Counted from the stretch's first letter, positions 1-64,000 are shown. The stretch: DNA of 64,000 bases from Gaiellaceae bacterium (GCA_030446625.1 JAUJMY010000005.1:1-64000), one strand, 5' to 3'. Translations and numbers: made by a program. The notes: generated by a model from the sequence alone, not told the origin.

Positions 1-1
1 C

Positions 2-649
2 GCCGGCGCGCACGTCGTGCTCGACGTGTACCCGTCCGCCGGCACCGTCCCGGTCGACGTGAGCGCGCTCGGCGTCGACTTCGCCGTCGGCGGCAGCGTC
101 AAGTGGCTCTGCGGCGGCCCGGGCGCCGCGTGGCTCTACGTGCGGCCCGACCTCGCGGAGCGCCTCGAGCCGACGCTCGTCGGCTGGCAGGCGCACGCGA
201 CGCCGTTCGAGTTCGCGCCCGAGCTCGTGTACGCACGCGGCGGCGCCCGCTTCCTGACGGGCACGCCGAACGTGCCTGCCCTGCACGCGGCGACGCCGGG
301 GTACGACATCGTCGAGGAGGTCGGCGTCGCGGCGATCCGCGAGAACTCGATCCGGCAGACGACGCTGCTCATCGAGCTCCTCGAGGCGGAGGGGCTGGAG
401 GTCGGGAGCCCGCGCGCGGTGGAGCGGCGGGGAGGCACCGTCACGGTGCGCGTGCCCGACGCCGCCGCCGTGCACGCGGAGCTCGAGGCGCGCGGCGTCC
501 TGTGCGACTTCCGCCCAGACGTCGGGTTGCGGCTCGGCCCGCACTTCTTCAACACCGACGACGAGCTGCGGCTCGCGGCGGCGCAGATCGCCGAGATCGC
601 GGCGACGCGGGCGGGCGGGCAGCGCGCCACGGCGACCGCCGCCGGCTGA
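2..649 (+). CDS. Class V aminotransferase / kynureninase-like PLP enzyme (5' partial)
   Basis: The reading frame is open to the left edge of the window, so the N-terminal half is missing. The visible part contains the PLP-lysine segment (GGSVKWLCGGPG, lysine codon at 101-103), followed by the small C-terminal domain typical of fold-type I class V aminotransferases. The SVKW..GGPG context and the conserved HATPFEF and TGTPNVPAL segments resemble kynureninase and its paralogues. Kynureninase hydrolyses kynurenine to anthranilate and alanine, but nearby paralogues (cysteine desulfurase-like, isopenicillin-epimerase-like) cannot be excluded from half a protein. recQ follows 36 bp downstream on the same strand. 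Confidence 0.75.
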   Translation, partial: AGAHVVLDVYPSAGTVPVDVSALGVDFAVGGSVKWLCGGPGAAWLYVRPDLAERLEPTLVGWQAHATPFEFAPELVYARGGARFLTGTPNVPALHAATPGYDIVEEVGVAAIRENSIRQTTLLIELLEAEGLEVGSPRAVERRGGTVTVRVPDAAAVHAELEARGVLCDFRPDVGLRLGPHFFNTDDELRLAAAQIAEIAATRAGGQRATATAAG

Positions 650-685
650 CCGTTTCCGCGCCCCGGGCGCGGGTACGCCGGTCCG

Positions 686-2302
686 ATGCCGAAGCTGTCG
701 CTCGACGCGCTCGCGCGCGACGCGTTCGGCTACGAGGGGCTGTACCCGCCGCAGCGGGAGGCGATCGAAGCCGCAGTCGGCGGGCGCGACACGCTCGTCG
801 TCATGCCGACGGGCTCGGGGAAGTCGGCGATCTACCAGGTCGCCGGCCTGGCGCTCGAAGGTCCGACGGTCGTCGTCTCGCCGCTGATCGCCCTCCAGCG
901 CGACCAGCTCGAGGCGCTCGAGGAAGCCGCCGCGCCGGCGGCTGTGGCCCTGAACTCGACGCTCCGGGCGTCGGAGCGGCGGGACGCACTCGAGTCTCTC
1001 GCGCGCGACCGGCTCGAGTTCCTGCTGCTCGCTCCGGAGCAGCTCGCGAACGACGAGGTGCTGGAGCAGATCCGCGAGGCGGGTCCGTCGCTCTTCGTCG
1101 TCGACGAGGCGCACTGCATCAGCGAGTGGGGTCACGACTTCCGACCCGACTACCTCCGGCTCGGCGCTGTGGTCGAGGAGCTGGGGCGGCCGACGGTGCT
1201 CGCTCTGACCGCCACGGCGTCGCCGCCGGTGCGCGCCGAGATCGTCGAGCGGCTGCGGATGCGCGAGCCGCTCGTCGTCGTCCGCGGGTTCGACCGCCCG
1301 AATCTCCGCCTCGCGGTCGAGGACTTCGCGGAGGACGACGCGAAGCGGGAGGCGGTCGTCGCGGCCGTGGCCGGGGAGGAGAAGCCCGGGATCGTCTACG
1401 CGGCGACGCGTGCGCGCGCGGAGGAGCTCGCGCACGAGTTCGCGGCCGCGGGCGTCGAGGCGGTCGCGTACCACGGTGGGATGAAGAAGGACGAGCGCGA
1501 GGAGGCGCAGGAGCGGTTCATGGCCGACGAGCTGGACGCGATCGTCGCGACGACGGCCTTCGGAATGGGCGTCGACAAGCCGAACGTGCGCTTCGTCTTC
1601 CACCTCGACGTGAGCGACTCGGTTGACTGGTACTACCAGGAGATCGGGCGCGGCGGCCGCGACGGCGCGCCCGCGAGCGCGGTGCTGTTCTACAGGCCCG
1701 AGGATCTCGGGCTGCGCCGGTTCTTCGCCGGGGCCGGGAACGTGGACGTGGATGAGGTGGCGGAGGTCGCGGAGGCGGTGCGCGAGCTCGACGCTCCCGC
1801 CGAGCCGGCCGACCTCCGCGAGGAGACGGGGCTCTCGCAGACGAAGGTGACGACCGCGTTGAGCAGGCTCGAGGAGGTGGGCGCGGTCGAGGTGCTGACC
1901 TCCGGCGAGGTCGTCGCTGCGGACGACGCGGAGGCGAGCGCGGTGGACGACGCCGCCGCCGCGCAGGAGCGCAGGCGCGAGTTCGACCGCTCGCGCGTCG
2001 AGATGATCCGCGGCTACGCCGAGCTGCGCGACTGCCGCCGCGCCTACCTCCTCAACTACTTCGGCGAGCCATTCGAGGCGCCGTGCGGGCACTGCGACAA
2101 CTGCGAGCGCGGGGTTGCGGCCGAGGCGGGCGCGGAGCCGTTCCCGCTCGGCGCGCGCGTGCGCCACGAGCGCTGGGGGGACGGAGCGGTGCAGCGCTAC
2201 GAGGGGGAGAAGATGGTCGTCCTCTTCGACGAGGTCGGGTACAAGACGCTCGGCGTCGAGCTCGTCGTGGACGGCGGCCTCCTGCGAGAAGTACGCGCGT
2301 GA
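686..2302 (+). CDS. recQ: ATP-dependent DNA helicase RecQ
   Basis: This 538-residue protein has the RecQ layout. Walker A is TGSGKS at residues 42-47 and the DEAH box is at 140-143 within VVDEAHCISEWGHDF. The second RecA lobe ends with the QEIGRGGRDG motif. The RecQ-Ct zinc site is C450, C467, C470 and C473. Beyond the zinc/winged-helix region there is no HRDC domain. Instead a short tail (LGARVRHERWGDGAVQRYE..) resembles the small SH3/Tudor-like module seen at the end of some helicases. It unwinds DNA during recombination and repair. The ATG is preceded 6 nt upstream by TACGCC, a weak match to the leaderless -10 pattern seen elsewhere in the window. Confidence 0.93.
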   Translation: MPKLSLDALARDAFGYEGLYPPQREAIEAAVGGRDTLVVMPTGSGKSAIYQVAGLALEGPTVVVSPLIALQRDQLEALEEAAAPAAVALNSTLRASERRDALESLARDRLEFLLLAPEQLANDEVLEQIREAGPSLFVVDEAHCISEWGHDFRPDYLRLGAVVEELGRPTVLALTATASPPVRAEIVERLRMREPLVVVRGFDRPNLRLAVEDFAEDDAKREAVVAAVAGEEKPGIVYAATRARAEELAHEFAAAGVEAVAYHGGMKKDEREEAQERFMADELDAIVATTAFGMGVDKPNVRFVFHLDVSDSVDWYYQEIGRGGRDGAPASAVLFYRPEDLGLRRFFAGAGNVDVDEVAEVAEAVRELDAPAEPADLREETGLSQTKVTTALSRLEEVGAVEVLTSGEVVAADDAEASAVDDAAAAQERRREFDRSRVEMIRGYAELRDCRRAYLLNYFGEPFEAPCGHCDNCERGVAAEAGAEPFPLGARVRHERWGDGAVQRYEGEKMVVLFDEVGYKTLGVELVVDGGLLREVRA

Positions 2303-2383
2303 GCCGGTGCGGATCCGCCTCCGTCCCTCGTAGACCGGGGTAGCATCGCGCACGAGCCCGCGACCCGCGCCGAAGGAGAGACG

Positions 2384-2983
2384 ATGCCGTTCGAGGTCCC
2401 ACCGCTCCCGTACGACTACGCCGCGCTCGAGCCGCACATCGACGAGGCGACGATGCGCCTGCACCACGACAAGCACCACCAGGCCTACGTCGACAAGGCG
2501 AACGCGGCGCTCGCCGGGACGGAGTGGGAGGATCGGCCGGTCGAGGACGTGCTCCGCAACCTCGACGCGCTCCCGGAGGACAAGCGGCCGGCCGTCCGCA
2601 ACAACGGCGGCGGGCACGCGAACCACGCGCTCTTCTGGGAGATCATGAGCCCCGACGGCGGCGGCGAGCCCGAGGGCGAGCTCGCGGCCGCGATCGAGAG
2701 CACCTTCGGCGGCCTCGACGCGCTCAAGACGGCGGTGAACGAGGCGGGGGTGAACCGTTTCGGCAGCGGCTGGGCGTGGCTCGTGCGCGACGGCTCGTCC
2801 CTCGCGGTGAGCTCGACGGCGAACCAGGACTCGCCCCTGATGGAGGGGCAGACGCCGCTGCTCGGCATCGACGTCTGGGAGCACGCGTACTACCTGCGCT
2901 ACCAGAACCGGCGCCCCGAGTATCTCGACGCGTGGTGGAACGTCGTCGACTGGCGCACGGTCGCGCGCCGCTTCGCCGCGTAG
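2384..2983 (+). CDS. sodA: Superoxide dismutase, Mn/Fe family (Mn-type signature)
   Basis: The 199-residue protein is normal length for cytosolic Mn/Fe SOD. The four metal ligands are visible: H27 in LHHDKHH, H80 in ANHALFW, and D162 and H166 in DVWEHAYYL. The GGGHANH stretch and the glutamine in STANQDSPL (second-sphere Gln on the C-terminal domain) are characteristic of manganese enzymes rather than iron ones. It converts superoxide to peroxide and oxygen. A good ribosome-binding site (AAGGAGAG) lies 5-12 nt before the ATG, unlike the many leaderless starts nearby. A second, more divergent SOD lies at 8498. Confidence 0.95.
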
Positions 2984-3041
2984 CTGCGCCGGAGCAACTC
3001 GCGCCCGCCGTCGCGGCGTCGATCCCGGCCGGACGGGCCCG

Positions 3042-3047
3042 TACACT
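3042..3047 (+). promoter_or_regulatory. Putative leaderless -10 box of thyX (TACACT)
   Basis: TACACT ends 6 nt before the GTG start of thyX, and no Shine-Dalgarno sequence is present. The spacing would place the transcription start at the start codon itself. The same TANNNT-(6-8 nt)-start arrangement recurs at more than ten genes in the window. Confidence 0.5.
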
Positions 3048-3053
3048 CGCCCG

Positions 3054-4526
3054 GTGGCCGTGGCGCACGACGTGACCTCCGAGCGCAGCGTCCCGGTCCT
3101 CGACCACGGCTTCCTCGCGCTCGACGCCGCTCTCGCGTCCGACCTCGCAGTCGTGAACGGCGCGCGCGTCTCGTTCAACGAGGAGTCGCAGGAGATGGCC
3201 GACCGCGACGCCGGGCTGATCCGCTTTCTGATGCGCGAGCGCCACGGCAGCCCGTTCGAGCACGGCTACTTCCGCTTCCTGGTGAAGGCGCCGCTCTTCG
3301 TCGTCCGCGAGCACCACCGCCACAGAGCCGGCCACTGTCTACCCGGCAGCGCACTGATCTGGATGGAGACGATCGCGCCACGTGCGGGGCGGCTCCTGCG
3401 GAAATGGCCTATCGCGTCGATCTTCCGGAACTGGCACGAAGGCGTCCGCGACTCATTGGGGCGAACACGCCTGCTGCCTGCGTGCAGGAACCTCTCGACG
3501 CGCGTGCTGAACGAGGAGACGCAGCTCTTCGAACTCGGGCGGATGCGTGATGTCTTCCGCTCGGGGACGAAGGAGATCTACGAGTTGCGTGCGGAGCACG
3601 TTCGGCTTCGCTGCACTTCCGATCACCGCGTCCTCACGGCGGAGGGGTGGGCGCGTGCCGGCGACCTCCGCCGCGGCGACTACGTCGCCGTGAGCGGCGT
3701 GCGCGTCACCCGGAGCGGCTCGCAGGTATCGCCGTCGCTCCGCCGCGGGATCGGCGTCTGGACGTCGCTGCAGCGGGCAACGTTGATCAAGCCGGTCGAC
3801 CGCTGTCACGTCTGCGCCAAGCGGTTCCCGCGCGAAGAGCTCGTGCTCGACCACGTCATCCCCGTGGGGCTCGGCCTCCGTCGCGCGCTCGACGTCACGA
3901 ATCTTGCTCCGACGTGCACACGCTGCCACCGCTCGAAGACGGATCTCGAGCAGGCGCTGGCAATGCGGGAGAACAAGACGGCGGGGAGCAAGTTCGTCGC
4001 GCTGGATAGCGATCCCGAGCGCGTCGCCGAAGAGGAGACGTACGACATCGAGATGGAGGGGCCGCACCACAACTTCGTCGCGGATGGTGTGGTCGTCCAC
4101 AACAGCTACAACGAGTGGTCCGGGAGGTATTCGCGGATGGACGCGGAGTTCTACGTCCCGGACTTCGTTCGCACGCAGGTCGGGAAGCCCGGTGCGTACA
4201 CCTTCGAGCCGGTGAGCGACGAGACGCGCGAGGCGGCGCGGCGCGAGATCGAGGAGAACGCCGCGCGGGCGTTCGACGCCTACGAGCGGATGCTCGCGCA
4301 GGGCGTCGCCAAGGAGGTCGCGCGGGCGGTGCTGCCGCTGTCGACGTACACGAAGTACTACTGGAGCTGCAACCCGCGCAGCCTGATGCACTTCTGCGGC
4401 CTGCGGAACCACGAGGCCGCGCAGTTCGAGATCCGCCAGTACGCGGCCGCCGCCGAAGCGTGCCTCGAGCGGCTGATGCCGGTCACGCACGCGGCCTTCC
4501 TCGCGAACGGCCGCGTCTCGCCCTAG
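3054..4526 (+). CDS. thyX: FAD-dependent thymidylate synthase ThyX, interrupted by an intein
   Basis: The precursor is 490 residues. Removing the intein (residues 95-350) leaves a 234-residue ThyX, the usual family size. The signature motif is split by the insertion: the N-extein ends HRHRAGH and the C-extein continues SYNEWSGRYS, which together give the RHRxxSxNExSxRY pattern that binds FAD and dUMP. The C-extein ends with the conserved MHFCGLRNHEAAQFEIR segment. ThyX makes dTMP from dUMP using methylenetetrahydrofolate and FAD/NADPH. A putative leaderless -10 supports the GTG start. FolE2 (folate synthesis) and, in the distal cluster, thymidine kinase are also in the window. Confidence 0.95.
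   Translation: MAVAHDVTSERSVPVLDHGFLALDAALASDLAVVNGARVSFNEESQEMADRDAGLIRFLMRERHGSPFEHGYFRFLVKAPLFVVREHHRHRAGHCLPGSALIWMETIAPRAGRLLRKWPIASIFRNWHEGVRDSLGRTRLLPACRNLSTRVLNEETQLFELGRMRDVFRSGTKEIYELRAEHVRLRCTSDHRVLTAEGWARAGDLRRGDYVAVSGVRVTRSGSQVSPSLRRGIGVWTSLQRATLIKPVDRCHVCAKRFPREELVLDHVIPVGLGLRRALDVTNLAPTCTRCHRSKTDLEQALAMRENKTAGSKFVALDSDPERVAEEETYDIEMEGPHHNFVADGVVVHNSYNEWSGRYSRMDAEFYVPDFVRTQVGKPGAYTFEPVSDETREAARREIEENAARAFDAYERMLAQGVAKEVARAVLPLSTYTKYYWSCNPRSLMHFCGLRNHEAAQFEIRQYAAAAEACLERLMPVTHAAFLANGRVSP
3336..4103 (+). other. Intein with HNH homing endonuclease, inserted in ThyX
   Basis: This in-frame element of 256 residues starts at C95 (block A, CLPGSALIW) and ends VVVHN at N350, followed by extein serine 351. 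Block B is present as CTSDHRVLTAEGW (TxxH). Block F is ETYDIEMEGPHHNFVADG. The terminal His-Asn plus +1 Ser is the standard protein-splicing junction. Between the splicing blocks lies an HNH nuclease: CHVC, DHVIPVG, N in TNLAP, and CTRCHRSK, giving two CxxC zinc pairs and the H-N-H residues. The insertion is in the dUMP/FAD-binding motif, the most conserved part of ThyX, which is typical of homing targets. All splicing residues look intact, so it is probably active. Confidence 0.93.
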
Positions 4527-5117
4527 CTAGGTCCTCATCACGACCGGCGGGTGCTCCGTGTGCCCGCGCGGGTGGACGAGCACGGCCCAACCGTCGAAGC
4601 GCTTCAGCTTGTACGGTGCGTTCAGGTACACGCGCGTCGTGCCGGCATGCACCTTGAACGACCCGCACGGGGCGACTTGCTTCCCGTTGCGCGTCAGGAC
4701 GAGCTCGTAGTAGGCCTCCGGATGCCTGAGGACGGCGAGCCCGCGCACCTCGAGCACCATCGGCCAGTTGCCGCCCTCGTCCCTCTCGCCGAGCCGGATG
4801 ACGGCGGTCGCGTCGCGTTCGCCGCCGAGGCCGCGCATCGCGACCGAGCGCGCGTCGAACTCCTCCCCGCCGCGCGCGAGGTAGCCGGCCGCGAACGCGG
4901 CTGCGGCCAGCGCCGCGGCGACGAGCAGCGCCGCGCGGCCACGCCTCCGTCCCGCGAGGCGCACGACGCCGCCGGACGTGGACGGCGCACGCGCAAGTGC
5001 GACCGGCAGCTCCGGGGGCGGTCCCGCCGCGACGAGCGCGTCGTGGGCGCGGCGCAGCCGTTCGCGCTCCTCCGCGGCGACGTCGGCGAGCAGCTCGTCG
5101 AGCTCGTTGCGTCTCAC
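4527..5117 (-). CDS. Anti-sigma factor, RskA-like, single-pass membrane protein
   Basis: The start is taken as the GTG at 5117, which overlaps the stop codon of the upstream sigma gene (GTGA), giving 196 residues. A short cytoplasmic N-terminal region (residues 1-60, sigma-binding by position) is followed by one transmembrane helix (AALLVAAALAAAAFAAGYLA). An extracytoplasmic domain then resembles the C-terminal domain of anti-sigma-K factors (MVLEVRGLA.., YYELVLTRNG.., CGSFKVHAGTTRVYLN). No zinc-binding HxxxCxxC motif is present, so it is not a ZAS-type factor. It probably holds the adjacent ECF sigma factor inactive at the membrane. The signal it senses is not apparent. Confidence 0.82.
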   Translation of the reverse strand: MRRNELDELLADVAAEERERLRRAHDALVAAGPPPELPVALARAPSTSGGVVRLAGRRRGRAALLVAAALAAAAFAAGYLARGGEEFDARSVAMRGLGGERDATAVIRLGERDEGGNWPMVLEVRGLAVLRHPEAYYELVLTRNGKQVAPCGSFKVHAGTTRVYLNAPYKLKRFDGWAVLVHPRGHTEHPPVVMRT

Positions 5118-5746
5118 GCGAGGTCCTCCGCGAGCAGCTTCGCGAGGCGCCCGAGCCCGCTGCGCGTGCGCGTCTTCACGGTGCCGAGAGGAATCTCGAG
5201 GGCGTTCGCGACCTCGCTCTGCGACATCCCCTTCCAGTACGCGAGCTCGACGACCGCGCGCTCCGGCTCGGGCAGCTCGAGGACGGCGCGGTGGACGCGC
5301 CACGCCAGCCAACCGGCCTCGGCGCGCTCGGCGGGCCCGTGCTCCGGCGACGGCGTCTCCGGCAGCTCTGCCGGCGGATCGCCTCGCGCGCGCATCCTGT
5401 CCACGATCGCGTTCCGCGCGACGGCGTAGAGCCACGACGCGGCTGCGCCGCGGTCAGGACGGTAGCTGCCCGCGGCGCGCCACACCGACGCGAAGGTCTC
5501 CTGGACGGCGTCCTCGGCACGGCCCGGATCCCCGAGCCGCCGCAGCGCGAGAGCGAACACCGGGCGCGCGTAGCGGTCGTAGAGCTCCTCGAATGCGCCA
5601 CGGTCACCGCGCGCGGTACGGCGCAGCAGCTCCGCGTCGCCCGTTCGGACGACGGACAGGGCGGGGCCGGTTGCGGTTCGGCGCGCGTCGTTCAAGCGGG
5701 AAGGTGCCGTCAAGGCGAGGTCCATCTTCTCGTATCGTTTACGCAT
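5114..5746 (-). CDS. ECF RNA polymerase sigma factor (SigK/SigL type)
   Basis: A 210-residue sigma-70 family protein. Region 2 includes FEELYDRYARPVFALALRR, the GRAEDAVQETFASVWRAA segment and SWLYAVARNAIVDRMR. Region 4 includes ELPEPERAVVELAYWKGMSQSEVANALEIPLGTVKTR with its helix-turn-helix. There is no region 1 or 3, as expected for extracytoplasmic-function factors. The first ATG overlaps the end of the upstream SDR gene by 8 bp; a second Met (residue 8) is an alternative start. It is coupled to the RskA-like anti-sigma gene downstream. The two tandem cupredoxin-like secreted proteins that diverge from this operon are plausible but unproven members of its regulon. Confidence 0.92.
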   Translation of the reverse strand: MRKRYEKMDLALTAPSRLNDARRTATGPALSVVRTGDAELLRRTARGDRGAFEELYDRYARPVFALALRRLGDPGRAEDAVQETFASVWRAAGSYRPDRGAAASWLYAVARNAIVDRMRARGDPPAELPETPSPEHGPAERAEAGWLAWRVHRAVLELPEPERAVVELAYWKGMSQSEVANALEIPLGTVKTRTRSGLGRLAKLLAEDLA

Positions 5747-6410
5747 CCGAGCCGCGTCCGGTTTGCAGGAGCCGCCCGCCGTCGACGACGAGGCTCGTCC
5801 CGGTGACGAAGGTCGCTCGCGCCAGGTAGGCGACGGCGTCAGCGACGTCCTCGGGCCTCCCGACGCGCCCGAGCAGCGTCTCGCTCGCTCGCCGCTCGAC
5901 CTGCTCGGGCTCGACGGCGACGGGGCCGGGCGCGATGCCGCAGACGCGGACCTCGGGCGCGAGCGCGCGCGCGAGCACCTTCGTCAGCATCGCCTGCGCC
6001 GCCTTCGCCGCGCAGTGTGGCGCGAAGAGCGGCCACGGCTGGTAGGCGGCGACGTCCTCGATCACGACGAGAAGCCCGCGCGACTCGCGCAGGTGCGCTG
6101 CCGCGGCCTGGGCGAGGAAGAACGTGCTCTTCGCGCTCGCGCCCATCGCGGCGTCCCAATCGGCCTCCGTGATCTCGTCGAGCTCTCGCGGCGCAAAGCC
6201 GTCCGCAGCGGCGTTGACGAGCAGGTCGAGCCCGCCGAGCTCGGCGACGGCGCGCGCGACGACGGCACGTGCGCCGGCCGCCGTCGCGACGTCGCCGTAC
6301 GCGCGGCCGGCGGCCACGACCGCGCCTCCGTCACAGCGGACGCGCGCTGCGACCGCCGCGCCGACGCGGCCCGTCCCACCGGTGACAAGCGCGCGCACCG
6401 CTTGAGTCAT
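5739..6410 (-). CDS. Short-chain dehydrogenase/reductase (SDR)
   Basis: A 223-residue SDR of the classical type. The cofactor motif is VTGGTGRVGAAVA (TGxxxGxG), followed by NAAADG at the structural position of NNAG. The usual YxxxK active site is changed: the aligned segment reads PHCAAKAA, so the catalytic tyrosine appears replaced (cysteine/histidine) while the lysine remains. The C-terminus ends with the FVTGTSLVVDGGR hallmark. It is the first gene of the SDR/sigma/anti-sigma operon. The altered tyrosine makes ordinary dehydrogenase activity doubtful; pteridine-reductase-like relatives also vary here. Substrate unknown. Confidence 0.82.
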   Translation of the reverse strand: MTQAVRALVTGGTGRVGAAVAARVRCDGGAVVAAGRAYGDVATAAGARAVVARAVAELGGLDLLVNAAADGFAPRELDEITEADWDAAMGASAKSTFFLAQAAAAHLRESRGLLVVIEDVAAYQPWPLFAPHCAAKAAQAMLTKVLARALAPEVRVCGIAPGPVAVEPEQVERRASETLLGRVGRPEDVADAVAYLARATFVTGTSLVVDGGRLLQTGRGSDA

Positions 6411-6511
6411 ACCACGGTAAGGAATCGGTTAGGTCTTGCCTGCATATGACAGGTTTGGGGCATACCAGGCATCATCTTCGGGCAGGACCATCGATAGGGG
6501 GAACACAGCAA

Positions 6512-7411
6512 ATGCGGAAGCTCATCATCATCTTCGCCGCGTTCGCGTCGCTGGTGGCGGCCGCGCCAGTCACCGCCGCGACGTTCAACGTGGGGATCAC
6601 ACGCGCAGGCTTCGTGCCCGACGAGCTGACCGTACGCGTCGGCGACACGGTCACGTGGACGAACCTGGACACTCAGGCGCACCAGGTCGTGTCGCAGTCG
6701 CAGGGCAACGTGTTCGCGTCGCCCGTGCTCCAGCCGAACCAGTCGTTCTCGTACACGTTCCGGACCGCCGGCCGGGTGACGGTCACCGATCCGCTGAACC
6801 GGAACCGGAGGATGACGATCACGGTCGGCGCCCCGCAGCAGCAGCCGGGGCTCTCCGTGACGATCGCCGCGCGGCCGCAGGTCGTGATCTACGGGGGCGC
6901 GACGACGATCAGCGGCACGGTCTCGAGCCAGCGTGCCGGCGAGCGCGTCACGCTCTTCGCACAGGCGTGCGGCGGGGCGTTCGCACGCGTCGCGGACGTC
7001 CAGACCGGCACGGGCGGCGCGTACACGTTCACGGGCGTGAAGCCGCTCAACAACACGATCTACCGCGTCGAGGTGCGCAAGGCGACGAGCCCATCCGTCG
7101 CAGTCAAGGTCCGGCCGCGCGTGCGGCTCGGCAAGGTCGCGCCCCGGAAGTTCTCGGTGCGTGTCTTCGCGGCCACCTCGTTCGCGGGCAAGGTCGCGGT
7201 CTTCCAGCGCTTCAACTCGACCCGCCGCGTGTGGGTGAAGGTCCGGACGGTGACGCTGCGTGCGTCCAACACCGGCATCGCTCCGACCGTCGTCTCGGCC
7301 GCGAAGTTCCGGGCGGGGGTCCGGCGGGGGCGGGGGGTTCGCCTCGTCCGCGGCCTGGCGCTGGTGGGCGCGTGCCACCTCCCGGGCCCCACCAACAACA
7401 TCCGGCGCTGA
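6512..7411 (+). CDS. Secreted cupredoxin-like protein with Ig-like repeats (copy A)
   Basis: The ATG at 6512 is chosen because GGGGGA lies just upstream and a signal peptide follows (KLIIIFAAFASLVAAAPVTA), giving 299 residues. Residues ~22-105 form a cupredoxin-like domain (GFVPDELTVRVGDTVTWTN, then AHQVVS with the first copper-type histidine). The C-terminal ligand loop (CxxHxxM) is absent, being replaced by TVTDPLNRNRR, so a type 1 copper site looks impossible. One or two bacterial Ig-like modules follow (VVIYGGATTISGTVSSQRAGERVTLF). It is a close paralogue of the next gene. The last ~35 residues differ from copy B and are glycine/arginine rich, possibly reflecting an old frameshift. Confidence 0.78.
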   Translation: MRKLIIIFAAFASLVAAAPVTAATFNVGITRAGFVPDELTVRVGDTVTWTNLDTQAHQVVSQSQGNVFASPVLQPNQSFSYTFRTAGRVTVTDPLNRNRRMTITVGAPQQQPGLSVTIAARPQVVIYGGATTISGTVSSQRAGERVTLFAQACGGAFARVADVQTGTGGAYTFTGVKPLNNTIYRVEVRKATSPSVAVKVRPRVRLGKVAPRKFSVRVFAATSFAGKVAVFQRFNSTRRVWVKVRTVTLRASNTGIAPTVVSAAKFRAGVRRGRGVRLVRGLALVGACHLPGPTNNIRR

Positions 7412-7548
7412 CGCGGGGGGGCGCGGGGGGAGCGCACAGCTCCCCCGGCGCGCCTGCTGCAAGGAATCCGTAAGCGCCGCAACTTTCGCGCGCGCGGCGG
7501 CGTCAGCAGTAGGTAGTTGCAGTTCCAACAACTGCCTTGTGGGGAATC

Positions 7549-8418
7549 ATGCGCAGGCTCTTGATCGGCTTCGCGGCGCTCCTGGCGCTCGCGGCCGCCT
7601 CGCCCGTCTCCGCCGCGACCGTTTCGATCCGCATCGTGAAGAGCGGCTTCTCGCCGGCCTCGGTCACGATCACCGCCGGCGACACGGTCACATGGACGAA
7701 CGCGGACCGGGTCAACCACCAGGTCGTTTCCGACCGCGGTGCGTTCGTCTCGCCGGTGCTGCGGCCGGGTCAGAGCTACTCGTTCACGTTCCGCGCGGCC
7801 GGGACGTACCGCTATCGCGACGCGCTCGAGCCGACGGAGCGCGCGACGATCATCGTGAGGGGCCCGCCGCCGTCGGTCTCGCTGGGAGCGACGGTCGCGA
7901 TCGTCACCTACGGCGCGGAGACGCACCTCCAGGGGGTCGCCTCCTCGCGGCGAGCGGGAGAGAGCGTGACCCTGCTCGTCCAGCCGTACGGGCAGGCGTC
8001 GTACGCGCAGCTCGCGGTCGTGCAGACGACGGCCGGCGGCGCGTTCGACTTCGTCGTCAAGCCGACGATCCTGACGAACTACCAGGCGCAGTTCCGCGGC
8101 GCGTCGAGCCAGCCGGTGACCGTGCAGGTCTCGCCGAAGATCACGCTCCTGCCGGGGCGGAACGGCTACTTCGTGACGCGCGTCACCGCAGGCCGCTCAT
8201 TCGCCGGACGTTGGGTGTATCTCCAGCGGCGGACCGTCTTCGGGCAGTGGGTCAGCATCGCGAAGTACACGCTCGGCCGCTACTCCGGCAAGCTCTTCCG
8301 CGTGCGGCCGCGGACGACGACGACCTACCGGATCTTCATGACGATCAACCAGGCCGGAACCGGCTACCTGGCGGCGCACAGCGGCACCCAGACGAAGCGC
8401 CCGCTGCGCCGCGGCTGA
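7549..8418 (+). CDS. Secreted cupredoxin-like protein with Ig-like repeats (copy B)
   Basis: A 289-residue paralogue of the preceding gene. The ATG at 7549 has GGGGAA upstream and begins a clear signal peptide (RRLLIGFAALLALAAASPVSA). The cupredoxin-like domain (SGFSPASVTITAGDTVTWTN, VNHQVVS) keeps one histidine, but the loop that should supply Cys-His-Met reads YRYRDALEPTERA. It is therefore probably a binding or structural fold rather than an electron carrier. Ig-like modules follow (VAIVTYGAETHLQGVASSRRAGESVTLL, then a second with ITLLPGRNGYFVTRV). The location is outside the membrane. The two genes arose by tandem duplication; 137 bp separate them. Confidence 0.8.
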   Translation: MRRLLIGFAALLALAAASPVSAATVSIRIVKSGFSPASVTITAGDTVTWTNADRVNHQVVSDRGAFVSPVLRPGQSYSFTFRAAGTYRYRDALEPTERATIIVRGPPPSVSLGATVAIVTYGAETHLQGVASSRRAGESVTLLVQPYGQASYAQLAVVQTTAGGAFDFVVKPTILTNYQAQFRGASSQPVTVQVSPKITLLPGRNGYFVTRVTAGRSFAGRWVYLQRRTVFGQWVSIAKYTLGRYSGKLFRVRPRTTTTYRIFMTINQAGTGYLAAHSGTQTKRPLRRG

Positions 8419-8497
8419 CGCGCGGGCGCGCGGCAGGTCGGCCCGAGGGGGAGCGTTATGCTCCCCCTCGTCCCGTCCAGCAACCAAGGGGGGTCCC

Positions 8498-9121
8498 GTG
8501 TCGACGCTTGCCTTCCAGTTCGAAGAGATCACCGCGCGAGAGCTGAAGCCGGAGCTTTTCGAGCTCGACGGGATCTCGCGCGCCTCCGTCGAGGCCCACT
8601 ACAAGCTCTACCAGGGCTACGTGAACAAGCGGAACGAGATCCTGCGCAAGCTCGACGGCATCGACCTCGCGAGCGCAAACCAGGTCTACTCGGAGATCCG
8701 CGCGCTGAAGGTCGAGCTCAGCTTCGCACTCGGCGGGATCAAGAACCACGAGATCTACTTCGAGCACCTCGGCGGCGACGGCGGCGATCCGACCGGGCTC
8801 ATGGCGGACCTGATCAAGCGCGACTTCGGCTCGCCGGAGGCGTGGCGCGACGACCTGAGGGCGACCGGCATGGCCGGGCGCGGCTGGGCCTGGACCGCGT
8901 ACGACTGGGACGAGGGGCGCCTCTTCAACTACGTCGGGGACACGCAGAACACGTTCCCGATCTGGAACGCGACGCCGCTCGTCGCGCTCGACGTCTACGA
9001 GCACGCGTACTTCCTCGACTACCAGACCGACCGCAGCGCGTACATCGACGCGTTCTTCGACAACCTCGACTGGACGACCATCAACGACTGGGCGTCCAGG
9101 TACCAGCTCCCGACGAAGTAG
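8498..9121 (+). CDS. Superoxide dismutase, Fe/Mn family, divergent second copy
   Basis: A 207-residue protein of the Fe/Mn SOD family, more divergent than the copy at 2384. Candidate ligands are H34 (AHYKLYQGYV), H84 (KNHEIYFEHL), D165 and H169 (DVYEHAYFLDY). The GWAWTAYDW segment corresponds to the family GSGWAWL motif. The N-terminus (FQFEEITARELKPELFELDGIS) differs from canonical enzymes and matches the SOD-like branch common in actinobacteria and Chloroflexi. Metal preference cannot be read with confidence because the second-sphere glutamine is not in its canonical position. The start ATG/GTG is consistent with the conserved N-terminus. Confidence 0.87.
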   Translation: MSTLAFQFEEITARELKPELFELDGISRASVEAHYKLYQGYVNKRNEILRKLDGIDLASANQVYSEIRALKVELSFALGGIKNHEIYFEHLGGDGGDPTGLMADLIKRDFGSPEAWRDDLRATGMAGRGWAWTAYDWDEGRLFNYVGDTQNTFPIWNATPLVALDVYEHAYFLDYQTDRSAYIDAFFDNLDWTTINDWASRYQLPTK

Positions 9122-9140
9122 CGGCGCGTAGGACGCGGCC

Positions 9141-9749
9141 GTGACGACGGCGCTCCTCGTGCTCGCCGGCTACCTCGCCGGCAGCATGCCCTTCGGGTAC
9201 TGGCTCGTGCGGCTCACGAAGGGCGTCGACATCCGCACGGTCGGGAGCGGGAACATCGGCGCGACGAACGTGTGGCGGACGTTCGGCCGCCGCTACGGCG
9301 CGCCGGTCGTGCTGCTCGACGTCGCGAAGGGGTTCGTCCCCGCGCTCCTCGGCGCGCTCCTCGTCGACGAGCTCACCGGCGTCTTGGCGGGCTCGGCCGC
9401 GATGCTGGGGCACTGGCGGCCGCTCTTCCTCGGCTTCGAGCGCGGCGGGAAGATGGTCGCGACGGGGGGCGGCGTCTTCCTCGGCGTCGCGCCGGTGCTC
9501 GGGCTGGCCGGCGCGATCTCCTGGTTCGCGGTCTTCGTGCTCGCGCGCTACGCCTCGGTCGCCTCGCTTGCGACGGCGCTCGCGGTTCCGGTCCTCGCGC
9601 TGCTCCTCGACGAGCCGTGGCCCGTCGTCGCGTTCGCCGCGACCGCCGGCGCCGCCGTGATCGTGCTCCACCGCGGGAACATCCGGCGCCTGCGCGACGG
9701 GACGGAGAACCGGTTCCACTTCCGCAAGCGGGCGGCAGCCGGGGTCTGA
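9141..9749 (+). CDS. plsY: Acyl-phosphate:glycerol-3-phosphate acyltransferase PlsY
   Basis: A 202-residue inner-membrane protein with about five transmembrane helices. The three PlsY motifs are present: motif 1 around GYLAGSMPFGYW and VGSGNIGATNVWR, motif 2 around GHWRPLFLGFERGGKMVATGGG, and motif 3 near the C-terminus (HRGNIRRLRDGTENRF). PlsY transfers an acyl group from acyl-phosphate to glycerol-3-phosphate, the first committed step of phospholipid synthesis. It begins with GTG, 19 bp after the second SOD gene. The family is usually 190-220 residues, so this is full length. Confidence 0.95.
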   Translation: MTTALLVLAGYLAGSMPFGYWLVRLTKGVDIRTVGSGNIGATNVWRTFGRRYGAPVVLLDVAKGFVPALLGALLVDELTGVLAGSAAMLGHWRPLFLGFERGGKMVATGGGVFLGVAPVLGLAGAISWFAVFVLARYASVASLATALAVPVLALLLDEPWPVVAFAATAGAAVIVLHRGNIRRLRDGTENRFHFRKRAAAGV

Positions 9750-9767
9750 GCAGGCAGACTCGGGGGC

Positions 9768-10772
9768 GTGAGCCCGGAGCCGCTCGCGCACGCCCGCTGG
9801 TTCGTCGACCACGTGCCGCCGAACGAGTGGTCGTTCGCGGCCGAGCCGCGCACGCTCCTCTACCTCGTCGCGGCCGTGGTCGCCACGCTCGCTTTGAGGG
9901 TCGCGGCGCGATGGGTGCCGCAGCCGGACATCCGATGGCTCGAGCGGCTCGTCCCGTGGATGCCGTTCTCCGTGCGCGTGCACCTCGCCGTCGCGCTCGT
10001 CGGCCTGCTCTCCGCAGGCGTCTTCCTGGCGCCGACGATGAACCTCGACCTCGATCCTGTCGGCATCCTGCTCGGGCTGCTGATGGCCGCGTCGGCGATC
10101 CTGCTCGTGACGGGCTGGCACGCCCGCGTCGGCGCGCTCCTGCTCGCCGTCGCCGGACCGCTCGGCATGCTCGTCTTCGGCGTCGGCTGGATCGTGCAGC
10201 GCGCCGACATGCTCGGCCTCGCCCTCTTCGTCCTCGTCGCCGGCGCCGGCCGGTGGTCCGCGGACGCGGAGCTCGGTCGCACCGGCGACGCAAACGAGGA
10301 GCGTCTCGGGCAAGCGCTCTGGCTCCTGCGGATGGCGACGGGGGTGGCGCTCATCGCCGTCGGCTACGCCGAGAAGCTCGCGAATCCGCGACTCGCGCAG
10401 CGGTTCCTCGACCAGAGCGGCGACGAGTTCAACCTCTTCCGGCTCGTACGCCTTCCGGTGGGCGACCTGGAGTGGATCCGCGCGTGGGGCGCCGTCGAGG
10501 TCCTCTTCGGCCTGCTCCTGATCAGCGGCGCGCTCCCGCAGCTGCTCGTCGTCGTCGTCGGGATCCCGTTCAACGTGACGCTCTACTTCTTCGGGCTCCC
10601 GGAGCTGCTCGGGCACCTGCCGGTGTACGCGACGCTCCTCGTGCTGCTCGTCTACGGGTCGTCGCCGACGCTGCGCCCGTGGACGTCGCGCCTCTGGCCC
10701 TGGCGCCGCCGTCTACGAGGTGAGCCAGTCGCGGAGCTCGGTGTGGCGCGCGAGGTGGACGCCGTCCCGTAG
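9768..10772 (+). CDS. DoxX-like polytopic membrane protein
   Basis: A 334-residue membrane protein with roughly eight hydrophobic helices. The second half (LLRMATGVALIAVGYAEKLANPRLAQRFL..) has the appearance of a DoxX-family unit, a family of small membrane proteins linked to quinone or thiosulfate redox functions; the first half looks like a related unit. No catalytic residues can be assigned. The GTG start has CAGACT seven nucleotides upstream, a near match to the leaderless -10 pattern. Its 3' end overlaps the convergent folE2 gene by 60 bp. Confidence 0.65.
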   Translation: MSPEPLAHARWFVDHVPPNEWSFAAEPRTLLYLVAAVVATLALRVAARWVPQPDIRWLERLVPWMPFSVRVHLAVALVGLLSAGVFLAPTMNLDLDPVGILLGLLMAASAILLVTGWHARVGALLLAVAGPLGMLVFGVGWIVQRADMLGLALFVLVAGAGRWSADAELGRTGDANEERLGQALWLLRMATGVALIAVGYAEKLANPRLAQRFLDQSGDEFNLFRLVRLPVGDLEWIRAWGAVEVLFGLLLISGALPQLLVVVVGIPFNVTLYFFGLPELLGHLPVYATLLVLLVYGSSPTLRPWTSRLWPWRRRLRGEPVAELGVAREVDAVP

Positions 10773-11687
10773 CTCGCCGCGGATCTCGCCGACGGTGCCG
10801 TAGCGCTCGGCGACGACGTCGTGCGTGTGGATCGTCTCCAGGTTGACCTGCCGCGAGAGCAGGAAGTCGTCGTCGTCGAGCTCGGGGTAGCGCTCGAGCG
10901 TCTCGCGCAGCGCGACCCGCACCGAATCTTCGACGAAGCGCGGGCGCAGGTGCGCGTGCTCGACGACGAAGAGCTCGTCCGGCCGCTTCAGCAGCTCGTA
11001 GATCGGCGAGCTCATCGAGCTCTCGACGAGGTTTGCGAGCGTCTCCGCGTTCAGCTGCGCCGACGTGCCCACGAGCAGCGTGCCGCGCGCGCGCTGGTTG
11101 TGCGTCGCGAGCGGGACGAGCTCGAGGATCCGCTCCACGTCGTCGGCGTCGTACCCGGCTTCGCGGAGCCGCTCCGTCGCGCGGCCGCGCACGAGCCCCT
11201 GCGCGCACGGGCACGCGTTGATCCCCGTCGCCTCGACCCCTACGACGCGCCGCACTCGGCTCGCCGACGCGGCCGCGATGCCGATGATCGAGACGAGCTC
11301 CTGCGTCGCGAGCCGTGTCACCGGCGTCTCGCGCTCGATCGGGTACCGCGCGACGATCCGCACCTCGGCGCGGAGCGCGCGCTGGCGCTCGACGACGCGG
11401 CGTGCGACGTGCTCCGCGAGCGCCTCGACGAGGAGCGCCTCGCCGATCACGACCTCGTCGATCGCCTCCTCGAAGAGCTCGGGGAAGCGCGACATGTGCA
11501 CGCCCTTCTGCGCCGGGTCGAGGTCGACGGTGCAGTCGATCTCGGCCGAGATCAGCTTCTCTCTCCCGGCGTGACGCAGCCGGATCGCCTTCGAGATCCC
11601 CTGCACGCCCGCGCGCGAAAGGCCGATTCGAACCTCGGGCTCCGAGGCCTGCAGATCGTCTGTGAGACTGTGGCCGACGCCGCTCAT
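10713..11687 (-). CDS. folE2: GTP cyclohydrolase, FolE2/MptA family
   Basis: With the start at the ATG at 11687 (MSGVGHSLTDD), the protein has 324 residues. It shows the type IB cyclohydrolase signatures: VGVEATGINACPCAQG with the active-site cysteine, LATHNQRARG with the conserved histidine, and a late SSPIYELLKRPDE segment. It converts GTP to a dihydroneopterin phosphate, the entry to folate and related pterins. FolE2 is the zinc-independent alternative to FolE, often useful when zinc is scarce. The divergent histidine-kinase-like gene begins at the same point, so the two share an extremely short regulatory region. TATCCT lies 11 nt upstream of the start. Confidence 0.92.
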   Translation of the reverse strand: MSGVGHSLTDDLQASEPEVRIGLSRAGVQGISKAIRLRHAGREKLISAEIDCTVDLDPAQKGVHMSRFPELFEEAIDEVVIGEALLVEALAEHVARRVVERQRALRAEVRIVARYPIERETPVTRLATQELVSIIGIAAASASRVRRVVGVEATGINACPCAQGLVRGRATERLREAGYDADDVERILELVPLATHNQRARGTLLVGTSAQLNAETLANLVESSMSSPIYELLKRPDELFVVEHAHLRPRFVEDSVRVALRETLERYPELDDDDFLLSRQVNLETIHTHDVVAERYGTVGEIRGELRDGVHLARHTELRDWLTS

Positions 11688-11703
11688 GCGCTCTCCCGAG
11701 GAT

Positions 11704-12294
11704 ATGTATTTCGCCCGCCTCGTCTCGCTCGCGTGCCACGACCTGCGGACCCCGCTCGCGACCGTTTCCGGGTTCGCGCGGACGCTGACGCGCATGGGCG
11801 GGGTCGAGGAGCCCGCCGCGCGGTACCTCGAGATGATCGAGGCCGCATCCGACCAGCTCGCCGAGCTCCTGGACGATCTGAGCGTCGTGGCGCGGATCGA
11901 GGGCGGCCGCTACGAGCCCGCGCGGCAGGAGGTGGACAGCCTCGAGCTCGCGCGCGGGGCGGCGGAGCGCCTCGCCGCCGACGTCGTGCTCGTCGAGGGC
12001 GAGGGCGCGCCGGTCGCCGTCGACCCGGACAGCGTCGGCCGCGCGCTCTACAGCTTCGCCCGCTGCCTCGTCCGTCACGGCGGGCTCGAACGGCTGGACG
12101 TCCGTGTCGCGGGAGGCGAGCTGACGTTCGCCCCCGTTCCGGCGGAGGTCGCGCCGATCGTGCTCGGCCACGACCTACGCGACCTCGGCGCGGCGGTCGG
12201 CGGCCGCGTCGTGCAGGCACTCGGCGGCGCGCGCGAGGTCGAGGGGGCGACGCTGCGCGTGCGCCTTCCGCTCGCGGCCGAACCGTCTAGCTGA
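11704..12294 (+). CDS. Orphan HisKA-domain protein without a recognisable ATPase core
   Basis: 196 residues from the ATG at 11704; an ATG at 11686 is an alternative that would overlap the folE2 start. The N-terminus is a clear dimerisation/phosphoacceptor helix: LVSLACHDLRTPLATVSGFARTL (H-box), then LEMIEAASDQLAELLDDLSVVARIEGGRYEP. The following region has the length and secondary-structure feel of a HATPase_c fold, but the N, G1 and G2 boxes (NxxxNAxKF, DxGxG) are missing; only RLPL at the end recalls the family. There is no sensor or membrane segment and no neighbouring response regulator. It may be a phosphotransfer or regulatory partner of a real kinase. Confidence 0.72.
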   Translation: MYFARLVSLACHDLRTPLATVSGFARTLTRMGGVEEPAARYLEMIEAASDQLAELLDDLSVVARIEGGRYEPARQEVDSLELARGAAERLAADVVLVEGEGAPVAVDPDSVGRALYSFARCLVRHGGLERLDVRVAGGELTFAPVPAEVAPIVLGHDLRDLGAAVGGRVVQALGGAREVEGATLRVRLPLAAEPSS

Positions 12295-12350
12295 GGCGGC
12301 GAGCTAGGAGCGACGGCGAACGCCGCCGCTCCCGCTCGGTATCCGCCCAC

Positions 12351-12569
12351 CTACCGCCGGTTGTCGTCGCGCCGGTTCCGTCCGAGCAGCCCTGCGAGCC
12401 CGGCCAGCCCGAGGAGCCCTATCCAGCCCTTGTCGCTGCCACCGTCCTCGTCGCCGCCTCCGTCGGTCTCCTCCTGCGCGACGCGCTCGTAAGCCTGAGC
12501 CGCCGCCGGAGACGCCGAGCCGATGCCGAGCAGAGCGACTGCCGTGAGCAACGCGAACCGCTTCTTCAC
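12351..12569 (-). CDS. Small secreted protein with WxGxxGxxG-type C-terminal tail
   Basis: A 72-residue protein from the GTG at 12569, preceded by AGGAGG at optimal spacing. It consists of a signal peptide (KKRFALLTAVALLGIGSASPAAA), a short acidic/Gly linker (EETDGGGDEDGGSDK), and a C-terminal tail WIGLLGLAGLAGLLG followed by a basic end (RNRRDDNRR). The tripartite tail (Trp-Gly motif, hydrophobic helix, Arg-rich end) matches the architecture of the WGxxGxxG-type C-terminal sorting or anchoring signals found on short secreted proteins. Function unknown; it probably sits in the membrane with its N-terminus outside. Too small and simple for a better assignment. Confidence 0.7.
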   Translation of the reverse strand: MKKRFALLTAVALLGIGSASPAAAQAYERVAQEETDGGGDEDGGSDKGWIGLLGLAGLAGLLGRNRRDDNRR

Positions 12570-12660
12570 GCATGTCCTCCTCTCGTTGCCGAAGCGTCTA
12601 TGACCGAGCCACCCGCGCCTAAACCGCGAGCTGATCGTGCGGCCCCGCGCCGCGACGGTC

Positions 12661-13488
12661 CTACCGAAGGAGCCGCGACAGCCGGCGGTCCTTGAGCACG
12701 CGCCCGCCGGTCTGGCATCGCGGGCAGTAGTAGACCGTGTGCTCCTCGTAGTCCACGCGTGCGATCGGCTCGCCGCAGACGTAGCACGGCTCGCCGAGCT
12801 GGTCGTGGACGCGGTACGTCTTCTCGTCCTTCGCGCCGCGCTCCCGCAGCTCGAGCCCGCGCTCGAGCTCGGCGTCGACGGCAGCCGCGAGCCGCGCCAC
12901 CTCGTCCGCGTCGAGCTGCGTCGAGATCGCGAACGGCGAAAGCCGCGCGTGGTGGAGGATCTCGTTCGCCCACGCACGCCCGATCCCGGCGATCGCGCGC
13001 TGGTCACGGAGCAGCGAGTGCAGCCGGCGCGAGTCGCCTGACAGGATCGGGGCGAGGCGCTCGACGCCGAGGCCGAGCGCCTCCGGCCCGAGGTGGGCGA
13101 GCTCCGCCTCCGCCGCCTCCGGCGTCAGCAGCCAGACGCCGGCGCGCTTCTTCGCTCCCGCTTCCGTCAGCACGAGCTGCGCGCCGCCGTCGAACGCGAG
13201 CCGGAACGCCGGCGTCTTCGGTCCTGCCTCGCCCGCCCGCAGGTAGCGCAGCCGTCCGGCCGTCATCAGGTGCACGAGCAGCACGAGCTCGTCGTCGTCC
13301 GTGGGGAACAGGAGCCGCTTCGCGCGCCGTCGCGCACCTGCGAGGCGCCGTCCCTCGAGCGCGCGCAGGGGCGGGTCGAACGTCTTCAGCGTCGCGATGT
13401 GCGCCGGGCCGGCCTTCTCGATCGGAAACGCGCGCACCGGCTCGTCGAGCTGCCGGCGCCACGCCTCCATCTCCGGCAGCTCAGGCAT
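12661..13488 (-). CDS. Fpg/Nei-family DNA glycosylase
   Basis: A 275-residue base-excision repair enzyme. The N-terminus MPELPEME gives the catalytic Pro2 and Glu3 after Met removal. The conserved lysine sits in RRAKRLLFP, the H2TH region includes IAGIGRAWANEIL, and the C-terminal zinc finger is CYVC..16..CPRCQTGG. HLMTAGRLRYL replaces the Fpg HLGMTG segment, which points to a branch within Fpg/Nei rather than classical MutM. It removes oxidised bases and nicks the DNA. Its start overlaps the stop codon of the upstream MFS gene by 8 bp, so both may be co-transcribed. Confidence 0.9.
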   Translation of the reverse strand: MPELPEMEAWRRQLDEPVRAFPIEKAGPAHIATLKTFDPPLRALEGRRLAGARRRAKRLLFPTDDDELVLLVHLMTAGRLRYLRAGEAGPKTPAFRLAFDGGAQLVLTEAGAKKRAGVWLLTPEAAEAELAHLGPEALGLGVERLAPILSGDSRRLHSLLRDQRAIAGIGRAWANEILHHARLSPFAISTQLDADEVARLAAAVDAELERGLELRERGAKDEKTYRVHDQLGEPCYVCGEPIARVDYEEHTVYYCPRCQTGGRVLKDRRLSRLLR

Positions 13489-14779
13489 CGGCGGCCTGCG
13501 TCTCGAGCGGCAGCCGCAGCTCGTCCGGCGGCAGACCGGGCGGCTCCTCCGGAAGCTCCTTGATCGACGGGAGCGGCGAGAACACCATCGACAGGAAGCA
13601 GAAGCACGCGGCGACGGTGCCGACGAGGATCGTCTCGCGGAGACCGATCGCGCTCGCGAGGGCGCCGCCTGCGAGCGACCCCAGCGGGATCGTCCCCCAG
13701 ACGATGAACCTCCTCGACGCGTTCATGCGTCCGAGGATCCGGTCGGGTGTGAAAGCCTGCATCAGGCTGATCGCGCTGACGTTGTAGAGCACGATCGCGG
13801 CTCCCGCCAGGACCTGCGACGCGATCAGGAACGGGATCGGGAAGCCCTGCGGCGCGAGCGGCACGAGCAGGAGCGCCGGCCCCGTCGCTGCGGCCGCCCA
13901 CACCATCGTCGGTCCCTGGCCGAATCGTCCGGTGACGCGCCCTGCCGCGGCGGCGCCGACGAGCCAACCGACGTTGCCGATCCCGAACACGAGGCCGATC
14001 GTCGTCGCCGAGAGGCCGAGTTCGCGGACCGCATACACGAGGAAGATCGAGAACGCCACGCTGTTGCAGAAGTTCGAGCTCGCGACGTAGATCGCGATCG
14101 CCCGCCAGCGCGCGTCGTCGAGGATGTAGCGCAGCCCCTCCAGGAGCTCCGCGCGGATCGATCCGCCCTCGCTGCGCTCCGGCTCGGGCTCGCGGGCGCG
14201 GATCCGGAAGAGCAGCAGAGCCGACCACACGAAGCTAAGCGCGTCGATCACGACTGCGACTGGAGCGCCGAGGACCCCGATGAGGCCGCCCGCGGCTCCG
14301 GGTCCGGCGATCTGCGCGCCCGAGCGGCTCATCTCGAGCTTCGAGTTCCCCTCGACGAGGTGCGGACGGCCGACGAGCGACGGCAGGTACGACTGGTACG
14401 CGACGTCGAAGAAGACCGTCAGCGTCCCCGTCAGGAGGCCGACCGCGTACAGCTGCCAGATCGTCAGCGCGTCGAGCGCGTAGGCGATCGGGATCGATGC
14501 GAGGGCCGCAGCGCGTCCGACGTCGCTCGCGGCGAGGATGGGGCGGCGCGGCAGCCGGTCGACCCACACGCCGGCGGGCAGCGCGAAGAGCAGGAACGGG
14601 AGGAACTCGAACGTGCCGAGGAGCGCGACCTCGAAGGCGCTCGCGTCTAGCGCGACGATCGCGACGAGCGGCAGCGCGAGCAGCGTGATCTGCGACCCGA
14701 ACTGGCTGATCGTCTGCGAGGCCCACAGCCGGACGAAGTCGCGGTGGCGCCACAGCTCGCCGCGCAGCGGGAGTCGCAA
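13481..14779 (-). CDS. MFS transporter (EntS-like), copy 1
   Basis: A 12-helix MFS permease of about 432 residues. The start is uncertain: a TTG at 14779 lies one base after the upstream paralogue's stop, whereas the longer open frame would overlap that gene. Key segments are FVRLWASQTISQFGSQITLLALPL, PAGVWVDRLPRRPIL (motif A-like) and the YQSYLPSLVGRPHLVEGNSKLEMSRS segment seen in the EntS/MFS_3 group. It is strikingly similar to the next gene, indicating tandem duplication. Members export siderophores or hydrophobic compounds, or have unknown substrates; nothing here fixes the substrate. Confidence 0.85.
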   Translation of the reverse strand: MRLPLRGELWRHRDFVRLWASQTISQFGSQITLLALPLVAIVALDASAFEVALLGTFEFLPFLLFALPAGVWVDRLPRRPILAASDVGRAAALASIPIAYALDALTIWQLYAVGLLTGTLTVFFDVAYQSYLPSLVGRPHLVEGNSKLEMSRSGAQIAGPGAAGGLIGVLGAPVAVVIDALSFVWSALLLFRIRAREPEPERSEGGSIRAELLEGLRYILDDARWRAIAIYVASSNFCNSVAFSIFLVYAVRELGLSATTIGLVFGIGNVGWLVGAAAAGRVTGRFGQGPTMVWAAAATGPALLLVPLAPQGFPIPFLIASQVLAGAAIVLYNVSAISLMQAFTPDRILGRMNASRRFIVWGTIPLGSLAGGALASAIGLRETILVGTVAACFCFLSMVFSPLPSIKELPEEPPGLPPDELRLPLETQAADA

Positions 14780-14780
14780 G

Positions 14781-16133
14781 CTACGACTCTTCAGGCTGCG
14801 GAATCGGCCCGGGGAAGAGTGCCTCGCCCTCCGTCTGCGCCAGGCGCTGCGGCGGCTCGTCACCCGTCCCGGGGATCTCGCGGAGCGACCAGATCGGGCC
14901 GATCACGAGCGGCACCCACGCAAGGGAGACGCCGATCGCGCCGATCCAGATCGCGGCGCGCAGGTCGACGCCCGTCGCGACCGCGCCGCCGAGCAGCGTT
15001 CCGAGCGGCATCACGCCCCAGACGATGAATCGCATCACCGAGTTCATCCGGCCCTGGAGTCGCTCGGGCGTGATCGCCTGGCGCATGCTGAGCTGCGTCA
15101 CGTTGTAGAGGACGACGCCGTACATCATGACCGTCTCGGCCGCGAGGAGGTACGGGAAGGCGCCGCGAGCGTCCTGCGGCGCGAGCGGGATCAGCAGCGC
15201 CGCAACGCCGAACGCGGCGCCGGTGATGATCGCGGGCCCGATCCCCAGCTTCGCCGACACGCGGTTCGAGGTCAGCGCGCCCGCGAGGTAGCCGACGTTC
15301 GCGAGCGCGAACATCAGCCCGAGCATGCTCGGGGAGAACTCGAGCACGCGGACGAGGTAGACGATCAGGATCGCGCCCATCAGCGAGCTGAAGAAGTTGA
15401 ACGTCGCGGTGCACGCCGCGATCGTGCGCAGGTAGGGGTTCCCGAGCACCCACCTCAGTCCCTCGCCGAGGTCCGTGCGCATGCTGCCCTTGGCGGCGCG
15501 GCGCTCCGCGCGCGTGGGGACGTTCTCCTCGCGCTTCCGGATCCCGACGACGAAGAGCCCCGAGACGAGGAAGCTGATCGCGTCCACGAGGATCGCGTAG
15601 GGCGCGCGGAGCGCCTCGATCAGGACGCCCGCGATGGCGGGGCCTCCGAGCTGCGCGCCCGAGCGGCTCACCTCGAGCTTCGAGTTGCCTTCGACGAGCT
15701 GCTCGCGCTCGACGAGCGACGGGAGGTACGACTGGTAGGCGACGTCGAAGAAGACCGTGCAGACGCCGACGAAGAACCCGACCGCGTAGAGCTGCCAGAT
15801 CGTCAGGACGTCGAGGAAGTACGCAACCGGGATCGTGGCGAGCAGCGCCGCGCGGCCGAGGTCGCCGAAGATCAGGATCGGGCGCCGCTGCAGGCGGTCG
15901 ACCCAGACGCCTGCCGGGAGCGAGATCAGCAGGAACGGCGCGGTTTCGACGACAATCAGCGCCGAGACCTCGAACGCGCTCACGTCGAGCGTGATCACCG
16001 CGACTAGGGGCAGCGCGAGGCCCGTCACCTGCGACCCGAACTGGCTGATCGTCTGCGCCGACCAGAGCTTCACGAAGTCGCCGTGGCGCAACAGGCCGCT
16101 CGGGCGTAGCCGGTGCAGGAGCCGAGACGTCAT
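14781..16133 (-). CDS. MFS transporter (EntS-like), copy 2
   Basis: A 450-residue 12-helix permease, paralogous to the downstream gene along its whole length (FVKLWSAQTISQFGSQVTGLALPL, PAGVWVDRLQRRPIL, YQSYLPSLVEREQLVEGNSKLEVSRSGAQ). The central loop (KREENVPTRAERRAAKGSMRTDLGEGLRW) separates the two six-helix halves. The tandem arrangement with only a base or so between the genes suggests co-expression, perhaps as functional variants with different substrates. It diverges from the Asparaginase_II gene; 70 bp separate the starts. The start ATG at 16133 gives a normal N-terminus. Confidence 0.87.
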   Translation of the reverse strand: MTSRLLHRLRPSGLLRHGDFVKLWSAQTISQFGSQVTGLALPLVAVITLDVSAFEVSALIVVETAPFLLISLPAGVWVDRLQRRPILIFGDLGRAALLATIPVAYFLDVLTIWQLYAVGFFVGVCTVFFDVAYQSYLPSLVEREQLVEGNSKLEVSRSGAQLGGPAIAGVLIEALRAPYAILVDAISFLVSGLFVVGIRKREENVPTRAERRAAKGSMRTDLGEGLRWVLGNPYLRTIAACTATFNFFSSLMGAILIVYLVRVLEFSPSMLGLMFALANVGYLAGALTSNRVSAKLGIGPAIITGAAFGVAALLIPLAPQDARGAFPYLLAAETVMMYGVVLYNVTQLSMRQAITPERLQGRMNSVMRFIVWGVMPLGTLLGGAVATGVDLRAAIWIGAIGVSLAWVPLVIGPIWSLREIPGTGDEPPQRLAQTEGEALFPGPIPQPEES

Positions 16134-16190
16134 CGAGACATCACTATGACATCACCGTGGCGTCTGATCAAGCCGCAGCTGCGGCGCGCG

Positions 16191-16196
16191 TAGGCT
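16191..16196 (+). promoter_or_regulatory. Putative leaderless -10 box (TAGGCT)
   Basis: TAGGCT ends 7 nt before the GTG start of the Asparaginase_II gene, and no ribosome-binding site is visible. The identical TAGGCT and spacing precede the aquaporin gene (18891), and TAGGCT also precedes the DUF2277 gene (25044). Confidence 0.5.
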
Positions 16197-16203
16197 GCCG
16201 CGG

Positions 16204-17088
16204 GTGGAGCCGCTCAGGGTAGTCGTCCGCCGCGGCGCGGTCGTCGAGTCCGTGCACGAGGTGCATGCCGTGGCCGTGCAGGACGGCGCGGTCGTGGCCG
16301 AGCGCGGGAACGGCGGCCTCGTCACCTTCATGCGCTCGTCGGCGAAGCCGTTCCAGGCCCTGCCCCTCGCGCGCGCGCGCGACGACCTCGACGAGCGCGA
16401 CCTCGCGATCGCCTCCGCGTCGCACCTCGCCGACGACGCACAGCTCGCGGCCGTGCGCGCGCTCCTCGCGAAGGCGCCGGCGGACGAGGGCGACCTCGAG
16501 TGCGGCGAGGAGGGGCAGCCGCCGGCGCGGATCAGGCACAACTGCTCCGGGAAGCACGCGGGGATGCTCGCGCTCTGCCGTGGCCGCGGCTGGCCGCTGG
16601 CCGGGTACCGCCTTCCGGAGCACCCGGTGCAGCGCGAGGCGCTCGAGACCCTCGCGGAAGCTGCCGAGGTGGCGCCGCGGGACGTGCCCGGCGCCGTCGA
16701 CGGGTGCGGTGTCGTCACGTTCGCACTCCCGCTCGAGCGCATGGCGCACGCGTTCTCGAGGTTGGAGCGTGTCGACGCCGGCGCGCGTGTCGCCACGGCG
16801 ATGCGGGCGCACCCGGAGCTGATCCGCGGCGCGGGCGCACCGGACACGCGACTGATGCAGCTTCGGCCCGGCTGGAGCGCGAAGGGCGGGGCAGAGGGGC
16901 TCATGTGCGCCGCGGGACCGGAAGCCGTCGGAGTCGCCCTGAAGGTCGTCGACGGAAGCGCGAGGGCCGTCGGGCCGGCCCTCGCCGTGTTCCTCCGCGA
17001 GCTCGGACGGCCGGTCGAGGAGCTCGCCGTTGCCACGCTGGAGAACTCGCGCGGCGAGGTCGTCGGCGACATCCGCGCGGACGCCTAA
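16204..17088 (+). CDS. L-asparaginase, Asparaginase_II (thermolabile/Rhizobium) family
   Basis: A 294-residue cytoplasmic protein of the Asparaginase_II family, unrelated to the bacterial type I/II asparaginases. Characteristic segments are FMRSSAKPFQALPL near the N-terminus (residues ~41-54), ASASHLADDAQ, IRHNCSGKHAGMLALC (~111-126), and DGCGVVTFALPL. Members hydrolyse asparagine to aspartate and ammonia, with catalytic Ser and Lys residues in the SAKP and SGKH motifs, both present here. Length is slightly short for the family (330), mainly in loops. The GTG start is supported by the upstream TAGGCT box. Confidence 0.88.
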   Translation: MEPLRVVVRRGAVVESVHEVHAVAVQDGAVVAERGNGGLVTFMRSSAKPFQALPLARARDDLDERDLAIASASHLADDAQLAAVRALLAKAPADEGDLECGEEGQPPARIRHNCSGKHAGMLALCRGRGWPLAGYRLPEHPVQREALETLAEAAEVAPRDVPGAVDGCGVVTFALPLERMAHAFSRLERVDAGARVATAMRAHPELIRGAGAPDTRLMQLRPGWSAKGGAEGLMCAAGPEAVGVALKVVDGSARAVGPALAVFLRELGRPVEELAVATLENSRGEVVGDIRADA

Positions 17089-17168
17089 GCGGAGGTCGCC
17101 GCCGCGGCGTGTCCAGCAAGTGTCGAAACGTGTAACGGAAGCGTGAGCGGGCGGTAAAAAATCTGTGC

Positions 17169-17195
17169 TTGACGGCCCGAAATCGCGTGTACTAT
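17169..17195 (+). promoter_or_regulatory. Putative housekeeping promoter of the principal sigma gene
   Basis: TTGACG (17169-17174) and TACTAT (17190-17195) are separated by 15 bp, slightly shorter than the usual 16-18. An AT-rich patch (GTAAAAAATC) lies just upstream, unusual in this GC-rich window. The predicted transcript has a leader of about 90 nt before the ATG at 17291. This is the best -35/-10 pair I can see in the window. Confidence 0.6.
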
Positions 17196-17290
17196 GCCGC
17201 GCACAAAAGGAGCCGGAGGAGCGGTGCGACCCGGCTCAGCGTGTCCAGGTACCGAGTCCCCGTCCCGCCCACGCGAGAAAGCCGAGGTCA

Positions 17291-18388
<1,098 letters not shown>

Positions 18389-18390
18389 TA

Positions 18391-18417
18391 CGTGGGGGAA
18401 CCCACGGTTCCCCCACG
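18391..18417 (+). terminator. Strong hairpin after the principal sigma gene
   Basis: CGTGGGGGAACC and GGTTCCCCCACG form a perfect 12-bp stem around the loop CAC, starting 2 nt after the stop codon. A weak pyrimidine tract (CCCCCCTCCTTT) follows rather than a U-run, as is common in high-GC actinobacteria. Confidence 0.75.
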
Positions 18418-18587
18418 AGCCCCCCTCCTTTAGCCGCCGCGCGTCGCCGCGCCGCGGCGCGCCTCCCGCCGGGCTAAGCCCGGCTTCGGCTGCGTCCGTT
18501 CGCGGCTTCGCCACCGCCGATTCGTCAGTCCCCGCCGAGGAGGCCTGGCGGGCACGGCCGGAGCATGAACGTCGATCCGGGACGTTG

Positions 18588-18614
18588 GACGCGGCAATCT
18601 TCGGTTGCCGCGTC
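18588..18614. terminator. Hairpin between convergent genes
   Basis: GACGCGGCAA and TTGCCGCGTC form a 10-bp perfect stem with a 7-nt loop, TCTTCGG. It lies downstream of both the sigma gene (+) and the zinc-ribbon gene (-), so it could act in both directions. The rest of 18418-18646 holds further GC-rich inverted repeats (for example GCCGGGCTAAGCCCGGC) and no gene. Confidence 0.5.
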
Positions 18615-18646
18615 GGATGAGCTAACGGCCTCGAAGGCCGCCGGCG

Positions 18647-18829
18647 CTAGCTCGCCGGGTCGATCAGGTTCCGCTCGTCGACCCGCTCGAACGGGACGAA
18701 GAGCTTGCAGTGCGGGCACTTGAAGCCGCGGTAGCGCGGTGCCGCGCCGGCGATCAGCTCGGCCGTGAACGGCTTCCGGCAGTGCGGACAGGTGACGTCG
18801 TAGGTCGAGATCTGCGGCGCCTCGCTCAC
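18647..18829 (-). CDS. Small zinc-ribbon protein, 60 residues
   Basis: A 60-residue protein with two CxxC pairs 24 residues apart (CPHCRKPF and CPHCKLFVPF), the pattern of a small zinc ribbon. The N-terminus MSEAPQISTYDVTCPHC and the C-terminus VPFERVDERNLIDPAS look like a genuine conserved small protein rather than a chance frame. It could bind nucleic acid or act as a chaperone-like zinc protein. It diverges from the aquaporin gene with 74 bp between the starts. No clear Shine-Dalgarno sequence is visible. Function unknown. Confidence 0.72.
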   Translation of the reverse strand: MSEAPQISTYDVTCPHCRKPFTAELIAGAAPRYRGFKCPHCKLFVPFERVDERNLIDPAS

Positions 18830-18890
18830 GTCTCGCCAACGTACCAGAGAGGCTTCGGGCGCCCGCCGAAGGGCCGTCCGGGAGCGGCTC

Positions 18891-18896
18891 TAGGCT
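18891..18896 (+). promoter_or_regulatory. Putative leaderless -10 box (TAGGCT)
   Basis: TAGGCT ends 7 nt before the GTG of the aquaporin gene. The 20-bp region around it (TAGGCT, GC-rich spacer, GTGGAG) is nearly the same as at 16191, upstream of the Asparaginase_II gene. Confidence 0.5.
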
Positions 18897-18903
18897 GCGG
18901 CGG

Positions 18904-19638
18904 GTGGAGTACGACGCCCTTCGCCGCGCCGTCGCCGAGTTCGTCGGCACCTTCGCCCTCGTCTTCGTCGGCATCCTCGCCGTCGCGCTCGCCGACGACG
19001 GCGGCGGCCTCGTCGGCGTCGCGCTCGCGCACGGCCTCGTCATCGCCGTGATGGTCTCCGCCGTCGGTCACATCTCCGGCGCACACTTCAACCCCGCCGT
19101 CACGGCCGCTCTGCTCGTGACGCGACGCATCGCACCGGCGCTCGCGGCGGTCTACCTCGCGGCGCAGCTCGCGGCGGCCGTCCTCGGGGCGCTCCTCGTG
19201 CGCGTCGTCGCTGGCGTCGAGGCGGTGGAGGCCGGGACGCCGCGCCTCTTCGGCGGCTACGGCTGGGGCGACGCCGTCGTCCTCGAAGCCGTGCTGACGT
19301 TCTTCCTCGTGTGGGTGGTGTTCGCCACGGCGGTCGATCCGCGGGGGACGTTCAAGTCGATCGCGGGCCTCGCGATCGGCCTCACGATCACGCTCGACAT
19401 CCTCGCCGGTGGCCCGCTCACGGGCGCCGCGATGAACCCCGCGCGCGCGCTCGGTCCGGAGCTCGTCGGCGGCGTGTGGGACGACGCGCTCGTGTACTGG
19501 ATCGGGCCGCTCGTCGGCGCCGCCGCCGCCGCGCTCGCGTACGAGTACCTCTACCTCCGCCCGCTCGCGCCGATCCCGATCGGTCCCGAGGAGACGGGCG
19601 TGCTCGAGCCGCGACCGGGTGAGACGGCGGCCTCCTAA
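18904..19638 (+). CDS. Aquaporin / glycerol facilitator (MIP family)
   Basis: A 244-residue channel with six membrane helices and two half-helices. The two signature boxes are present: SGAHFNPAVTAAL (first NPA) and TGAAMNPARALGP (second NPA). The segment AEFVGTFALVFVGILAV is the family's conserved first helix. It conducts water or small neutral solutes across the plasma membrane. The selectivity-filter residues cannot be placed confidently by eye, so water and glycerol specificity are not separated here. Its last codons overlap the convergent phosphatase gene by 4 bp. Confidence 0.93.
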   Translation: MEYDALRRAVAEFVGTFALVFVGILAVALADDGGGLVGVALAHGLVIAVMVSAVGHISGAHFNPAVTAALLVTRRIAPALAAVYLAAQLAAAVLGALLVRVVAGVEAVEAGTPRLFGGYGWGDAVVLEAVLTFFLVWVVFATAVDPRGTFKSIAGLAIGLTITLDILAGGPLTGAAMNPARALGPELVGGVWDDALVYWIGPLVGAAAAALAYEYLYLRPLAPIPIGPEETGVLEPRPGETAAS

Positions 19639-20216
19639 AGTGCCAGCGCCTCGATGCGGGCCGCGGCTCGCGCCAGCGCCGGCTCGTCGAACATGTACGG
19701 CGTCGCGTTGCCGAGCGCGTGGACCGGCCCGTCGAGCTCGTCCGAGCCCGCGGCCGCGTTGATCGCGTACCGGAGCGGGATCTCGTGGCAGACGACGAGC
19801 ACCCAGCGCTCGGGTCGCTCGAGCAGGCGCCGGTACGCGCGGGCGTAGCGGAGCCCGGCGCCGTCCAGGCTCTCGCCGCCCGGGAACCGGTCCTTCCGCG
19901 AGCGCCCGCGCTTCCAGGCGCGGTAGTCGTCGATCGAGCGCCCTTCGAGCTCGCCGACGTCGATGTCGTCGAGTAGCGGCTCGACCTCGAACGGAACGTC
20001 ACGCCCGGCGAGGGCGAGCTCCGCCGTGAGCCGCGTCCGCGGGAATCGCGTGTGGACGCAGAGCTCGAGCGGGACGTGCGCGAGCTGGATCGCGAGCCGC
20101 CGCGCCTCCTCCGCTCCCTGCTCCGTCAGCGGGACGTCGACAGCCGGGTCGCCGTTGACCCGCTGCTCGAGATTGAGCACCGACTGCGCGTGCCGCGCGA
20201 TCACGAAGAGGCGCAT
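19635..20216 (-). CDS. Histidine phosphatase family protein (phosphoglycerate mutase-like)
   Basis: 193 residues from the ATG at 20216 (MRLFVIARHAQS). The catalytic RHG-like motif is ARHAQSVLN, where His accepts the phosphate. The segment LTEQGAEEARRLA follows, and the second catalytic histidine is in VVCHEIPLR. The pattern is that of broad-specificity phosphatases in the histidine phosphatase superfamily rather than glycolytic mutase. The downstream start is preferred over the ATG at 20234 because CAGAAT seven nucleotides before it resembles a leaderless -10. Substrate unknown. Confidence 0.85.
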   Translation of the reverse strand: MRLFVIARHAQSVLNLEQRVNGDPAVDVPLTEQGAEEARRLAIQLAHVPLELCVHTRFPRTRLTAELALAGRDVPFEVEPLLDDIDVGELEGRSIDDYRAWKRGRSRKDRFPGGESLDGAGLRYARAYRRLLERPERWVLVVCHEIPLRYAINAAAGSDELDGPVHALGNATPYMFDEPALARAAARIEALAL

Positions 20217-20219
20217 GCG

Positions 20220-20229
20220 TACGATTCTG
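20220..20229. promoter_or_regulatory. Two overlapping divergent leaderless -10 boxes
   Basis: On the plus strand TACGAT (20220-20225) ends 7 nt before the ATG of the HMA-domain gene. On the minus strand CAGAAT (20229-20224) ends 7 nt before the ATG of the phosphatase gene. The two boxes overlap by two bases, so the start codons are only about 16 bp apart and polymerase could occupy only one at a time. Confidence 0.45.
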
Positions 20230-20232
20230 GCC

Positions 20233-20481
20233 ATGGCGACGGAGGTGACGTTCGAGGTGGAGCAGGCAGGCTGCTCCTCGTGCGCCGCCCGCGTGCGCTC
20301 CGCGCTCGAGCCGCTCGCTCGCGTCGGTGCGATCGCCGTCGACGTGGAGGCAGACGCCGCGACCGTGCGCTGCAGCGCCGACGCGCTCTCCGAGGCGGCG
20401 GTGAACGCCGTGCTCGCCGACGCGTCCGACGGCGCCGGTCACGCGTACCGCGTCCGTCCCGGCTCCTGGCGCACGACCTGA
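20233..20481 (+). CDS. Heavy-metal-associated (HMA) domain protein, copper chaperone-like
   Basis: An 82-residue protein that is essentially one ferredoxin-like HMA domain: VTFEVEQAGCSSCAARVRSALEPL, then a second strand IAVDVEADAATVRCSA. The metal-binding pair is CSSC, a variant of the usual MxCxxC with glycine before the first cysteine. The C-terminal extension (HAYRVRPGSWRTT) overlaps the next gene. Small HMA proteins deliver Cu(I) to ATPases, but no copper ATPase lies nearby. It overlaps the start of the large membrane protein gene. Confidence 0.78.
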   Translation: MATEVTFEVEQAGCSSCAARVRSALEPLARVGAIAVDVEADAATVRCSADALSEAAVNAVLADASDGAGHAYRVRPGSWRTT

Positions 20482-22640
20482 CGCGCACGCGCTCGTGGGC
20501 CGCACTGAGGCGCGTCGCGGCGCGGGGCTCGACGCGCGCGGGTGCGGCGCTCCTCCTGCTGGTCGGGCTCGGTGCGGCCGCGATCGCATCGCAGACGGGC
20601 CGCGTCGGCGACTGGGCGGTGATGAGCGACGAGTTGATGTACGCGAAGCTCGCGACCGCGTTCGCGGAGACGCTTTCGCCGCTCCCGTCGCTGCACGGCG
20701 AGCACGTCCCCGTCCTGAACGTCCTCTATCCGCTGCTCCTGGCGCCGCTCTACGGGATGCTCGACCCGCCCGACGCGTTCCGGGCCGCGCACACCCTGAA
20801 CGGGGTCGTGATCGCGACCGCCGCGATCCCGGCGTACCTGCTGGCCCGGCAGGTGCTCGCGCGGGCGTGGGCGCTCGCGGTCGCCGCCGTGTCGATCGCG
20901 CTGCCGTGGATCGTCCTCGGCGGGTTCCTGATGTCGGAGGTCGTCGCGTACCCGGCCTTCCTGTGGGCGGTCCTCGCGGTGCAGCGCTCGCTCGCGGAGC
21001 CGAGCGTCAGGAGCGACGCGCTCGCGCTCGCCGCGCTCGTCGTCGCAGTCCTCGCGCGGGTGCAGTTCGCCGCGCTCGCCGTCGTCGTGCCGCTCGTCGT
21101 CGTCCTGCACGAAGCCGGGTACGCGGTCGCGACGGCGCCCGTCCGTCGCCGCGTCGCGCTCCGAGACGGTTTCGCGGCGGCGCTCGCGCGGCACCGCGTC
21201 CTCGCGGTCTTCTACGCAGCCGCGGCTGCCGTCGCGGCCGCCCTCGCAGCGCGGGGCGCCCTCGGCCGGTCGGTCGGCACGTACGCGGCGGCGACGGAAG
21301 GACCGCTGCTGCCCGACGGACTCTGGCGCGCGGCGGCCGTCCATCTCGACGTCGTCGCGGTCGGCGTCGGCGTCGCGCCGCTGCTTCTCGGTGCCGCCTG
21401 GGCGGCGACGACGTGCATCCGTCCGTCCGCCAAGCGCGAGCACGCGCTCGCGGTACTGAGCGTCGTGCTCGTCGCCGCGCTCTCGCTGCAGGTCGCTTCG
21501 TTCGACCTCCGGTTCGGCGGGCCCGACGTGGTGCGCGACCGCTACCTGTTCTACGTGGCTCCGCTCCTGCTGATCTGCGCGACGGCGGGCGCTCTCCAGG
21601 GGCGCGCGCGTTGGGTCGCGGTGCCCGCGGCCGCCGCGTTCTTCGCCGTCACCGTGCGCGATCACGCGTTCGCCACGTTCCGGGGCGTGCACGCCGACAC
21701 CCCCGCCTCCGTCCTGAACGACGGCCTGCTCGCACAGGCGGGATCGTTGTCGCCGCAGACGTTCGTCGCGGTCGGCGGGTTGCTCCTCGGCGTCCTGCTC
21801 GCGGCTGCGACGGCGGTTCTGCCGGGACGCGTGGTCGCCGGTGCGTTGCTCGCGCTCGTGCTCGTCTTCTCCGCGGCCACGGCCCGGCACGCGTTCGAGC
21901 GCGTCTTCGCGAGCCCGGGCCTCAGCGGGCGCCCGATGCTCGGCGCCGAAGGAGTCGTGCTGCAGTGGGTGGATGCGATGCTGCCGCGTCGCGCAGCGGC
22001 GGCGATCCTGCCGTACCCGACGGCGGAGAGCCCGGAGCCGCTGTGGTGGGACGTCGAGTTCTGGAACCGGACGGTGAAGCGCGCGTTCGTCGACGCGCGG
22101 GGGCGGTACTCGTACACGCCGTTCCCGACCGACGCGTTGCGCGTCGACTTCCGTACCGGCAGCGTCACGACGCCGACCGACGCGCCGCGGTATGTCGTCG
22201 TCGCCGAGAACGAGAGCCGGTTCCGGCTGGCCGGGCCCCGCCTCGGGGCTAACCTCGGGCTCGAGATCGTCGACGCGCAGGTTCCGTACCGGGCGGACTG
22301 GGCGACGCGCGGCGCGGGCGCCGGAGGTTCCATTCGCCCAAGGACGCCGGTGACGGTCCGCGTCTTCTCGCGTCCGGGGGAGCCGGCGACCAGCGTCGCG
22401 CTCGAGCTCGTGCTCACGGCGCCGGTCGGGACGGCACCCGGCTACCGCGTCGACGCCGGAACCTCCCGCCGCGAAGGACGGATCCCGGGCGGCGCAACCG
22501 AGACCGTGCAGCTCGAGCTCTGCGTGCCGGGAGGCGGCTTTGCCGACGCCGTCCTCGTCAGCGAGCGAGCTGGCGCGGCGTCGGCCGCTGGCATCCTCGC
22601 GATCCAGACGACGCGGACGGAAGAGGGCTGTATCCGCTAG
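20478..22640 (+). CDS. Large membrane protein, GT-C glycosyltransferase-like
   Basis: About 720 residues; the start is uncertain because no ATG, GTG or TTG lies at the natural N-terminus, and the CTG at 20478 (overlapping the HMA stop codon) is only the best-placed candidate. There are roughly 11 transmembrane helices between the N-terminus and residue ~480, then a long extracytoplasmic domain. The first extracellular loop has an acidic pair in MSDELMYAKLATAF, the position of the catalytic Asp/Glu in GT-C enzymes such as PMT/ArnT. Such enzymes transfer sugars from polyprenyl-phosphate donors to envelope acceptors. No closer assignment is possible by eye. Confidence 0.65.
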   Translation: MTRTRSWAALRRVAARGSTRAGAALLLLVGLGAAAIASQTGRVGDWAVMSDELMYAKLATAFAETLSPLPSLHGEHVPVLNVLYPLLLAPLYGMLDPPDAFRAAHTLNGVVIATAAIPAYLLARQVLARAWALAVAAVSIALPWIVLGGFLMSEVVAYPAFLWAVLAVQRSLAEPSVRSDALALAALVVAVLARVQFAALAVVVPLVVVLHEAGYAVATAPVRRRVALRDGFAAALARHRVLAVFYAAAAAVAAALAARGALGRSVGTYAAATEGPLLPDGLWRAAAVHLDVVAVGVGVAPLLLGAAWAATTCIRPSAKREHALAVLSVVLVAALSLQVASFDLRFGGPDVVRDRYLFYVAPLLLICATAGALQGRARWVAVPAAAAFFAVTVRDHAFATFRGVHADTPASVLNDGLLAQAGSLSPQTFVAVGGLLLGVLLAAATAVLPGRVVAGALLALVLVFSAATARHAFERVFASPGLSGRPMLGAEGVVLQWVDAMLPRRAAAAILPYPTAESPEPLWWDVEFWNRTVKRAFVDARGRYSYTPFPTDALRVDFRTGSVTTPTDAPRYVVVAENESRFRLAGPRLGANLGLEIVDAQVPYRADWATRGAGAGGSIRPRTPVTVRVFSRPGEPATSVALELVLTAPVGTAPGYRVDAGTSRREGRIPGGATETVQLELCVPGGGFADAVLVSERAGAASAAGILAIQTTRTEEGCIR

Positions 22641-22707
22641 GCACCGCGACGAAAGAGTGCGGGTATCCGCACTGTCGCGCGCGGCGCCGTCGGCTAGCGT
22701 CGCGCCG

Positions 22708-24183
22708 ATGAACGCTCGTGCCGCCGGCGCAGCCGCGCCGAACCCGTGGATCGTCCTCGTCCTGGTCTGCCTCGCGCAGTTCATGGTCATCCTCGACGCG
22801 ACGATCGTGAACGTCGCGCTGCCCTCGATTCAGGACGACCTCGGCATGGCGCCGTCGAACCTCCAGTGGGTCGTGAACTCGTACACGCTGCTGTTCGGCG
22901 GCTTCCTGCTGCTCGGCGGGCGCGCGGGTGACCTGATCGGGCGCAAGCGCGTCTTCCTGGCCGGCGTGATCCTCTTCACCGTCGCGTCGATCGTGTGCGG
23001 CCTCGCACAGAGCGAGACTGCGTTGATCGTGGCGCGCGGCGCGCAGGGCCTCGGAGCCGCGCTGATCTCGCCCGCCGCGCTCTCGATCGTGACGACGACC
23101 TTCGCGGAGGGCGCGCAGCGGACGAAGGCGATGGGCGTCTGGGCCGCGATCGCCGTCGGCGGCGGTGCCGTCGGGCTGCTGCTCGGCGGCATCCTGACGG
23201 AGACGCTCTCGTGGCCGTGGATCTTCTTCGTCAACGCGCCGGTCGGGATCGCCGCGTTCATCCTCTCGCTGCGCCTCGTCCCGGAGTCGAAGGACGAGCA
23301 GGCGCACCGCAGCTTCGACCTCGCGGGCGCCGTCACCGTCACCGCTGGCCTGATCGCGCTCGTGTGGGGGATCGTCCGCTCCGGCGAGTTCGGCTGGGGC
23401 TCGGCGCAGGTGATCGGCTCGCTCGTCGCGGCGGCCGTCCTGCTCGTCGCGTTCCTCGTGATCGAGCACCGCTCTCCCGAGCCGCTCGTCCGCCTCTCGA
23501 TTTTCTCCGTCCGCACGATCCGGGGAGCGAACGTCGCGATGTTCATCGTCGCTGCGGGCCTCTTCGCGATGTTCTTCTTCAACACCCTCTACCTCCAGCG
23601 CGTGCTCGGGTACTCGCCACTCGACGCGGGACTTGCATTCCTCCCGTTCACGCTCGGGATCATCATCGGCGCGGGGCTCTCCCAACGGCTCCTGCCCGCG
23701 ATTGGCGCCCGCGAGGTGCCGCTGCTCGGGCTCGTCCTCGCCGCGGCCGGCGTGCTCCTCTTCCTGCGACTTACCGCCGACGGCGCGTCGTACTGGCTCG
23801 ACCTCCTGCCCGGGATCATGCTGACGTCGATCGGCATGGGCCTGACGTTCGTCCCGGTGACGCTGATCGCGACGAGCGGGATTCCACACGCCGACGCCGG
23901 CCTCGCCTCGGGGCTCTTCAACACCTCGCAGCAGATCGGCGGCGCGCTCGGACTCGCCCTGCTCTCGACGATCGCGACGAGCAAGACGACCGGCGTCACC
24001 GAAAATCTGGGCCGGCGTCCCAGCGAGGCGGACACCGCGAGCGCGTTGGTCGACGGCTTCCACCTCTCGTGGATCGGCACCGCCGCGCTGCTCGTCGCCG
24101 GCGCGTTGCTGATCCTTGCGCTCCTGCGCCGCCGCGACGTCGTCGCCGCGAGCCACGGCGAGGCCGTCCCCGTCGCCGCGTAG
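22708..24183 (+). CDS. MFS drug exporter, DHA2 family (EmrB/QacA-like, 14 helices)
   Basis: 491 residues from the ATG at 22708, which has TAGCGT seven nucleotides upstream. The first helix carries motif D1-like LAQFMVILDATIVNVALPSIQDDLG, followed by motif A (GGRAGDLIGRKRVF) and motif C-like segments (GGGAVGLLLGGILTETLSWPWIFFVNAPVG). About 14 membrane helices, typical of the DHA2 family of proton-coupled multidrug exporters. It ends with a basic tail. There is no adjacent TetR/MarR regulator, which is unusual for this family. Substrate unknown. Confidence 0.92.
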   Translation: MNARAAGAAAPNPWIVLVLVCLAQFMVILDATIVNVALPSIQDDLGMAPSNLQWVVNSYTLLFGGFLLLGGRAGDLIGRKRVFLAGVILFTVASIVCGLAQSETALIVARGAQGLGAALISPAALSIVTTTFAEGAQRTKAMGVWAAIAVGGGAVGLLLGGILTETLSWPWIFFVNAPVGIAAFILSLRLVPESKDEQAHRSFDLAGAVTVTAGLIALVWGIVRSGEFGWGSAQVIGSLVAAAVLLVAFLVIEHRSPEPLVRLSIFSVRTIRGANVAMFIVAAGLFAMFFFNTLYLQRVLGYSPLDAGLAFLPFTLGIIIGAGLSQRLLPAIGAREVPLLGLVLAAAGVLLFLRLTADGASYWLDLLPGIMLTSIGMGLTFVPVTLIATSGIPHADAGLASGLFNTSQQIGGALGLALLSTIATSKTTGVTENLGRRPSEADTASALVDGFHLSWIGTAALLVAGALLILALLRRRDVVAASHGEAVPVAA

Positions 24184-24254
24184 CGGCGGAGCGCCACTAC
24201 AGCGTCGACGCAACCGGGGCGGAGCGTCGGCGCTGGCCGTTCGCTAGGCCGCCG

Positions 24255-25082
24255 TCACGGCAGTCGGCGGTCGAGCCAGTCGCGCACGGTACGCCAGGCC
24301 TTCGACGTCGGGTCGAGATGCTCGAAGTGGCCGTGGCGCGGATGGACGACGAGCTCGACGTCGTCTCCGGCGACGGCGGCGCGGTGCGCGTACTCCTGGC
24401 TGATCGACGCGGGGACGATGTCGTCGCGCCCGCCGTGCACCAACAGCTGCGGCACCTCGAGCGGGAGGAGCTGCGCGGGTGAGGCGGTGTCGTACCGGTC
24501 GGGCAGGGCGGCGGGGGAGCCCCCCAGCAGCTCGGCCACGGCGCCGCGGCCCAGGCCCAGCTCCGCGGCGCGGTGCAGATCGACGACGCCGGCCTGCGAG
24601 ACTGCGTGCGTCACCGGCACGCGCGGCTCCGTCTCGCGCCGTGCCGCCCATAGCGCCAGATGCCCCCCCGCGGAGTGACCGATCGTCACCACCCGCGAAG
24701 GGTCGACGCCGAGATCGGCCACTGCGTCGAGGCCCGCCGCGACGTCGAAGAACGTCTCGGGCCAGCCGCCGGTGGGGACGCGGCGGTACTCGAGGTTCCA
24801 CACCGGCAGGCCGGCGCGCGCGAGGTCGGCGCAGATCGCGTCCATCAGCCGCCGGTCGTACCGCTCGCGCCAGAAGCCGCCGTGGAGTACCACGGCGACG
24901 CCCTGCCGCGCCTCGCCGGCCGGCAAAAAGAGCTCGCCGTGCTGGTCGGGATGGTCTCCGTAGCGGTGCGTCTGACGCCTCGTCGCGACCCCCTCGCATC
25001 TCGTCTGGGCCCGGACGGCGGACGTGCCGCAGCGCCGCCGTTGTAGGCTGTTCCCATGTGTCGAAGCATCCACACGCTCCAC
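24255..25082 (-). CDS. Alpha/beta hydrolase, esterase/lipase (BD-FAE/kynurenine formamidase-like)
   Basis: Up to 275 residues; the conserved part starts near residue 38. The oxyanion motif is VVLHGGFWRERYD (HGGxW), the nucleophile motif GHSAGGHLALWAA gives Ser, the acid is probably in GGRDDIVP, and the histidine in HPRHGHFEHL. HGGFW plus GHSAGG places it with the esterase/kynurenine formamidase-like group. The ATG at 25082 overlaps the divergent DUF2277 gene by 27 bp and is probably too far upstream, but no better in-frame start is obvious. Substrate unknown; the 5' partial gene at the window's left edge is kynureninase-like, though 24 kb away. Confidence 0.85.
   Translation of the reverse strand: MERVDASTHGNSLQRRRCGTSAVRAQTRCEGVATRRQTHRYGDHPDQHGELFLPAGEARQGVAVVLHGGFWRERYDRRLMDAICADLARAGLPVWNLEYRRVPTGGWPETFFDVAAGLDAVADLGVDPSRVVTIGHSAGGHLALWAARRETEPRVPVTHAVSQAGVVDLHRAAELGLGRGAVAELLGGSPAALPDRYDTASPAQLLPLEVPQLLVHGGRDDIVPASISQEYAHRAAVAGDDVELVVHPRHGHFEHLDPTSKAWRTVRDWLDRRLP
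25044..25049 (+). promoter_or_regulatory. Putative leaderless -10 box (TAGGCT)
   Basis: TAGGCT ends 6 nt before the ATG of the DUF2277 gene, again without a Shine-Dalgarno sequence. Confidence 0.45.
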
Positions 25083-25325
25083 AATTTCGAGCCGCCGGCG
25101 ACAGAGGACGAGGTGCGCGCGGCGGCGCTCCAGTACGTCCGCAAGGTCAGCGGGTTCACGAAGCCGTCGCGCGCGAACGCGGAGGCGTTCGAGCGCGCGG
25201 TCGAGACGGTGACGGCCGCGACCGGGCAGCTGCTGCGGGAGCTCGTGACGACGGCCTCGCCGAAGGACCGCGAGACCGAGGCGGCGAAGGCGCGCGCCCG
25301 CCGCGCGCAGCGCGACGCGGCCTAG
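25056..25325 (+). CDS. DUF2277 family protein
   Basis: An 89-residue protein beginning MCRSIHTLHNFEPPAT and continuing EVRAAALQYVRKVSGFTKPS, the hallmark of the DUF2277 family, which is widespread in actinobacteria and has no known function. The N-terminal cysteine (Cys2) and the histidine pair (H6, H9) are conserved and suggest metal or cofactor binding, but this is inference. The C-terminus is helical and charged (ETEAAKARARRAQRD). The start is fixed both by the conserved N-terminus and by the TAGGCT box. Confidence 0.9.
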   Translation: MCRSIHTLHNFEPPATEDEVRAAALQYVRKVSGFTKPSRANAEAFERAVETVTAATGQLLRELVTTASPKDRETEAAKARARRAQRDAA

Positions 25326-25364
25326 CGCCGCTCCGAGTGCAGCCCTAGGCCGGTGCTCGCGAGC

Positions 25365-25736
25365 TTACGCAGCCGGAGCCGGGGCGGCCGGGTCCTGCTG
25401 CCACAGACCGAACTCGTTCCCGTGCGGGTCCCTGCACGTCACGAACCAGCCCGTCGCCGGCACCGGCTGTGGCTCGTCGGCCTCGCCGCCGAGTTCCCGG
25501 ACGCGGGCCGCGCCGTCGTTGGCGTCGTCGACGTCGAAGTACGCGCGCGCTCCGCGCTTCCCGGGGCCCTCCATGCCGCTGATCGCCGCGCCGGTCACGT
25601 CCGTGATCTGCGTCAGGTGGTAGTCGACTCCCTCCTGGAAAGGGTCGAACTGCCAGCCGAAGAGCGAGCCCCAGAACTCGCGAGCGCTCGCTGTGTCGTC
25701 GGCCGGGATCTCGAGGTGCACGATCTGTCCGGGCAT
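25365..25736 (-). CDS. VOC-family (glyoxalase/bleomycin-resistance-like) protein
   Basis: 123 residues from the ATG at 25736, placed after AGGAGGGACT, a good ribosome-binding site. It is a single VOC unit pair: PGQIVHLEIPADDTASAREFWGSLFGWQF and GWFVTCRDPHGNEFGLWQQD. The family has a metal site made of His/Glu residues; HLEI and GNEFGLW supply likely ligands. Members act as dioxygenases, glyoxalases, or drug-binding proteins, and the VOC fold alone does not predict the substrate. It is divergent from another VOC-like gene at 25819. Confidence 0.85.
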   Translation of the reverse strand: MPGQIVHLEIPADDTASAREFWGSLFGWQFDPFQEGVDYHLTQITDVTGAAISGMEGPGKRGARAYFDVDDANDGAARVRELGGEADEPQPVPATGWFVTCRDPHGNEFGLWQQDPAAPAPAA

Positions 25737-25818
25737 AGTCCCTCCTGTTCGCGATTGTGCGGTCACCCATTAGACCGCACTCTCGCCGAAGATCTCATCG
25801 ACTCGGAAAGGACGCGCG

Positions 25819-26292
25819 ATGCAGAAGATCACGCCCTGCCTGTGGTTCGACACCGAAGCCGAAGAGGCGGCGAGGTTCTACACGTCGGTGTTCCCGAACT
25901 CGCGGATCCTCGACATCGGCTACTACGGCGAGGCCGGCCCCCGTGAGGCGGGCATGGTGCTCGCGGTCGACTTCGAGCTCGACGGACAGAAGTTCGTCGC
26001 CTTGAACGGGGGGCCGGAGTTCACCTTCGACGAGGCGGTCTCGTTCCAGGTGTACTGCGAGGACCAGGCAGAGACGGACCGGTACTGGGCCGCGCTCTCC
26101 GAGGGCGGCGAGGAAAGTGCGTGCGGGTGGCTGAAGGACAAGTTCGGCCTCGCGTGGCAGATCGTCCCGACGCGGCTCCGCGAGCTCCTCGCCGATCCGG
26201 ACCCGGAGAGGGCGCAGCGTGCGATGGCCGCGATGCTGACCATGAGGAAGATCCAGATCGACGAGGTCGAGCGCGCCGCGGCGCAGGTCTAG
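25819..26292 (+). CDS. VOC-superfamily protein, PhnB/3-demethylubiquinone methyltransferase-like
   Basis: A 157-residue protein matching the PhnB-like (glyoxalase-fold) group often labelled 3-demethylubiquinone-9 3-methyltransferase. It starts MQKITPCLWFDTEAEEAARFYTSVFPNS and has VALNGGPEFTFDEAVSFQVYCEDQAETDRYW and GWLKDKFGLAWQIVPTRL, all typical of the family. No methyltransferase motif is present, so the common database name is misleading. A good ribosome-binding site (GGAAAGGACG) precedes the ATG. The physiological role is unknown. Confidence 0.87.
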   Translation: MQKITPCLWFDTEAEEAARFYTSVFPNSRILDIGYYGEAGPREAGMVLAVDFELDGQKFVALNGGPEFTFDEAVSFQVYCEDQAETDRYWAALSEGGEESACGWLKDKFGLAWQIVPTRLRELLADPDPERAQRAMAAMLTMRKIQIDEVERAAAQV

Positions 26293-26310
26293 AGACGATG
26301 GCGCCTCCGT

Positions 26311-26940
26311 CTAGACCTCTCCGGTCGCGTCGGCCACGGCGGCGCGATTCCCGTGCCCGGCGGGCAGCACCGCGCGCTCCCACTCGTCGTCGGAGAGTCT
26401 GAGCACGGTCGCTCCGACCCAGCCGAGGGCGAGGCTCAGCAAGACCCAGACGACGGCGACGGCGACCTGCTCGGTGCTCCCGACGACGTCGAGCACGACG
26501 GCGGCGACTACGAGGAGTGGGACCCACCGCGGTGCGACGCCAGCGCGCCAGAGCCCGACTGCGAGGACGATCAGGCCGATGAACATGCCGAGCAGGAACA
26601 TCGCGAGGAAGAGGGCCGCGCCGACGCTCGACTGGATCCGGTCGACCAGGGCGACCATCGCGGCACGCTCAGCGCCCTTCGCCATCTCGAGCTCGGCGAG
26701 CCCGAGCGCGGTCGTCCCGCTCCAGCCGACGATGCCCGCGAACGCGAGCGCGCCGCCGACGTGCGCGAGGACGCGGCTTCCGGTCACGGAGCAGGTGCAG
26801 CAGCGCGAGGACGGCGGGCACGAAGACGAGAATCAGGAGCGCCGTCATCAAGTTCGCCGCGAGAAAGCGGCCCGACTCGTCGGCGAGAACCGCGAGCCGA
26901 TCGGCGGCATCGAGGGATTGTCTGGCCAGCTCTGGCTCGT
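26311..26940 (-). pseudogene. Frameshifted four-helix membrane protein
   Basis: The intact downstream frame (26311-26787) encodes 158 residues with four hydrophobic helices, starting at GTG with VLAHVGGALAFAGIVGW. Upstream in a different frame lies a matching N-terminal segment (LARQSLDAADRLAVLADESGRF, then LMTALLILVFVPAVLALLHLLRD), ending exactly where the second frame begins. Removing one C near 26779 would join them as RKPRLAHVGG. The gene therefore looks broken by a single-base insertion. Further upstream the sequence abuts the remnant at 26952, so the true start is probably lost. The shorter ORF might still be expressed. Family not recognised. Confidence 0.6.
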
Positions 26941-26951
26941 CGCCAGGCCGA

Positions 26952-27087
26952 GAAGCGGGGCCGCGATCTGCGGCGCTTCCTGTGCGGCTCCGACCGCCGG
27001 AGCATCCGCTACGCGCGCCTACTCGTCGACACGCTCGATCTTGCTCGAGTACCTCGGCCGCTGGACGGCGTACTCGCCCACGTCTGA
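26952..27087 (+). pseudogene. C-terminal remnant of a TOPRIM-domain gene
   Basis: The frame ending at 27087 reads RGRDLRRFLCGSDRRSIRYARLL, then VDTLDLARVPRPLDGVLAHV before its stop. This is clearly homologous to the C-terminus of the intact TOPRIM protein at 28222 (EQLRRFMGSGGRRKIRYARFL.. VPRPLELVLARL). No TOPRIM core precedes it, so about three quarters of a paralogue has been deleted and replaced by the antisense membrane-protein remnant. Confidence 0.65.
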
Positions 27088-27089
27088 CC

Positions 27090-27537
27090 TCACTTGCGGA
27101 GTGTGTGCGGTGCGAGGTGCGAGAGGATGCGCGGCCACTTCTGCACGAGGATGTCGCGGCCCGCGTTCGGCACCATCTCGAAGCGCGCGTTGAGCCTGTC
27201 TCGCCACCAGTTCCGATCGGAGCTGCGTACGGACTCGACCTCCATGCCGTAGAGCAGCAGCGTCTTCGCCTCGATCGAATCGAGGTCGAGCGGCGCCGGC
27301 TTCGTCCCCGTCCCCCGGGGCGGGCGTGGAGACGAGGACGAGCCTGTCCACGAGCTGCTTGTGCTCCGCGGCGAGCGTGAGTGCGGCCCACGCGCCCTCG
27401 GCCCAACCTACGACGCCTGCCGGTGTCCCGTCCCATTCGGCAGCCAGCTCGACGTCGCGCTTCGCCGTCTCCTCCGGCATCGGATCGAAGAACCCCGTGT
27501 CGTTCGGCAAGCACAGGACGATCCGTCTGGCGCTCAC
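27090..27537 (-). pseudogene. Frameshifted alpha/beta hydrolase-like gene
   Basis: The first frame (GTG at 27537) gives ARRIVLCLPNDTGFFDPM, then GVVGWAEGAWAALTLAAEHK and LVDRLVLVSTPAP. A second frame continues LDLDSIEAKTLLLYGMEVES, then WWRDRLNARFEMVPNAGRDILV and KWPRILSHLAPHTLRK before the stop at 27090. Both halves together match a short alpha/beta hydrolase. The shift falls near 27300, in or next to the G-rich stretch CCCCGGGGGACGGGGACG. The nucleophile elbow reads GWAEG, with alanine where serine is expected, so even the ancestral protein may not have been an esterase. A sequencing error in the G-run is possible. Confidence 0.62.
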
Positions 27538-27556
27538 CCGGCGAACGCCTGCGTTC

Positions 27557-28102
27557 CTAGCCCAGCCACTCCGCGCGATAGCGGGTCGGCTGCCGGCGGG
27601 TGAAGCGGGCGTACGCCACCTGGGCGTCGTGGGTCTCCTGCTCGACGCCTGCGTTGTGCCGCAATGCGACTTCGTCGACCGTGTAGCCGCCCCAGTCCGG
27701 GGTGTCGACGACCGAGCGGTCGCGGGCCCCGACCGCGAGCACGACGCACGGCCTGTCGCCGGCGCCGACGATGATGTGCTTCGTCTCCGGCGGGCAGTGC
27801 ACGAAGTCCCACTGCCGTAGCGGCCGCTCCTCGCCCTCGACGAGCAGGAGCGCCTGGCCGGAGAGCACGAGGAAGTCCTCCTGGTCCGCCTCCCAGTGGT
27901 ACATCCCCATCGACTCGCCGGGCCCGAGGACCTGGACGTTGATCCCGAGCTGCGCGAACTCCGTCTCTCCCTCGAGGTCGCAGAACGCCGAGCGGCCGTC
28001 CGCGTGGTACCAGCGCGCGTCCTTCGCGTTCAGGACGAACCAGCCGTCGCCCTTCGCGACGCGGCCGGCGTCGGTCTCCTCGAGCGGCGCCTCGGGAACC
28101 AC
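27557..28102 (-). CDS. Cupin-domain protein
   Basis: 181 residues from the GTG at 28102 (VPEAPLEETDAGRVAKGDGWF). A longer TTG start at 28138 is possible but adds non-conserved sequence. The cupin core is GPGESMGMYHWEADQEDFLVLSGQ, then PLRQWDFVHCPPETKHIIVGAG. The metal ligands are probably H and E/D in motif 1 (MYHWEADQEDF) and H in motif 2 (TKHIIV). Cupins include dioxygenases, isomerases and sugar- or metal-binding storage proteins; no more specific assignment is supported. It diverges from the TOPRIM gene. Confidence 0.82.
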   Translation of the reverse strand: MVPEAPLEETDAGRVAKGDGWFVLNAKDARWYHADGRSAFCDLEGETEFAQLGINVQVLGPGESMGMYHWEADQEDFLVLSGQALLLVEGEERPLRQWDFVHCPPETKHIIVGAGDRPCVVLAVGARDRSVVDTPDWGGYTVDEVALRHNAGVEQETHDAQVAYARFTRRQPTRYRAEWLG

Positions 28103-28221
28103 GAGCGCGAGCCTGCCGGACCTGCACGCGCGGTGCAACCCGTGTCACGTCGCAGGGACGGAACCGCTGGGCCTCGGAAACGGCGGCGCGTGGGGCTGCG
28201 TGAGCCTGCGACGATCCGGGC

Positions 28222-28827
28222 GTGGACGAGACCCAGCGACTTCACCGCGCACGCGTGGAAGCCGGCCTCGCGGCGCGCGCCGCCGTGCTCGTCGAAGGCA
28301 TCAGCGACCAGATCGCGCTCGAGACGCTCGCCCGGCGACGTGGCCGGAACCTCGACGTGGAAGGCGTCGTCGTCGTTCCGATCGGGGGTGCCCAGGCGAT
28401 CGGGCGGTTCCTCGAGCTGTTCCGTGTTCCGGGTCGTCAGGTGAGAGTTGTCGGCCTGTGCGACGCTGCAGAGGAGACGGACTTCCGCCGGGGGCTCGAG
28501 CGTGCCGGCCTCGGCTCCGACCTCACTCGGCCCGACCTGGAAGCGCTCGGCTTCTTCGTGTGCGTCGCCGACCTCGAGGATGAGCTCATCCGCGCTCTCG
28601 GTGTCGCCTCGGTGGAACAGGTCCTCGACGCCCACGGCGACCTCGCGTCCTTCCGGACGCTGCAGAAGCAGCCTGCATGGCAGGGACGGCCGCACGAGGA
28701 GCAGCTTCGGCGCTTCATGGGCAGCGGCGGCAGACGAAAGATCCGCTACGCGCGTTTCCTCGTCGAGGCCGCCGTGGATCTCGACTGCGTGCCTCGTCCA
28801 CTCGAGCTCGTGCTCGCTCGGCTCTGA
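28222..28827 (+). CDS. Stand-alone TOPRIM-domain protein (OLD-nuclease type)
   Basis: A 201-residue protein with a TOPRIM fold: the conserved glutamate motif is AAVLVEGISDQIALETLA (VEGxSD, residues ~21-38), and the acidic pair is in VVGLCDAAEETDF (~75-88). These are the metal-binding motifs of TOPRIM domains in OLD-family nucleases and primases. No ABC ATPase is attached or adjacent, so it is a solo TOPRIM of the kind annotated as ATP-dependent endonuclease-like. It probably acts on nucleic acid with Mg2+, but the partner is unknown. A decayed paralogue lies 1.1 kb upstream. The GTG has GACGAT six nucleotides upstream. Confidence 0.75.
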   Translation: MDETQRLHRARVEAGLAARAAVLVEGISDQIALETLARRRGRNLDVEGVVVVPIGGAQAIGRFLELFRVPGRQVRVVGLCDAAEETDFRRGLERAGLGSDLTRPDLEALGFFVCVADLEDELIRALGVASVEQVLDAHGDLASFRTLQKQPAWQGRPHEEQLRRFMGSGGRRKIRYARFLVEAAVDLDCVPRPLELVLARL

Positions 28828-28879
28828 CCGGACTTCGGCGACGCGGTCAGGCCGGGCTGCGCGAGACGCGCACGAGGAC

Positions 28880-29956
28880 TCAGCGACCCGACGCGCCGAC
28901 GCGAGCAGGCGCGTCGACGCCGCGCGCGGGCTCGCCGGCCGCCGGCGAGTCGCCGGGAAGCTCCGCCTGGGCGGCGTCGGGCATGTGCTTCAGCATCGCG
29001 AAGGAGAGGCCTTCGCGCGCGAGGAAGAGCAGCCCGAAGCCGACGCCGACCGATGCCTCGATGGCCTGGAGGCCGATCCCGAACGCGAACCCGTGCGCGT
29101 AGTCGATCCCGTAGGGGACGAGCGGCAGCGCCACCGCGGCCTGCAGCAGCCCGATGTTCCCCGGCCAGAGCGGGAAGATCGTCGCGACGTTCATCAGCAC
29201 GAGCACGAGCCCGGCCGCGACGAGCGGCTCGTCGATGTTGAACGCCCGCATCGCCGCGTAGACCGCAAAGAGCTGGCACGCCCAGCCGGCGCACTGCATG
29301 GCGACGGCGCCTGCGGCGGCCGCGGGCGCGCGCATCACTGCGAGGCCGTGCCGCGCCATCGTGACGACGCGCCGGACCGCCCCTAGCTCCCCGAGGACGG
29401 GGCGGTGGTGGAGCCGCGCGCTCGCGATCCCGAACGCGAGCGCCGCGATGCCGCACGCGACGAGACCGGCGAGGCTCGTGAGCGCCCAGGCGGGGACGCG
29501 CGCCTCGACGATCACGTAGACGACGAGCAGGCTGACGGCGACGACGTCGAAGACGCGGTGCGCGAACACCGTCCCGACGAGCGTCGCCCACGCGCCGCCG
29601 CCGCGGGGGAGCCGCCGCGAGAGCACGGCGACGCGGGCGAGCTCCCCGATCCGGCCGGGAAGCACGGCGTTCGCGAAGAGCCCGACCGAGAACGCCGCGA
29701 AGATCGAGCGGAAGCCGGGGTGCGGCGGCGGCATCGCCTGTCGGATGACTGTTTGCCACGCGACCGCGCGCGCGAGCACGGAGAGCAGGTTCAGCGCGAT
29801 CGCGAAGAGCACCCAGTCCCAGGAGACGGCGGTGAAGGCGTCGGCGACGACGCCCCAGCTCGGTCTGCGCCACCAGACGACGACAGCGAGCAACGCGAGG
29901 GGCGCCGCGAGGAGCGCGAGGCGCGTGCGGCGGCGGCGGGGGAGCGCGAGCCTCAT
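28880..29956 (-). CDS. LPG synthase TM-region / UPF0104 family membrane protein
   Basis: 358 residues from the ATG at 29956, which overlaps the upstream glycosyltransferase stop (ATGA). It has about eight membrane helices and the family's conserved segments (FAAFSVGLFANAVLPGRIGELARVAVL and VATIFPLWPGNIGLLQAAVALPL). The family (AglD/MprF flippase-like) includes lysylphosphatidylglycerol flippases and polyprenyl-sugar enzymes. Translational coupling with a PimA-type glycosyltransferase suggests envelope lipid or glycolipid assembly. The C-terminal tail is proline/alanine rich and cytoplasmic. Confidence 0.85.
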   Translation of the reverse strand: MRLALPRRRRTRLALLAAPLALLAVVVWWRRPSWGVVADAFTAVSWDWVLFAIALNLLSVLARAVAWQTVIRQAMPPPHPGFRSIFAAFSVGLFANAVLPGRIGELARVAVLSRRLPRGGGAWATLVGTVFAHRVFDVVAVSLLVVYVIVEARVPAWALTSLAGLVACGIAALAFGIASARLHHRPVLGELGAVRRVVTMARHGLAVMRAPAAAAGAVAMQCAGWACQLFAVYAAMRAFNIDEPLVAAGLVLVLMNVATIFPLWPGNIGLLQAAVALPLVPYGIDYAHGFAFGIGLQAIEASVGVGFGLLFLAREGLSFAMLKHMPDAAQAELPGDSPAAGEPARGVDAPARVGASGR

Positions 29957-31098
29957 CCCGCCGCCGGCACGCGCGCGGGCAGGGCGGTGACGAGCTCGTA
30001 GATACGCGCGAGCCGCGGCGCGATCGCGTCCCAGGCGTAGCGCTCCTCCGCGACCGCGCGCGCGGCCGCGCCGGCGTCTCGCCGCCGAGGCTCGTCCTCG
30101 AGCAGCGCCACGACGGCGTCGGCGAGCGCCGGCACGTCGCCGGGCGGAACCGTCAGCCCCGTCTCCGGCGTCATCACGTCGCGGTAGCCGGAGATGTCCG
30201 ACGCGACGACCGGCGTCGCGCAGGCGAACGCGCGTGTCAGCACCATCCCGAAGCTCTCGCCGCCGAGCGACGGCGCGACGAGCGCCTTCGCGGCGAGCAG
30301 CTCCGCGGTCAGCTCGTCCTGGCTGAGGAAGCCGAGCACGTCGATCCCGTCTCCACGCACGCGAAGGCGCGTGAGCAGGAGCCGCACCGCGAGCGGGTCG
30401 GCGCCGACGATCCCGAGTCGTGCCCCCGTCCGGCGATGCACGTCCGGCCATGCCCGCAGCAGCACGTGCAGGCCTTTCCGCGGCTCGTGACGGCCGACGA
30501 AGACGACGCGGTGCTCGCGCTCGGCGGCGTCTGCGGCCGGCGGAACGAGCACGCCGTTCGGGATGATCTCGTAGTCCCCGGGGAAGTAGCGCTGCGCCGA
30601 GCGGCGCGCCTGCTCCGAGACGGCGATCCGGTGGTCGATGCGACCGGTCAGCTCCCCATAGACGGGCTTCGCGATCTTGAGCCAAGACAGATCGCCGGCC
30701 GCGTGGAAGGTCGCGACGATCGGCGTCCGCGCGAAGGCTAGCGCCGCGACGCACGGGATCGGCGTCATCGGCTCGTGCAGGTGGAGGACGTCGAAGCGCT
30801 CGCGCTCCAGCGCGCGGCGGACGCGGAACAGGGTGCGTGGGCTGAGGATGATGTTCGGGAGCGACCCGTTCGCGGGGACGATCACGGAGCGGCCGACCGG
30901 GATGACGTGCTCCGGCGGCGTCCCGTGCCGGCCGAGCCGGGGGTGGAGCGCGCGCGTGAAGCTCCCGGGTGGGTCGTTGCCGATGATCGTCCGCGTCTCG
31001 ATGCCCAGCTGCTCGAGCGCGGCCGCCTGGAGCTCGGCGTGCTCGACGACGGCTCCCCAGAACGACCAGGAGTACGGGACGACGATCCCGACCTTCAT
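29953..31098 (-). CDS. GT4-family glycosyltransferase, PimA-like
   Basis: 381 residues from the ATG at 31098 (MKVGIVVPYSWSFWGAVVEHAE). The N-terminal lobe begins like phosphatidylinositol mannosyltransferase PimA (VPYSW..GGV..H). The C-terminal lobe has VVFVGRHEPRKGLHVLLRA and the donor-binding SLGGESFGMVLTRAFACATPVVASD (EX7E motif: E..FGMVLTRA). It probably transfers mannose or another hexose to a lipid acceptor on the inner face of the membrane. TATCCT lies 8 nt before the ATG, an example of the leaderless pattern. Confidence 0.87.
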   Translation of the reverse strand: MKVGIVVPYSWSFWGAVVEHAELQAAALEQLGIETRTIIGNDPPGSFTRALHPRLGRHGTPPEHVIPVGRSVIVPANGSLPNIILSPRTLFRVRRALERERFDVLHLHEPMTPIPCVAALAFARTPIVATFHAAGDLSWLKIAKPVYGELTGRIDHRIAVSEQARRSAQRYFPGDYEIIPNGVLVPPAADAAEREHRVVFVGRHEPRKGLHVLLRAWPDVHRRTGARLGIVGADPLAVRLLLTRLRVRGDGIDVLGFLSQDELTAELLAAKALVAPSLGGESFGMVLTRAFACATPVVASDISGYRDVMTPETGLTVPPGDVPALADAVVALLEDEPRRRDAGAAARAVAEERYAWDAIAPRLARIYELVTALPARVPAAG

Positions 31099-31199
31099 CC
31101 GCCGGGAGGATAGAGCGCGCACGGCGCGGTGGAGCGCATCCGAACGCGCGGTTCGCCCGTTTACGAGGGGCCGGGGAACGTAGGAAGGGAGAGAAGCGC

Positions 31200-31451
31200 T
31201 TGTCGGGGAGCGACCAGAGCCCGTATGCCGGCCACGCGCGGGAATTCGTGCTCGACCTGGACGACGAGACGTGGGCGCGGTGGGACGCCGAGGCGGAACG
31301 CCACGGGGCGACGCTCGAGGACTTCGTCCGGACCTCCGTGGAGCAGAAGATCGAGCGCGCGAAGGCGTGGGACGGCGTCGAGCGCCGGCGCAGCGCGCGC
31401 ACCCTCCTCGACGCGACGGGCACGAAGCTGGACGAGCACCGGCCGCGCTAG
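31200..31451 (+). CDS. Small hypothetical protein, 83 residues
   Basis: A TTG start at 31200 after GGAAGGGAGAG, a reasonable ribosome-binding site, gives 83 residues. The protein is charged and mostly helical (FVLDLDDETWARWDAEAERHGATLEDFVRTSVEQKIERAK), reminiscent of ribbon-helix-helix or coiled-coil small proteins, with no catalytic motif. It lies between the divergent glycosyltransferase and the deaminase gene, same strand as the latter. Coding-like codon bias and the ribosome-binding site argue for a real gene, but the function is unknown. Confidence 0.55.
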   Translation: MSGSDQSPYAGHAREFVLDLDDETWARWDAEAERHGATLEDFVRTSVEQKIERAKAWDGVERRRSARTLLDATGTKLDEHRPR

Positions 31452-31477
31452 CGCGTGCCGGTCTGCGGGCGCCGGAC

Positions 31478-31483
31478 TAGACT
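31478..31483 (+). promoter_or_regulatory. Putative leaderless -10 box (TAGACT)
   Basis: TAGACT ends 6 nt before the ATG of the adenosine-deaminase-family gene, without a ribosome-binding site in the 20 nt upstream. Confidence 0.45.
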
Positions 31484-31489
31484 CGGCGC

Positions 31490-32503
31490 ATGACGGAGGG
31501 ACTCGCCGAGCTGCACACGCACCTCGGCGGCTCCGTCGCCTCCGACATCCTCTGGACGCTCGCGCACGAGCAGGGGATCGCGCTGCCGGTGAAGGACTTC
31601 TGGGAGTTCGACCGGCTCGTGACGGTCTCGGATCCGCGCGGGGTCGCGAACCTCGACGCCCTCGACGCGATCTACCACTGGACGGAGCTGATCCAGTCGA
31701 GCCCGATCGCCGTCGAGCGGTCGGTCCACGCGGCGATCGGGGGCGCGTACCGCTCGCAGGGAATCACCACGCTCGAGCTCCGCTTCAACCCGATGAAGCG
31801 CAATCGCGGGGGGGAGCGTGACCTCGACCACATCATCATGGCCGCGATCCGCGGGCTCGACCGCGCGAGCCTCGAGTACCCGCAGGTACGCGCGGGCCTG
31901 ATCCTGATGATGGACCGCACGTTCACGCCCGAGCAGAACGAGGTCATCGTCGAGAAGGCGATCCGCTACGCCGCCCGCGGCATCGTCGGCGTCGACCTGG
32001 CCGGGCCACGCCCCGGCGGGGGGCGGTATGACTACCGGCAGGTCGTGCCGATGGTCGAGGCCGCCCGCGAAGCGGGGCTCGGCGTCACGATCCACGTCGG
32101 CGAGGAGGGTGGCGAGATCGGGCGCGCGGAGATCGCCGACGTCGTCGACGCGCTGCGACCGGACCGGATCGGGCACGGCATCCTCGCCGCCGGCGACGAG
32201 GCGCTGATGGAGGCGCTGCGAGAGGCCGCGATCGTGCTCGAGATCTGCCCGACGTCGAACCTGCTCACGAAGGCGCTCCCGGACGAGGACGCGCTACGGC
32301 AGACGCTTCACGCCTTCGCAGCCGCGGGCGTCCAGTTCACGATCGCGACGGACGGGCCCGAGATGATGCGGACGCACCTCCGCGACGAGCTCGACCTCCT
32401 GCTCCGGATCGGCGCGCTCGCCGAGGACGAGCTGGAGGAGGCGAACCGCCGCGGGCACGAGGCGAGCTTCGTGCGCGGCCGCGCGCTCCTGCCGACGGCC
32501 TGA
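31490..32503 (+). CDS. add: Adenosine deaminase-family amidohydrolase
   Basis: A 337-residue TIM-barrel amidohydrolase. Zinc ligands and catalytic residues are visible: HTHLGGS (HxH) near the N-terminus, H in TIHVGEEGG with the catalytic glutamate, RIGHGILAAGD, then EICPTSNLLTKAL, and the aspartate pair region ATDGPEMM. In classic adenosine deaminase this last motif is NTDDP; here it reads ATDGPE, so the enzyme may prefer a modified adenosine (for example aminodeoxyfutalosine or S-adenosylhomocysteine) or a related purine. Symbol is provisional. Confidence 0.85.
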   Translation: MTEGLAELHTHLGGSVASDILWTLAHEQGIALPVKDFWEFDRLVTVSDPRGVANLDALDAIYHWTELIQSSPIAVERSVHAAIGGAYRSQGITTLELRFNPMKRNRGGERDLDHIIMAAIRGLDRASLEYPQVRAGLILMMDRTFTPEQNEVIVEKAIRYAARGIVGVDLAGPRPGGGRYDYRQVVPMVEAAREAGLGVTIHVGEEGGEIGRAEIADVVDALRPDRIGHGILAAGDEALMEALREAAIVLEICPTSNLLTKALPDEDALRQTLHAFAAAGVQFTIATDGPEMMRTHLRDELDLLLRIGALAEDELEEANRRGHEASFVRGRALLPTA

Positions 32504-32511
32504 GGAGGCAC

Positions 32512-32928
32512 TCAGCCGCGCGGCTGCTCGGCGGCGTGGAGCTTCTGAGCCAGCGCCTGGAGCAGCTTCCACGAGATCGCGGCGTTGCTCTCGACCAGCG
32601 GGCGGAAGTCCCACGACGTCATCGCGAGGCAGCGCAGGTCGCTCTCGGCGGTCACGGTCGCGGTGCGGTCCGACCCCGTGATGAGCGCGATCTCACCGAA
32701 GTAGTCGCCGGCCCCGAGGCGGCCGCGCTCGCTGCCGCCGACGCTGACCCGCGCCTCTCCATCCTCGATCACGAAGAACCCGATGCCGCCCTGCCCCTCC
32801 GTCGCCACGGTCTCGCCCGCGCGGAACGTGCGCTCCCGCAGCGTCTGCGACATCTGTTCGAGCTCACGCCGCTCGAGGCCCGAGAAGAGGGGCACACGTC
32901 GCAGGAGCTCTGTGCGGTCCTGAGCCAC
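32512..32928 (-). CDS. Cyclic-nucleotide-binding (Crp-type) domain protein without DNA-binding domain
   Basis: A 138-residue protein that is only a cNMP-binding beta-roll: LFSGLERRELEQMSQTL, FRAGETVATEGQGGIGFFVIEDGEARVSV, and the phosphate-binding cassette-like GDYFGEIALITGSDRTATVTAES. A C-terminal helix follows, but there is no helix-turn-helix, so it is not a transcription factor. The PBC arginine/serine (RTATV) is retained, so nucleotide binding is plausible. It may be a stand-alone sensor subunit for another protein. Its start codon is 9 bp from the xseB stop. Confidence 0.85.
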   Translation of the reverse strand: MAQDRTELLRRVPLFSGLERRELEQMSQTLRERTFRAGETVATEGQGGIGFFVIEDGEARVSVGGSERGRLGAGDYFGEIALITGSDRTATVTAESDLRCLAMTSWDFRPLVESNAAISWKLLQALAQKLHAAEQPRG

Positions 32929-32937
32929 GGCGCGAGA

Positions 32938-33138
32938 TTATGACGCACCCGCGCGTTTCGCAAGCTCCTCGATGCGCCCCTGCGCCGCGTCGAGCTTCCC
33001 GAGGCAGAAGCGGTAGAGCTCCTCGCCTCGCTCCCACAGCGCGATCGCCTCGTCGAGCCCGGCCTCGCCGCGCTCCAACCGCTCGACGATCCGGCCCAGC
33101 TCCCGCTGAGCGTCCTCGAAGGAGAGCTCCTCAGTCAC
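32938..33138 (-). CDS. xseB: Exodeoxyribonuclease VII small subunit
   Basis: 66 residues starting at the GTG at 33138, overlapping the xseA stop by 8 bp. The sequence (LSFEDAQRELGRIVERLERGEAGLDEAIALWERGEELYRFC) is the typical XseB helical hairpin. XseB wraps around the XseA subunit to make exonuclease VII, which degrades single-stranded DNA in both directions during mismatch and recombination repair. The tiny size is normal (65-90 residues). Confidence 0.93.
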   Translation of the reverse strand: MTEELSFEDAQRELGRIVERLERGEAGLDEAIALWERGEELYRFCLGKLDAAQGRIEELAKRAGAS

Positions 33139-34351
33139 GGACGTCCTCGACGCGCGCGCCGAAGGCGCCCTCGGCGAGCTCGACGTCGACGCGCGTACCC
33201 GCTGCGAGCGCGGCGCTCGAGCGGAGGATCCCACGCTCGTCGCGCACGATCGCGTATCCGCGCGCGAGCGTCGCGCGGGGGGAGAGCGTGCGCAGGCGTC
33301 CGGCGGCGTGCTCGACCGCGGTGCGCCTCCGCTCGACGAGTCGCATCGGCGCGTCGGACAGCCGCTCGCGCGTCCGCCCGAGCTGCTCAACGGTCCGTTC
33401 GAGCAGCCGCGCCGGTGCGCTCTGCAGCAGGTCGCGCGCGCGCTCGACGCGCTCTGCCTCGCGCGCGAGCGCGCGCCGCGTCCAACGCTCGAGCCCTGCG
33501 CGGTTCCGCTCGAGCCCTGCGAGGAGCTCGCCGAGGTCCGGGACGACGAGCTTCGCCGCCATCGTCGGCGTCGAGGCGCGAACGTCCGCGGCGAGGTCGC
33601 AGAGGGGCGTGTCCTGCTCGTGTCCGACGGCCGTCACGACGGGAACGCGCGACGCCGCGATCGCGCGCACGAGCCGCTCGTCGCTGAACGGGAGCAGGTC
33701 CTCGAGGCTCCCGCCGCCGCGCGCGATCACGACGACGTCGACCTCCGGCTCGGCCGCGAGCGTCCGCAATGCGTCCACGACCGCCGTCGCTGCGCGCGGC
33801 CCCTGGACGTACGTCTCCGCGACGAGGACGCGCGCGGGCGGGAAGCGCGCGGCGATCGTGGCGACGACGTCGCGCTTGGCGGCAGCGTCGTTCCCCGTCA
33901 CGAGCCCGATCCGCCGCGGGAGGAGGGGAAGGGCGCGCTTGCGCTCGTCCGCGAAGAGCCCCTCCGCCGCGAGCTTCGCCTTCAGCCGCTCGAGCGCCGC
34001 GAGGTGGTCGCCGAGCCCGAAGCGCTCGATCGACAGTCCGCGCAGGCGGAAGTCGCCGCGCGCCTCGAAGAGCTCCGGGCGCCCGAAGACGTGCACGCGC
34101 TCGCCGTCGCGCAGGTCGAGCCGCAGCGCGTCGAAGCGCACCCGCGGCATCGTGACGCCGAGGCACGCGCCGTCGTGCGGGTCCTTGAGCGTGAAGAAGA
34201 CGCTCGCCCAGGCCCTCTGGCGGCGCAGCTCGGTCACCTCGCCCTCCACCCACACCGTCGGCAGCCGCGCGAGCCAGGACGCGACCCCCTGGTTGAACGA
34301 CGCGACCGAGTAGACCTGCCGGTCGCCGTAATCGATCGCCTCGACCTTCAC
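33131..34351 (-). CDS. xseA: Exodeoxyribonuclease VII large subunit
   Basis: 406 residues from the GTG at 34351 (VKVEAIDYGDRQVYSVASFNQ), chosen because the upstream residues are not conserved. The N-terminal OB fold (VWVEGEVTELRRQRAWASVFFTLKD) is followed by the catalytic domain with RIGLVTGNDAAAKRDV, VVIARGGGSLEDLLPFSDERLVRAIAASRVPVVTAVGHEQD, and LCDLAADVRASTPTMAAKL. A long coiled-coil follows that binds XseB copies. It degrades ssDNA to oligonucleotides. The gene is coupled to xseB. It is the last intact housekeeping gene before the degenerate region. Confidence 0.95.
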   Translation of the reverse strand: MKVEAIDYGDRQVYSVASFNQGVASWLARLPTVWVEGEVTELRRQRAWASVFFTLKDPHDGACLGVTMPRVRFDALRLDLRDGERVHVFGRPELFEARGDFRLRGLSIERFGLGDHLAALERLKAKLAAEGLFADERKRALPLLPRRIGLVTGNDAAAKRDVVATIAARFPPARVLVAETYVQGPRAATAVVDALRTLAAEPEVDVVVIARGGGSLEDLLPFSDERLVRAIAASRVPVVTAVGHEQDTPLCDLAADVRASTPTMAAKLVVPDLGELLAGLERNRAGLERWTRRALAREAERVERARDLLQSAPARLLERTVEQLGRTRERLSDAPMRLVERRRTAVEHAAGRLRTLSPRATLARGYAIVRDERGILRSSAALAAGTRVDVELAEGAFGARVEDVRD

Positions 34352-34453
34352 GCGGCCAGGATGCCACGCGCGCGAGCGCCGGGGCACGGTCGGCGCTCTG
34401 GCGACGGCTTCGCTTCTGGCACCCGGTGTGGCAGCGAAAGCTTTTGCGAGGCG

Positions 34454-34497
34454 GGGGTAGGCGGGGGTCAGATCTGGGGTAGGCGGGGGTCAGATCT
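34454..34497. repeat. Tandem 22-bp repeat at a transposase remnant
   Basis: The unit GGGGTAGGCGGGGGTCAGATCT occurs as two directly adjacent perfect copies (34454-34475 and 34476-34497), with a partial third (GGCGGGGG) before them. The second copy overlaps the stop codon of the REP-type transposase remnant. GGGGTCAGATCT is the kind of short end sequence that flanks REP-associated transposases. Confidence 0.8.
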
Positions 34498-34800
34498 TGC
34501 ACTGCACGCGTCGGATCACCGCTCCGCCCGCCTGCTCCTCCCGATGCAGCCGGCGGCTGACGGTCGAGTAGTGCACGCCGAGCTGCGCGGCGATCTCGTG
34601 TAGCGCGACCCGCGGCGAGCTCCTCGCGCGCGAGCAGCACCTCGAGTGACGACGCGAGCGGCTCGCGCTGCGTGCGCGGGACCTCTGGAAGCTGCTCGCC
34701 CGTGCCGCGTCGGCTCGTGACGAGGAGCTCGAGCGCCTCGATACCGACGCGTTTCGTGGGATGGTGTCCGGGACGACGATCATGCCTGCCGACGTTATCC
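34490..34800 (-). pseudogene. REP-associated (Y1-type) transposase, C-terminal remnant
   Basis: Two frames carry recognisable pieces. One reads ELLVTSRRGTGEQLPEVPRTQR, then EPLASSLEVLLARE; the other continues ALHEIAAQLGVHYSTVSRRLH and REEQAGGAVIRRVQCKI to the stop at 34490. A conserved PRxQR/PSLEEL stretch followed by a LGVHYSTVSR helix-turn-helix is the usual C-terminal end of RAYT/IS200-like proteins. The catalytic HUH part and tyrosine are missing and the remaining part is frameshifted, so it is inactive. It sits in 34352-34489 flanking repeats with no other gene. Confidence 0.6.
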
Positions 34801-35625
34801 CCCAGCATCGACGCGCCGGGACCGGCTGGACGGAGCGCTGCCGGGGTCGATGTAGACGCCGGCCGAGCCTCCCCCTTCTCCGGAAACATCGAAACAAGCC
34901 GCGTTGCGGCCAGCTCGAATCGCGCGACCAGTCCTGCTGACGACGCGTCGCGTCCGCTCGCGCTGCGCGCGGACGCGTGGGGTCTGCGGCTCGAGTGGTC
35001 GCGGGTCTTGGCGCTGTTTTCGATGTTTTCCGTCGAGGCTACGCCACTCGTCGCTGCGCGCGAGGCTAAGGCGGCGTTCCTTCTGCCCCCAACCCCGCGG
35101 ACAACTCAGACTGAGGCACTACCGTCCTGTTCGATCAACGCTCGCCGCGCCACCGGCGCGTGTGGCTCCTGGTCTGCGACCAGGGGGGCCATACGAGCCG
35201 GTGACGCTCGACGAGCGTCGACGAGGAGGAGGTAGGCGAGGTTGTCGCTCTCATCCGGTGCGAAGGCTGCGAAGAACACGATGAGGGATGCGCCGATCGT
35301 CGTTGCGGCCGCGCCCGAAGAGCTCAACGGCAGGCGCAGCGCGTGACGCTACATCGGGGAATGCCGCACCGCCTCCCCGACGAGCTGTCGAACACGCCCC
35401 CGCACGAGCCCCTGATCCACCGGCGACTCCGTTTCGACCACTGGCGCGCGATCCTGCTCGCGACCTTCGTTCCCGAACTAGGAGCCTCTAGCGAAACGCT
35501 CTAGCCCGCTGTCGATGCGAGATCGAGGGTGGCGGCCGCGGTGGCTTACCCACTACGACGACGGTGTTAGCCCCACCGTGCTCATTGGTCTCCGGTAGTT
35601 CGGGTCAGTTTGAGTCTTAAGACAC
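34801..35625. other. Stretch without a recognisable gene
   Basis: About 825 bp with only short, low-quality reading frames. A minus-strand frame near 35106-35327 encodes one hydrophobic segment (GASLIVFFAAFAP) but has no support as a gene. No tRNA or convincing inverted repeat is seen. It is best read as decayed sequence at the edge of the degenerate region. Confidence 0.5.
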
Positions 35626-35931
35626 ATGGGCACAGCTGGCCCGATGCGCGTGCTGCTCTACATCGTCGCAGCGGCTTTCGGCGTCTTGGCTTGTTTGTTC
35701 GCACTGGCGTCCGCACTGACTGCGTGGGTATGGAATGACGGGCTCACGGGTGTCAATCTCGGGTACTGGCTTGGCACAGAACCGGGGACGCGGTATTACG
35801 TCACGTTCCCGACACTGGCGGTGATCTCGTTCCTTGTCGCCATGCTCGCGTTCGTTGGCGCGCGTCGGCTCCGCTGGGCATCTACATGGCGATCACGCCC
35901 GAGGAAAACGGCTGGACTGTCGAGGCAGTAG
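35626..35931 (+). CDS. Small membrane protein, 101 residues (possibly truncated)
   Basis: An ATG at 35626 (or 35644, MRVLLYIVAAAF) gives a protein with two membrane helices: LLYIVAAAFGVLACLFALASALTAWVW and TFPTLAVISFLVAMLAFVGARRLRW. Between them is a polar loop (NDGLTGVNLGYWLGTEPGTRYYV). The tail after RRLRW looks out of frame (STWRSRPRKTAGLSRQ), so the 3' end may be damaged. It overlaps the next small gene by 46 bp. Codon choice is less GC-biased than in region 1. No homology recognised. Confidence 0.5.
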   Translation: MGTAGPMRVLLYIVAAAFGVLACLFALASALTAWVWNDGLTGVNLGYWLGTEPGTRYYVTFPTLAVISFLVAMLAFVGARRLRWASTWRSRPRKTAGLSRQ

Positions 35932-36077
35932 GCAGCAAGCTGCGCAACGGGCATCGCCACGACTTCGACCTGCCGGCCACCGACCTCGCCGCGGCGGACG
36001 GGCTACAACACGCCCTCGCGGCGGCGAAGTACATGCTCGCGCGGATGACGGCCGACTTCCCCGCAGCCACTCGCTGA
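35886..36077 (+). CDS. Small hypothetical protein, 63 residues
   Basis: Starts with ATG at 35886 and reads MAITPEENGWTVEAVGSKLRN, then a helical end (ADGLQHALAAAKYMLARMTADFPAATR). The amphipathic sequence and regular codon use suggest a real small protein; no domain recognised. It overlaps the preceding small membrane protein gene, so the pair may be translationally coupled. Function unknown. Confidence 0.45.
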   Translation: MAITPEENGWTVEAVGSKLRNGHRHDFDLPATDLAAADGLQHALAAAKYMLARMTADFPAATR

Positions 36078-36418
36078 CCAGCACCACGCGCGCGGGCGCG
36101 GTGTTTTGGGGGTCGCGCTGAGATCCCGCGCGCCTCCTGCGCTGCGCAAAAACGGCGCGATCCGAGAGGGCAGATTGGCTCAACCAAGCCGTTTGTGCTG
36201 CTGCCGCGCTGCTTTCCCTCGGCTTCGCGCTCCTCCCAGAGCCGGTTGAGGATGGATTTCCGCGGCGTGCCGCGCGCGGCCGATGCCGACTCTCCCTGGG
36301 CTCCTCCAGGTCGAGTACCGCTTACCTGTGTTATCGGTACTGATAACCCCCGGTCGGCTCGATCCGAAGCGGTACTCAACCGCCATGGGCGCCCGCGCCG
36401 CGCGCACGCCCGGCGCAG
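36078..36418. other. Gene-free stretch with a near-palindrome
   Basis: Roughly 340 bp without a supportable gene. GTTATC-GGTACT-GATAAC at 36330-36347 is an almost perfect 18-bp palindrome (only the outer pair of the central GGTACT fails to match) that stands out by its low GC content. It could be an operator or a recombination site remnant; nothing nearby explains it. Confidence 0.4.
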
Positions 36419-36640
36419 CTAATTGACGATCTGGTACCGCTGAAGCGTGAGCCCTGGCGCCGCGCCGCTGCGCCTCACCTCTACAACCTTGAGAACCTTC
36501 GTTGGAGACATCCACCCCTGCGACGGCTTGTGCAACGCATAGCCACCTCCGAGGGTGACTGCAGCATGGTCGACGTCTCCGTCCCTGTTTCGCCAGACGA
36601 GCACCGTTCCTGGTTCGTCATCGATTCCGCCTGGCCGACG
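36419..36640 (-). pseudogene. C-terminal fragment of an NlpC/P60-like small hydrolase
   Basis: The frame ending at 36419 reads PGTVLVWRNRDGDVDHAAVT, then LGGGYALHKPSQGWMSPTKV. A histidine after an Asp/Val pair with GGGYALHKPS is the appearance of the C-terminal half of NlpC/P60-type peptidoglycan hydrolases (catalytic His plus third polar residue). The N-terminal half with the catalytic cysteine is missing and the frame runs directly into the MEMO-like remnant, suggesting a deletion junction. Family assignment is tentative. Confidence 0.45.
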
Positions 36641-36902
36641 CGTGGAGGACGCTGATAACGATCACGCGGTCGGCGCCGCTGTCGAGGCAGCCCTGGACGG
36701 CAGCGGCGGTGTGATGCCCGCAGTCGAGGACGCCGGCGTGCGGAAAGACGACGACGCCTCCCGACGCGAGCGTGGGCGCGAGATTCCACTCGGCGCGCCC
36801 GCTCGAGGCGCTCGAGCGTCCCGCGCTCCCCCATCTCCTCGTGCTTTCGCGGCGGTAGAGCGCGTGGATCTGCTCCTTGAGCTGCTGTCGATCGAGGCTC
36901 AC
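36618..36902 (-). pseudogene. MEMO (AmmeMemoRadiSam B)-like gene, frameshifted N-terminal part
   Basis: From a GTG at 36902 the frame begins SLDRQQLKEQIHALYR, continues in a second frame as RKHEEMGERGTLERLERA, then returns to the first frame as AEWNLAPTLASGGVVVFPHAG, followed by VLDCGHHTAAAVQGCLDSGA and DRVIVISVLHA. PHAG followed by G..AAA and ADRV is the signature of MEMO-like proteins. At least two frameshifts and loss of the C-terminal two thirds make it non-functional. The break is at about 36635, where the NlpC-like fragment starts. Confidence 0.5.
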
Positions 36903-37619
36903 TTGCGTACGGGGCAGGTCGTCGCGGTGACACACCGACTCAAGGGCAACCGTCGGGTTCGGAGGGCTGTTCGCCGCAGGTACGCTCGCCGCTCGCCTTC
37001 GCGAGGCGCCGCCGCTCCGTCGGCTACGCCGCGCGCCGCACTGATTGCGGCAGCGGCGAACGCGAGGCGAGACTGCGTCTGTCGGTAGAGCGATCGCAGC
37101 CGCGTATCGGGAGTAGGCCTGGTCGCGCACCGTTCTACCGCCGTGCTACCAAACCGAGCTAACGCGGCCAAACGGGCGTGCGTCTGACGCCGCTCATCAC
37201 ACTGTTCCAGCCGCAGAGAACCTGCTTCGGCCGTTATCGCACCCAGGAGGTCGGCGGTTCGAGTCCCCAGCTCGTCCTGAGCGGACGGCCCTCGCGTAAC
37301 CCAGGCCCGGTGCGGCGACTACGAGCGGCTCGTATGGAACGCGAGCGAGCGCGCGGCGACCTCGTCGGCGCCGCGGGAATCCTTCGGCGGGTCTTTGTCG
37401 ACGCGGTCTTCTTCGGGGATCTCGAGGAACGCCTGGACGCTCGCGACCTTCCTCGCGCAGGTTAGCCGCGCGGAGGCGTCGTTCCGATCGGCGCCCCACC
37501 GGGCTCTATCGCCTCGCCGCCTAAACGGCACCGTACCGCTATACGGACCATCATCGCCCACCCGCACACGCGCGCGGGTGATGTCCGATCGGAGCTGCTG
37601 TAGCTTCGTGTCGCTACGT
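36903..37619. other. Gene-free stretch containing a tRNA 3'-half-like sequence
   Basis: No convincing gene is present. At 37241-37270, ACCCAGGAGGTCGGCGGTTC followed by GAGTCCCCAG looks like the 3' half of a tRNA (end of the anticodon stem, variable loop AGGTC, T-arm GGTTCGAGTCC). No matching 5' half pairs upstream, so it is not a complete tRNA. Such 3' fragments are left at attachment sites when elements integrate into tRNA genes. Confidence 0.4.
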
Positions 37620-37650
37620 CTAGCTGTCCTACCCACGGACGTTGTGAACG
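37620..37650. repeat. Left terminal inverted repeat of the IS481-family fossil
   Basis: A 31-bp end beginning CTAGCTGTCC and finishing GTTGTGAACG. It matches the reverse complement of 38649-38679 at 25 of 31 positions, with the inner ten bases identical. Confidence 0.8.
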
Positions 37651-38578
37651 CGGCTGATCGGTGGTCGGTCGCCGATCGAGCTGTGCGGTCGCCGGTGGTT
37701 GTAGTGCTCGAGCCAGTGTGGCAGTGCTGTGGCGCGTTCGCGGTGGGTGGGGTAGATGAGGCCGTAGGCCCATTCGCGCGCCATCGTCTGGTGGAAGCGC
37801 TCGACCTTGCCGTTGGTGCGCGGTCGGTAGGGCTGTGTGGTGAGGTGGCGGATGCCGCGCGCTGAGCAGCTCGCGCAGTGAGCGGTTGCGCACGTAGGCG
37901 AAGGCGTTGTCGGTCATCAACCGCTTCGCGCCGACGCCGTGGCGCTCAAGTGCGCGAGCGCGCTCGACGAAGGCGGTGACGGTTGCTGCGCGATCGTTGT
38001 CGTGGAGCTTCGACGTAGGCCAGCCGTGAGTGGTCGTCGACGATCGCGTGCGCGTAATCGAAGCCGACGCGGGTCTCGGGTCGCATCAGTGGCGTCCGGC
38101 CTGGGAGCGCTCGCCGGTGAGGGCCCAGCCGGGACGCGCGAACCGCGCGTAGCGGCTGACGTCCATGTGCAGCAGGTCGCCGGGACACGGCCACTCGTAG
38201 CTGTTCGCGGGCTCCTTCGCCGTCACCCGGCGGCGCGAGAGGCACCCGGTTGAGCACCTTCCACACAGTCGAGTGCGCGAAGCCGGTCGCGCCGGCGACC
38301 AGCCGCGGCCCCCAGCCGGTCTTGCGGCGGCAGTCGCAGATCCGCTCCTGCAGCTCGCGCGAGCAGCCGCGGCGAGCGGCGCGGCCTGCTCGAGCGGTCG
38401 AGCAAACGAGCTTGCCTGGTGGCCGCCCTCGAGCCAGCGATGCCACCAGCGATGAGCGGTCGCCGCCGAGACGCTGAAGGCGGCCGCGGCCGCCTTCAGC
38501 GAAAGACCATCCTCGATCGCGCGGACCAGCGCGGAGCCGGCCAGCCAGTCCGAGCTTGGCGTTAGCGTGCAGGTACAT
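37629..38578 (-). pseudogene. IS481-family DDE transposase, frameshifted
   Basis: Fragments in three frames, read in order, make one protein of about 316 residues: MYLHANAKLGLAGR; LVRAIEDGLSLKAAAAAFSV, then SAATAHRWWHRWLEGG (N-terminal helix-turn-helix); TGWGPRLVAGATGFAHSTVWKVL; EPANSYEWPCPGDLLHMDVSRYAR (first Asp); GFDYAHAIVDDHSRLAYVEA; KRLMTDNAFAYVRNRSLRELL (second Asp); and the NGKVERFH region near 37790 (Glu). It ends HNVRG next to the left repeat. The D-D-E triad is thus still recognisable, but the reading frame is broken at three or more points. Confidence 0.8.
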
Positions 38579-38648
38579 CCGCGCCCTCCTTTGAGCGTGA
38601 GTCCGGGAAGACCCACAGCCTCGAGAAGGGCCGGACGTTTCTCTCAGC

Positions 38649-38679
38649 CGTTCACAACCTCTGTAGGCGGGACATCTAG
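38649..38679. repeat. Right terminal inverted repeat of the IS481-family fossil
   Basis: A 31-bp end starting CGTTCACAAC and finishing GACATCTAG, the imperfect complement of 37620-37650. It lies 70 bp upstream of the transposase start codon. Confidence 0.8.
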
Positions 38680-39089
38680 CTACAAGGTCTCGGGTTCGTC
38701 TGACCCTCTGGTCGAGCCGTCCGGCGGGGCGACGGCGCGACCGACGACCGGCGTAAGCGACTCCGACCTCCGGCACGAGTCGTCCTCGACGACGCAATCC
38801 CGCCCCGCGGACAAAGGGGCCTCGCAGCCCGTGCAGCCAAGAGACGATGCTCACGACGCGGACGATGCCGAGCTCCTTCGCGAAATCACGCGGCTACGCC
38901 GCGAGCGGGAGATCGTCGCGAGGCTGATCGGCGGTTGGGAGCCGATCTTCCGCGGCTGGCTTGTCTCCGCGTCAGGTCTCCAGGCCGCGAACCGTCCGTA
39001 GCGAATGTTCGTGAGCGCAGCGGCAACGGCGGTCGCGATCGCGATCGCGACGGCGATCAGGATCGGAATCGAACCAGTCGTCTCGCGCG
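38680..39089. other. Stretch without a supportable gene
   Basis: A plus-strand frame ending at 39001 includes DADDAELLREITRLRREREIVARL, which could be the tail of a coiled-coil protein cut off by the IS element, but its start lies inside the IS right end. A short direct repeat GCGATCGCGATCGCGACGGCGAT (39035-39057 area) is present. Nothing else is recognised. Confidence 0.35.
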
Positions 39090-39538
39090 CCGGGTGTCAA
39101 CCTGCAGCGCGCCGGCGGTCGGGGCGATGTCGGTCAGCCCGGACCGATCGCGGTCGGCGCGGACGGTGCGGTGGTGGTCGAACTCGAGGTCGGCGGCAGC
39201 GACCATTGGGGTTCGTCGCGCGTCGACCCGGAACGCCTTGCCGACGGCATCCGCCGCCCGGTCAATTCGCGCTCCGCGCCTGGGAACGCATCGATCGCCG
39301 CGACGAGGTCAACCAAGTCGCGGCGGCCGTTGCGATTCCCGAGGCGCAGCACAAGGTCTTCGGGCCGTCGACGCACTCGAGCTCGATCTCGATGGGCTCG
39401 TCGCTGCCAGCGCTGGTCGTCGCGCCGGAGCCGGCGGCGGTCGTCCGTCGTGCCGACGTCGCCTCCGACGAGCTCGTGCGGCGGCTGGTCGCCGAGGTGC
39501 GCCGTGTGTTCGCGGACGCGGGCGCAGTCGACCGATGA
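39090..39538 (+). pseudogene. Frameshifted gene of unknown function
   Basis: One frame reads PGPIAVGADGAVVVELEVGG, then SDHWGSSRVDPERLADGIRRPVN; at about 39263 the sensible sequence moves to another frame: FALRAWERIDRRDEVNQVAAAVAI, then PEAQHKVFGPSTHSS, and ends DELVRRLVAEVRRVFADAGAVDR at 39538. Both halves have good coding character, so a single indel is the likely break. Its stop overlaps the next gene's start (ATGA). No family recognised. Confidence 0.5.
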
Positions 39539-39873
39539 GTGCACGCCCGCCGCTCACCGAGCCCGAGATCCGCACGCTGCCGCTGCGCGACGTGGCGTTC
39601 CGTCTTCTCGAGGAGATGCACCCGATCCATTCGATCGACGTCGGCAACGCCATCTCGCGGCTCCTCGAGAACCTCCCGCCGCGCCCCGGCGAGCTCCGCG
39701 TCGGTGGGCGGTCGTGGTTGTCGGACCCGGAGCTGACGCGCCTGGTCGGCGAGGCATGGGACTGGCTGTTCATCAACGGCCTGACGGCTTGCGAGCCTAC
39801 GCAGACCTCGGCCCGCTTCGTCACGCGACGCGGGCGCCGAGTCCTCACCGACCCCTCGCAGCTGCCCGACTAG
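39535..39873 (+). CDS. Hypothetical protein with winged-helix-like tail, 112 residues
   Basis: Starts with ATG at 39535, overlapping the preceding frame's stop. The sequence begins SARPPLTEPEIRTLPLRDVA and contains RLVGEAWDWLFINGLTACEP, then SARFVTRRGRRVLTDPSQ. The pattern (EAW.WL..nGL..., ..FVTRRGR.L) resembles the winged-helix module common in Ymh/Abi-type and other accessory proteins. The protein may be complete or the N-terminal part of a longer one. It is the best-preserved gene in this part of the degenerate region. Function unknown. Confidence 0.5.
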   Translation: MSARPPLTEPEIRTLPLRDVAFRLLEEMHPIHSIDVGNAISRLLENLPPRPGELRVGGRSWLSDPELTRLVGEAWDWLFINGLTACEPTQTSARFVTRRGRRVLTDPSQLPD

Positions 39874-40051
39874 GGCCGCAATCGCGTTCGCGAGCGAGGA
39901 CGATGCGCGATCCTCTACCGGCGACAAAGGCCGCGCCGACTCCACCTGCCGCGCGTGGAACACGTACTCGCTCCCCGCTCACGTTCGACAAGTTCACGAC
40001 TACGCGACGTCCTCGTCGGCGGCGAGGGACGCATGACCCTCACGCTGCTAA

Positions 40052-40080
40052 TGCTCCGGGGATTGACAATCCCCGGAGCA
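40052..40080. repeat. Perfect 29-bp palindrome
   Basis: TGCTCCGGGGATTG and CAATCCCCGGAGCA form a perfect 14-bp inverted repeat around a single A. It could fold as a hairpin or bind a dimeric protein. There is no U-run on either side, so a classical terminator is not the obvious reading. Confidence 0.85.
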
Positions 40081-40393
40081 GCCGCGCGTGGTAGCACCAG
40101 TCTCCGGTTCGGAACACGAGCATTAACTGCTCATCGGCGCAGCACGCGACGAGCGGGAACGCCCTGAGCTCGATACGCACCGAAAGGCTACGTCACCACG
40201 AACCGCAGTCGCATCGGCATACTGAGCAGTCGCTTCGACGCAGGCGCGATGCGAGCCTACGATCGGCACCGCTAATAACGCCGCGGGATAGCCGGCGAGA
40301 CACGGCGTAACAGCCGCGCGCAACGGCGCGCCGTCACGCCGGTTCGTCGCGTCCACTCCGTCTGTGGACCTGGCCACGCGCTGATCGCGGATT

Positions 40394-40423
40394 GACGCCG
40401 TGGCCGCAGACGCCGTGGCCGCA
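40394..40423. repeat. Two tandem 15-bp copies
   Basis: GACGCCGTGGCCGCA occurs twice in direct succession (40394-40408, 40409-40423). Probably a slippage duplication; no gene spans it. Confidence 0.7.
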
Positions 40424-40494
40424 AACGAGAGGCGCGGGCAGCGTCGCGCCGCGCCGGCGCGAAGACGTACTCGCGCGCGTGCGCGGTCGTGCGA

Positions 40495-41406
40495 CTAGTC
40501 CGTCGCGACCCACTCAAGCGCGCGGATCGCCTCGCTGCGAACGCCTCCCTCTTGCTTCGCATGGCCGTACAACGCGAGCGCCGCGTAGAGTGACACGGCG
40601 AGCACCCGCGCGCGAAGCAACTGGTCGGGTGTGATCGACCCGTACTCCCGGAGGAAATCGTCACGGGCGGCCGGCGGAACGACGCCCCACACGACCTGCA
40701 AATCCACCGCTGGGTCCGCACGGCAGAGGTTTGTCCAGTCGATCACGCCGCTTATCCCTCCCGCCTCAACGAGCACGTGACGGAAGTGCAGGTCTCCGTG
40801 GACAATCGCGGTGGGCGCTGCCGGTGGCGGGAGACGCTCCGCTCCCGCGAGCACGCGGCGGAGCGCGGACGGAAGCTGCCAAAGACCTAGCCGCTCAACC
40901 TCGTCGACGTACTCGAGCGCCTTCGGCGCCCGCCGGCGCATGTCCGTCCGCCCGGACGGGTCCACAGGCAGTCGGTCCCCCGACGCAGCGCGGGCAACCG
41001 TCTCACTGTGCAGCCGCCTGAGAAAGCGCGCGAGCTCGGGAGCGAGCCCACGACGCGCCTCGTCATCGAGCGACACCGCCCCGAGTTCCTCGCCGGGCAG
41101 TCGACGCCACCCGAAGTAGGGCCAGGGATACGAATCCGTCGGGTCGCCGACGTGGACGGGCAGCGGGATGCGCACGTGCAGGACCGCCGCGAGGGACGAC
41201 AACGTCGCAATCTCTCTCTTTACGCCCGCGACAGCCGTCTCCTGGCGGGGGAATCCGAACACCCACTCGCCGTTCGCCAGCCAGACCGAGCGGTCCCACC
41301 CCTCCGCCATCCACTCCAGCGTCGTCACCTCGAGTCCGCGGATCTTCGCCAGCAGACGCCGGACTAGCTCCTCGTCGATCGCGACGTCGGCAGTCCATTT
41401 CCGCAT
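40495..41406 (-). CDS. Aminoglycoside phosphotransferase (APH)-family kinase 1
   Basis: 303 residues from the ATG at 41406, which has TACGCT seven nucleotides upstream. The APH/choline-kinase fold is shown by the N-lobe EWMAEGWDRSVWLANGEWVFGFPRQE, the catalytic loop AIVHGDLHFRHVLVE (HGDLH....), and the metal-binding IDWTNLCRADPAVDL (DxD-type). It transfers phosphate from ATP to a small molecule. In this setting it might modify a cluster product or confer self-resistance, but many such proteins are unrelated sugar or amino-alcohol kinases. It diverges from the rightward operon starting at 41473. Confidence 0.85.
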   Translation of the reverse strand: MRKWTADVAIDEELVRRLLAKIRGLEVTTLEWMAEGWDRSVWLANGEWVFGFPRQETAVAGVKREIATLSSLAAVLHVRIPLPVHVGDPTDSYPWPYFGWRRLPGEELGAVSLDDEARRGLAPELARFLRRLHSETVARAASGDRLPVDPSGRTDMRRRAPKALEYVDEVERLGLWQLPSALRRVLAGAERLPPPAAPTAIVHGDLHFRHVLVEAGGISGVIDWTNLCRADPAVDLQVVWGVVPPAARDDFLREYGSITPDQLLRARVLAVSLYAALALYGHAKQEGGVRSEAIRALEWVATD

Positions 41407-41472
41407 CGCGTGTAGCGTAGGGGACGCCCACGGGAATACGATCCACGGCCTCGGCACCGCAGGCCGCGCGCT

Positions 41473-42654
41473 ATGGCGATTAGCTTCCCGCAGACGTCAC
41501 AGTCGTCGCTCGCGTCATTCCTCGCCTCGTTGCCGCTTGACCGCGGCCGCCCGCTCGGAGGCGGCGGCACACCCGCACGCTCCACGCGGTTCGAGGCGCT
41601 CGGCCGGAGCTGGGTCGTCAAGTACCTCACAGGTGGGCCGGCGCTAGTTGACGGCCACGACGCCGCGACATTGGCGCGGAAGCTCGACCAGATCGCGCTC
41701 GTCCGCTCGCAATGCCCGCGGCTCGCGCCACGCTACGTTGAGCCGGTCGCCGCCTACCGCGGGCCTGACGGCACGGCGATCGTGATGCCCTTCTATCCGG
41801 GAACGAGCCCGACGCGGCTGATCGCCGCGGGGCCGGCGGCGTTCGTTGCATGGTACGCGCATTTCCTGTCCGACCTGATCCGGGACGGATACGCCGTTCG
41901 CCGTGCCGCGGCTCCGCCGGGCTGGTTCGCGTCGCTATACGCGCGGCGCGTCTGCAGAAGGTTGCCGGTCCTCAGTCGTTGGCTGCCTGAGCCCGCGCTC
42001 GCGGCGGAGCTCGTCGTCAACGGCGAACTCTGCCGCGGCCCGCGCAGGCTCATGGCAGCTATCGCCGACGACTCTGAGCTCGGGCGCTCTCTTGATCCTC
42101 CGCACCTCTTCCTCCCGGTACACGGCGACCTCAACCTTGGGAACGTCCGACTCGATCGCTCGAAGGAGTGGGTGCTCGTCGACCCACGCGGGACGCTCGA
42201 GGATTGGGACATCGTCTACGACGTGGCGAAGAGCGTCTTGTCGCTGCTCATCTTCGACCACGCGCTCGCCGACGGCGTCCGAGTGTCCCTTGAGCGCGAA
42301 GGAAAAATACCGCGCTGGCGGGTCGAACCGCGCACGGCCGCGGGCGCGGCGTCGCGCGACGCGACAGACGCGGTCACGCGCGAGATCGACGTTATCCCGG
42401 CGCTCGCGCGGGTGCTCGATGGCGACGACTGGCGGACGCGGCTTCGTTTCGGCGTGGCGTTCCACGCGCTTGCCGACGCGGCCTGCCGAATCTCCGACGA
42501 CAAGAGCGGGTGGCAGCCCGACGCGCGAACGCTGTCCGCCCGCGTGGAGCTTGCGGTCGGGCTCTGGCTCGTCGGGACGCTGCTGCTCGAGCGTCTGCTC
42601 CGCGCGCGCGAAGCGGGTTTGGCGGCCGTGCGCGCTGCTTCTCTCTCGTGGTGA
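41473..42654 (+). CDS. APH-fold phosphotransferase 2
   Basis: A 393-residue kinase-fold protein. The catalytic loop LPVHGDLNLGNVRLD and the DPRGTLEDWDIVYDVAKSV segment (Asp binding Mg) are those of APH-type kinases. The N-lobe includes RSWVVKYLTGG with a lysine suitable for ATP binding. The protein is longer than typical APH enzymes because of a C-terminal helical extension (DDWRTRLRFGVAFHALADAACR). It begins the rightward seven-gene operon, so phosphorylation of a sugar or cyclitol intermediate is a reasonable guess. The start ATG lies 66 bp from the divergent kinase gene. Confidence 0.8.
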   Translation: MAISFPQTSQSSLASFLASLPLDRGRPLGGGGTPARSTRFEALGRSWVVKYLTGGPALVDGHDAATLARKLDQIALVRSQCPRLAPRYVEPVAAYRGPDGTAIVMPFYPGTSPTRLIAAGPAAFVAWYAHFLSDLIRDGYAVRRAAAPPGWFASLYARRVCRRLPVLSRWLPEPALAAELVVNGELCRGPRRLMAAIADDSELGRSLDPPHLFLPVHGDLNLGNVRLDRSKEWVLVDPRGTLEDWDIVYDVAKSVLSLLIFDHALADGVRVSLEREGKIPRWRVEPRTAAGAASRDATDAVTREIDVIPALARVLDGDDWRTRLRFGVAFHALADAACRISDDKSGWQPDARTLSARVELAVGLWLVGTLLLERLLRAREAGLAAVRAASLSW

Positions 42655-42697
42655 CGACTGCCACGACTGCCGCTCTTGACTCGCCCTCGTCGCCCGA

Positions 42698-42703
42698 TAC
42701 GCT
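42698..42703 (+). promoter_or_regulatory. Putative leaderless -10 box (TACGCT)
   Basis: TACGCT ends 6 nt before the ATG of the first TIM-barrel gene of the cluster. The same hexamer precedes the divergent kinase gene (41419-41414, minus strand). This suggests an internal promoter inside the operon. Confidence 0.4.
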
Positions 42704-42709
42704 CTCGAA

Positions 42710-43534
42710 ATGCGCCTCGTCGCGACGACGAGCTCGTTCTGGTTCCGCACGTTCGAGGAGGCGCTCGAGATCATCAGTCTCGCCGGCGGGCACGACATCG
42801 AGGTCGCGCTGCACTGGGAGCGCAATGGGCGGGAGCGGGCACAGCACCTCAAGGCGGTGCCGGTGCACGAGGCTCGCGCCCTCGTCGAGCGAAACGGCCT
42901 GCGCGCGACCAACATCCACAACGTCGGCGGCGTCGCATTCGAGCAGACGGAGCGAGCGCGCGACGTCTTCGACGACAACGTCTTCGAGTGGATCGACGAT
43001 CGCGTTGAGCAGTGCCTCGTCTTCCACCTGCCGTGCATTCTCGTCCCGTCCGCGGACGAGGACTGGTGGCGCTCGTTCGAGGGCGAGTGGGTCGACACGA
43101 TTAACTCGTATAAGGCACCGGGGCGGGTCGTGACCGCGGAGAACCTCAAGGACAGCGACGACCGGTTCACGCCAGTCTTCACGGTGGAGGCGATGAAGTC
43201 GTTCCTCGAACGGAACGACCTCCTACTCACCTTCGACACCACGCAGTGCTTCCAGGCGGGGTTCGACCTGCATGCAACCGCCGAAGCGCTCGCGCCGTGG
43301 ATCGCGAACGTCCATCTCGGTGAGATCCACGACGGGCGCCCCCACGCGTTCGTCGGCGAGAGCGGGATCGACTGGCGCGGATTCTTCGACCGCCTCGACA
43401 AAGATCGGCTCCGGTCGGTCACGCTTGAGTTCACGATGACGTCCGCGGAGCGCCGCGACACCGACATGACGACGTTGGAGCTCGCGGACCGCCTGCGGCT
43501 CGGCTTCGAGCGCGTCGCGTCGTACGCGCAGTGA
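42710..43534 (+). CDS. Sugar phosphate isomerase/epimerase-like TIM barrel 1
   Basis: A 274-residue protein of the xylose-isomerase-like (AP endonuclease 2) TIM-barrel family. Conserved acidic and histidine residues typical of the metal site are visible: IHNVGG, VTAENLKDSD (Glu), LTFDTTQCFQAG (Asp), NVHLGEIHDG (His) and LEFTM (Glu). Such enzymes isomerise or epimerise ketoses, inosose or hydroxypyruvate-type substrates. A second, distantly similar protein lies at 45266 in the same operon. Both could act on a sugar or cyclitol precursor; the substrate is unknown. Confidence 0.8.
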   Translation: MRLVATTSSFWFRTFEEALEIISLAGGHDIEVALHWERNGRERAQHLKAVPVHEARALVERNGLRATNIHNVGGVAFEQTERARDVFDDNVFEWIDDRVEQCLVFHLPCILVPSADEDWWRSFEGEWVDTINSYKAPGRVVTAENLKDSDDRFTPVFTVEAMKSFLERNDLLLTFDTTQCFQAGFDLHATAEALAPWIANVHLGEIHDGRPHAFVGESGIDWRGFFDRLDKDRLRSVTLEFTMTSAERRDTDMTTLELADRLRLGFERVASYAQ

Positions 43535-43565
43535 CAGCGCATCACGCGCGCGCGACCCTCCGTCG

Positions 43566-44264
43566 ATGAACCTCCGACCCGTGGAGCTGTCTCACTCGCT
43601 GATCCCGGGTCGGGAAGAGCTGCCGCTCACGGTCCGGACGAGGTTCATCGACGACCTCCTGCCGCAGTACACGCGCCCGCCCTCGGAGTGGCACGTGGTC
43701 TCCGAGGTCGCGTTCGTGAGCCACGTCGGCACGCACATGGAGGCGCCGCTCCACTACATCGAAGGTGGGGCGGATACCGCCACGCTCCCACTGTCGGCGC
43801 TCGTCGGACCGGGTTCGGTCATTCGGTTCACGGACAAGGAGGTGGGCGAGCCGATAGACAGGAGTGACCTTTCCGAGCGTGGCGAACACGTCGAGCGGAA
43901 CGACCTCGTGTTCGTCCACACGGGACGAGGCGACCTATACCGCACGCCACACGCGCACGATCGGCCGTTCCTGACCGAGGACGCAGTCCACTGGCTAGTT
44001 GACCGCGAGATCGCGTGCCTCGGCGTCGACTGCTCGGGAATCGAACGGCGAGGGCAGCCGTATCAGCCTAATCACGCGCTGCTCTTTTCCCGCGGGATCC
44101 CTTTGATCGAGCACCTTGTCAACCTCGATCGCCTGACGTCCCCCCGGTTCTTCGTGATCGCCGTTCCGCTCCGCGTCGCCGGCCTCGACGCTAGCCCCGT
44201 CTCGGTCGTCGCGCTCGAATTCGCCGAGGGCGAGTCTGATGGGTGCAACGCGACGGGCGGATGA
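43566..44264 (+). CDS. Cyclase/kynurenine formamidase-like metal hydrolase
   Basis: A 232-residue protein of the cyclase family (also called kynurenine formamidase type B). The signature is FVSHVGTHMEAPLHYIEGG, the HxGTHxDxPxH metal motif with glutamate in place of aspartate. Other conserved segments are VELSHSLIPG at the N-terminus and LGVDCSGIE near the C-terminus. Family members hydrolyse amides or lactones, or cyclise polyketides, using Zn2+ or Mn2+. It overlaps the next gene's start by 4 bp (ATGA), supporting co-translation. Confidence 0.85.
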   Translation: MNLRPVELSHSLIPGREELPLTVRTRFIDDLLPQYTRPPSEWHVVSEVAFVSHVGTHMEAPLHYIEGGADTATLPLSALVGPGSVIRFTDKEVGEPIDRSDLSERGEHVERNDLVFVHTGRGDLYRTPHAHDRPFLTEDAVHWLVDREIACLGVDCSGIERRGQPYQPNHALLFSRGIPLIEHLVNLDRLTSPRFFVIAVPLRVAGLDASPVSVVALEFAEGESDGCNATGG

Positions 44265-45256
44265 GGCGGATCCTCCTCACGGGCGGCCTCGGCTTCATCG
44301 GCAGCCACCTTACCCGTCGGCTGCTCGCCGACGGCTTCGAGGTGCGCGTTCTCGACGCTGCGAGGGCCGATGCTCGCCCGTTCTTCGCCGCTCTCGTCGG
44401 AGCCGACGAGGTCGAACTGCGCTGCAGCGACGTACGTACACGTGACGATGTCGCGTCCGCTCTCGACGGCGTTGACTGCGTCGTCCACCTTGCCGCGCAG
44501 ATTGGCGTCAGGCGGTACGTAGCGAACCCGGTCGAGGTCGCCGACGTAATCTACACCGGCACGAAGGTCGTCGCCGAGGAGGCGCTGCGGCGCGAAGTTC
44601 CGCTGTGCTTCGTGAGCAGCAGCGAGATTTACGGCCGGAACCCCGTCGTACCGTGGGACGAGGAGGCGGATCGGGTGACGGGGCCGCCCTCGACGGCACG
44701 CTGGGTCTACTCGACAGCGAAGAGCGTCGCGGAGCATCTCGTGTACGGGCTCGGCGCGCAGGGGCTCGGCTTCTGGATCGTTCGGCCTTTCAATCCATAC
44801 GGCCCAGGTCTCGACCCCGGCGCGTTTATCACCGCCTCGCTCTGGAGGTTGAGACGCGGCCTCCCGGCCCTCCTGCTCGATGGCGGACGGCAGGTTCGGT
44901 GCTTTACATACATCGACGACATCGTCGACGGGATCAGCCGCGCGTTGGCGCGCCCGGACGCACAGGGCGCCGCCTACAACCTCGGCAACGACGCGCCGAC
45001 GACCGTTGCCGAGGCGCTCGAGGTGCTCGCGCGCGAGGTCGGCCGCGCCGGCGTCACCCACGCCCGCCGCGAGGCGTCGCACCTCTTTGGGCGCGGGTAC
45101 GACGAGAGCTCGAGTCGCGTGCCGCGCATTGACCGCGCGAAAGACGCGCTGGGCTGGACGCCGGCGACGATCTTCGCGGACGGTGTGCGGGCAACCGTCG
45201 CGTGGGTCGACGACCATGGATGGTGGTTCGACGAGACCGCGGTGGCGGCGCGGTAG
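44261..45256 (+). CDS. NAD-dependent epimerase/dehydratase (extended SDR)
   Basis: 331 residues from the ATG at 44261. The NAD-binding motif is LLTGGLGFIGSHLTRRLL (GxxGxxG), the catalytic pair is in WVYSTAKSVAE (YxxxK), and the substrate region includes RPFNPYGPG. The C-terminal half reads FTYIDDIVDGISRAL and NLGNDAPTTVAEAL, as in nucleotide-sugar epimerases/dehydratases (UDP-glucose 4-epimerase, dTDP-glucose dehydratase). It probably alters an activated sugar. It is coupled to the upstream cyclase gene. Specific substrate not determined. Confidence 0.9.
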   Translation: MRRILLTGGLGFIGSHLTRRLLADGFEVRVLDAARADARPFFAALVGADEVELRCSDVRTRDDVASALDGVDCVVHLAAQIGVRRYVANPVEVADVIYTGTKVVAEEALRREVPLCFVSSSEIYGRNPVVPWDEEADRVTGPPSTARWVYSTAKSVAEHLVYGLGAQGLGFWIVRPFNPYGPGLDPGAFITASLWRLRRGLPALLLDGGRQVRCFTYIDDIVDGISRALARPDAQGAAYNLGNDAPTTVAEALEVLAREVGRAGVTHARREASHLFGRGYDESSSRVPRIDRAKDALGWTPATIFADGVRATVAWVDDHGWWFDETAVAAR

Positions 45257-45265
45257 CCTGCGACG

Positions 45266-46060
45266 ATGCGGATCAGCGCGCGCGAGTCCGGCTTCCTTGA
45301 GCCCGTGTCGCGGTTCCCGCTGGAGTGGGGTTTTCGTCGTCTCGCCGCGCTCGGATACGACGGAGTCGAGTTGCGGGTCGTCCCGGACCGCCTAGCGTGG
45401 GGCCCGCGCGCGAGGACCCGCGGGATCTGGCACACGGAGTACGACGACCGCGGCCGCGCGAGCCTGCGACGGCTCGCGGATGACCTCGCGCTCGAGATCC
45501 CGTCGCTCGCATGCGACTGGGCTTCGGGCTACTCCGAGTACTGCGACGACCTCGCGCGGTGGGACGGCGTCGCGCTCGAGCTGTTCCGTCACCACATTGA
45601 CCTCGCCGCCGACGTCGGCGCACGCGTGGTGCTCATCCACTTCGGGATGGCCCGCGGTACGTGGGACGACGTGAAGTCGCTGCTGACGCAGATCGCGGAG
45701 CATGCGGAGCGCCGCGACGTCGTCGTCGGCGTCGAGGACAACATCTGGCACCGGACGGGGCTTGGGGACCGCGACGAGCTGCGCGCGCTCGTGCGCAACA
45801 TCGGCAACCGGAGCCTCGGCGTCTACGTGCACCTCAGCGGCGACGTCGATGACCAGGCGCGCATAGTCGCTGCGAGTCGCGGCGTGATCTGCGGCCTCCA
45901 CTCCGGCGAGCTCGACGAGGCGACCGACTACCGGCCGGTGCTCGACGCCCTGCAAGACGTCGAGTACGACGGACACTGGTGTTTCGAAGTCTCCGGCGCC
46001 TCGATCGACGCCTCGATCCGTCTCGCGCGGCGCCTCCTCCAACCAGCGCCAGCGCGATAA
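45266..46060 (+). CDS. Sugar phosphate isomerase/epimerase-like TIM barrel 2
   Basis: A 264-residue TIM-barrel protein of the same superfamily as the protein at 42710 but clearly different in sequence. Metal-site residues are likely in VLIHFGMARG (His), VVVGVEDNIW (Glu), GVYVHLSGD (His) and HWCFEVSGA (Glu). Such pairs are common in pathways for inositol and amino-sugar-like intermediates. A TAGCCT box six nucleotides before the ATG (overlapping the upstream stop codon TAG) may give an internal leaderless promoter. Confidence 0.75.
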   Translation: MRISARESGFLEPVSRFPLEWGFRRLAALGYDGVELRVVPDRLAWGPRARTRGIWHTEYDDRGRASLRRLADDLALEIPSLACDWASGYSEYCDDLARWDGVALELFRHHIDLAADVGARVVLIHFGMARGTWDDVKSLLTQIAEHAERRDVVVGVEDNIWHRTGLGDRDELRALVRNIGNRSLGVYVHLSGDVDDQARIVAASRGVICGLHSGELDEATDYRPVLDALQDVEYDGHWCFEVSGASIDASIRLARRLLQPAPAR

Positions 46061-46075
46061 CGGCTGCCGAGCCGA

Positions 46076-47593
46076 TTGCCTGCCGAACGCGACACCCTTG
46101 GTGAGATCCGTCGCGAGTTTCTCTGGCGCTTCGCGAAGCGCTGGCCGAGCGCCGACGATCGGCATTGGGCGGCCGCGCGTCTCGAGGAGCTGAAGGAACT
46201 GTCGGTACGCGACATGTCCGAGAGCCTTCTCTACACGTGGAACGAGCTCGTCCCGAACGTGGAGGCGCTCGCGGCCGAGCACAGCGTCCTCGAGCCGCTC
46301 GCCGAAGCGCTTGCGGCGTCGGCTGCGCCGCTCGCCGCGACGAACGCGCGGACGCTCCGCGCTCAGGACGAGATGCTCGACGCGCTCGGTGCCGCCGATG
46401 TGTGGCCGTTGGTGATCAAGGGTGCAGCGATGCGCGCGTTCTCGCGGTACCCCCAGGCGATGAACGACCTCGATCTCGTCACGCGCGACCTCGACCAGAC
46501 CTGGGAGGTCCTGGACGTCGCGACGCAACTGGGCTACCCGCTAGGGCGGATCAAGGTCGTCCGCCTCGCCGCGCGCGTTCGGGGCGTTGTCCGCTACCAC
46601 GGCTACACGAACCTCTACCGGCGTGACGGCGGCGGGACCGCCGTGCAGGGCGATTGGGATCTCGGCCGTGTTCGCACGCTCGACCTCCACATCGCCCGGT
46701 TCTACGGCTGTGGCGACGCCGTTCTCGCAACTGACCTGTTCGCGCGCGCTGCCCGGAAGCCGGTGGCAGGGCGGCCGGCGCTTCTCCCGAGCCCCGAAGA
46801 CATGGTCCTCGTCGAGATTGTGCACATGATCCGCCACGGGACGGTCACGAGCCGCGTTATGAACCGCGTCGCCGAACTCCTCATCGCCGCGCCCGAACTC
46901 GACACCGCCTACGTCGCGGCAGAGGTCAAGCGTAACGACGCGCAGATCGCCGCGTTCGCGATCGTAAGCGCAATTGCGGCGGCGGTCGAGCCGGCGGCGC
47001 CGGCGGCGCAACGTTTGCTGAGTCACCTCCGCGTCCATCAGCGGTGGCGGCGCGCGCTCGCCGCGCACCTGACCCAGCAGCGCTCCGTGGAGAAGTACGG
47101 GGCCGGGAGCTTCCGGTCCGTCGCTGCGCAGGCGACGTACCTATTCGACTCGTACCGGCACCAGTTCGGAGCGGTCGCCCCGGTCGCGAGGACCGGGGCG
47201 GCGTTCGCGCGGATGTTCCGTGACCGTAAGTTCTACCCGCGCGCGTACGAGCGCTGGAGCGAGCGTCGCACGGGGTGGTTGAGCGCGCGGACACCCGCGG
47301 TCATGCTCGTCCGAATTGAGGCCACGGCCTGGCCTATCGCGCTGCTGCGCTCGCCGGCGGAGAACGCCGAACGTGTGGGTCGCGACGCGCTGCTCCTCGA
47401 CCGCGGTCGCAAGACCGAGGCGCTGTTGACGCCGATCGGCACGTTCGTGTCAACCGCGTACGACGGGCGTGTTCCCGCGAACGTCGCTGCCGAAGTCACG
47501 AAGCGCACGAGCGCGCTGCGGGAGCAATCGCCGCAATCAACCCCGGCGCCGGACGTTCCCACGACCGACGCCAAGCCCGCGCGTGTTCAGTAA
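46076..47593 (+). CDS. Nucleotidyltransferase-family protein (NTP_transf_5-like)
   Basis: A 505-residue protein from a TTG start. Residues ~115-145 hold the hallmark WPLVIKGAAMRAFSRYPQAMNDLD (KGaa..r.yp....DiDlLV type), a minimal nucleotidyltransferase motif with Asp pair. Similar large proteins occur in natural-product and polysaccharide clusters, with no established biochemistry. The C-terminal half is helical, with a proline/threonine-rich tail (QSPQSTPAPDVPTTDAKPARV). It may transfer a nucleotide to a sugar or a carrier. The SDR gene begins inside its 3' end. Confidence 0.7.
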   Translation: MPAERDTLGEIRREFLWRFAKRWPSADDRHWAAARLEELKELSVRDMSESLLYTWNELVPNVEALAAEHSVLEPLAEALAASAAPLAATNARTLRAQDEMLDALGAADVWPLVIKGAAMRAFSRYPQAMNDLDLVTRDLDQTWEVLDVATQLGYPLGRIKVVRLAARVRGVVRYHGYTNLYRRDGGGTAVQGDWDLGRVRTLDLHIARFYGCGDAVLATDLFARAARKPVAGRPALLPSPEDMVLVEIVHMIRHGTVTSRVMNRVAELLIAAPELDTAYVAAEVKRNDAQIAAFAIVSAIAAAVEPAAPAAQRLLSHLRVHQRWRRALAAHLTQQRSVEKYGAGSFRSVAAQATYLFDSYRHQFGAVAPVARTGAAFARMFRDRKFYPRAYERWSERRTGWLSARTPAVMLVRIEATAWPIALLRSPAENAERVGRDALLLDRGRKTEALLTPIGTFVSTAYDGRVPANVAAEVTKRTSALREQSPQSTPAPDVPTTDAKPARVQ

Positions 47594-48308
47594 CGGCGAC
47601 GGCCTCAACGGCGCGGTCGTGCTCGTGACGGGCGGCGGGAGCGGCCTCGGGCGTGAGGTCGCCGTTCGCGCCGCGCGCGCGGGCGCTGCCGTGAGCGTCC
47701 TTGACCTCCGTGCAGACCGCGTCGACGCCACCGTTGCCGCAATCCGCGCGGGGACGGGCCGCGCCGACGGCATCGCAGCCGATATCAGCAACGAGGAAGA
47801 GGTGCAGCAATGCGTAGACGCCGTGGTTGCGCAGCACGGGCGGATCGACGTGCTCGTGAATTCGGCCGGCGTCATCGTCCGTGGCCCGATCGTCGAGACG
47901 TCCATGGCCGACTTCGACAAGGTCTACGCCACGAACGTCCGGGGCACGTTCATGATGTGCCGGGAGGCGGCGCGCGTGATGGTTGCGCAGCGCAGCGGCT
48001 ACATCCTCAACGTTTCGTCGATTTCCGGAAAGCGCGGCTCGATCGACGAGGCCGCGTACGCGTCGGGCAAGTGGGCGATCGTGGGGCTCGGCGAGTGCCT
48101 CGCCCTCGAGCTCGGCCCTGCGGGAATTCGCGTGACGACGGTGTGCCCGAGCGGGATGGATACTCCCTTCTGGGAGAACGACCCGCGCGATCGCAGCAGC
48201 TGGCGACTGATCGAAGCGAGCCACGTCGCGGAGGCCGTCGTCGGTCTGGCTGCGCTGCCCCCCGACGTCGTCGTCAAGGAAGCCGTCATCACCGGCCCCG
48301 GCCGCTGA
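47583..48308 (+). CDS. Short-chain dehydrogenase/reductase (cluster)
   Basis: 241 residues from the GTG at 47583, overlapping the upstream gene's stop by 11 bp. The cofactor motif is VLVTGGGSGLGREVA, followed by VNSAGV (NAG) and the active-site pair YASGKWA (YxxxK). It ends VVKEAVITGPGR without a fixed ligand site. It is the last gene of the rightward operon. A reductive step on a sugar or cyclitol intermediate is plausible; the exact substrate is unknown. Other cluster genes run leftward from here. Confidence 0.88.
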   Translation: MFSNGDGLNGAVVLVTGGGSGLGREVAVRAARAGAAVSVLDLRADRVDATVAAIRAGTGRADGIAADISNEEEVQQCVDAVVAQHGRIDVLVNSAGVIVRGPIVETSMADFDKVYATNVRGTFMMCREAARVMVAQRSGYILNVSSISGKRGSIDEAAYASGKWAIVGLGECLALELGPAGIRVTTVCPSGMDTPFWENDPRDRSSWRLIEASHVAEAVVGLAALPPDVVVKEAVITGPGR

Positions 48309-48313
48309 GCCAG

Positions 48314-49255
48314 TTACGCCGGCGCCGTTGTCGAAAGAACCCGCTCTGCGCGCTCAACCTGGCCAGCGAATTCCGCGTGCTGCAGCTCGGGCGGGGCGCC
48401 GTCCGCGCGCGGCGGCCAGAGCTTCATCAACCAGAAAATTGCGTACGTGCGGCGCCCTGCAGCGATACGTGCCCGCTCGGCCGAGTCGAGTGCCAGCCCT
48501 GCGAGCAGCGCCTCCCACGGAGTCTCGCCCACGTCCCGCCCCGAAACGTGCTCGATCGTGTCGGCGAGATCGAAGTCGCGGGTCGTCCAGCCGCTGTACT
48601 CGAAATCGATCAGCCGCAGCTGTCCGTTCGCGCGCATCCAGTTGCGCAAATTCCCGTCGCCGCGGCAGAAGACGAGCGGCTTCGGCTCGAGCACGATGTC
48701 CGCGTCCTCGCCGGAGAGCCAGATTCGCCACAGCTCGTGCGCCCGCCGCTGCAGCTCGTCGCGCGGGTCGTGCTCAAGGCCGGGCCACTGGTTTCGTACG
48801 CGCGCGACGATCTTCTCAGGGCTACCCATCGCGAGCCCCGGATCGTCTTTCGTCTGCTCGCGCGGGATCGCGTAGAGCGCCGACAGACACTCCGCGATGT
48901 CCTCGAAGTCGTCTAGCGGGGCGGTCGCAGGTGCGATCGGCTCGCCTTCGACGAACTCCATCACAACCACCGTCGTCGCGTCGTCGGTGTGAACGACGGC
49001 CTCCGGCTGCGGCGCGAGCCCTGCTCGCTTCCGCGCCAGGAACTCGAGGGCCCACCATTCGCGCGCCGCCCACTGCTGGCGCGACCCACGGAAGATCTTC
49101 GCGCACCAGCGCGCGTCGCCAGCCGAGACACCCACTACGGGGTTGTTGAGCCCGCCGCCGAGCCGCCGCAGCTCGATCTCACCGACCACGTGCTCCGTCT
49201 GAACATCGGTCGCGGCGGCGACTCGCGCGACTGCCTCGACCGACACGTCGCCCAC
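48314..49255 (-). CDS. Choline-kinase-like phosphotransferase (APH fold) 3
   Basis: A 313-residue kinase of the choline/aminoglycoside kinase fold. The catalytic loop reads LVFCRGDGNLRNWMRAN, where the usual HGDxxxxN histidine is replaced by arginine but the aspartate and asparagine remain; the metal site is LRLIDFEYSGWTTRDFDLAD. The N-lobe has RWCAKIFRG (Lys). It could be a kinase with altered activity or a binding protein. TATGAT six nucleotides before the GTG supports the start and suggests a leaderless transcript, possibly a separate transcription unit. Confidence 0.78.
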   Translation of the reverse strand: MGDVSVEAVARVAAATDVQTEHVVGEIELRRLGGGLNNPVVGVSAGDARWCAKIFRGSRQQWAAREWWALEFLARKRAGLAPQPEAVVHTDDATTVVVMEFVEGEPIAPATAPLDDFEDIAECLSALYAIPREQTKDDPGLAMGSPEKIVARVRNQWPGLEHDPRDELQRRAHELWRIWLSGEDADIVLEPKPLVFCRGDGNLRNWMRANGQLRLIDFEYSGWTTRDFDLADTIEHVSGRDVGETPWEALLAGLALDSAERARIAAGRRTYAIFWLMKLWPPRADGAPPELQHAEFAGQVERAERVLSTTAPA

Positions 49256-49453
49256 GCGGCAATCATATCGGCGGTCGTCGCGACGAGCGCGGCGGCGCCA
49301 GCAGTCACGCTCACAGCGACCTGCCGGTCGCGAGGAGCTGCGCGCAAATGCCTCGGCGGTTGCCGGTGGACCTCGGGCGCCTGCCTCGGTCTGGTGAGCA
49401 CGTACCGTTTACGGTTCGGCGCGGTGGTCGCGCAGGAGAAGCGCTCAGCAGCG

Positions 49454-50203
49454 ATGGCGAGCGGCGGGATCGAGGCGGTGCTGCTCGACTGGGGGCAGAC
49501 GCTTGCGAGCGGCGTGTGGAACGCCGAGATTCGGCTCGCCGGAACTCGGGTCGGTCTTGAGGCGCTGGCGCGTGACGACCTACCGGCGTCGCAGCAGCTC
49601 ATTGAATACTGGAACGACACGGCGAGGCGAAATGCGCGCGAGACCGAAGACGAGGCGGACCTTGCCGAGATGACGCGCGAAGCGTTCGCCGAGCTGGGGG
49701 CGCCGCTCGACGACGCAGAGCTCGAGACGTACCTCGCGTCGACTCAGCGGTACTGGGACGCGCACCAGTTCGTGCATAGCGAAGCACACGCGTTCCTCGA
49801 CACTCTCCGCGCAAAGGGGCTGAGCCTCGCGATCGTCTCGAACGCGATCACGCCGAAGCGCTTCCTCGACCGGCTGCTCAACGAGCAAGGTCTGCTCGAG
49901 AGGGTCGACGCCGCCGTCTACTCGTGTGAGGTCGGCAAGCGGAAGCCGCATCGGAGCATCTTCGAGCGCGCGCTCGAAGAGATCGCCGCCGAGCCATGCC
50001 GCAGCGTGTTCATTGGCGACAAGCTGTATCAGGACATCGCCGGCGCTCGCGCCGTCGGCATGACAACGATCCTCGCAACGTGGTTTCGCGCCGACGCCAC
50101 GCCGCACCTACCGCGCGCGGATTACACGGTCGCGAGCTTCGCGGAAGCTCTAGCAGTCATAGAGGAGCTCGCCGCACGGACTCACGGCGCCCCCTGCGAA
50201 TAG
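49454..50203 (+). CDS. HAD-superfamily hydrolase
   Basis: 249 residues from the ATG at 49454 (MASGGIEAVLLDWGQTLASG). Motif I reads LDWGQT, with glycine replacing the second aspartate of the canonical DxDxT, so the general-acid residue is missing. Motif II includes LAIVSNAITP, the lysine is in GKRKPHRSIFE, and motif IV is SVFIGDKLYQDIAGAR. The GDKLYQDIAGARAVGMTTI segment is typical of beta-phosphoglucomutase-like HADs. Loss of the second Asp usually lowers phosphatase activity, so a phosphonatase-like or non-classical role is possible. Its 3' end overlaps the convergent tdk gene by 22 bp. Confidence 0.78.
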   Translation: MASGGIEAVLLDWGQTLASGVWNAEIRLAGTRVGLEALARDDLPASQQLIEYWNDTARRNARETEDEADLAEMTREAFAELGAPLDDAELETYLASTQRYWDAHQFVHSEAHAFLDTLRAKGLSLAIVSNAITPKRFLDRLLNEQGLLERVDAAVYSCEVGKRKPHRSIFERALEEIAAEPCRSVFIGDKLYQDIAGARAVGMTTILATWFRADATPHLPRADYTVASFAEALAVIEELAARTHGAPCE

Positions 50204-50757
50204 CACGTCCGGCAGCGCGCCTCGTAGAGCTCCGACGAGCCGACGACGATCGTCGCGTCCGTGTGTGGAGCGGGCCGGCCGTCGACAAGGCGCTGCGTGA
50301 AGCTCGCGGCGTCGCCGCAGTGCTGACACACCGCCTGGAGTTTTTGGACGTGCGCTGCGACGCACAGGAGCTGCGGCATGCAGCCAAACGGCCGCCGCCG
50401 AAAATCGAGGTCGAGTCCGCTGATGATCACGCGTTTCCCGCTGTCCGCGAGGTGCAGAGCGACGTCCACGAGCGCGTCATCGAAGAATTGCGCCTCGTCA
50501 ATCCCGACGACGCTCGAAGTCCGTGCGAGATGCGCGAGCGCCGCAGCGTCATCGACCGGCGTCGCCGGCACCTGCAGTCCTAGATGAGTCGCGACGTGGG
50601 CGCCGTTGCGGCGATCCGTCGACGGCACGACTACGAGTGTCGCAGGTGCGGCGTACCCTGCTTTAGCGACGCGAAGGATCAGCTCGTGCGTCTTACCGCT
50701 GAACATCGGGCCAGTGATGGCCTCGATCCAGCCGCCGCGTCGTGGCGTTGTCAGCAC
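50182..50757 (-). CDS. tdk: Thymidine kinase
   Basis: A 191-residue type II thymidine kinase. The P-loop is GPMFSGKTHELILRV, the Walker B-like motif is VVGIDEAQFFDD, and the lasso zinc site has CQHC and CRTC. It phosphorylates thymidine (and possibly analogues) to the monophosphate with ATP. Its GTG start overlaps the stop of the upstream dikinase-like gene by 7 bp. It ends the five-gene leftward operon, an unusual setting for tdk. Its presence next to dCTP-deaminase-like genes suggests that deoxynucleoside metabolism is part of the cluster. Confidence 0.92.
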   Translation of the reverse strand: MLTTPRRGGWIEAITGPMFSGKTHELILRVAKAGYAAPATLVVVPSTDRRNGAHVATHLGLQVPATPVDDAAALAHLARTSSVVGIDEAQFFDDALVDVALHLADSGKRVIISGLDLDFRRRPFGCMPQLLCVAAHVQKLQAVCQHCGDAASFTQRLVDGRPAPHTDATIVVGSSELYEARCRTCYSQGAP

Positions 50758-52613
50758 TGCGGACCGCCGCGTTCGTGCGGGTGCGACCGCGCGCGGCGTC
50801 CGTCCAGGACGATCAGCCGGCCATCGTCGAGCTCGAGCTCATCGCCGTTGCTGATCGGAACGTCCGAGACAACCGCTGGACACCCGAGCTCGCGGAGCGT
50901 GATCGCGAGGTGGCAGAGCACACTCCCTGCCTCGAACACGAAGCCTTCGGCATCGTCGATGAGCGACGCAAGGATCGCGTACGGGCGTCGCGCGACGACA
51001 ATTGGGCGGCGCGGCGAGGAGCGCACGCGCTCGCTTAGCCGATCTACCACCGCGGCGGCCGCACCTGGGTCGGTCTCGCGAGCGCTCAGCGCGGGAGCAA
51101 TGCTGAGCGGGCGCAACATATCGTCGTCAAGGACGACCGCGGGCCCGCACGCCCAGCCGCGCGACACGACGTACGCGACCGCGGCGCCTGCGCGGGACGG
51201 CGCCGCCGCGACGCTGAAGTCGATGAAGTGCGGCTCGCCGGCCACGACGGCCCATTCCGTCTGGACTCCAGGCGCGACCGCGTTCAGGCGGCGCGTGAAC
51301 GAGCAGATTGTCGGGAGCGCGCCCGCGAGGTCGCGCGGCGCGCCCGCGGCCGCGGCGTCGTCTTCGACAAGCTCGAGGCGCTCCGCAGCCACGACGCCGC
51401 GGTTCAGATCCATCAGACCGGTCTCCGCGAACTCCACGACTGTGCTGCCGTCCGCTAGAACGCGAGCGATTACGCCGTAGCCGGCGACGAAGTCCCGGAT
51501 GATCGCGCCATCGACGTGGTGCGCGCGACTCGCCCTGCCAAACGCGTCGACGAGGAAAGCGACCGCGTCGTCCTTCTTCGTGATCACCTGGCGGACCGTT
51601 GGCGCTACGTCGAGAACGACGTGCTCGTGCGCCGTACTCGCCAGATCCCGCCGAAGAGCTCCGGGATTGTCCGCGAGACCGCTGCCGTTGAACGACAGGA
51701 CGCGTGCCGCGCCTGTCGCGATCCCTACGGCGGCGGCGTGATCGAAGGCCCACTTCCTCTTCGCCACGTAGTGCTCGTAGACACTGGCGCAGTCGCCGAG
51801 CTCGAAGTCGTGCGGAAGAGCATCGCCGTAGAGGGGCGCGACACGGTATTGCGCGCGTGGCGGCACGACGCGATCAACCGTTCGTATCTGGACGACCTGC
51901 AGCGACTGCTCCCACAGCCACTCCACCTCCACGGGCACTCCGCGGCGAGCGGCAATCAGGGTCGCTGCCGCCTCCGCCTCCGCCACCGCGTCGGCGGCGA
52001 GCGTGGTGGCCGGGTCGAGAACAGTCGTCCGTCGCCCGGCGCCATCCGCGAGCGTGACGCCGCGCCGCGTCGGTTGAACCGCGTCCTGGATCATCACCGC
52101 GAGCGCCGGGTGCGGCGACCAGTCGCCCGAACGCATCCGCGCCGCCAGTGCCTGCGGTGCGAAGGCGCCGCGCCAACACGCGACGACGGCTGCCGCGACC
52201 TCACCCGGAGTCGAGGCACCGGCAGTGGTCGCGTACGCTCCGGCGTCCAGCGACCGTACGGAGTCGTCGCTCGCTGGCGACGAGCGGACGACATAGCCCG
52301 CGGGTGACGCCGCGCGCGACTGCAACGCGTCGTCGAGCTCCCGCCGCTGCTCGTCGAGCAGCACGAGGCCATCGAGAATTGCATCGATCCGCGGGGTAGC
52401 CGCGAGCAACCCGCACCCCAGCGTCGCCTTCAGCTCGAGCATGACCTGCGCCAGCCATCCGAGTCGATCGTCGCCGAGGCTGCGCGCGAGCCACGCCGTA
52501 GGAGCACAGCACGCCCACGGCACGGGCACCTCGGCGGCCGCTTCGGCCAAGCGCGCGAACTTTACTCCGACGAGGTCGGCCCCGGCCGACGCGTCCAGCC
52601 CGACGAGCGTCAT
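50751..52613 (-). CDS. PEP synthase-like dikinase with phosphohistidine swivel domain
   Basis: A 620-residue protein related to pyruvate phosphate dikinase, PEP synthase and rifampicin phosphotransferase. The N-terminal ATP-grasp keeps VGVKFARLAEAA (GGK-like lysine), VVRSSPASDDS (RSS) and VEVEWLWEQSLQVVQIRTVD (EWA...QaR), so ATP binding is plausible. A middle region (about 265-540) is not recognised and would correspond to the substrate domain. The C-terminal swivel domain is FEAGSVLCHLAITLRELGCPAVV with phosphohistidine H568. A PEP/pyruvate-binding TIM barrel is absent. The start overlaps the upstream Dcd-like gene (ATGA). A phosphotransferase acting through phospho-His is the likely role; the acceptor is unknown. 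Confidence 0.75.
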   Translation of the reverse strand: MTLVGLDASAGADLVGVKFARLAEAAAEVPVPWACCAPTAWLARSLGDDRLGWLAQVMLELKATLGCGLLAATPRIDAILDGLVLLDEQRRELDDALQSRAASPAGYVVRSSPASDDSVRSLDAGAYATTAGASTPGEVAAAVVACWRGAFAPQALAARMRSGDWSPHPALAVMIQDAVQPTRRGVTLADGAGRRTTVLDPATTLAADAVAEAEAAATLIAARRGVPVEVEWLWEQSLQVVQIRTVDRVVPPRAQYRVAPLYGDALPHDFELGDCASVYEHYVAKRKWAFDHAAAVGIATGAARVLSFNGSGLADNPGALRRDLASTAHEHVVLDVAPTVRQVITKKDDAVAFLVDAFGRASRAHHVDGAIIRDFVAGYGVIARVLADGSTVVEFAETGLMDLNRGVVAAERLELVEDDAAAAGAPRDLAGALPTICSFTRRLNAVAPGVQTEWAVVAGEPHFIDFSVAAAPSRAGAAVAYVVSRGWACGPAVVLDDDMLRPLSIAPALSARETDPGAAAAVVDRLSERVRSSPRRPIVVARRPYAILASLIDDAEGFVFEAGSVLCHLAITLRELGCPAVVSDVPISNGDELELDDGRLIVLDGRRARSHPHERGGPQC

Positions 52614-53146
52614 ACCGCTGTGCGTTCTGCGAGAAAGTCGCGGTAGATCAGCGTGCTCTGGGGCCCGCGTGAGCCTTGGTACTTCCCGTCGTAGAGCTCG
52701 ATGTCGCCCTTAGGTGTCCACCACATGATCTGCCCGATCTTCATCCCGGGGTAGATCCGGAGGCGGTGGATGCTGAACAGCTGCAGCGTCCACTGCCCGA
52801 TGAAGCCAATGTCCCCGAGCGAGGCGGAGAGGTTGATGAACAGTCCGAGCCGGGCGACAGACGAACGCGCGGCGAACGTCGGCGCGTAGTGGGTGCTGCC
52901 CATCACCTCGAGCGTGCTCGCGAGGTAAAGACGGTGCTGCTCGAGCACGAATCCCTTCGGGCCTATCTCGATCTCCCGGAACGCGTTCTCGCGCTTCACG
53001 TCGAGCGGCGATCCCGAATACACGCGGAGCGTGTTCCCGAGGCGGAAGTTGTAGCTGTTGGGGTTGAGCTGCGACTCGTCGAACGGATCGAGGACGATTC
53101 TCCCGCGCTTCCATTCATCGTGGATCGCCGCGCTCGTCAGGATCAT
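52610..53146 (-). CDS. dCTP deaminase-like protein, copy 2 (catalytic Glu replaced)
   Basis: 178 residues from the ATG at 53146. It has the dCTP-deaminase/dUTPase trimer fold signatures: NPNSYNFRLGN, ARSSVARLGLF and YPGMKIGQI, and the C-terminal KYQGSRGPQS. Gapless alignment by eye to E. coli Dcd gives R94, S95, R99 and D112 at the positions of R110, S111, R115 and D128, but Q122 at the catalytic Glu138 and L110 at Arg126. Deamination by this subunit alone therefore looks unlikely. It may bind dNTPs or complete a heterotrimer with the adjacent paralogue. Start and stop overlap both neighbours. Confidence 0.8.
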   Translation of the reverse strand: MILTSAAIHDEWKRGRIVLDPFDESQLNPNSYNFRLGNTLRVYSGSPLDVKRENAFREIEIGPKGFVLEQHRLYLASTLEVMGSTHYAPTFAARSSVARLGLFINLSASLGDIGFIGQWTLQLFSIHRLRIYPGMKIGQIMWWTPKGDIELYDGKYQGSRGPQSTLIYRDFLAERTAV

Positions 53147-53679
53147 CGCGAACTCGTCCTGCTCCACAGCTCGAGGGAAAGTTTTGACGGCGTTACGCCG
53201 GTCGAGCTGGCGTACTTGCCGCCGTACGGGAGCACGTCGCCGCGCGGCAGCCAGAACGCGATCTTCCCGATCAGCATGCCGCCGTAAATGATCGTCGGCT
53301 GCGTCACCATGACCTCGAGCGTCCACGGGATGATCGCGCCGGTGTGACCGAGCGGCGCGCTGAACTGGATCCAGATCCCGGCAGTAGCTGTGGACCGACG
53401 CGCGTACAGCGTCGCGGCGTAATCCGTGCTGCCGATCGTCTCTGCTGTGCTGCCAAGGTACAGCCTGCCGGGCTCGAGGCAGAGGCCATCAGTCGGAATC
53501 TCTACGCGATCGCAATCGACGCCTTGCGCCGCGTCAAGCTCGCGGTGACGCGGCACTAGGAGCTCAGGCCCGAGGCGGAAGGCGTAGCTGTTCGGCTCGA
53601 TCTGCTCGCGCCGGAACGGCGAGATCGTGATCCTCCCGGCCTGCACCTCGCGCTCGATCGTGGGGCCGGTAGCGATCAC
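53143..53679 (-). CDS. dCTP deaminase-like protein, copy 1 (phosphate-site residues replaced)
   Basis: 178 residues from the GTG at 53679, exactly the same length as copy 2 and alignable with it without gaps. EPNSYAFRLGPEL, IYGGMLIGKIAFW and KYASSTGVTPSKL mark the family. The catalytic glutamate is retained (E122 in WTLEVMV), but the RSSxAR motif reads RRSTAT: Ser111 is Arg95, Arg115 is Thr99, and Asp128 is His112. The pattern of losses is complementary to copy 2. Because dCTP deaminases form trimers with active sites at subunit interfaces, an obligate hetero-oligomer is an attractive inference. Confidence 0.8.
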   Translation of the reverse strand: MIATGPTIEREVQAGRITISPFRREQIEPNSYAFRLGPELLVPRHRELDAAQGVDCDRVEIPTDGLCLEPGRLYLGSTAETIGSTDYAATLYARRSTATAGIWIQFSAPLGHTGAIIPWTLEVMVTQPTIIYGGMLIGKIAFWLPRGDVLPYGGKYASSTGVTPSKLSLELWSRTSSR

Positions 53680-54281
53680 AGGAGCCGGTCGAGAACCCCG
53701 GCGAGTGACGACTCGAGGTGCGTGCGGTCGTTGATGGAGTTGTCGACAACGTGGTCGGGCGCGATCGCGTCGAGCTCCACCGTCGTCGCCGACTCGACGA
53801 CGGTGGAAAGGTCGCCGCGGCCGGCGAGCCGTCGCCGCCGGACGTCCTCGGCACACACGAGGCGGACGAAACGGAAGCCGTCCCGCTGGAGGACCGGGTA
53901 GTCGACGTATGGATCGCGCAGATCGTCGTTCACCACGACGTCGGCCGTCGCTTCGTCGAGCCGTCGCAGGAAATCATCGACAAGGCTGGTCGGCGACAGA
54001 CGCCGAAGCTCACGGGCGATTACCTCCAAAAGCGCCTGGTCCTGAGCGCCGCCGTCCGCCAAACCCGCCGCCGCATAGAACGCGTGCTGGAGCCGGTAGA
54101 GTGGCTCCGCCAGCTTCACTATCTCGACGGTCAGCCCGCGCTTGCGCGCGAGCTCGCACAGGATCGCCGCCGAGGTGCTCTTCCCGCAGCCGGTGAAGCC
54201 ATAGAGGACGATCCGCGCACGCCAGCCGGCCCGCGCACGGACAGGACGAATTTGGGAGGACTCGACGTCGGCGCCGGCCAT
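53676..54281 (-). CDS. P-loop nucleoside/nucleotide kinase-like protein
   Basis: 201 residues from the ATG at 54281 (MAGADVESSQ). The Walker A motif is LYGFTGCGKSTSAAILCELA (residues 26-45). The remainder has VNDDLRDPYVDYPVLQRDGF (Walker B-like acidic residues) and VRLVCAEDVRRRRLAGRGD (LID-like), then a C-terminal VVDNSINDRTHLESSLAG. This is similar to deoxynucleotide monophosphate kinases and dephospho-CoA kinase-like enzymes. It heads the five-gene leftward operon, with its stop overlapping the next start (GTGA). It probably phosphorylates a nucleotide used or made by the following gene products. Confidence 0.75.
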   Translation of the reverse strand: MAGADVESSQIRPVRARAGWRARIVLYGFTGCGKSTSAAILCELARKRGLTVEIVKLAEPLYRLQHAFYAAAGLADGGAQDQALLEVIARELRRLSPTSLVDDFLRRLDEATADVVVNDDLRDPYVDYPVLQRDGFRFVRLVCAEDVRRRRLAGRGDLSTVVESATTVELDAIAPDHVVDNSINDRTHLESSLAGVLDRLL

Positions 54282-54375
54282 CGGCCAGGAACGCAGCATT
54301 CCATGGCGCGAGCGCCATCGCAAACGCGTCCGAGGCCGCGGCGCTGTTCACACCGCCGAACCGGTCCCGCCGTTG

Positions 54376-55437
54376 TCACCCGTCTCGTCCCGTCCAACCC
54401 TCGGCCGCAGAGCGCGCGGCGATGTCGGCGGCGGCCAGGCGCCCCGCTGCAGCTCTCGCCTGATGCCAGTATGGGTAAGGGAGAGCGTCCGCGCTGGCGT
54501 CGTCCAGGCGGCGCCGGTCGGCGTCGCCAAGCTCGAGTGTTGCCGCCGCAAGATTCGTCGTCAGCTGATCTTCGGTACGCGCGCCGACGAGCGCGGAAAC
54601 GACGCCCGGGCGCCCCAGGAGCCACGCGAGCGCCACCTCGGCAGGAGCGCGACCGCAACTCGCCGCGATCGATCTAAGCACGTCAACGATCCGACGGTGC
54701 CGCTCTTGGTCGTGGACCGGTGGCAGCGGCCACGTCCGCGTGAGCGGTGCCGTCTTCTCGTTGTCGCGACACTTCCCGGTGAGGAGACCGCCCGCGAGGG
54801 GGCTCCAGACGATCGCGCCGACACCGTGGTCGAGCGCGGCGGGAATGAGTTCGTGCTCGGCTTCGCGCGCGAGGAGCGTGTAGTGGATCTGCTGGCTCAC
54901 AAACGGCTGGTACCGCCACTCACGCGCGACCGCGAGCGCCTTCGTCAGGTGCCACGCCGAATAGTTCGAGCAGCCAACGTAACGCACCTTGCCCGCGCGC
55001 ACGAGGCCGTCGAGCGTCGATAGCGTCTCCTCGAGCGGCGTTTGCCCGTCCCACGCGTGCGTCTGCAGCAGGTCGATGTGATCCGTCCCCAGCCTCTGCA
55101 GGCTCGCCTCGCACGCGCGGACCAGGTAGTGCCGCGATAATCCCTCGTCGTTAGGCCCGTCCCCCATTGGCATCCGCACCTTCGTCGCAAGGACGACCCG
55201 GTCGCGCCGGTGCCGGATAATCGTCCCGACGAGCTCCTCGGAGTGTCCGCGCGAGTACACGTCGGCGGTGTCGACGAGATTCACCCCGAGGTCGAGGGCA
55301 ATGTCGAGGTGGCGCTGCGCGGCGTGGACGTCGAGGACGCCGGCCTGCTCGTACTTCCCGCGGCTGCCGAAGTTCATCGTCCCGAGTCCGAGTACCGAAA
55401 CCTTCAGCCCCGATTGCCCGAGCAGGCGGTACTTCAT
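54376..55437 (-). CDS. Aldo/keto reductase
   Basis: 353 residues from the ATG at 55437, preceded by TATCCT at 6 nt (leaderless pattern). It is a TIM-barrel NAD(P)H reductase: VLGLGTMNFG, NLVDTADVYSRGHSEE (catalytic Asp and Tyr), VLATKVRMPMGD (Lys), and LLQTHAWDG (His position). The second half contains GAIVWSPLAGGLLTGK and the cofactor segment VSALVGARTEDQLTTNL. It is of the potassium-channel-beta/YghZ subgroup, often found in sugar and natural-product pathways. It is 94 bp upstream of the five-gene operon on the same strand. Confidence 0.93.
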   Translation of the reverse strand: MKYRLLGQSGLKVSVLGLGTMNFGSRGKYEQAGVLDVHAAQRHLDIALDLGVNLVDTADVYSRGHSEELVGTIIRHRRDRVVLATKVRMPMGDGPNDEGLSRHYLVRACEASLQRLGTDHIDLLQTHAWDGQTPLEETLSTLDGLVRAGKVRYVGCSNYSAWHLTKALAVAREWRYQPFVSQQIHYTLLAREAEHELIPAALDHGVGAIVWSPLAGGLLTGKCRDNEKTAPLTRTWPLPPVHDQERHRRIVDVLRSIAASCGRAPAEVALAWLLGRPGVVSALVGARTEDQLTTNLAAATLELGDADRRRLDDASADALPYPYWHQARAAAGRLAAADIAARSAAEGWTGRDG

Positions 55438-55907
55438 GTCGCGAGGATAGTGAGCGCACGCCACGCGTGCTCGCACCCGTTCCGACCGTACACACGTCAA
55501 CGTTCGCCTCGCCGCCGGAGCCGGTGACGAACGGCGACGCGACACGCGGTCGCGGACGCATGCTTTCCGGGGCTATTGCTCGTGCACGCCGCACGTCTGT
55601 CGCCTGTCACTCGCGGACCTCGCGGCTCGTAGGTGTCTGGCGGCGGCGGCGACCCGCTTCCCATTACGGCTGCTACTTCGCATCCGCGGATGGTCGCCGC
55701 CGGGGCGACCCGCCGCGGCACGCACGTTTTCGGCCGCTCCACATGGCGCCGCCGAGACTGCGCTCTGAGCCGGAGCGGCTTGCACGCCGCGTGCTTATGG
55801 CACTCGCACTCGCTACCAGCAGCCTTCAGGAAGTCCACCAAAGCGGCCTGTCCGAACCGCGTCTCGCGACGCATACAGGCTCCGGAGGCGCGTGCCACAA
55901 TCGCTCC
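55438..55907. promoter_or_regulatory. Divergent intergenic region (470 bp)
   Basis: It separates the leftward reductase/nucleotide operon from the rightward MFS gene. Its 55444-55449 AGGATA (TATCCT on the minus strand) is the putative leaderless -10 of the reductase. No ORF with coding character and no clear operator palindrome is seen in the rest. It is the longest intergenic region within the cluster and a natural place for cluster regulation. Confidence 0.4.
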
Positions 55908-57161
55908 GTGTCTGCGCTGCTCGCCGCCCTCGCGCCGTTGCGGGAAAGGCCGTTCCGGCTGTTGTTCCTCGGGCGGACATTCTCTGGGGCGGGCGACGCA
56001 CTCGTGCCTGTCGCGACGACATTTGCGGTACTGGAAATCGGGACAGCCACTGACCTTGGTCTCGTTCTCGCCTGCCACTGGGGCGCGCGCGTCGTCTTCC
56101 TCCTAGCGGGCGGCGTATGGTCTGACCGGCTGCCGCGGCAGCTCGTGATGATCGCCGCGGACGTCGTCCGGGCCATCGCGCAGGCGGCAGTCGCCGCCGC
56201 GTTCTTTTTCGACGCGGCACGTGTCTGGCACCTCGCCGTCGCGGCGGCCGCGCTCGGCCTGGCTGCCGCGTTCTTCAATCCCGCCTCCACGGGCCTCGTC
56301 CAATCGCTTGTAACGCGCGAGCGTTTGCAGGAGGCGAACGCGCTGCTGGGGCTTACGCGAGGCGCGTCACACGTCGCTGGCCCTGCCGTTGCCGGCGTGC
56401 TCGTGACAACGGTCGGTTTCGGCACCGTGTTTGCCATCGACGCTGCGACGTTCGTCGTGAGCCTCGTGTGCCTCGCAGCGATGCGGCTGCCGCCGGAGCT
56501 CCCGGCGCGGCAGCGCACGAGCGCCCTCCGCGAGGCGCTCGAGGGGCTGCGGGTGATGCGCGAGCGGCGCTGGATCGTCGCGGGGCTCGGATGCGACGTC
56601 GTCGTCAACGTCGCGCTCGGCGTCCTGTTCGTGCTCGGACCAGTCGCGGTCGCTGAGCACCACGGCGGCGCGCGTGACTGGGGCCTGATCATGACTGCGG
56701 CGTCCGTAGGCGGGCTGCTCGGGAGCGCGGTGGCACTGCGGGTCAAGCCGATCCACCCCCTGCGCGTCGCTTATGTCCTGTCCCTCGCGACGCCGGCAAT
56801 GTTGTTGGCGCTCGCGCCGCCCGTGCCCGTCGTCGCGTTGATGGTCGCCGCGGCAGCGATGTTCTTTGCCATCGTCACGTTGAACACGTACTGGACAACG
56901 ATGCAACAGCAGCACGTCCCGCCCAACGCGATCTCGCGGGTTGATTCGCTCGCGTGGCTCGGGTCGCTCGTTGTGATGCCCGCCGCGATGGCCCTCGCCG
57001 GCGCGTGCGCCGCCGTCGTCGGCGTCCGAGCGATGCTGGTTGGGGCCGCCGCTGTTTCCGTCGCCGCCATCGCCGGCGCCCTTGCCGTCCGCGATCTCCG
57101 CGATCTGCAATACGCAGCCGCCGCCGAGGATCCAACCGCGCCGCCTGTCGCGGCCGCGTAG
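55908..57161 (+). CDS. MFS exporter (cluster)
   Basis: 417 residues from the GTG at 55908. There are about 12 membrane helices: FRLLFLGRTFSGAGDALVPVATTFAVLEIG opens the protein, then GGVWSDRLPRQLVMIAADV (motif A). The sequence places it with the MFS_3/EntS-like exporters, though distinct from the tandem pair at 13.5-16.1 kb. Located between biosynthetic genes, it probably exports the cluster product or an intermediate. The C-terminus is hydrophilic (AAEDPTAPPVAAA). It converges with the tyrosine phosphatase gene (30 bp apart). Confidence 0.87.
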   Translation: MSALLAALAPLRERPFRLLFLGRTFSGAGDALVPVATTFAVLEIGTATDLGLVLACHWGARVVFLLAGGVWSDRLPRQLVMIAADVVRAIAQAAVAAAFFFDAARVWHLAVAAAALGLAAAFFNPASTGLVQSLVTRERLQEANALLGLTRGASHVAGPAVAGVLVTTVGFGTVFAIDAATFVVSLVCLAAMRLPPELPARQRTSALREALEGLRVMRERRWIVAGLGCDVVVNVALGVLFVLGPVAVAEHHGGARDWGLIMTAASVGGLLGSAVALRVKPIHPLRVAYVLSLATPAMLLALAPPVPVVALMVAAAAMFFAIVTLNTYWTTMQQQHVPPNAISRVDSLAWLGSLVVMPAAMALAGACAAVVGVRAMLVGAAAVSVAAIAGALAVRDLRDLQYAAAAEDPTAPPVAAA

Positions 57162-57191
57162 GGCGTCGTCGCGGTGACGGCGGCGCGAGCG

Positions 57192-57995
57192 TCAGCCTGC
57201 GGGGCAACCGACGGTTGCGTCCGCCTGCTTCCCGCGCAACCGCTCGACCACGCGCGTGGCTGCGGCGGGCGACGCGCCCCCGCCCTCAAGGTACGGCTCG
57301 ACACCGCCGTAAACGCGGTCGACGTGCGCGATCACGGCGAGCATCGCCGACGGCGGCGTCACGGAAAGGGCGACGCGACGCGCGCGCTGGCGCTCATCTT
57401 GGGCGTCCGCGATCCACCGGCCGTGGTGTTCAGCCAGGTTCCGCTCCGTCAGCGCGTAATCGTCGGCGATCGCGTCGTCGCGCACGCGTGCAAGTCGCAA
57501 CAGGAGCCCGCTCAAAATGCCCGTCCGGTCCTTGCCCTCGACACAGTGGATGAGCACCCCGCCGGCGCTCGCCGCTGCAACGGCGTCAATCGCGGCCGCG
57601 ATGTGCGGTCGGAACCGATCCACAAACTCCGTGTACGCGGCGGCCGCGCGCGCCGGCCCCGCGAGCCCCTCCATTCGAAGATCGAGGCCTTGCGAATACG
57701 CCGGATCGTATTCGCCGAGGAGGGGGACGTGTACGACGTCGATCGGCACGTCGTCCGGAGGGTCCTCCGCTTGCTCGTCGGCCCAACGAAGGTCGATCGC
57801 GGTTCGGACGCCGCAGGCGCGGAGGGCGGCCCACCCGGTGCCCGTCAGCCGGCGCACATTGTCGCCACGAACGATCTGGCGATACCGCGTCCACCCGCCG
57901 CCGACGAGAGGGAGGCCGCCGAGGTCGCGAACGTTGAGGCATCCGTCCCACAGCAACGTCCGCTCGGGTGGCTGCTTGGCTTCAGCCTCGCTCAT
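57192..57995 (-). CDS. Tyrosine-protein phosphatase (Y_phosphatase3 family)
   Basis: 267 residues from the ATG at 57995 (MSEAEAKQPPERTLLWDGCLNVRDLGG). The catalytic P-loop is VLIHCVEGKDRTGILSGLL (HCxxGKDRTG), with Cys as nucleophile. NVRDLGG near the N-terminus and the following conserved loops match the Y_phosphatase3 family, which includes dual-specificity and phosphoinositide phosphatases as well as MptpB-like enzymes. In this cluster it could remove a phosphate from a sugar or nucleotide intermediate. It diverges from the PPDK_N-like gene. Confidence 0.9.
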   Translation of the reverse strand: MSEAEAKQPPERTLLWDGCLNVRDLGGLPLVGGGWTRYRQIVRGDNVRRLTGTGWAALRACGVRTAIDLRWADEQAEDPPDDVPIDVVHVPLLGEYDPAYSQGLDLRMEGLAGPARAAAAYTEFVDRFRPHIAAAIDAVAAASAGGVLIHCVEGKDRTGILSGLLLRLARVRDDAIADDYALTERNLAEHHGRWIADAQDERQRARRVALSVTPPSAMLAVIAHVDRVYGGVEPYLEGGGASPAAATRVVERLRGKQADATVGCPAG

Positions 57996-58066
57996 GCTGG
58001 CGAACGCGCGGATCCCACGCGTCGCGTGCCGGCTGCTCCGCAGCAACGAGCTGGCGGCCGCGGCCG

Positions 58067-58882
58067 ATGATCCACGAACGCCCCGAGGTCGCTTGGCTTG
58101 GCCACCCCGTCACGCTCGACGTCAGCTACGCGGGCGGGAAGGGCGCGGCGCTCGCCGCAATGACGTCGTGGGGCTACACCGTGCCCGCAGGCTTCGTCGT
58201 CGCGGCGTCGGCGCTGGAGCACCGCGTCGACGCGCCGCGTCTCCGCGAACTCGTTCGCTCGGGCGACCATGAGGCGGCGATGACAGTCGTTCGCGCGGCC
58301 GAACCGCCGCACGCCGCGGCCCTGGCGTACGAGCAGCTGGGCGGCGCCGTGGCGGTGCGGTCGTCTGCGCGTGCCGAGGACTCCGCGGCGGCGAGCTTCG
58401 CGGGCCGCCACGACACGTATCTGAACGTCGAGGGCACGGGCGCCGTGATGAGCTGCATCGCCGAGTGCTGGGCGTCGTTCTTCTCGCCGCGCGCACTGTC
58501 GTACCGTGCGCGGCAAGGTCTCGTCGACGATCTCGGGATTGGCGTCGTCGTGCAGGCGATGGTCGAGCCGACGACATCCGGAGTGCTGTTCACTGTCGAC
58601 CCCGCGGGAGGGCGTCGCGACCGGATGATCGTCGAAGCCGTGCTCGGGCCGCTCGACGCGCTCGTCTCGGGCCGTGCCGCTCCCGCGCGCTACGTGATCG
58701 CGCGAGACGGGACCGTCGAGGAGCCGGCATGCGACCCGCTCCTCGGCGAACCCGTGCTGCGGCGGCTCGCCAAGCTTGGGTGCGACCTTGAGGGCCGGCT
58801 CGGAGGCCCGCAGGACGTGGAGTGGGCGCTGGCCGGAGACCGACTGCACGTCCTTCAATCGCGCGCCGTGACGACGTCGTAG
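58067..58882 (+). CDS. Stand-alone PEP synthase/PPDK N-terminal (ATP-grasp) protein
   Basis: 271 residues from the ATG at 58067. All visible motifs belong to the ATP-grasp domain of PEP synthase/pyruvate phosphate dikinase: SYAGGKGAALAAM, VPAGFVV, AVAVRSSARAEDSAAASFAG (RSSAxxED), VVQAMVEPTTSGVLFTVDP, and QDVEWALAGDRLHVLQSRAV. There is no phosphohistidine swivel or PEP-binding barrel, so the protein alone could not finish a dikinase cycle. Its natural partner might be the swivel-containing protein at 50751, also in the cluster. Its 3' end overlaps the convergent NRPS gene by 28 bp. Confidence 0.87.
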   Translation: MIHERPEVAWLGHPVTLDVSYAGGKGAALAAMTSWGYTVPAGFVVAASALEHRVDAPRLRELVRSGDHEAAMTVVRAAEPPHAAALAYEQLGGAVAVRSSARAEDSAAASFAGRHDTYLNVEGTGAVMSCIAECWASFFSPRALSYRARQGLVDDLGIGVVVQAMVEPTTSGVLFTVDPAGGRRDRMIVEAVLGPLDALVSGRAAPARYVIARDGTVEEPACDPLLGEPVLRRLAKLGCDLEGRLGGPQDVEWALAGDRLHVLQSRAVTTS

Positions 58883-61800
58883 CTCGGCAGCAGGTCGCTA
58901 ACCCGTGCGTTTGGCTCCCCAGCGCGCGCAGCCGCGGCGGCGACGGTGCGGAGGATCCGCAGCGCGAGCCCGGGCTCGAATCGGTCGGCCTCCGTCACGG
59001 CGCGCAGCGCCACGCCGCCGTCGGGCGCCTCCACCGCCTCGATCGCGATCGTGCCGCGGCTCGGCGGACCGACGCGCACGGGTAGGGCTCGAGACGCGAT
59101 GCGTTTCAGGTCGAGGCGGGGCGCGAACGCGAGCGGCAGGTACGAGAAGACCACGCGCGGTTTCGTTGAATAACCCGTCGCGGCCGCCAGCTCCCGTGCG
59201 ATCAAGCGATGCGGCACCACAGCCAGCGCGAGCGCCTCGGCGAGCTCCACCTGTACGTCTCGTACGACATCGGCGAGAGCGCGTCGTGGATCGGCGCGCC
59301 CGCGCACGAGGACCGTGTCTGCGAGCCAGCCGACGAGTCCCTCAGTCCCCGGCCGCGTCCGGTTTGCGCGCGAAACGACGACAGCGAGCCGGGCGCTGCC
59401 ACTCGCGTCCGCGAGGGCCGCCTGGAGGAGCGTCATCAGTACGACATACGGCGTCGTCGAGCAGCGCCGCGCCAATGCCCGCATTGCGGCCGCGTCGGCA
59501 GCGCCAATTCGAACGGTATCGGAGCGGTGCCGCCGGCTCCGGACCTCGGGCGGCGCGTAAAGCACAGGGAGCGGAACCTCGCCGTGCGGATGGAGATCGC
59601 CCAGGCGGGCGCGCCACGACGCGACTGCGGTCGCCACAGTTTTGGCGTCGCCGGCCGCGCGCTCCCATGCCGCGTAATCCTTGAACTGTCGCGGGGGCGG
59701 CGGTAATCGCGTACCGCGGCGACTACGGGAGGCGCCGTACAGCGCGCCGATTTCCTCGCAGACGATACGGAGCGCGTACGCGTCAGCGGCCATGTGGTCC
59801 GCGACGACACCGACAACGAACGCGGCCGCGTCAATCTGAACGACGATCACGCGTAGCGGCGTCGCGGGCGCGAACGCCTCCCGGCCGAGGCGCTCGACGA
59901 TCCGGACGGCGGCGGCCTCGTTGGGCGCCCGCGCCACCCTCACGTCCGGCGAGTTCACCGGCTCGATCACCTGCTCCCAACCGTGCCCAGACGCGACGAG
60001 CCTCGTCCGCAGCGCCTCGTGTCGCGCGACGACGGCGGCCGCCGCACGCGAAAGCGCGTCGACGTCGAGCGGACCATCGACGGCAAACGCGGCGCCGACG
60101 CCCGTGGGGCGCCGGCTCTGGCTAACCGCCTCCGTGCCGAGACGCTCCTCCTGCCCGAACGACACGGGCCAGCGTGCGCGCGCGTCGGCGCGCGGCAGCG
60201 GCTCTAGGTCAGGAGCGAACGGGAGGCTTTCGCGGCGGAGGAGCTCAACGCGGCGCCGAGCGAGCGCTGCGGCGAGGGCGCTTCCGCTCGCAGCCGAGAG
60301 TACGTCTGGAACCGACACGGCGATGCCGGTCCGTCGGGTGATGTCGGCCGCTACCCGAGCGGCGACGAGCGAGTTCCCGCCGAGCTCGAAGAAGCCCGTT
60401 TTGGCATCGACGGTGCTATCCGGCAGGTGCGTGCGGAAGCTGTCAACTACCGTATCGGCGAGGGCGTGCGTGGGCTCCATCCCCGGGGGAGGAGCGCCGG
60501 CGACGTGACGGAGCGCGCCCCGGTCGATCTTCTTGTTCGGTGTGAGAGGCCACTCGTCGATCGGGACGATCGTCGTCGGGCACATGTACGGGGGCAGGCG
60601 CGAGGCGAGGTAGGCGGCCAGGTCGTCCATGTCGGGCGCGGCCTCGTCGAACTCTACGTACGCGACAAGGCTCGATGCTGCCGCCGTGCTTTCGACGGCC
60701 GCGACGGCCGCCGTCACGCGCGGGTGCTCCCGGCACACCGCTTCGACCTCGCCGAGCTCGATCCGGTACCCGCGGAGTTTGACCTGCGTGTCGGCGCGGC
60801 CGCGGAACTCAACGGCGTCGTCGAGTAGCCGCACCACATCCCCCGTCGCGTACAACCGCGAGCCTGCGCACGTCGCGTCCGCGAACGGGTTCGGCACGAA
60901 GCGTTCGGCCGTCAGCCGCGGTCGATTCACGTACCCGAGTGCAACGCCAGCGCCGCCGATGAAGAGCTCGCCAGTCGCGGCGTCGTCGAAGACGTGCCCG
61001 TCTCCGCCGACCACGTAGACCTGCGTGTTCGCGATTGGCTGCCCCAGCGGTACACGCCCGGACGCGAAATGACCGACGCGGTGCGCGAGAGACCATACGG
61101 TTGTCTCGGTCGGCCCGTAGAGGTTCCAGACGGTGTCGTGCCTTGACCGAAGCCGCTCCGCGAGCTCAGGTGTCAACTCCTCGCCACCAGAGATCGCGCG
61201 GGTCGTGGCCGGGGGGAGGACGTTCGCATCGAGGAGGAGCCTCCACGTCGACGGCGTCGCCTGGACGAGCGTCGCCTGCGCGAGCAGCGTCGCGAACGCA
61301 GGCGTGCCGAGCTCGCTCACGCCGCCGCTCACGAGGCAACAGCCGCCCGTCGCGAGCGGCAGGAGCATCTCAAGGACGGATATGTCAAATGCGAGCGACG
61401 TCAGGAACAAGACGCGGTCCGCTGCGCCGACGTGTAGTAGGTCGCGCATGCTTGCGAGCAGGTTTGCGACGCTGCACCTCGACACCGCTACGCCTTTGGG
61501 CCGCCCGGTCGAGCCGGACGTGTAGATGACGTACGCAACGCCGCCCGGACCGCCGCCGGGGGCAACGGCACGCCGCGCGACGGAAGGTCGCAGCGGCAGC
61601 ACCTTGACGGACGCGGCGTCGGGCTTCCACGGGAGCCCCGCGTCCGAGAGCACAACGCGCGCGCCGGCGTCGTGGACCATGAACGACAGCCGCTCCGCGG
61701 GATAAGTGGGGTCGAGCGGGAGGTAGCACGCGCCTGCGCGGAGCACCCCGAGGACGGCCGCGCAAACGTCGGGCGTCGGCCGCGCGTGGATCCCGACGAC

Positions 61801-63291
61801 GTCTCCCGCCCCGCAGCCGCCGTCCGTGAGCGCGGCTGCGACGGCCTCCGCCCTCGTGGTGACCTCGCCATACGTGACGACCTCGTCTGCCGCGACGAGC
61901 GCAGGGCGCTCGGGGGCGCGAAGCGCGTGCGCTGCAAAAGCGTGCCACGGATCGAGCCGCGCGGCGCGCGCCGGCCCGCGAAGGCCGCGCGCCCCCGTCC
62001 GCCGCCAGCGCGGGGCGGGGAGCTGCGCGAGCGCGCGATCGGGGGCAGTCGCGACGGCTTCCGCGATCTCGACGATGTGGTCCGCGATCGCGTGCGCCCG
62101 CTCTGGGGCGAACGCAGCCGCTCGGTGCTGAAGGCGCACCGCTATCTCGGCCCCGTCGTCACTCGCCTCGAAGAACAGATCGCACTTCGCGCCGCCGTTA
62201 TGGAGCGTCCGGACGGCGGCATCGGCACCGCCGAAACGCACGCGCAGCTGCTCCGGCCGCCGATACGAGAGAACGACCTGGAAGAGCGGCTCCGCGCCCC
62301 GCACGCCGCGCGCGCCGAGACGATCCGCGAGACGCGCAAACGACGCACGGCGCAAGCGGAGCGCGGCGTGCGTGAGGCGCGTGCTCGCGGCAACGGCCTC
62401 GCCGACCGTTTCGGTGGCGTCGAAGCGAAGAAACAGCGGGATGTTGTTCACGAACGGGCCGATGCCGTCGCGCTCCGTCGCGTCGCGCACGTCGACGACG
62501 ACTGTCGTCCCGGATACCGCGTTCCCGTACGAGTGGACCGCGAGTTGCACGGAGGCCGCGAGCAGCGAAAACACGGTGCTGCCGGCCGTCGCCGCGCGCG
62601 CCGCGAGGCTCGAGCGCACGTCACGCGGGATGAGGAAGTCGACTGCTCCGGCAGCACCATCATTCGCTCCGACGCCGCTCGTAGGCAGCCGCAGCGGCGC
62701 CACGCCGGCCGGCAAGAGATCCGCGAGCTGGTCGGCGGCCGCGTCATCGAGGCTAGGGAGAGGCGGAAGCACCGGCGGCGCCGAGTTCTCCGAGTCGGCA
62801 TACGCCGACTCCTGCGAGTCAGCGTATGCCGACGCTAGATCGGCGATGACGACGTCCTGCGAACGCCGGTCGAACACGATGTGGTGTACGACGACGACGG
62901 CGACGTGCCGGTCGGGCGCGACGCGGATCACGAGAGCGCGACTGAGCGGGTCGGCTGTAGGATCGACCGGCTGCGCGGCGAGATCCGCCGCCACCTCGCC
63001 CGCTCTCGCATCAGCGGCCGCTTTTGCTGCGAGGTCGATCTCATCGTACGCACGCGCCGTGTACGGCGTTACAACGAGCCGCGGCAGCGGATGCGTCGCG
63101 TCGATCCGCGCTCGCAGGAGCGCGTGGCGCTCAAGCGTCCGCCGCCAGGCCGCATGGAAGCCGCGCCTGTCAAAGTCGCCCGCCACGTCGAGCGCGAATG
63201 CGAGGTTGTACGCGCGGTCGCCGCCCGGCTGTTGCACCGCCGCCCAGATGGCCTCCTGGATCGGCGACAGCGAGACGCCACGCGCGCTCAT
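58855..63291 (-). CDS. Non-ribosomal peptide synthetase, C-A-T-C
   Basis: A 1,478-residue NRPS. Condensation domain 1 (~5-430) has the active-site HHIVFD (136-141). The adenylation domain (~445-930) has YTSGSTGRPKG (A3), GGEEL, NLYGPTETT (A5), YATGD (A7), GRADTQVKLRGYRIELGEVE (A8) and NKKID with Lys921 (A10). The thiolation domain has LGGNSL with Ser974. Condensation domain 2 (~1035-1478) has DHMAADA (1165-1171), keeping the second His and Asp. Specificity residues by eye are D636, I637, L640, T682, I700, G702, L724, V732, W733 and K921 (DILTIGLVWK), close to the glycine code DILQLGLIWK. There is no thioesterase. The start overlaps the upstream A-T gene (ATGA). Confidence 0.9.
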   Translation of the reverse strand: MSARGVSLSPIQEAIWAAVQQPGGDRAYNLAFALDVAGDFDRRGFHAAWRRTLERHALLRARIDATHPLPRLVVTPYTARAYDEIDLAAKAAADARAGEVAADLAAQPVDPTADPLSRALVIRVAPDRHVAVVVVHHIVFDRRSQDVVIADLASAYADSQESAYADSENSAPPVLPPLPSLDDAAADQLADLLPAGVAPLRLPTSGVGANDGAAGAVDFLIPRDVRSSLAARAATAGSTVFSLLAASVQLAVHSYGNAVSGTTVVVDVRDATERDGIGPFVNNIPLFLRFDATETVGEAVAASTRLTHAALRLRRASFARLADRLGARGVRGAEPLFQVVLSYRRPEQLRVRFGGADAAVRTLHNGGAKCDLFFEASDDGAEIAVRLQHRAAAFAPERAHAIADHIVEIAEAVATAPDRALAQLPAPRWRRTGARGLRGPARAARLDPWHAFAAHALRAPERPALVAADEVVTYGEVTTRAEAVAAALTDGGCGAGDVVGIHARPTPDVCAAVLGVLRAGACYLPLDPTYPAERLSFMVHDAGARVVLSDAGLPWKPDAASVKVLPLRPSVARRAVAPGGGPGGVAYVIYTSGSTGRPKGVAVSRCSVANLLASMRDLLHVGAADRVLFLTSLAFDISVLEMLLPLATGGCCLVSGGVSELGTPAFATLLAQATLVQATPSTWRLLLDANVLPPATTRAISGGEELTPELAERLRSRHDTVWNLYGPTETTVWSLAHRVGHFASGRVPLGQPIANTQVYVVGGDGHVFDDAATGELFIGGAGVALGYVNRPRLTAERFVPNPFADATCAGSRLYATGDVVRLLDDAVEFRGRADTQVKLRGYRIELGEVEAVCREHPRVTAAVAAVESTAAASSLVAYVEFDEAAPDMDDLAAYLASRLPPYMCPTTIVPIDEWPLTPNKKIDRGALRHVAGAPPPGMEPTHALADTVVDSFRTHLPDSTVDAKTGFFELGGNSLVAARVAADITRRTGIAVSVPDVLSAASGSALAAALARRRVELLRRESLPFAPDLEPLPRADARARWPVSFGQEERLGTEAVSQSRRPTGVGAAFAVDGPLDVDALSRAAAAVVARHEALRTRLVASGHGWEQVIEPVNSPDVRVARAPNEAAAVRIVERLGREAFAPATPLRVIVVQIDAAAFVVGVVADHMAADAYALRIVCEEIGALYGASRSRRGTRLPPPPRQFKDYAAWERAAGDAKTVATAVASWRARLGDLHPHGEVPLPVLYAPPEVRSRRHRSDTVRIGAADAAAMRALARRCSTTPYVVLMTLLQAALADASGSARLAVVVSRANRTRPGTEGLVGWLADTVLVRGRADPRRALADVVRDVQVELAEALALAVVPHRLIARELAAATGYSTKPRVVFSYLPLAFAPRLDLKRIASRALPVRVGPPSRGTIAIEAVEAPDGGVALRAVTEADRFEPGLALRILRTVAAAAARAGEPNARVSDLLPSYDVVTARD
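62785..62832. repeat. Tandem 24-bp (8-residue) duplication inside the NRPS C domain
   Basis: Residues 154-161 (SAYADSQE, 62832-62809) and 162-169 (SAYADSEN, 62808-62785) are adjacent copies. The DNA differs at several synonymous positions (GCA/GCG, TAC/TAT, GCT/GCC), so the duplication is not recent. It lies about 12 residues after the catalytic HHxxxD motif. Confidence 0.85.
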
Positions 63292-64000
63292 TCGTTCGTC
63301 GTCGCAGCCTCTGTCGTGCGTAGGGCCGCTTCGAGAGTCGCCGACATCTCGCGGAGCGTCGGCGCGAGGAGGAGCCGCTCGAGTGGGAGCTCGACGTCGA
63401 GCTCGGCGCTGATGCGCGCGGCTACCTGCATCGCGGCGAGCGAGTCGCCTCCGAGCGCGAACAGGCTCTGGTCCGCGGTGACCACGTCGACGCCGAGCAC
63501 ATCCGCCCAGATGTCGGCGACGAACCGCTCCGCGGGCGTCTGCAGGTCGTCGCCGCCGCAGTCCTCCAGGAGCGCGGCGACGTCGTCGCGGCGAAGCTTC
63601 CCGTGCCGCGTGCGTGGGAGCTCGGGCACCAAGTGAATGTCGTGAGGGACTTTATGCGGCGCGAGCCGAGCGCGAAGAAAATACGTGAGCGCCGTCGCGT
63701 CGGTCTCACTGGATGCGACGACAAAGGCAACCGTGCGCTCGCCCAGCGTGGGGTGCGGAACGCCGATCACTGCCGCGTCGCGGACAGCATCGTGCTCCGC
63801 GAGCGCGTGCTCGACTTCGAGCGGCGACACCTCGAACCCGCCGCTCGTGATCATTTCGCTCGCGCGTCCGACGAGGTGGACGAATCCATCATCGTCGATG
63901 ACGCCGAGATCGCCCGTCCGGATCCAGCCGTCAGTGCTTTCGACTGCTTCAACTTCGCGCCAGTACTCGCGCGGCGGGTGGACTGCGCGGAGGGCGATCG
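63288..64000 (-). CDS. NRPS loading-type adenylation-thiolation protein (5' partial)
   Basis: The frame runs to the right edge of the window, so only the end of the A domain and the T domain are visible. The A-domain tail (DGWIRTGDLGVIDDDG, RASEMITSGGFEVSPLEVEHAL, LPRTRHGKLRR) resembles acyl-CoA synthetase-like AMP ligases rather than typical amino-acid A domains. The T domain has the phosphopantetheine site LFALGGDSLAAMQV. This would load a carboxylic acid and pass it to the first C domain of the next protein. Its stop overlaps the downstream NRPS start (ATGA). Confidence 0.87.
   Translation of the reverse strand, partial: IALRAVHPPREYWREVEAVESTDGWIRTGDLGVIDDDGFVHLVGRASEMITSGGFEVSPLEVEHALAEHDAVRDAAVIGVPHPTLGERTVAFVVASSETDATALTYFLRARLAPHKVPHDIHLVPELPRTRHGKLRRDDVAALLEDCGGDDLQTPAERFVADIWADVLGVDVVTADQSLFALGGDSLAAMQVAARISAELDVELPLERLLLAPTLREMSATLEAALRTTEAATTNE

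What the first reader, a model, noticed from the sequence alone, without database searches (positions are those of the whole stretch)
50182..54281. Five-gene coupled nucleotide/phosphotransfer operon of unknown purpose
Every junction in this leftward unit is an overlap (GTGA, ATGA, ATGA, then a 7-bp overlap before tdk): P-loop kinase, two dCTP-deaminase-like proteins, a PEP-synthase-like dikinase with a phosphohistidine domain, and thymidine kinase. Tdk, Dcd and dNMP kinase are known individually in nucleotide salvage and phage metabolism; joining them to an ATP/phospho-His dikinase inside an NRPS-containing cluster is not an arrangement I know. It could build or modify a nucleotide precursor of the product, or act as resistance or defence.
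Basis: partly seen in the sequence, partly recalled or inferred. Interest (0 to 1): 0.85.

Follow-up and report, generated by a model that had tools for sequence, protein, structure and literature searches.

The report
Phaseolotoxin-like phosphorus–nitrogen biosynthesis operon
The operon is real; four of its five genes form an ancient gene set, shared by many unrelated bacteria and matching the core of the phaseolotoxin gene cluster, that probably builds a rare phosphorus–nitrogen group into a small peptide with a two-part enzyme in which each protein carries half of the active site.

Summary
In detail: five minus-strand genes with GTGA, ATGA, ATGA and 7-bp overlaps. Four of them (kinase, two DCD-fold proteins, dikinase) form a conserved unit. 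29 other loci from actinobacteria, Paenibacillus, alphaproteobacteria and Chloroflexi carry a full-length dikinase of this family with a DCD gene; in 23 of these the second DCD is fused to it. tdk was found at none of them; Nocardia higoensis has the four genes plus four more window genes but no tdk. The arrangement has a published precedent: phtJ-phtK (two 'dCTP deaminases') and phtL (dikinase) of the phaseolotoxin cluster, where PhtL is proposed to make N–P bonds. The two DCDs are complementary, not redundant: at all 87 loci with more than one copy, exactly one copy lacks the catalytic Glu (Gln or Met instead) while keeping the 'GKY' C-terminal lid; the other keeps Glu but not GKYQ. In the dikinase clade the Glu-bearing copy has also lost the phosphate-binding Ser/Arg (31/31, against 2/56 elsewhere). 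Best reading: a P–N-bond precursor module in an NRPS island, with a heteromeric DCD enzyme sharing composite active sites. The reaction, the oligomer and direct homology to Pht proteins are untested. Defence or resistance is not supported.

The parts
53676..54281 (-). P-loop kinase, NMP-kinase fold (201 aa), first gene of the operon
   Evidence: P-loop GFTGCGKST; AlphaFold pLDDT 89.7; Foldseek best phosphomevalonate and adenylate-kinase-like, APS kinase lower; family profile matches 55 other loci at E<1e-30
53143..53679 (-). DCD-A: DCD-fold protein that keeps the catalytic Glu (WTLE) but lacks Ser111/Arg115 (R/T) and the GKYQG lid
   Evidence: PF22769 2.9e-22; residue comparison; GTGA overlap
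52610..53146 (-). DCD-B: DCD-fold protein with Ser111, Arg115 and the GKYQGSRGPQ lid, but Glu138 replaced by Gln (WTLQ)
   Evidence: PF22769 5.4e-35; residue comparison; fused to the dikinase in 23 relatives
50751..52613 (-). Dikinase (620 aa): PPDK_N + middle domain + C-terminal phosphohistidine domain; rifampin-phosphotransferase-like order
   Evidence: Pfam; K18, R110, E231, Q242, R244 and H568 invariant in 14 relatives; AlphaFold pLDDT 83.8, Foldseek best 5hv1. Lacks a ~28-aa segment of the ATP-binding domain that its relatives have
50182..50757 (-). Thymidine kinase (191 aa); translationally overlapping but not part of the recurring set
   Evidence: PF00265 5e-45, NCBIfam 224.8 bits against cut-off 183; absent from the related loci; second copy at C10:106329
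54376..55443 (-). Aldo/keto reductase, next to the operon on the same strand; shared with the Nocardia higoensis cluster
   Evidence: Pfam 1.3e-75; 42.5% identity to L110
46076..47593 (+). NTP_transf_5 nucleotidyltransferase-like protein (505 aa); shared with the Nocardia cluster
   Evidence: PF14907 2.9e-15; 43.8% identity, 326 bits to L110; no other related locus has it
44243..45256 (+). NAD-dependent epimerase/dehydratase; partial homologue in L110
   Evidence: Pfam 3.8e-45; 37% identity over 110 aa in L110
41473..42654 (+). Protein of unknown family (393 aa); shared with the Nocardia cluster
   Evidence: 39.6% identity to L110 over 311 aa, E 1e-50, sole hit; no Pfam family
58067..58882 (+). 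Stand-alone PPDK_N (ATP-binding) domain; possible helper of the dikinase (inference)
   Evidence: PF01326 2.4e-52; matches the ATP-domain part of the dikinase profile, 145 bits; also found in the own-genome search
58855..63291 (-). NRPS protein (C-A-T-C); further NRPS proteins, FkbM methyltransferase-TE and a PPTase continue to contig position 79640
   Evidence: Pfam

Best explanation
The operon is the core of a phaseolotoxin-like phosphorus-nitrogen (P-N) biosynthetic module inside an acquired NRPS island. Proposed mechanism: the rifampin-phosphotransferase-like dikinase moves a phosphoryl group from ATP through its histidine to an amine or amide nitrogen of a small precursor (the P-N step; inferred). 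The NMP-kinase-fold kinase and the DCD pair then process a nucleotide-linked form of that group, most likely a cytidine nucleotide because that is the ligand class of the fold (inferred). DCD-A and DCD-B form one hetero-oligomer whose working site lies between them: A supplies the catalytic Glu, B supplies the phosphate-binding Ser/Arg and the lid (complementary losses shown; the complex inferred). The product is passed to the NRPS or to ligase partners. tdk is a local addition.
For: Conservation: a full-length dikinase of this family lies with a DCD gene at 29 other loci; partial N-terminal pieces at L053 and L102; the kinase profile matches 55 loci. 23 DCD-B-dikinase fusions. Same order kinase-A-B-dikinase in L068. 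Complementary residues at 87/87 multi-copy loci; Ser/Arg loss in A at 31/31 dikinase loci against 2/56 others. A is one supported branch, and the dikinase-associated subclades of A and of B mirror each other, with the window nested inside both. Published precedent: phtJ-phtK-phtL, phtS (PMC3927611); phtL deletion abolishes the toxin but not its tripeptide scaffold, and PhtL relatives agnD1/agnD2 occur in the agrocin 84 cluster, another phosphoramidate (PMC4530439); PhtL proposed for N-P bonds (PMC5453526). L097 runs aminotransferase III ... fatty-acid desaturase-DCD-A-DCD-B-dikinase, the published pht order phtF ... desI-J-K-L. DCD/dUTPase active sites lie in intersubunit clefts, and Asp-to-Asn in the dUTPase counterpart abolishes catalysis but not binding (PMC4827122). 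Dikinase fold nearest to rifampin phosphotransferase. NRPS neighbours.
Against: The window lacks the desaturase, HPr-kinase-like, phosphodiesterase and ~420-aa ExExK-protein genes that many relatives carry. The kinase resembles NMP, phosphomevalonate and dephospho-CoA kinases more than APS kinase. The window dikinase has lost part of its ATP-binding domain. 56 multi-copy loci lack a detected dikinase, so the DCD pair has a wider role than this pathway. No heteromer was modelled or measured.
Confidence: 0.6

Rival explanations
1. Nucleotide-tailoring operon: the DCD pair, the kinase and tdk make a modified deoxynucleotide that becomes part of the product, and the dikinase O-phosphorylates an intermediate or a sugar.
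For: TK, kinase and DCD folds are all nucleotide-related; nucleotidyltransferase, epimerase and AKR genes nearby; rifampin phosphotransferase, the nearest fold, O-phosphorylates its substrate (established knowledge).
Against: tdk is absent from the relatives, including the nearest cluster L110; fusion ties DCD-B to the dikinase, not to a nucleoside enzyme; the precedent product, phaseolotoxin, contains no nucleoside (PMC5453526).
Confidence: 0.2
2. The dikinase is a ligase of the PigC/RedH type that activates one precursor by phosphorylation and condenses it with another; the DCDs and kinase recycle nucleotides around it.
For: NCBIfam prodigiosin ligase PigC is the second-best hit, 3e-12.
Against: Far below the cut-off (45 against 1300 bits); phtL deletion leaves the peptide scaffold intact and removes only the phosphorus-containing toxin (PMC4530439).
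Confidence: 0.08
3. Self-resistance or anti-phage defence: antibiotic phosphorylation by the dikinase, or dNTP depletion by the DCDs.
For: Rifampin phosphotransferase is the nearest fold; dNTP-depleting defence systems exist (established knowledge).
Against: No PADLOC match beyond two marginal P-loop hits; DCD-B has lost the catalytic Glu; the genes lie beside NRPS genes and recur with biosynthetic genes.
Confidence: 0.05
4. Ordinary nucleotide salvage, incidentally clustered.
For: All families are known in salvage.
Against: The genome has its own canonical Dcd (C23, best match to PF22769) and another TK; recurrence across phyla.
Confidence: 0.03

Closest known systems
Phaseolotoxin (Pht/argK-tox) cluster, phtJ-phtK-phtL and phtS, Pseudomonas syringae (PMC3927611, PMC4530439)
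   Same: Two DCD-annotated genes in tandem, followed by a PPDK/PEP-synthase-like dikinase; a P-loop kinase gene; an NRPS gene elsewhere in the genome is also required.
   Different: The window has no desaturase, and none of the annotated window genes is an amidinotransferase or L-amino-acid ligase; it has NTP_transf_5, epimerase, AKR, NRPS genes and a tdk instead. Product unknown. Sequence identity to the Pht proteins not measured.
Nocardia higoensis cluster, locus L110 (unannotated here)
   Same: Kinase, DCD-A, DCD-B and dikinase plus AKR, NTP_transf_5, a partial epimerase and the unknown 393-aa protein, 31-64% identical.
   Different: No tdk; the kinase carries a C-terminal extension; gene order differs; no NRPS in the 12 kb held.
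Campylobacter O-methyl phosphoramidate pathway Cj1415-Cj1418 (PMC11800397, PMC6429109)
   Same: Logic: a kinase N-phosphorylates an amide nitrogen, followed by cytidylylated phosphoramidate intermediates and a further kinase.
   Different: A different gene set, with no DCD pair named there; only an analogy, not tested by sequence.
Rifampin phosphotransferase (RPH, PDB 5hv1)
   Same: ATP-binding domain, middle domain, C-terminal phosphohistidine domain; best fold match.
   Different: Shorter (620 against about 870 aa), different middle domain, 38.7 bits against a cut-off of 999; ATP domain truncated.
dCTP deaminase (Dcd), homotrimer
   Same: Fold and most active-site motifs, when the two proteins are taken together.
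   Different: Each protein alone lacks part of the site; neither passes the NCBIfam equivalog cut-off.

Membership tests
Phaseolotoxin-type (Pht) gene cluster | Two tandem DCD-family genes directly followed by a PPDK-like dikinase gene | tested here: met
   compared with the table in PMC3927611
Phaseolotoxin-type (Pht) gene cluster | Direct sequence homology to PhtJ, PhtK and PhtL | not tested
   Pht sequences were not in the loci obtained; 'of' accepts genome handles only
Phaseolotoxin-type (Pht) gene cluster | APS-kinase-like PhtS | tested here: inconclusive
   A kinase is present; APS kinase structures appear only from Foldseek rank 6, below phosphomevalonate and adenylate-kinase-like proteins
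Phaseolotoxin-type (Pht) gene cluster | Fatty-acid desaturase (desI) | tested here: not met
   No tblastn hit in the window or contig 10 to 115 kb
Phaseolotoxin-type (Pht) gene cluster | Amidinotransferase amtA, ligase phtU | tested here: not met
   Not among the Pfam assignments of the 40.5-79.6 kb genes scanned
Phaseolotoxin-type (Pht) gene cluster | Resistant ornithine carbamoyltransferase argK | tested here: inconclusive
   Not among the Pfam assignments of the scanned genes; rest of the genome not searched for it
dCTP deaminase (Dcd) | DCD fold (PF22769) | tested here: met
   both proteins
dCTP deaminase (Dcd) | Catalytic Glu138, Ser111, Arg115 and C-terminal lid in one chain | tested here: not met
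   A lacks Ser111, Arg115 and the GKYQG lid; B lacks Glu138
dCTP deaminase (Dcd) | NCBIfam TIGR02274 cut-off 92.8 bits | tested here: not met
   85.3 and 50.9 bits
Rifampin phosphotransferase / PEP-synthase-like dikinase | PPDK_N plus C-terminal phosphohistidine domain with conserved His | tested here: met
Rifampin phosphotransferase / PEP-synthase-like dikinase | NCBIfam RIF_Ptrans_rph cut-off 999 bits | tested here: not met
   38.7 bits
PEP synthase / PPDK proper | C-terminal PEP/pyruvate-binding barrel domain | tested here: not met
   Only PPDK_N and PEP-utilizers found; the protein ends after the His domain
Anti-phage defence (PADLOC families) | Match to a known defence protein | tested here: not met
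   Only two marginal P-loop hits to the kinase, E 0.016 and 0.034
Thymidine kinase | TK family match over the curated cut-off | tested here: met
   224.8 bits against 183

The most novel reading that the evidence does not exclude
The DCD pair is an obligate hetero-oligomer with shared active sites that catalyses a new nucleotide-dependent step in making P-N or phosphosulfamate groups, and gene clusters of this type across actinobacteria, Paenibacillus, alphaproteobacteria and Chloroflexi encode a large unseen class of such natural products, including perhaps the unknown sulphostin pathway.
Probability: 0.38. Interest if true: 0.82.

Novelty: new variant of a known kind. Interest (0 to 1): 0.64.

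Why it matters
How phaseolotoxin's three N–P bonds form is described as poorly understood (PMC4530439), four natural phosphosulfamates are listed as known (PMC6429109), and nothing was known in 2021 about the biosynthesis of sulphostin (PMC9113183). Comparing 94 loci isolates a small recurring gene set (kinase, DCD-A, DCD-B, dikinase) and gives the annotated 'dCTP deaminase' pair a testable role: one enzyme with complementary half-sites. That turns an open question into a two-protein mixing experiment, and gives a genomic signature for finding related clusters in non-pathogenic bacteria.

Tried and rejected
Dikinase as a direct search query: no relatives in viral or genome contigs and only distant ATP-domain hits in genome relatives; the DCD-A alignment worked instead. 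Phage origin: no phage hit for kinase or dikinase and only distant DCDs at about 30%. Viral-contig scans with either DCD: nothing. Defence: rejected. Housekeeping salvage: rejected. Literature search for DCDs in nucleoside clusters: nothing relevant. The ~420-aa ExExK protein has no PDB relative at E up to 1. Attachment sites for the island: integrase found, but no convincing repeats. Heteromer modelling: the predictor takes single chains only. A low-stringency match of an L067 reading frame to the DCD region of the window was dropped as probably out of frame.

Full report
What is there. Five minus-strand genes lie at 50182-54281 with overlaps GTGA, ATGA, ATGA and 7 bp, exactly as described. 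They are a P-loop kinase, two DCD-fold proteins (here DCD-A, upstream, and DCD-B), a 620-aa dikinase (PPDK_N and PEP-utilizers) and a thymidine kinase. Third-position G+C is about 0.75-0.85 from about 40.5 kb to the end of the window, against about 0.9 upstream of 34 kb. On the contig the lower values continue to about 86 kb, with NRPS genes from 58.9 to 79.6 kb, a PPTase, and a phage-type integrase at 87.3-88.6 kb, so the operon sits in a probable acquired island. Attachment sites were not found.

Is the association real? The dikinase alone finds no close relatives. Searching plasmids with DCD-A and with the kinase gave the first clue: kinase plus two DCDs side by side in Streptomyces, Nonomuraea and Nocardiopsis, and both types present in Embleya and Rhizobium. 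A genome scan with the DCD-A alignment then gave 79 loci. Among these and 14 plasmid loci, a full-length dikinase of this family occurs with a DCD gene at 29 loci and partial pieces at two more; the kinase profile matches 55 loci at E below 1e-30. In 23 of the 29, DCD-B and the dikinase are one open frame; the fusion was checked with Pfam in two. An Acetobacteraceae contig (L068) has the window's order kinase–A–B–dikinase. A Nocardia higoensis contig (L110) shares the four genes and also the AKR, the NTP_transf_5 protein, part of an epimerase and an unknown 393-aa protein, but not tdk.

The two DCDs. Residues were numbered on E. coli Dcd, whose sequence I supplied from memory as a reference; Ser111, Arg115 and Glu138 are its phosphate-binding and catalytic residues (established knowledge). 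At all 87 loci with more than one DCD copy (the window counted), exactly one copy lacks Glu138 (84 Gln, 3 Met) and that copy keeps the C-terminal 'GKY' lid in 87/87; the first Glu-bearing copy has 'GKYQ' in 0/87. In dikinase-associated loci the Glu-bearing copy has also lost Ser111/Arg115 in 31/31, against 2/56 elsewhere (Fisher p 1.5e-21, but loci are related, so this is not a true probability). Single-copy relatives in Paenibacillaceae plasmids and one Patescibacteria contig keep everything. The tree shows A as one supported branch and dikinase-associated subclades of both A and B, with the window nested in each. DCD-family enzymes are trimers with active sites in the intersubunit clefts, and in dUTPase the corresponding Asp-to-Asn change removes catalysis but not binding (PMC4827122). 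The simplest reading is one hetero-oligomer whose functional site joins motif 3 of A with motif 2 and the lid of B. The residue pattern is shown; the complex is inferred.

The dikinase and kinase. Lys18, Arg110, Glu231, Gln242, Arg244 and His568 are invariant in 14 relatives, consistent with an ATP-grasp/phosphohistidine dikinase. The model (pLDDT 83.8) is closest to rifampin phosphotransferase, although whole-chain TM-scores are low because domain positions differ. The window copy lacks about 28 residues of the ATP domain; a separate PPDK_N protein at 58067-58882 might compensate (speculation; a stand-alone ATP-binding subunit, HpeI, appears among the fold matches). The kinase has an NMP-kinase fold with an unassigned substrate.

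What it works like. The phaseolotoxin cluster has phtJ and phtK, both annotated dCTP deaminase, then phtL, a PPDK-like dikinase, and phtS, annotated adenylylsulfate kinase (PMC3927611). Deleting phtL removes the toxin but not its tripeptide, and PhtL is proposed to make N–P bonds (PMC4530439, PMC5453526). One of my loci, L097, runs aminotransferase, three genes, fatty-acid desaturase, DCD-A, DCD-B, dikinase, the same order as published for phtF … desI-J-K-L. The Campylobacter phosphoramidate pathway gives a chemical analogy: amide N-phosphorylation, then cytidine diphosphate intermediates and a kinase (PMC6429109, PMC11800397). I therefore infer a P–N precursor pathway feeding the NRPS product. 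I did not compare sequences with the Pht proteins and do not call the window a phaseolotoxin cluster: desaturase is absent by search, and amidinotransferase and ligase are not among the annotated window genes.

Wider picture. 56 multi-copy loci have no detected dikinase and lie near methyltransferases (20 of 125 neighbours), metallophosphoesterases, zinc deaminases, alanyl-tRNA-synthetase-like proteins, glycosyltransferases and nucleotidyltransferases. The complementary DCD pair is thus older and broader than the P–N pathway.

Verdict. Observation confirmed. Interpretation partly supported: the arrangement is a variant of a known but biochemically unsolved system, four genes rather than five, with a new and testable feature in the complementary DCD pair.

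Noticed in passing
window 58067-58882 (+): Stand-alone PPDK_N ATP-binding domain next to the NRPS gene; could complement the dikinase, whose own ATP domain lacks a segment.
   Followed up: partly
window 40.5 kb to contig position about 88.6 kb (L158, L159): Compositionally distinct island with NRPS genes, an FkbM-methyltransferase/thioesterase module, a PPTase and a phage-type integrase at its right end; no attachment repeats found.
   Followed up: partly
L077, L085, L092, L094, L099, L107, L113, L117, L121, L130, L140, L142 and others: Complementary DCD pairs without a detected dikinase occur in many other groups (Saccharibacteria, Chlamydiae, cyanobacteria, Nitrospirae, Nanoarchaeota, Serratia, Erwinia), near methyltransferases and nucleotide enzymes; function unknown.
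   Followed up: partly
L097:13043-14233, L068:4545-5792, L069:7065-8366, L075:13029-14237 and others: A family of about 420 aa after or near the dikinase, with invariant ExExK and paired K/R/E residues resembling the triphosphate-tunnel (CYTH) signature; no Pfam or PDB match.
   Followed up: partly
L069:8359-9453, L075:8011-9462, L068:1-600: HPr-kinase-like P-loop protein next to the kinase in many relatives; no hit in the window.
   Followed up: partly
L089, L099, L117, L121, L131: A third, more distant Glu-bearing DCD gene directly follows the A/B pair, forming its own branch in the tree.
   Followed up: no
plasmids of Phaeobacter (57 records) and Leisingera (17 records): Partial similarity to the dikinase on roseobacter plasmids; neighbourhood not examined.
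   Followed up: no
window 46076-47593 (+): NTP_transf_5 protein found in only one related cluster (Nocardia higoensis); role unknown.
   Followed up: partly
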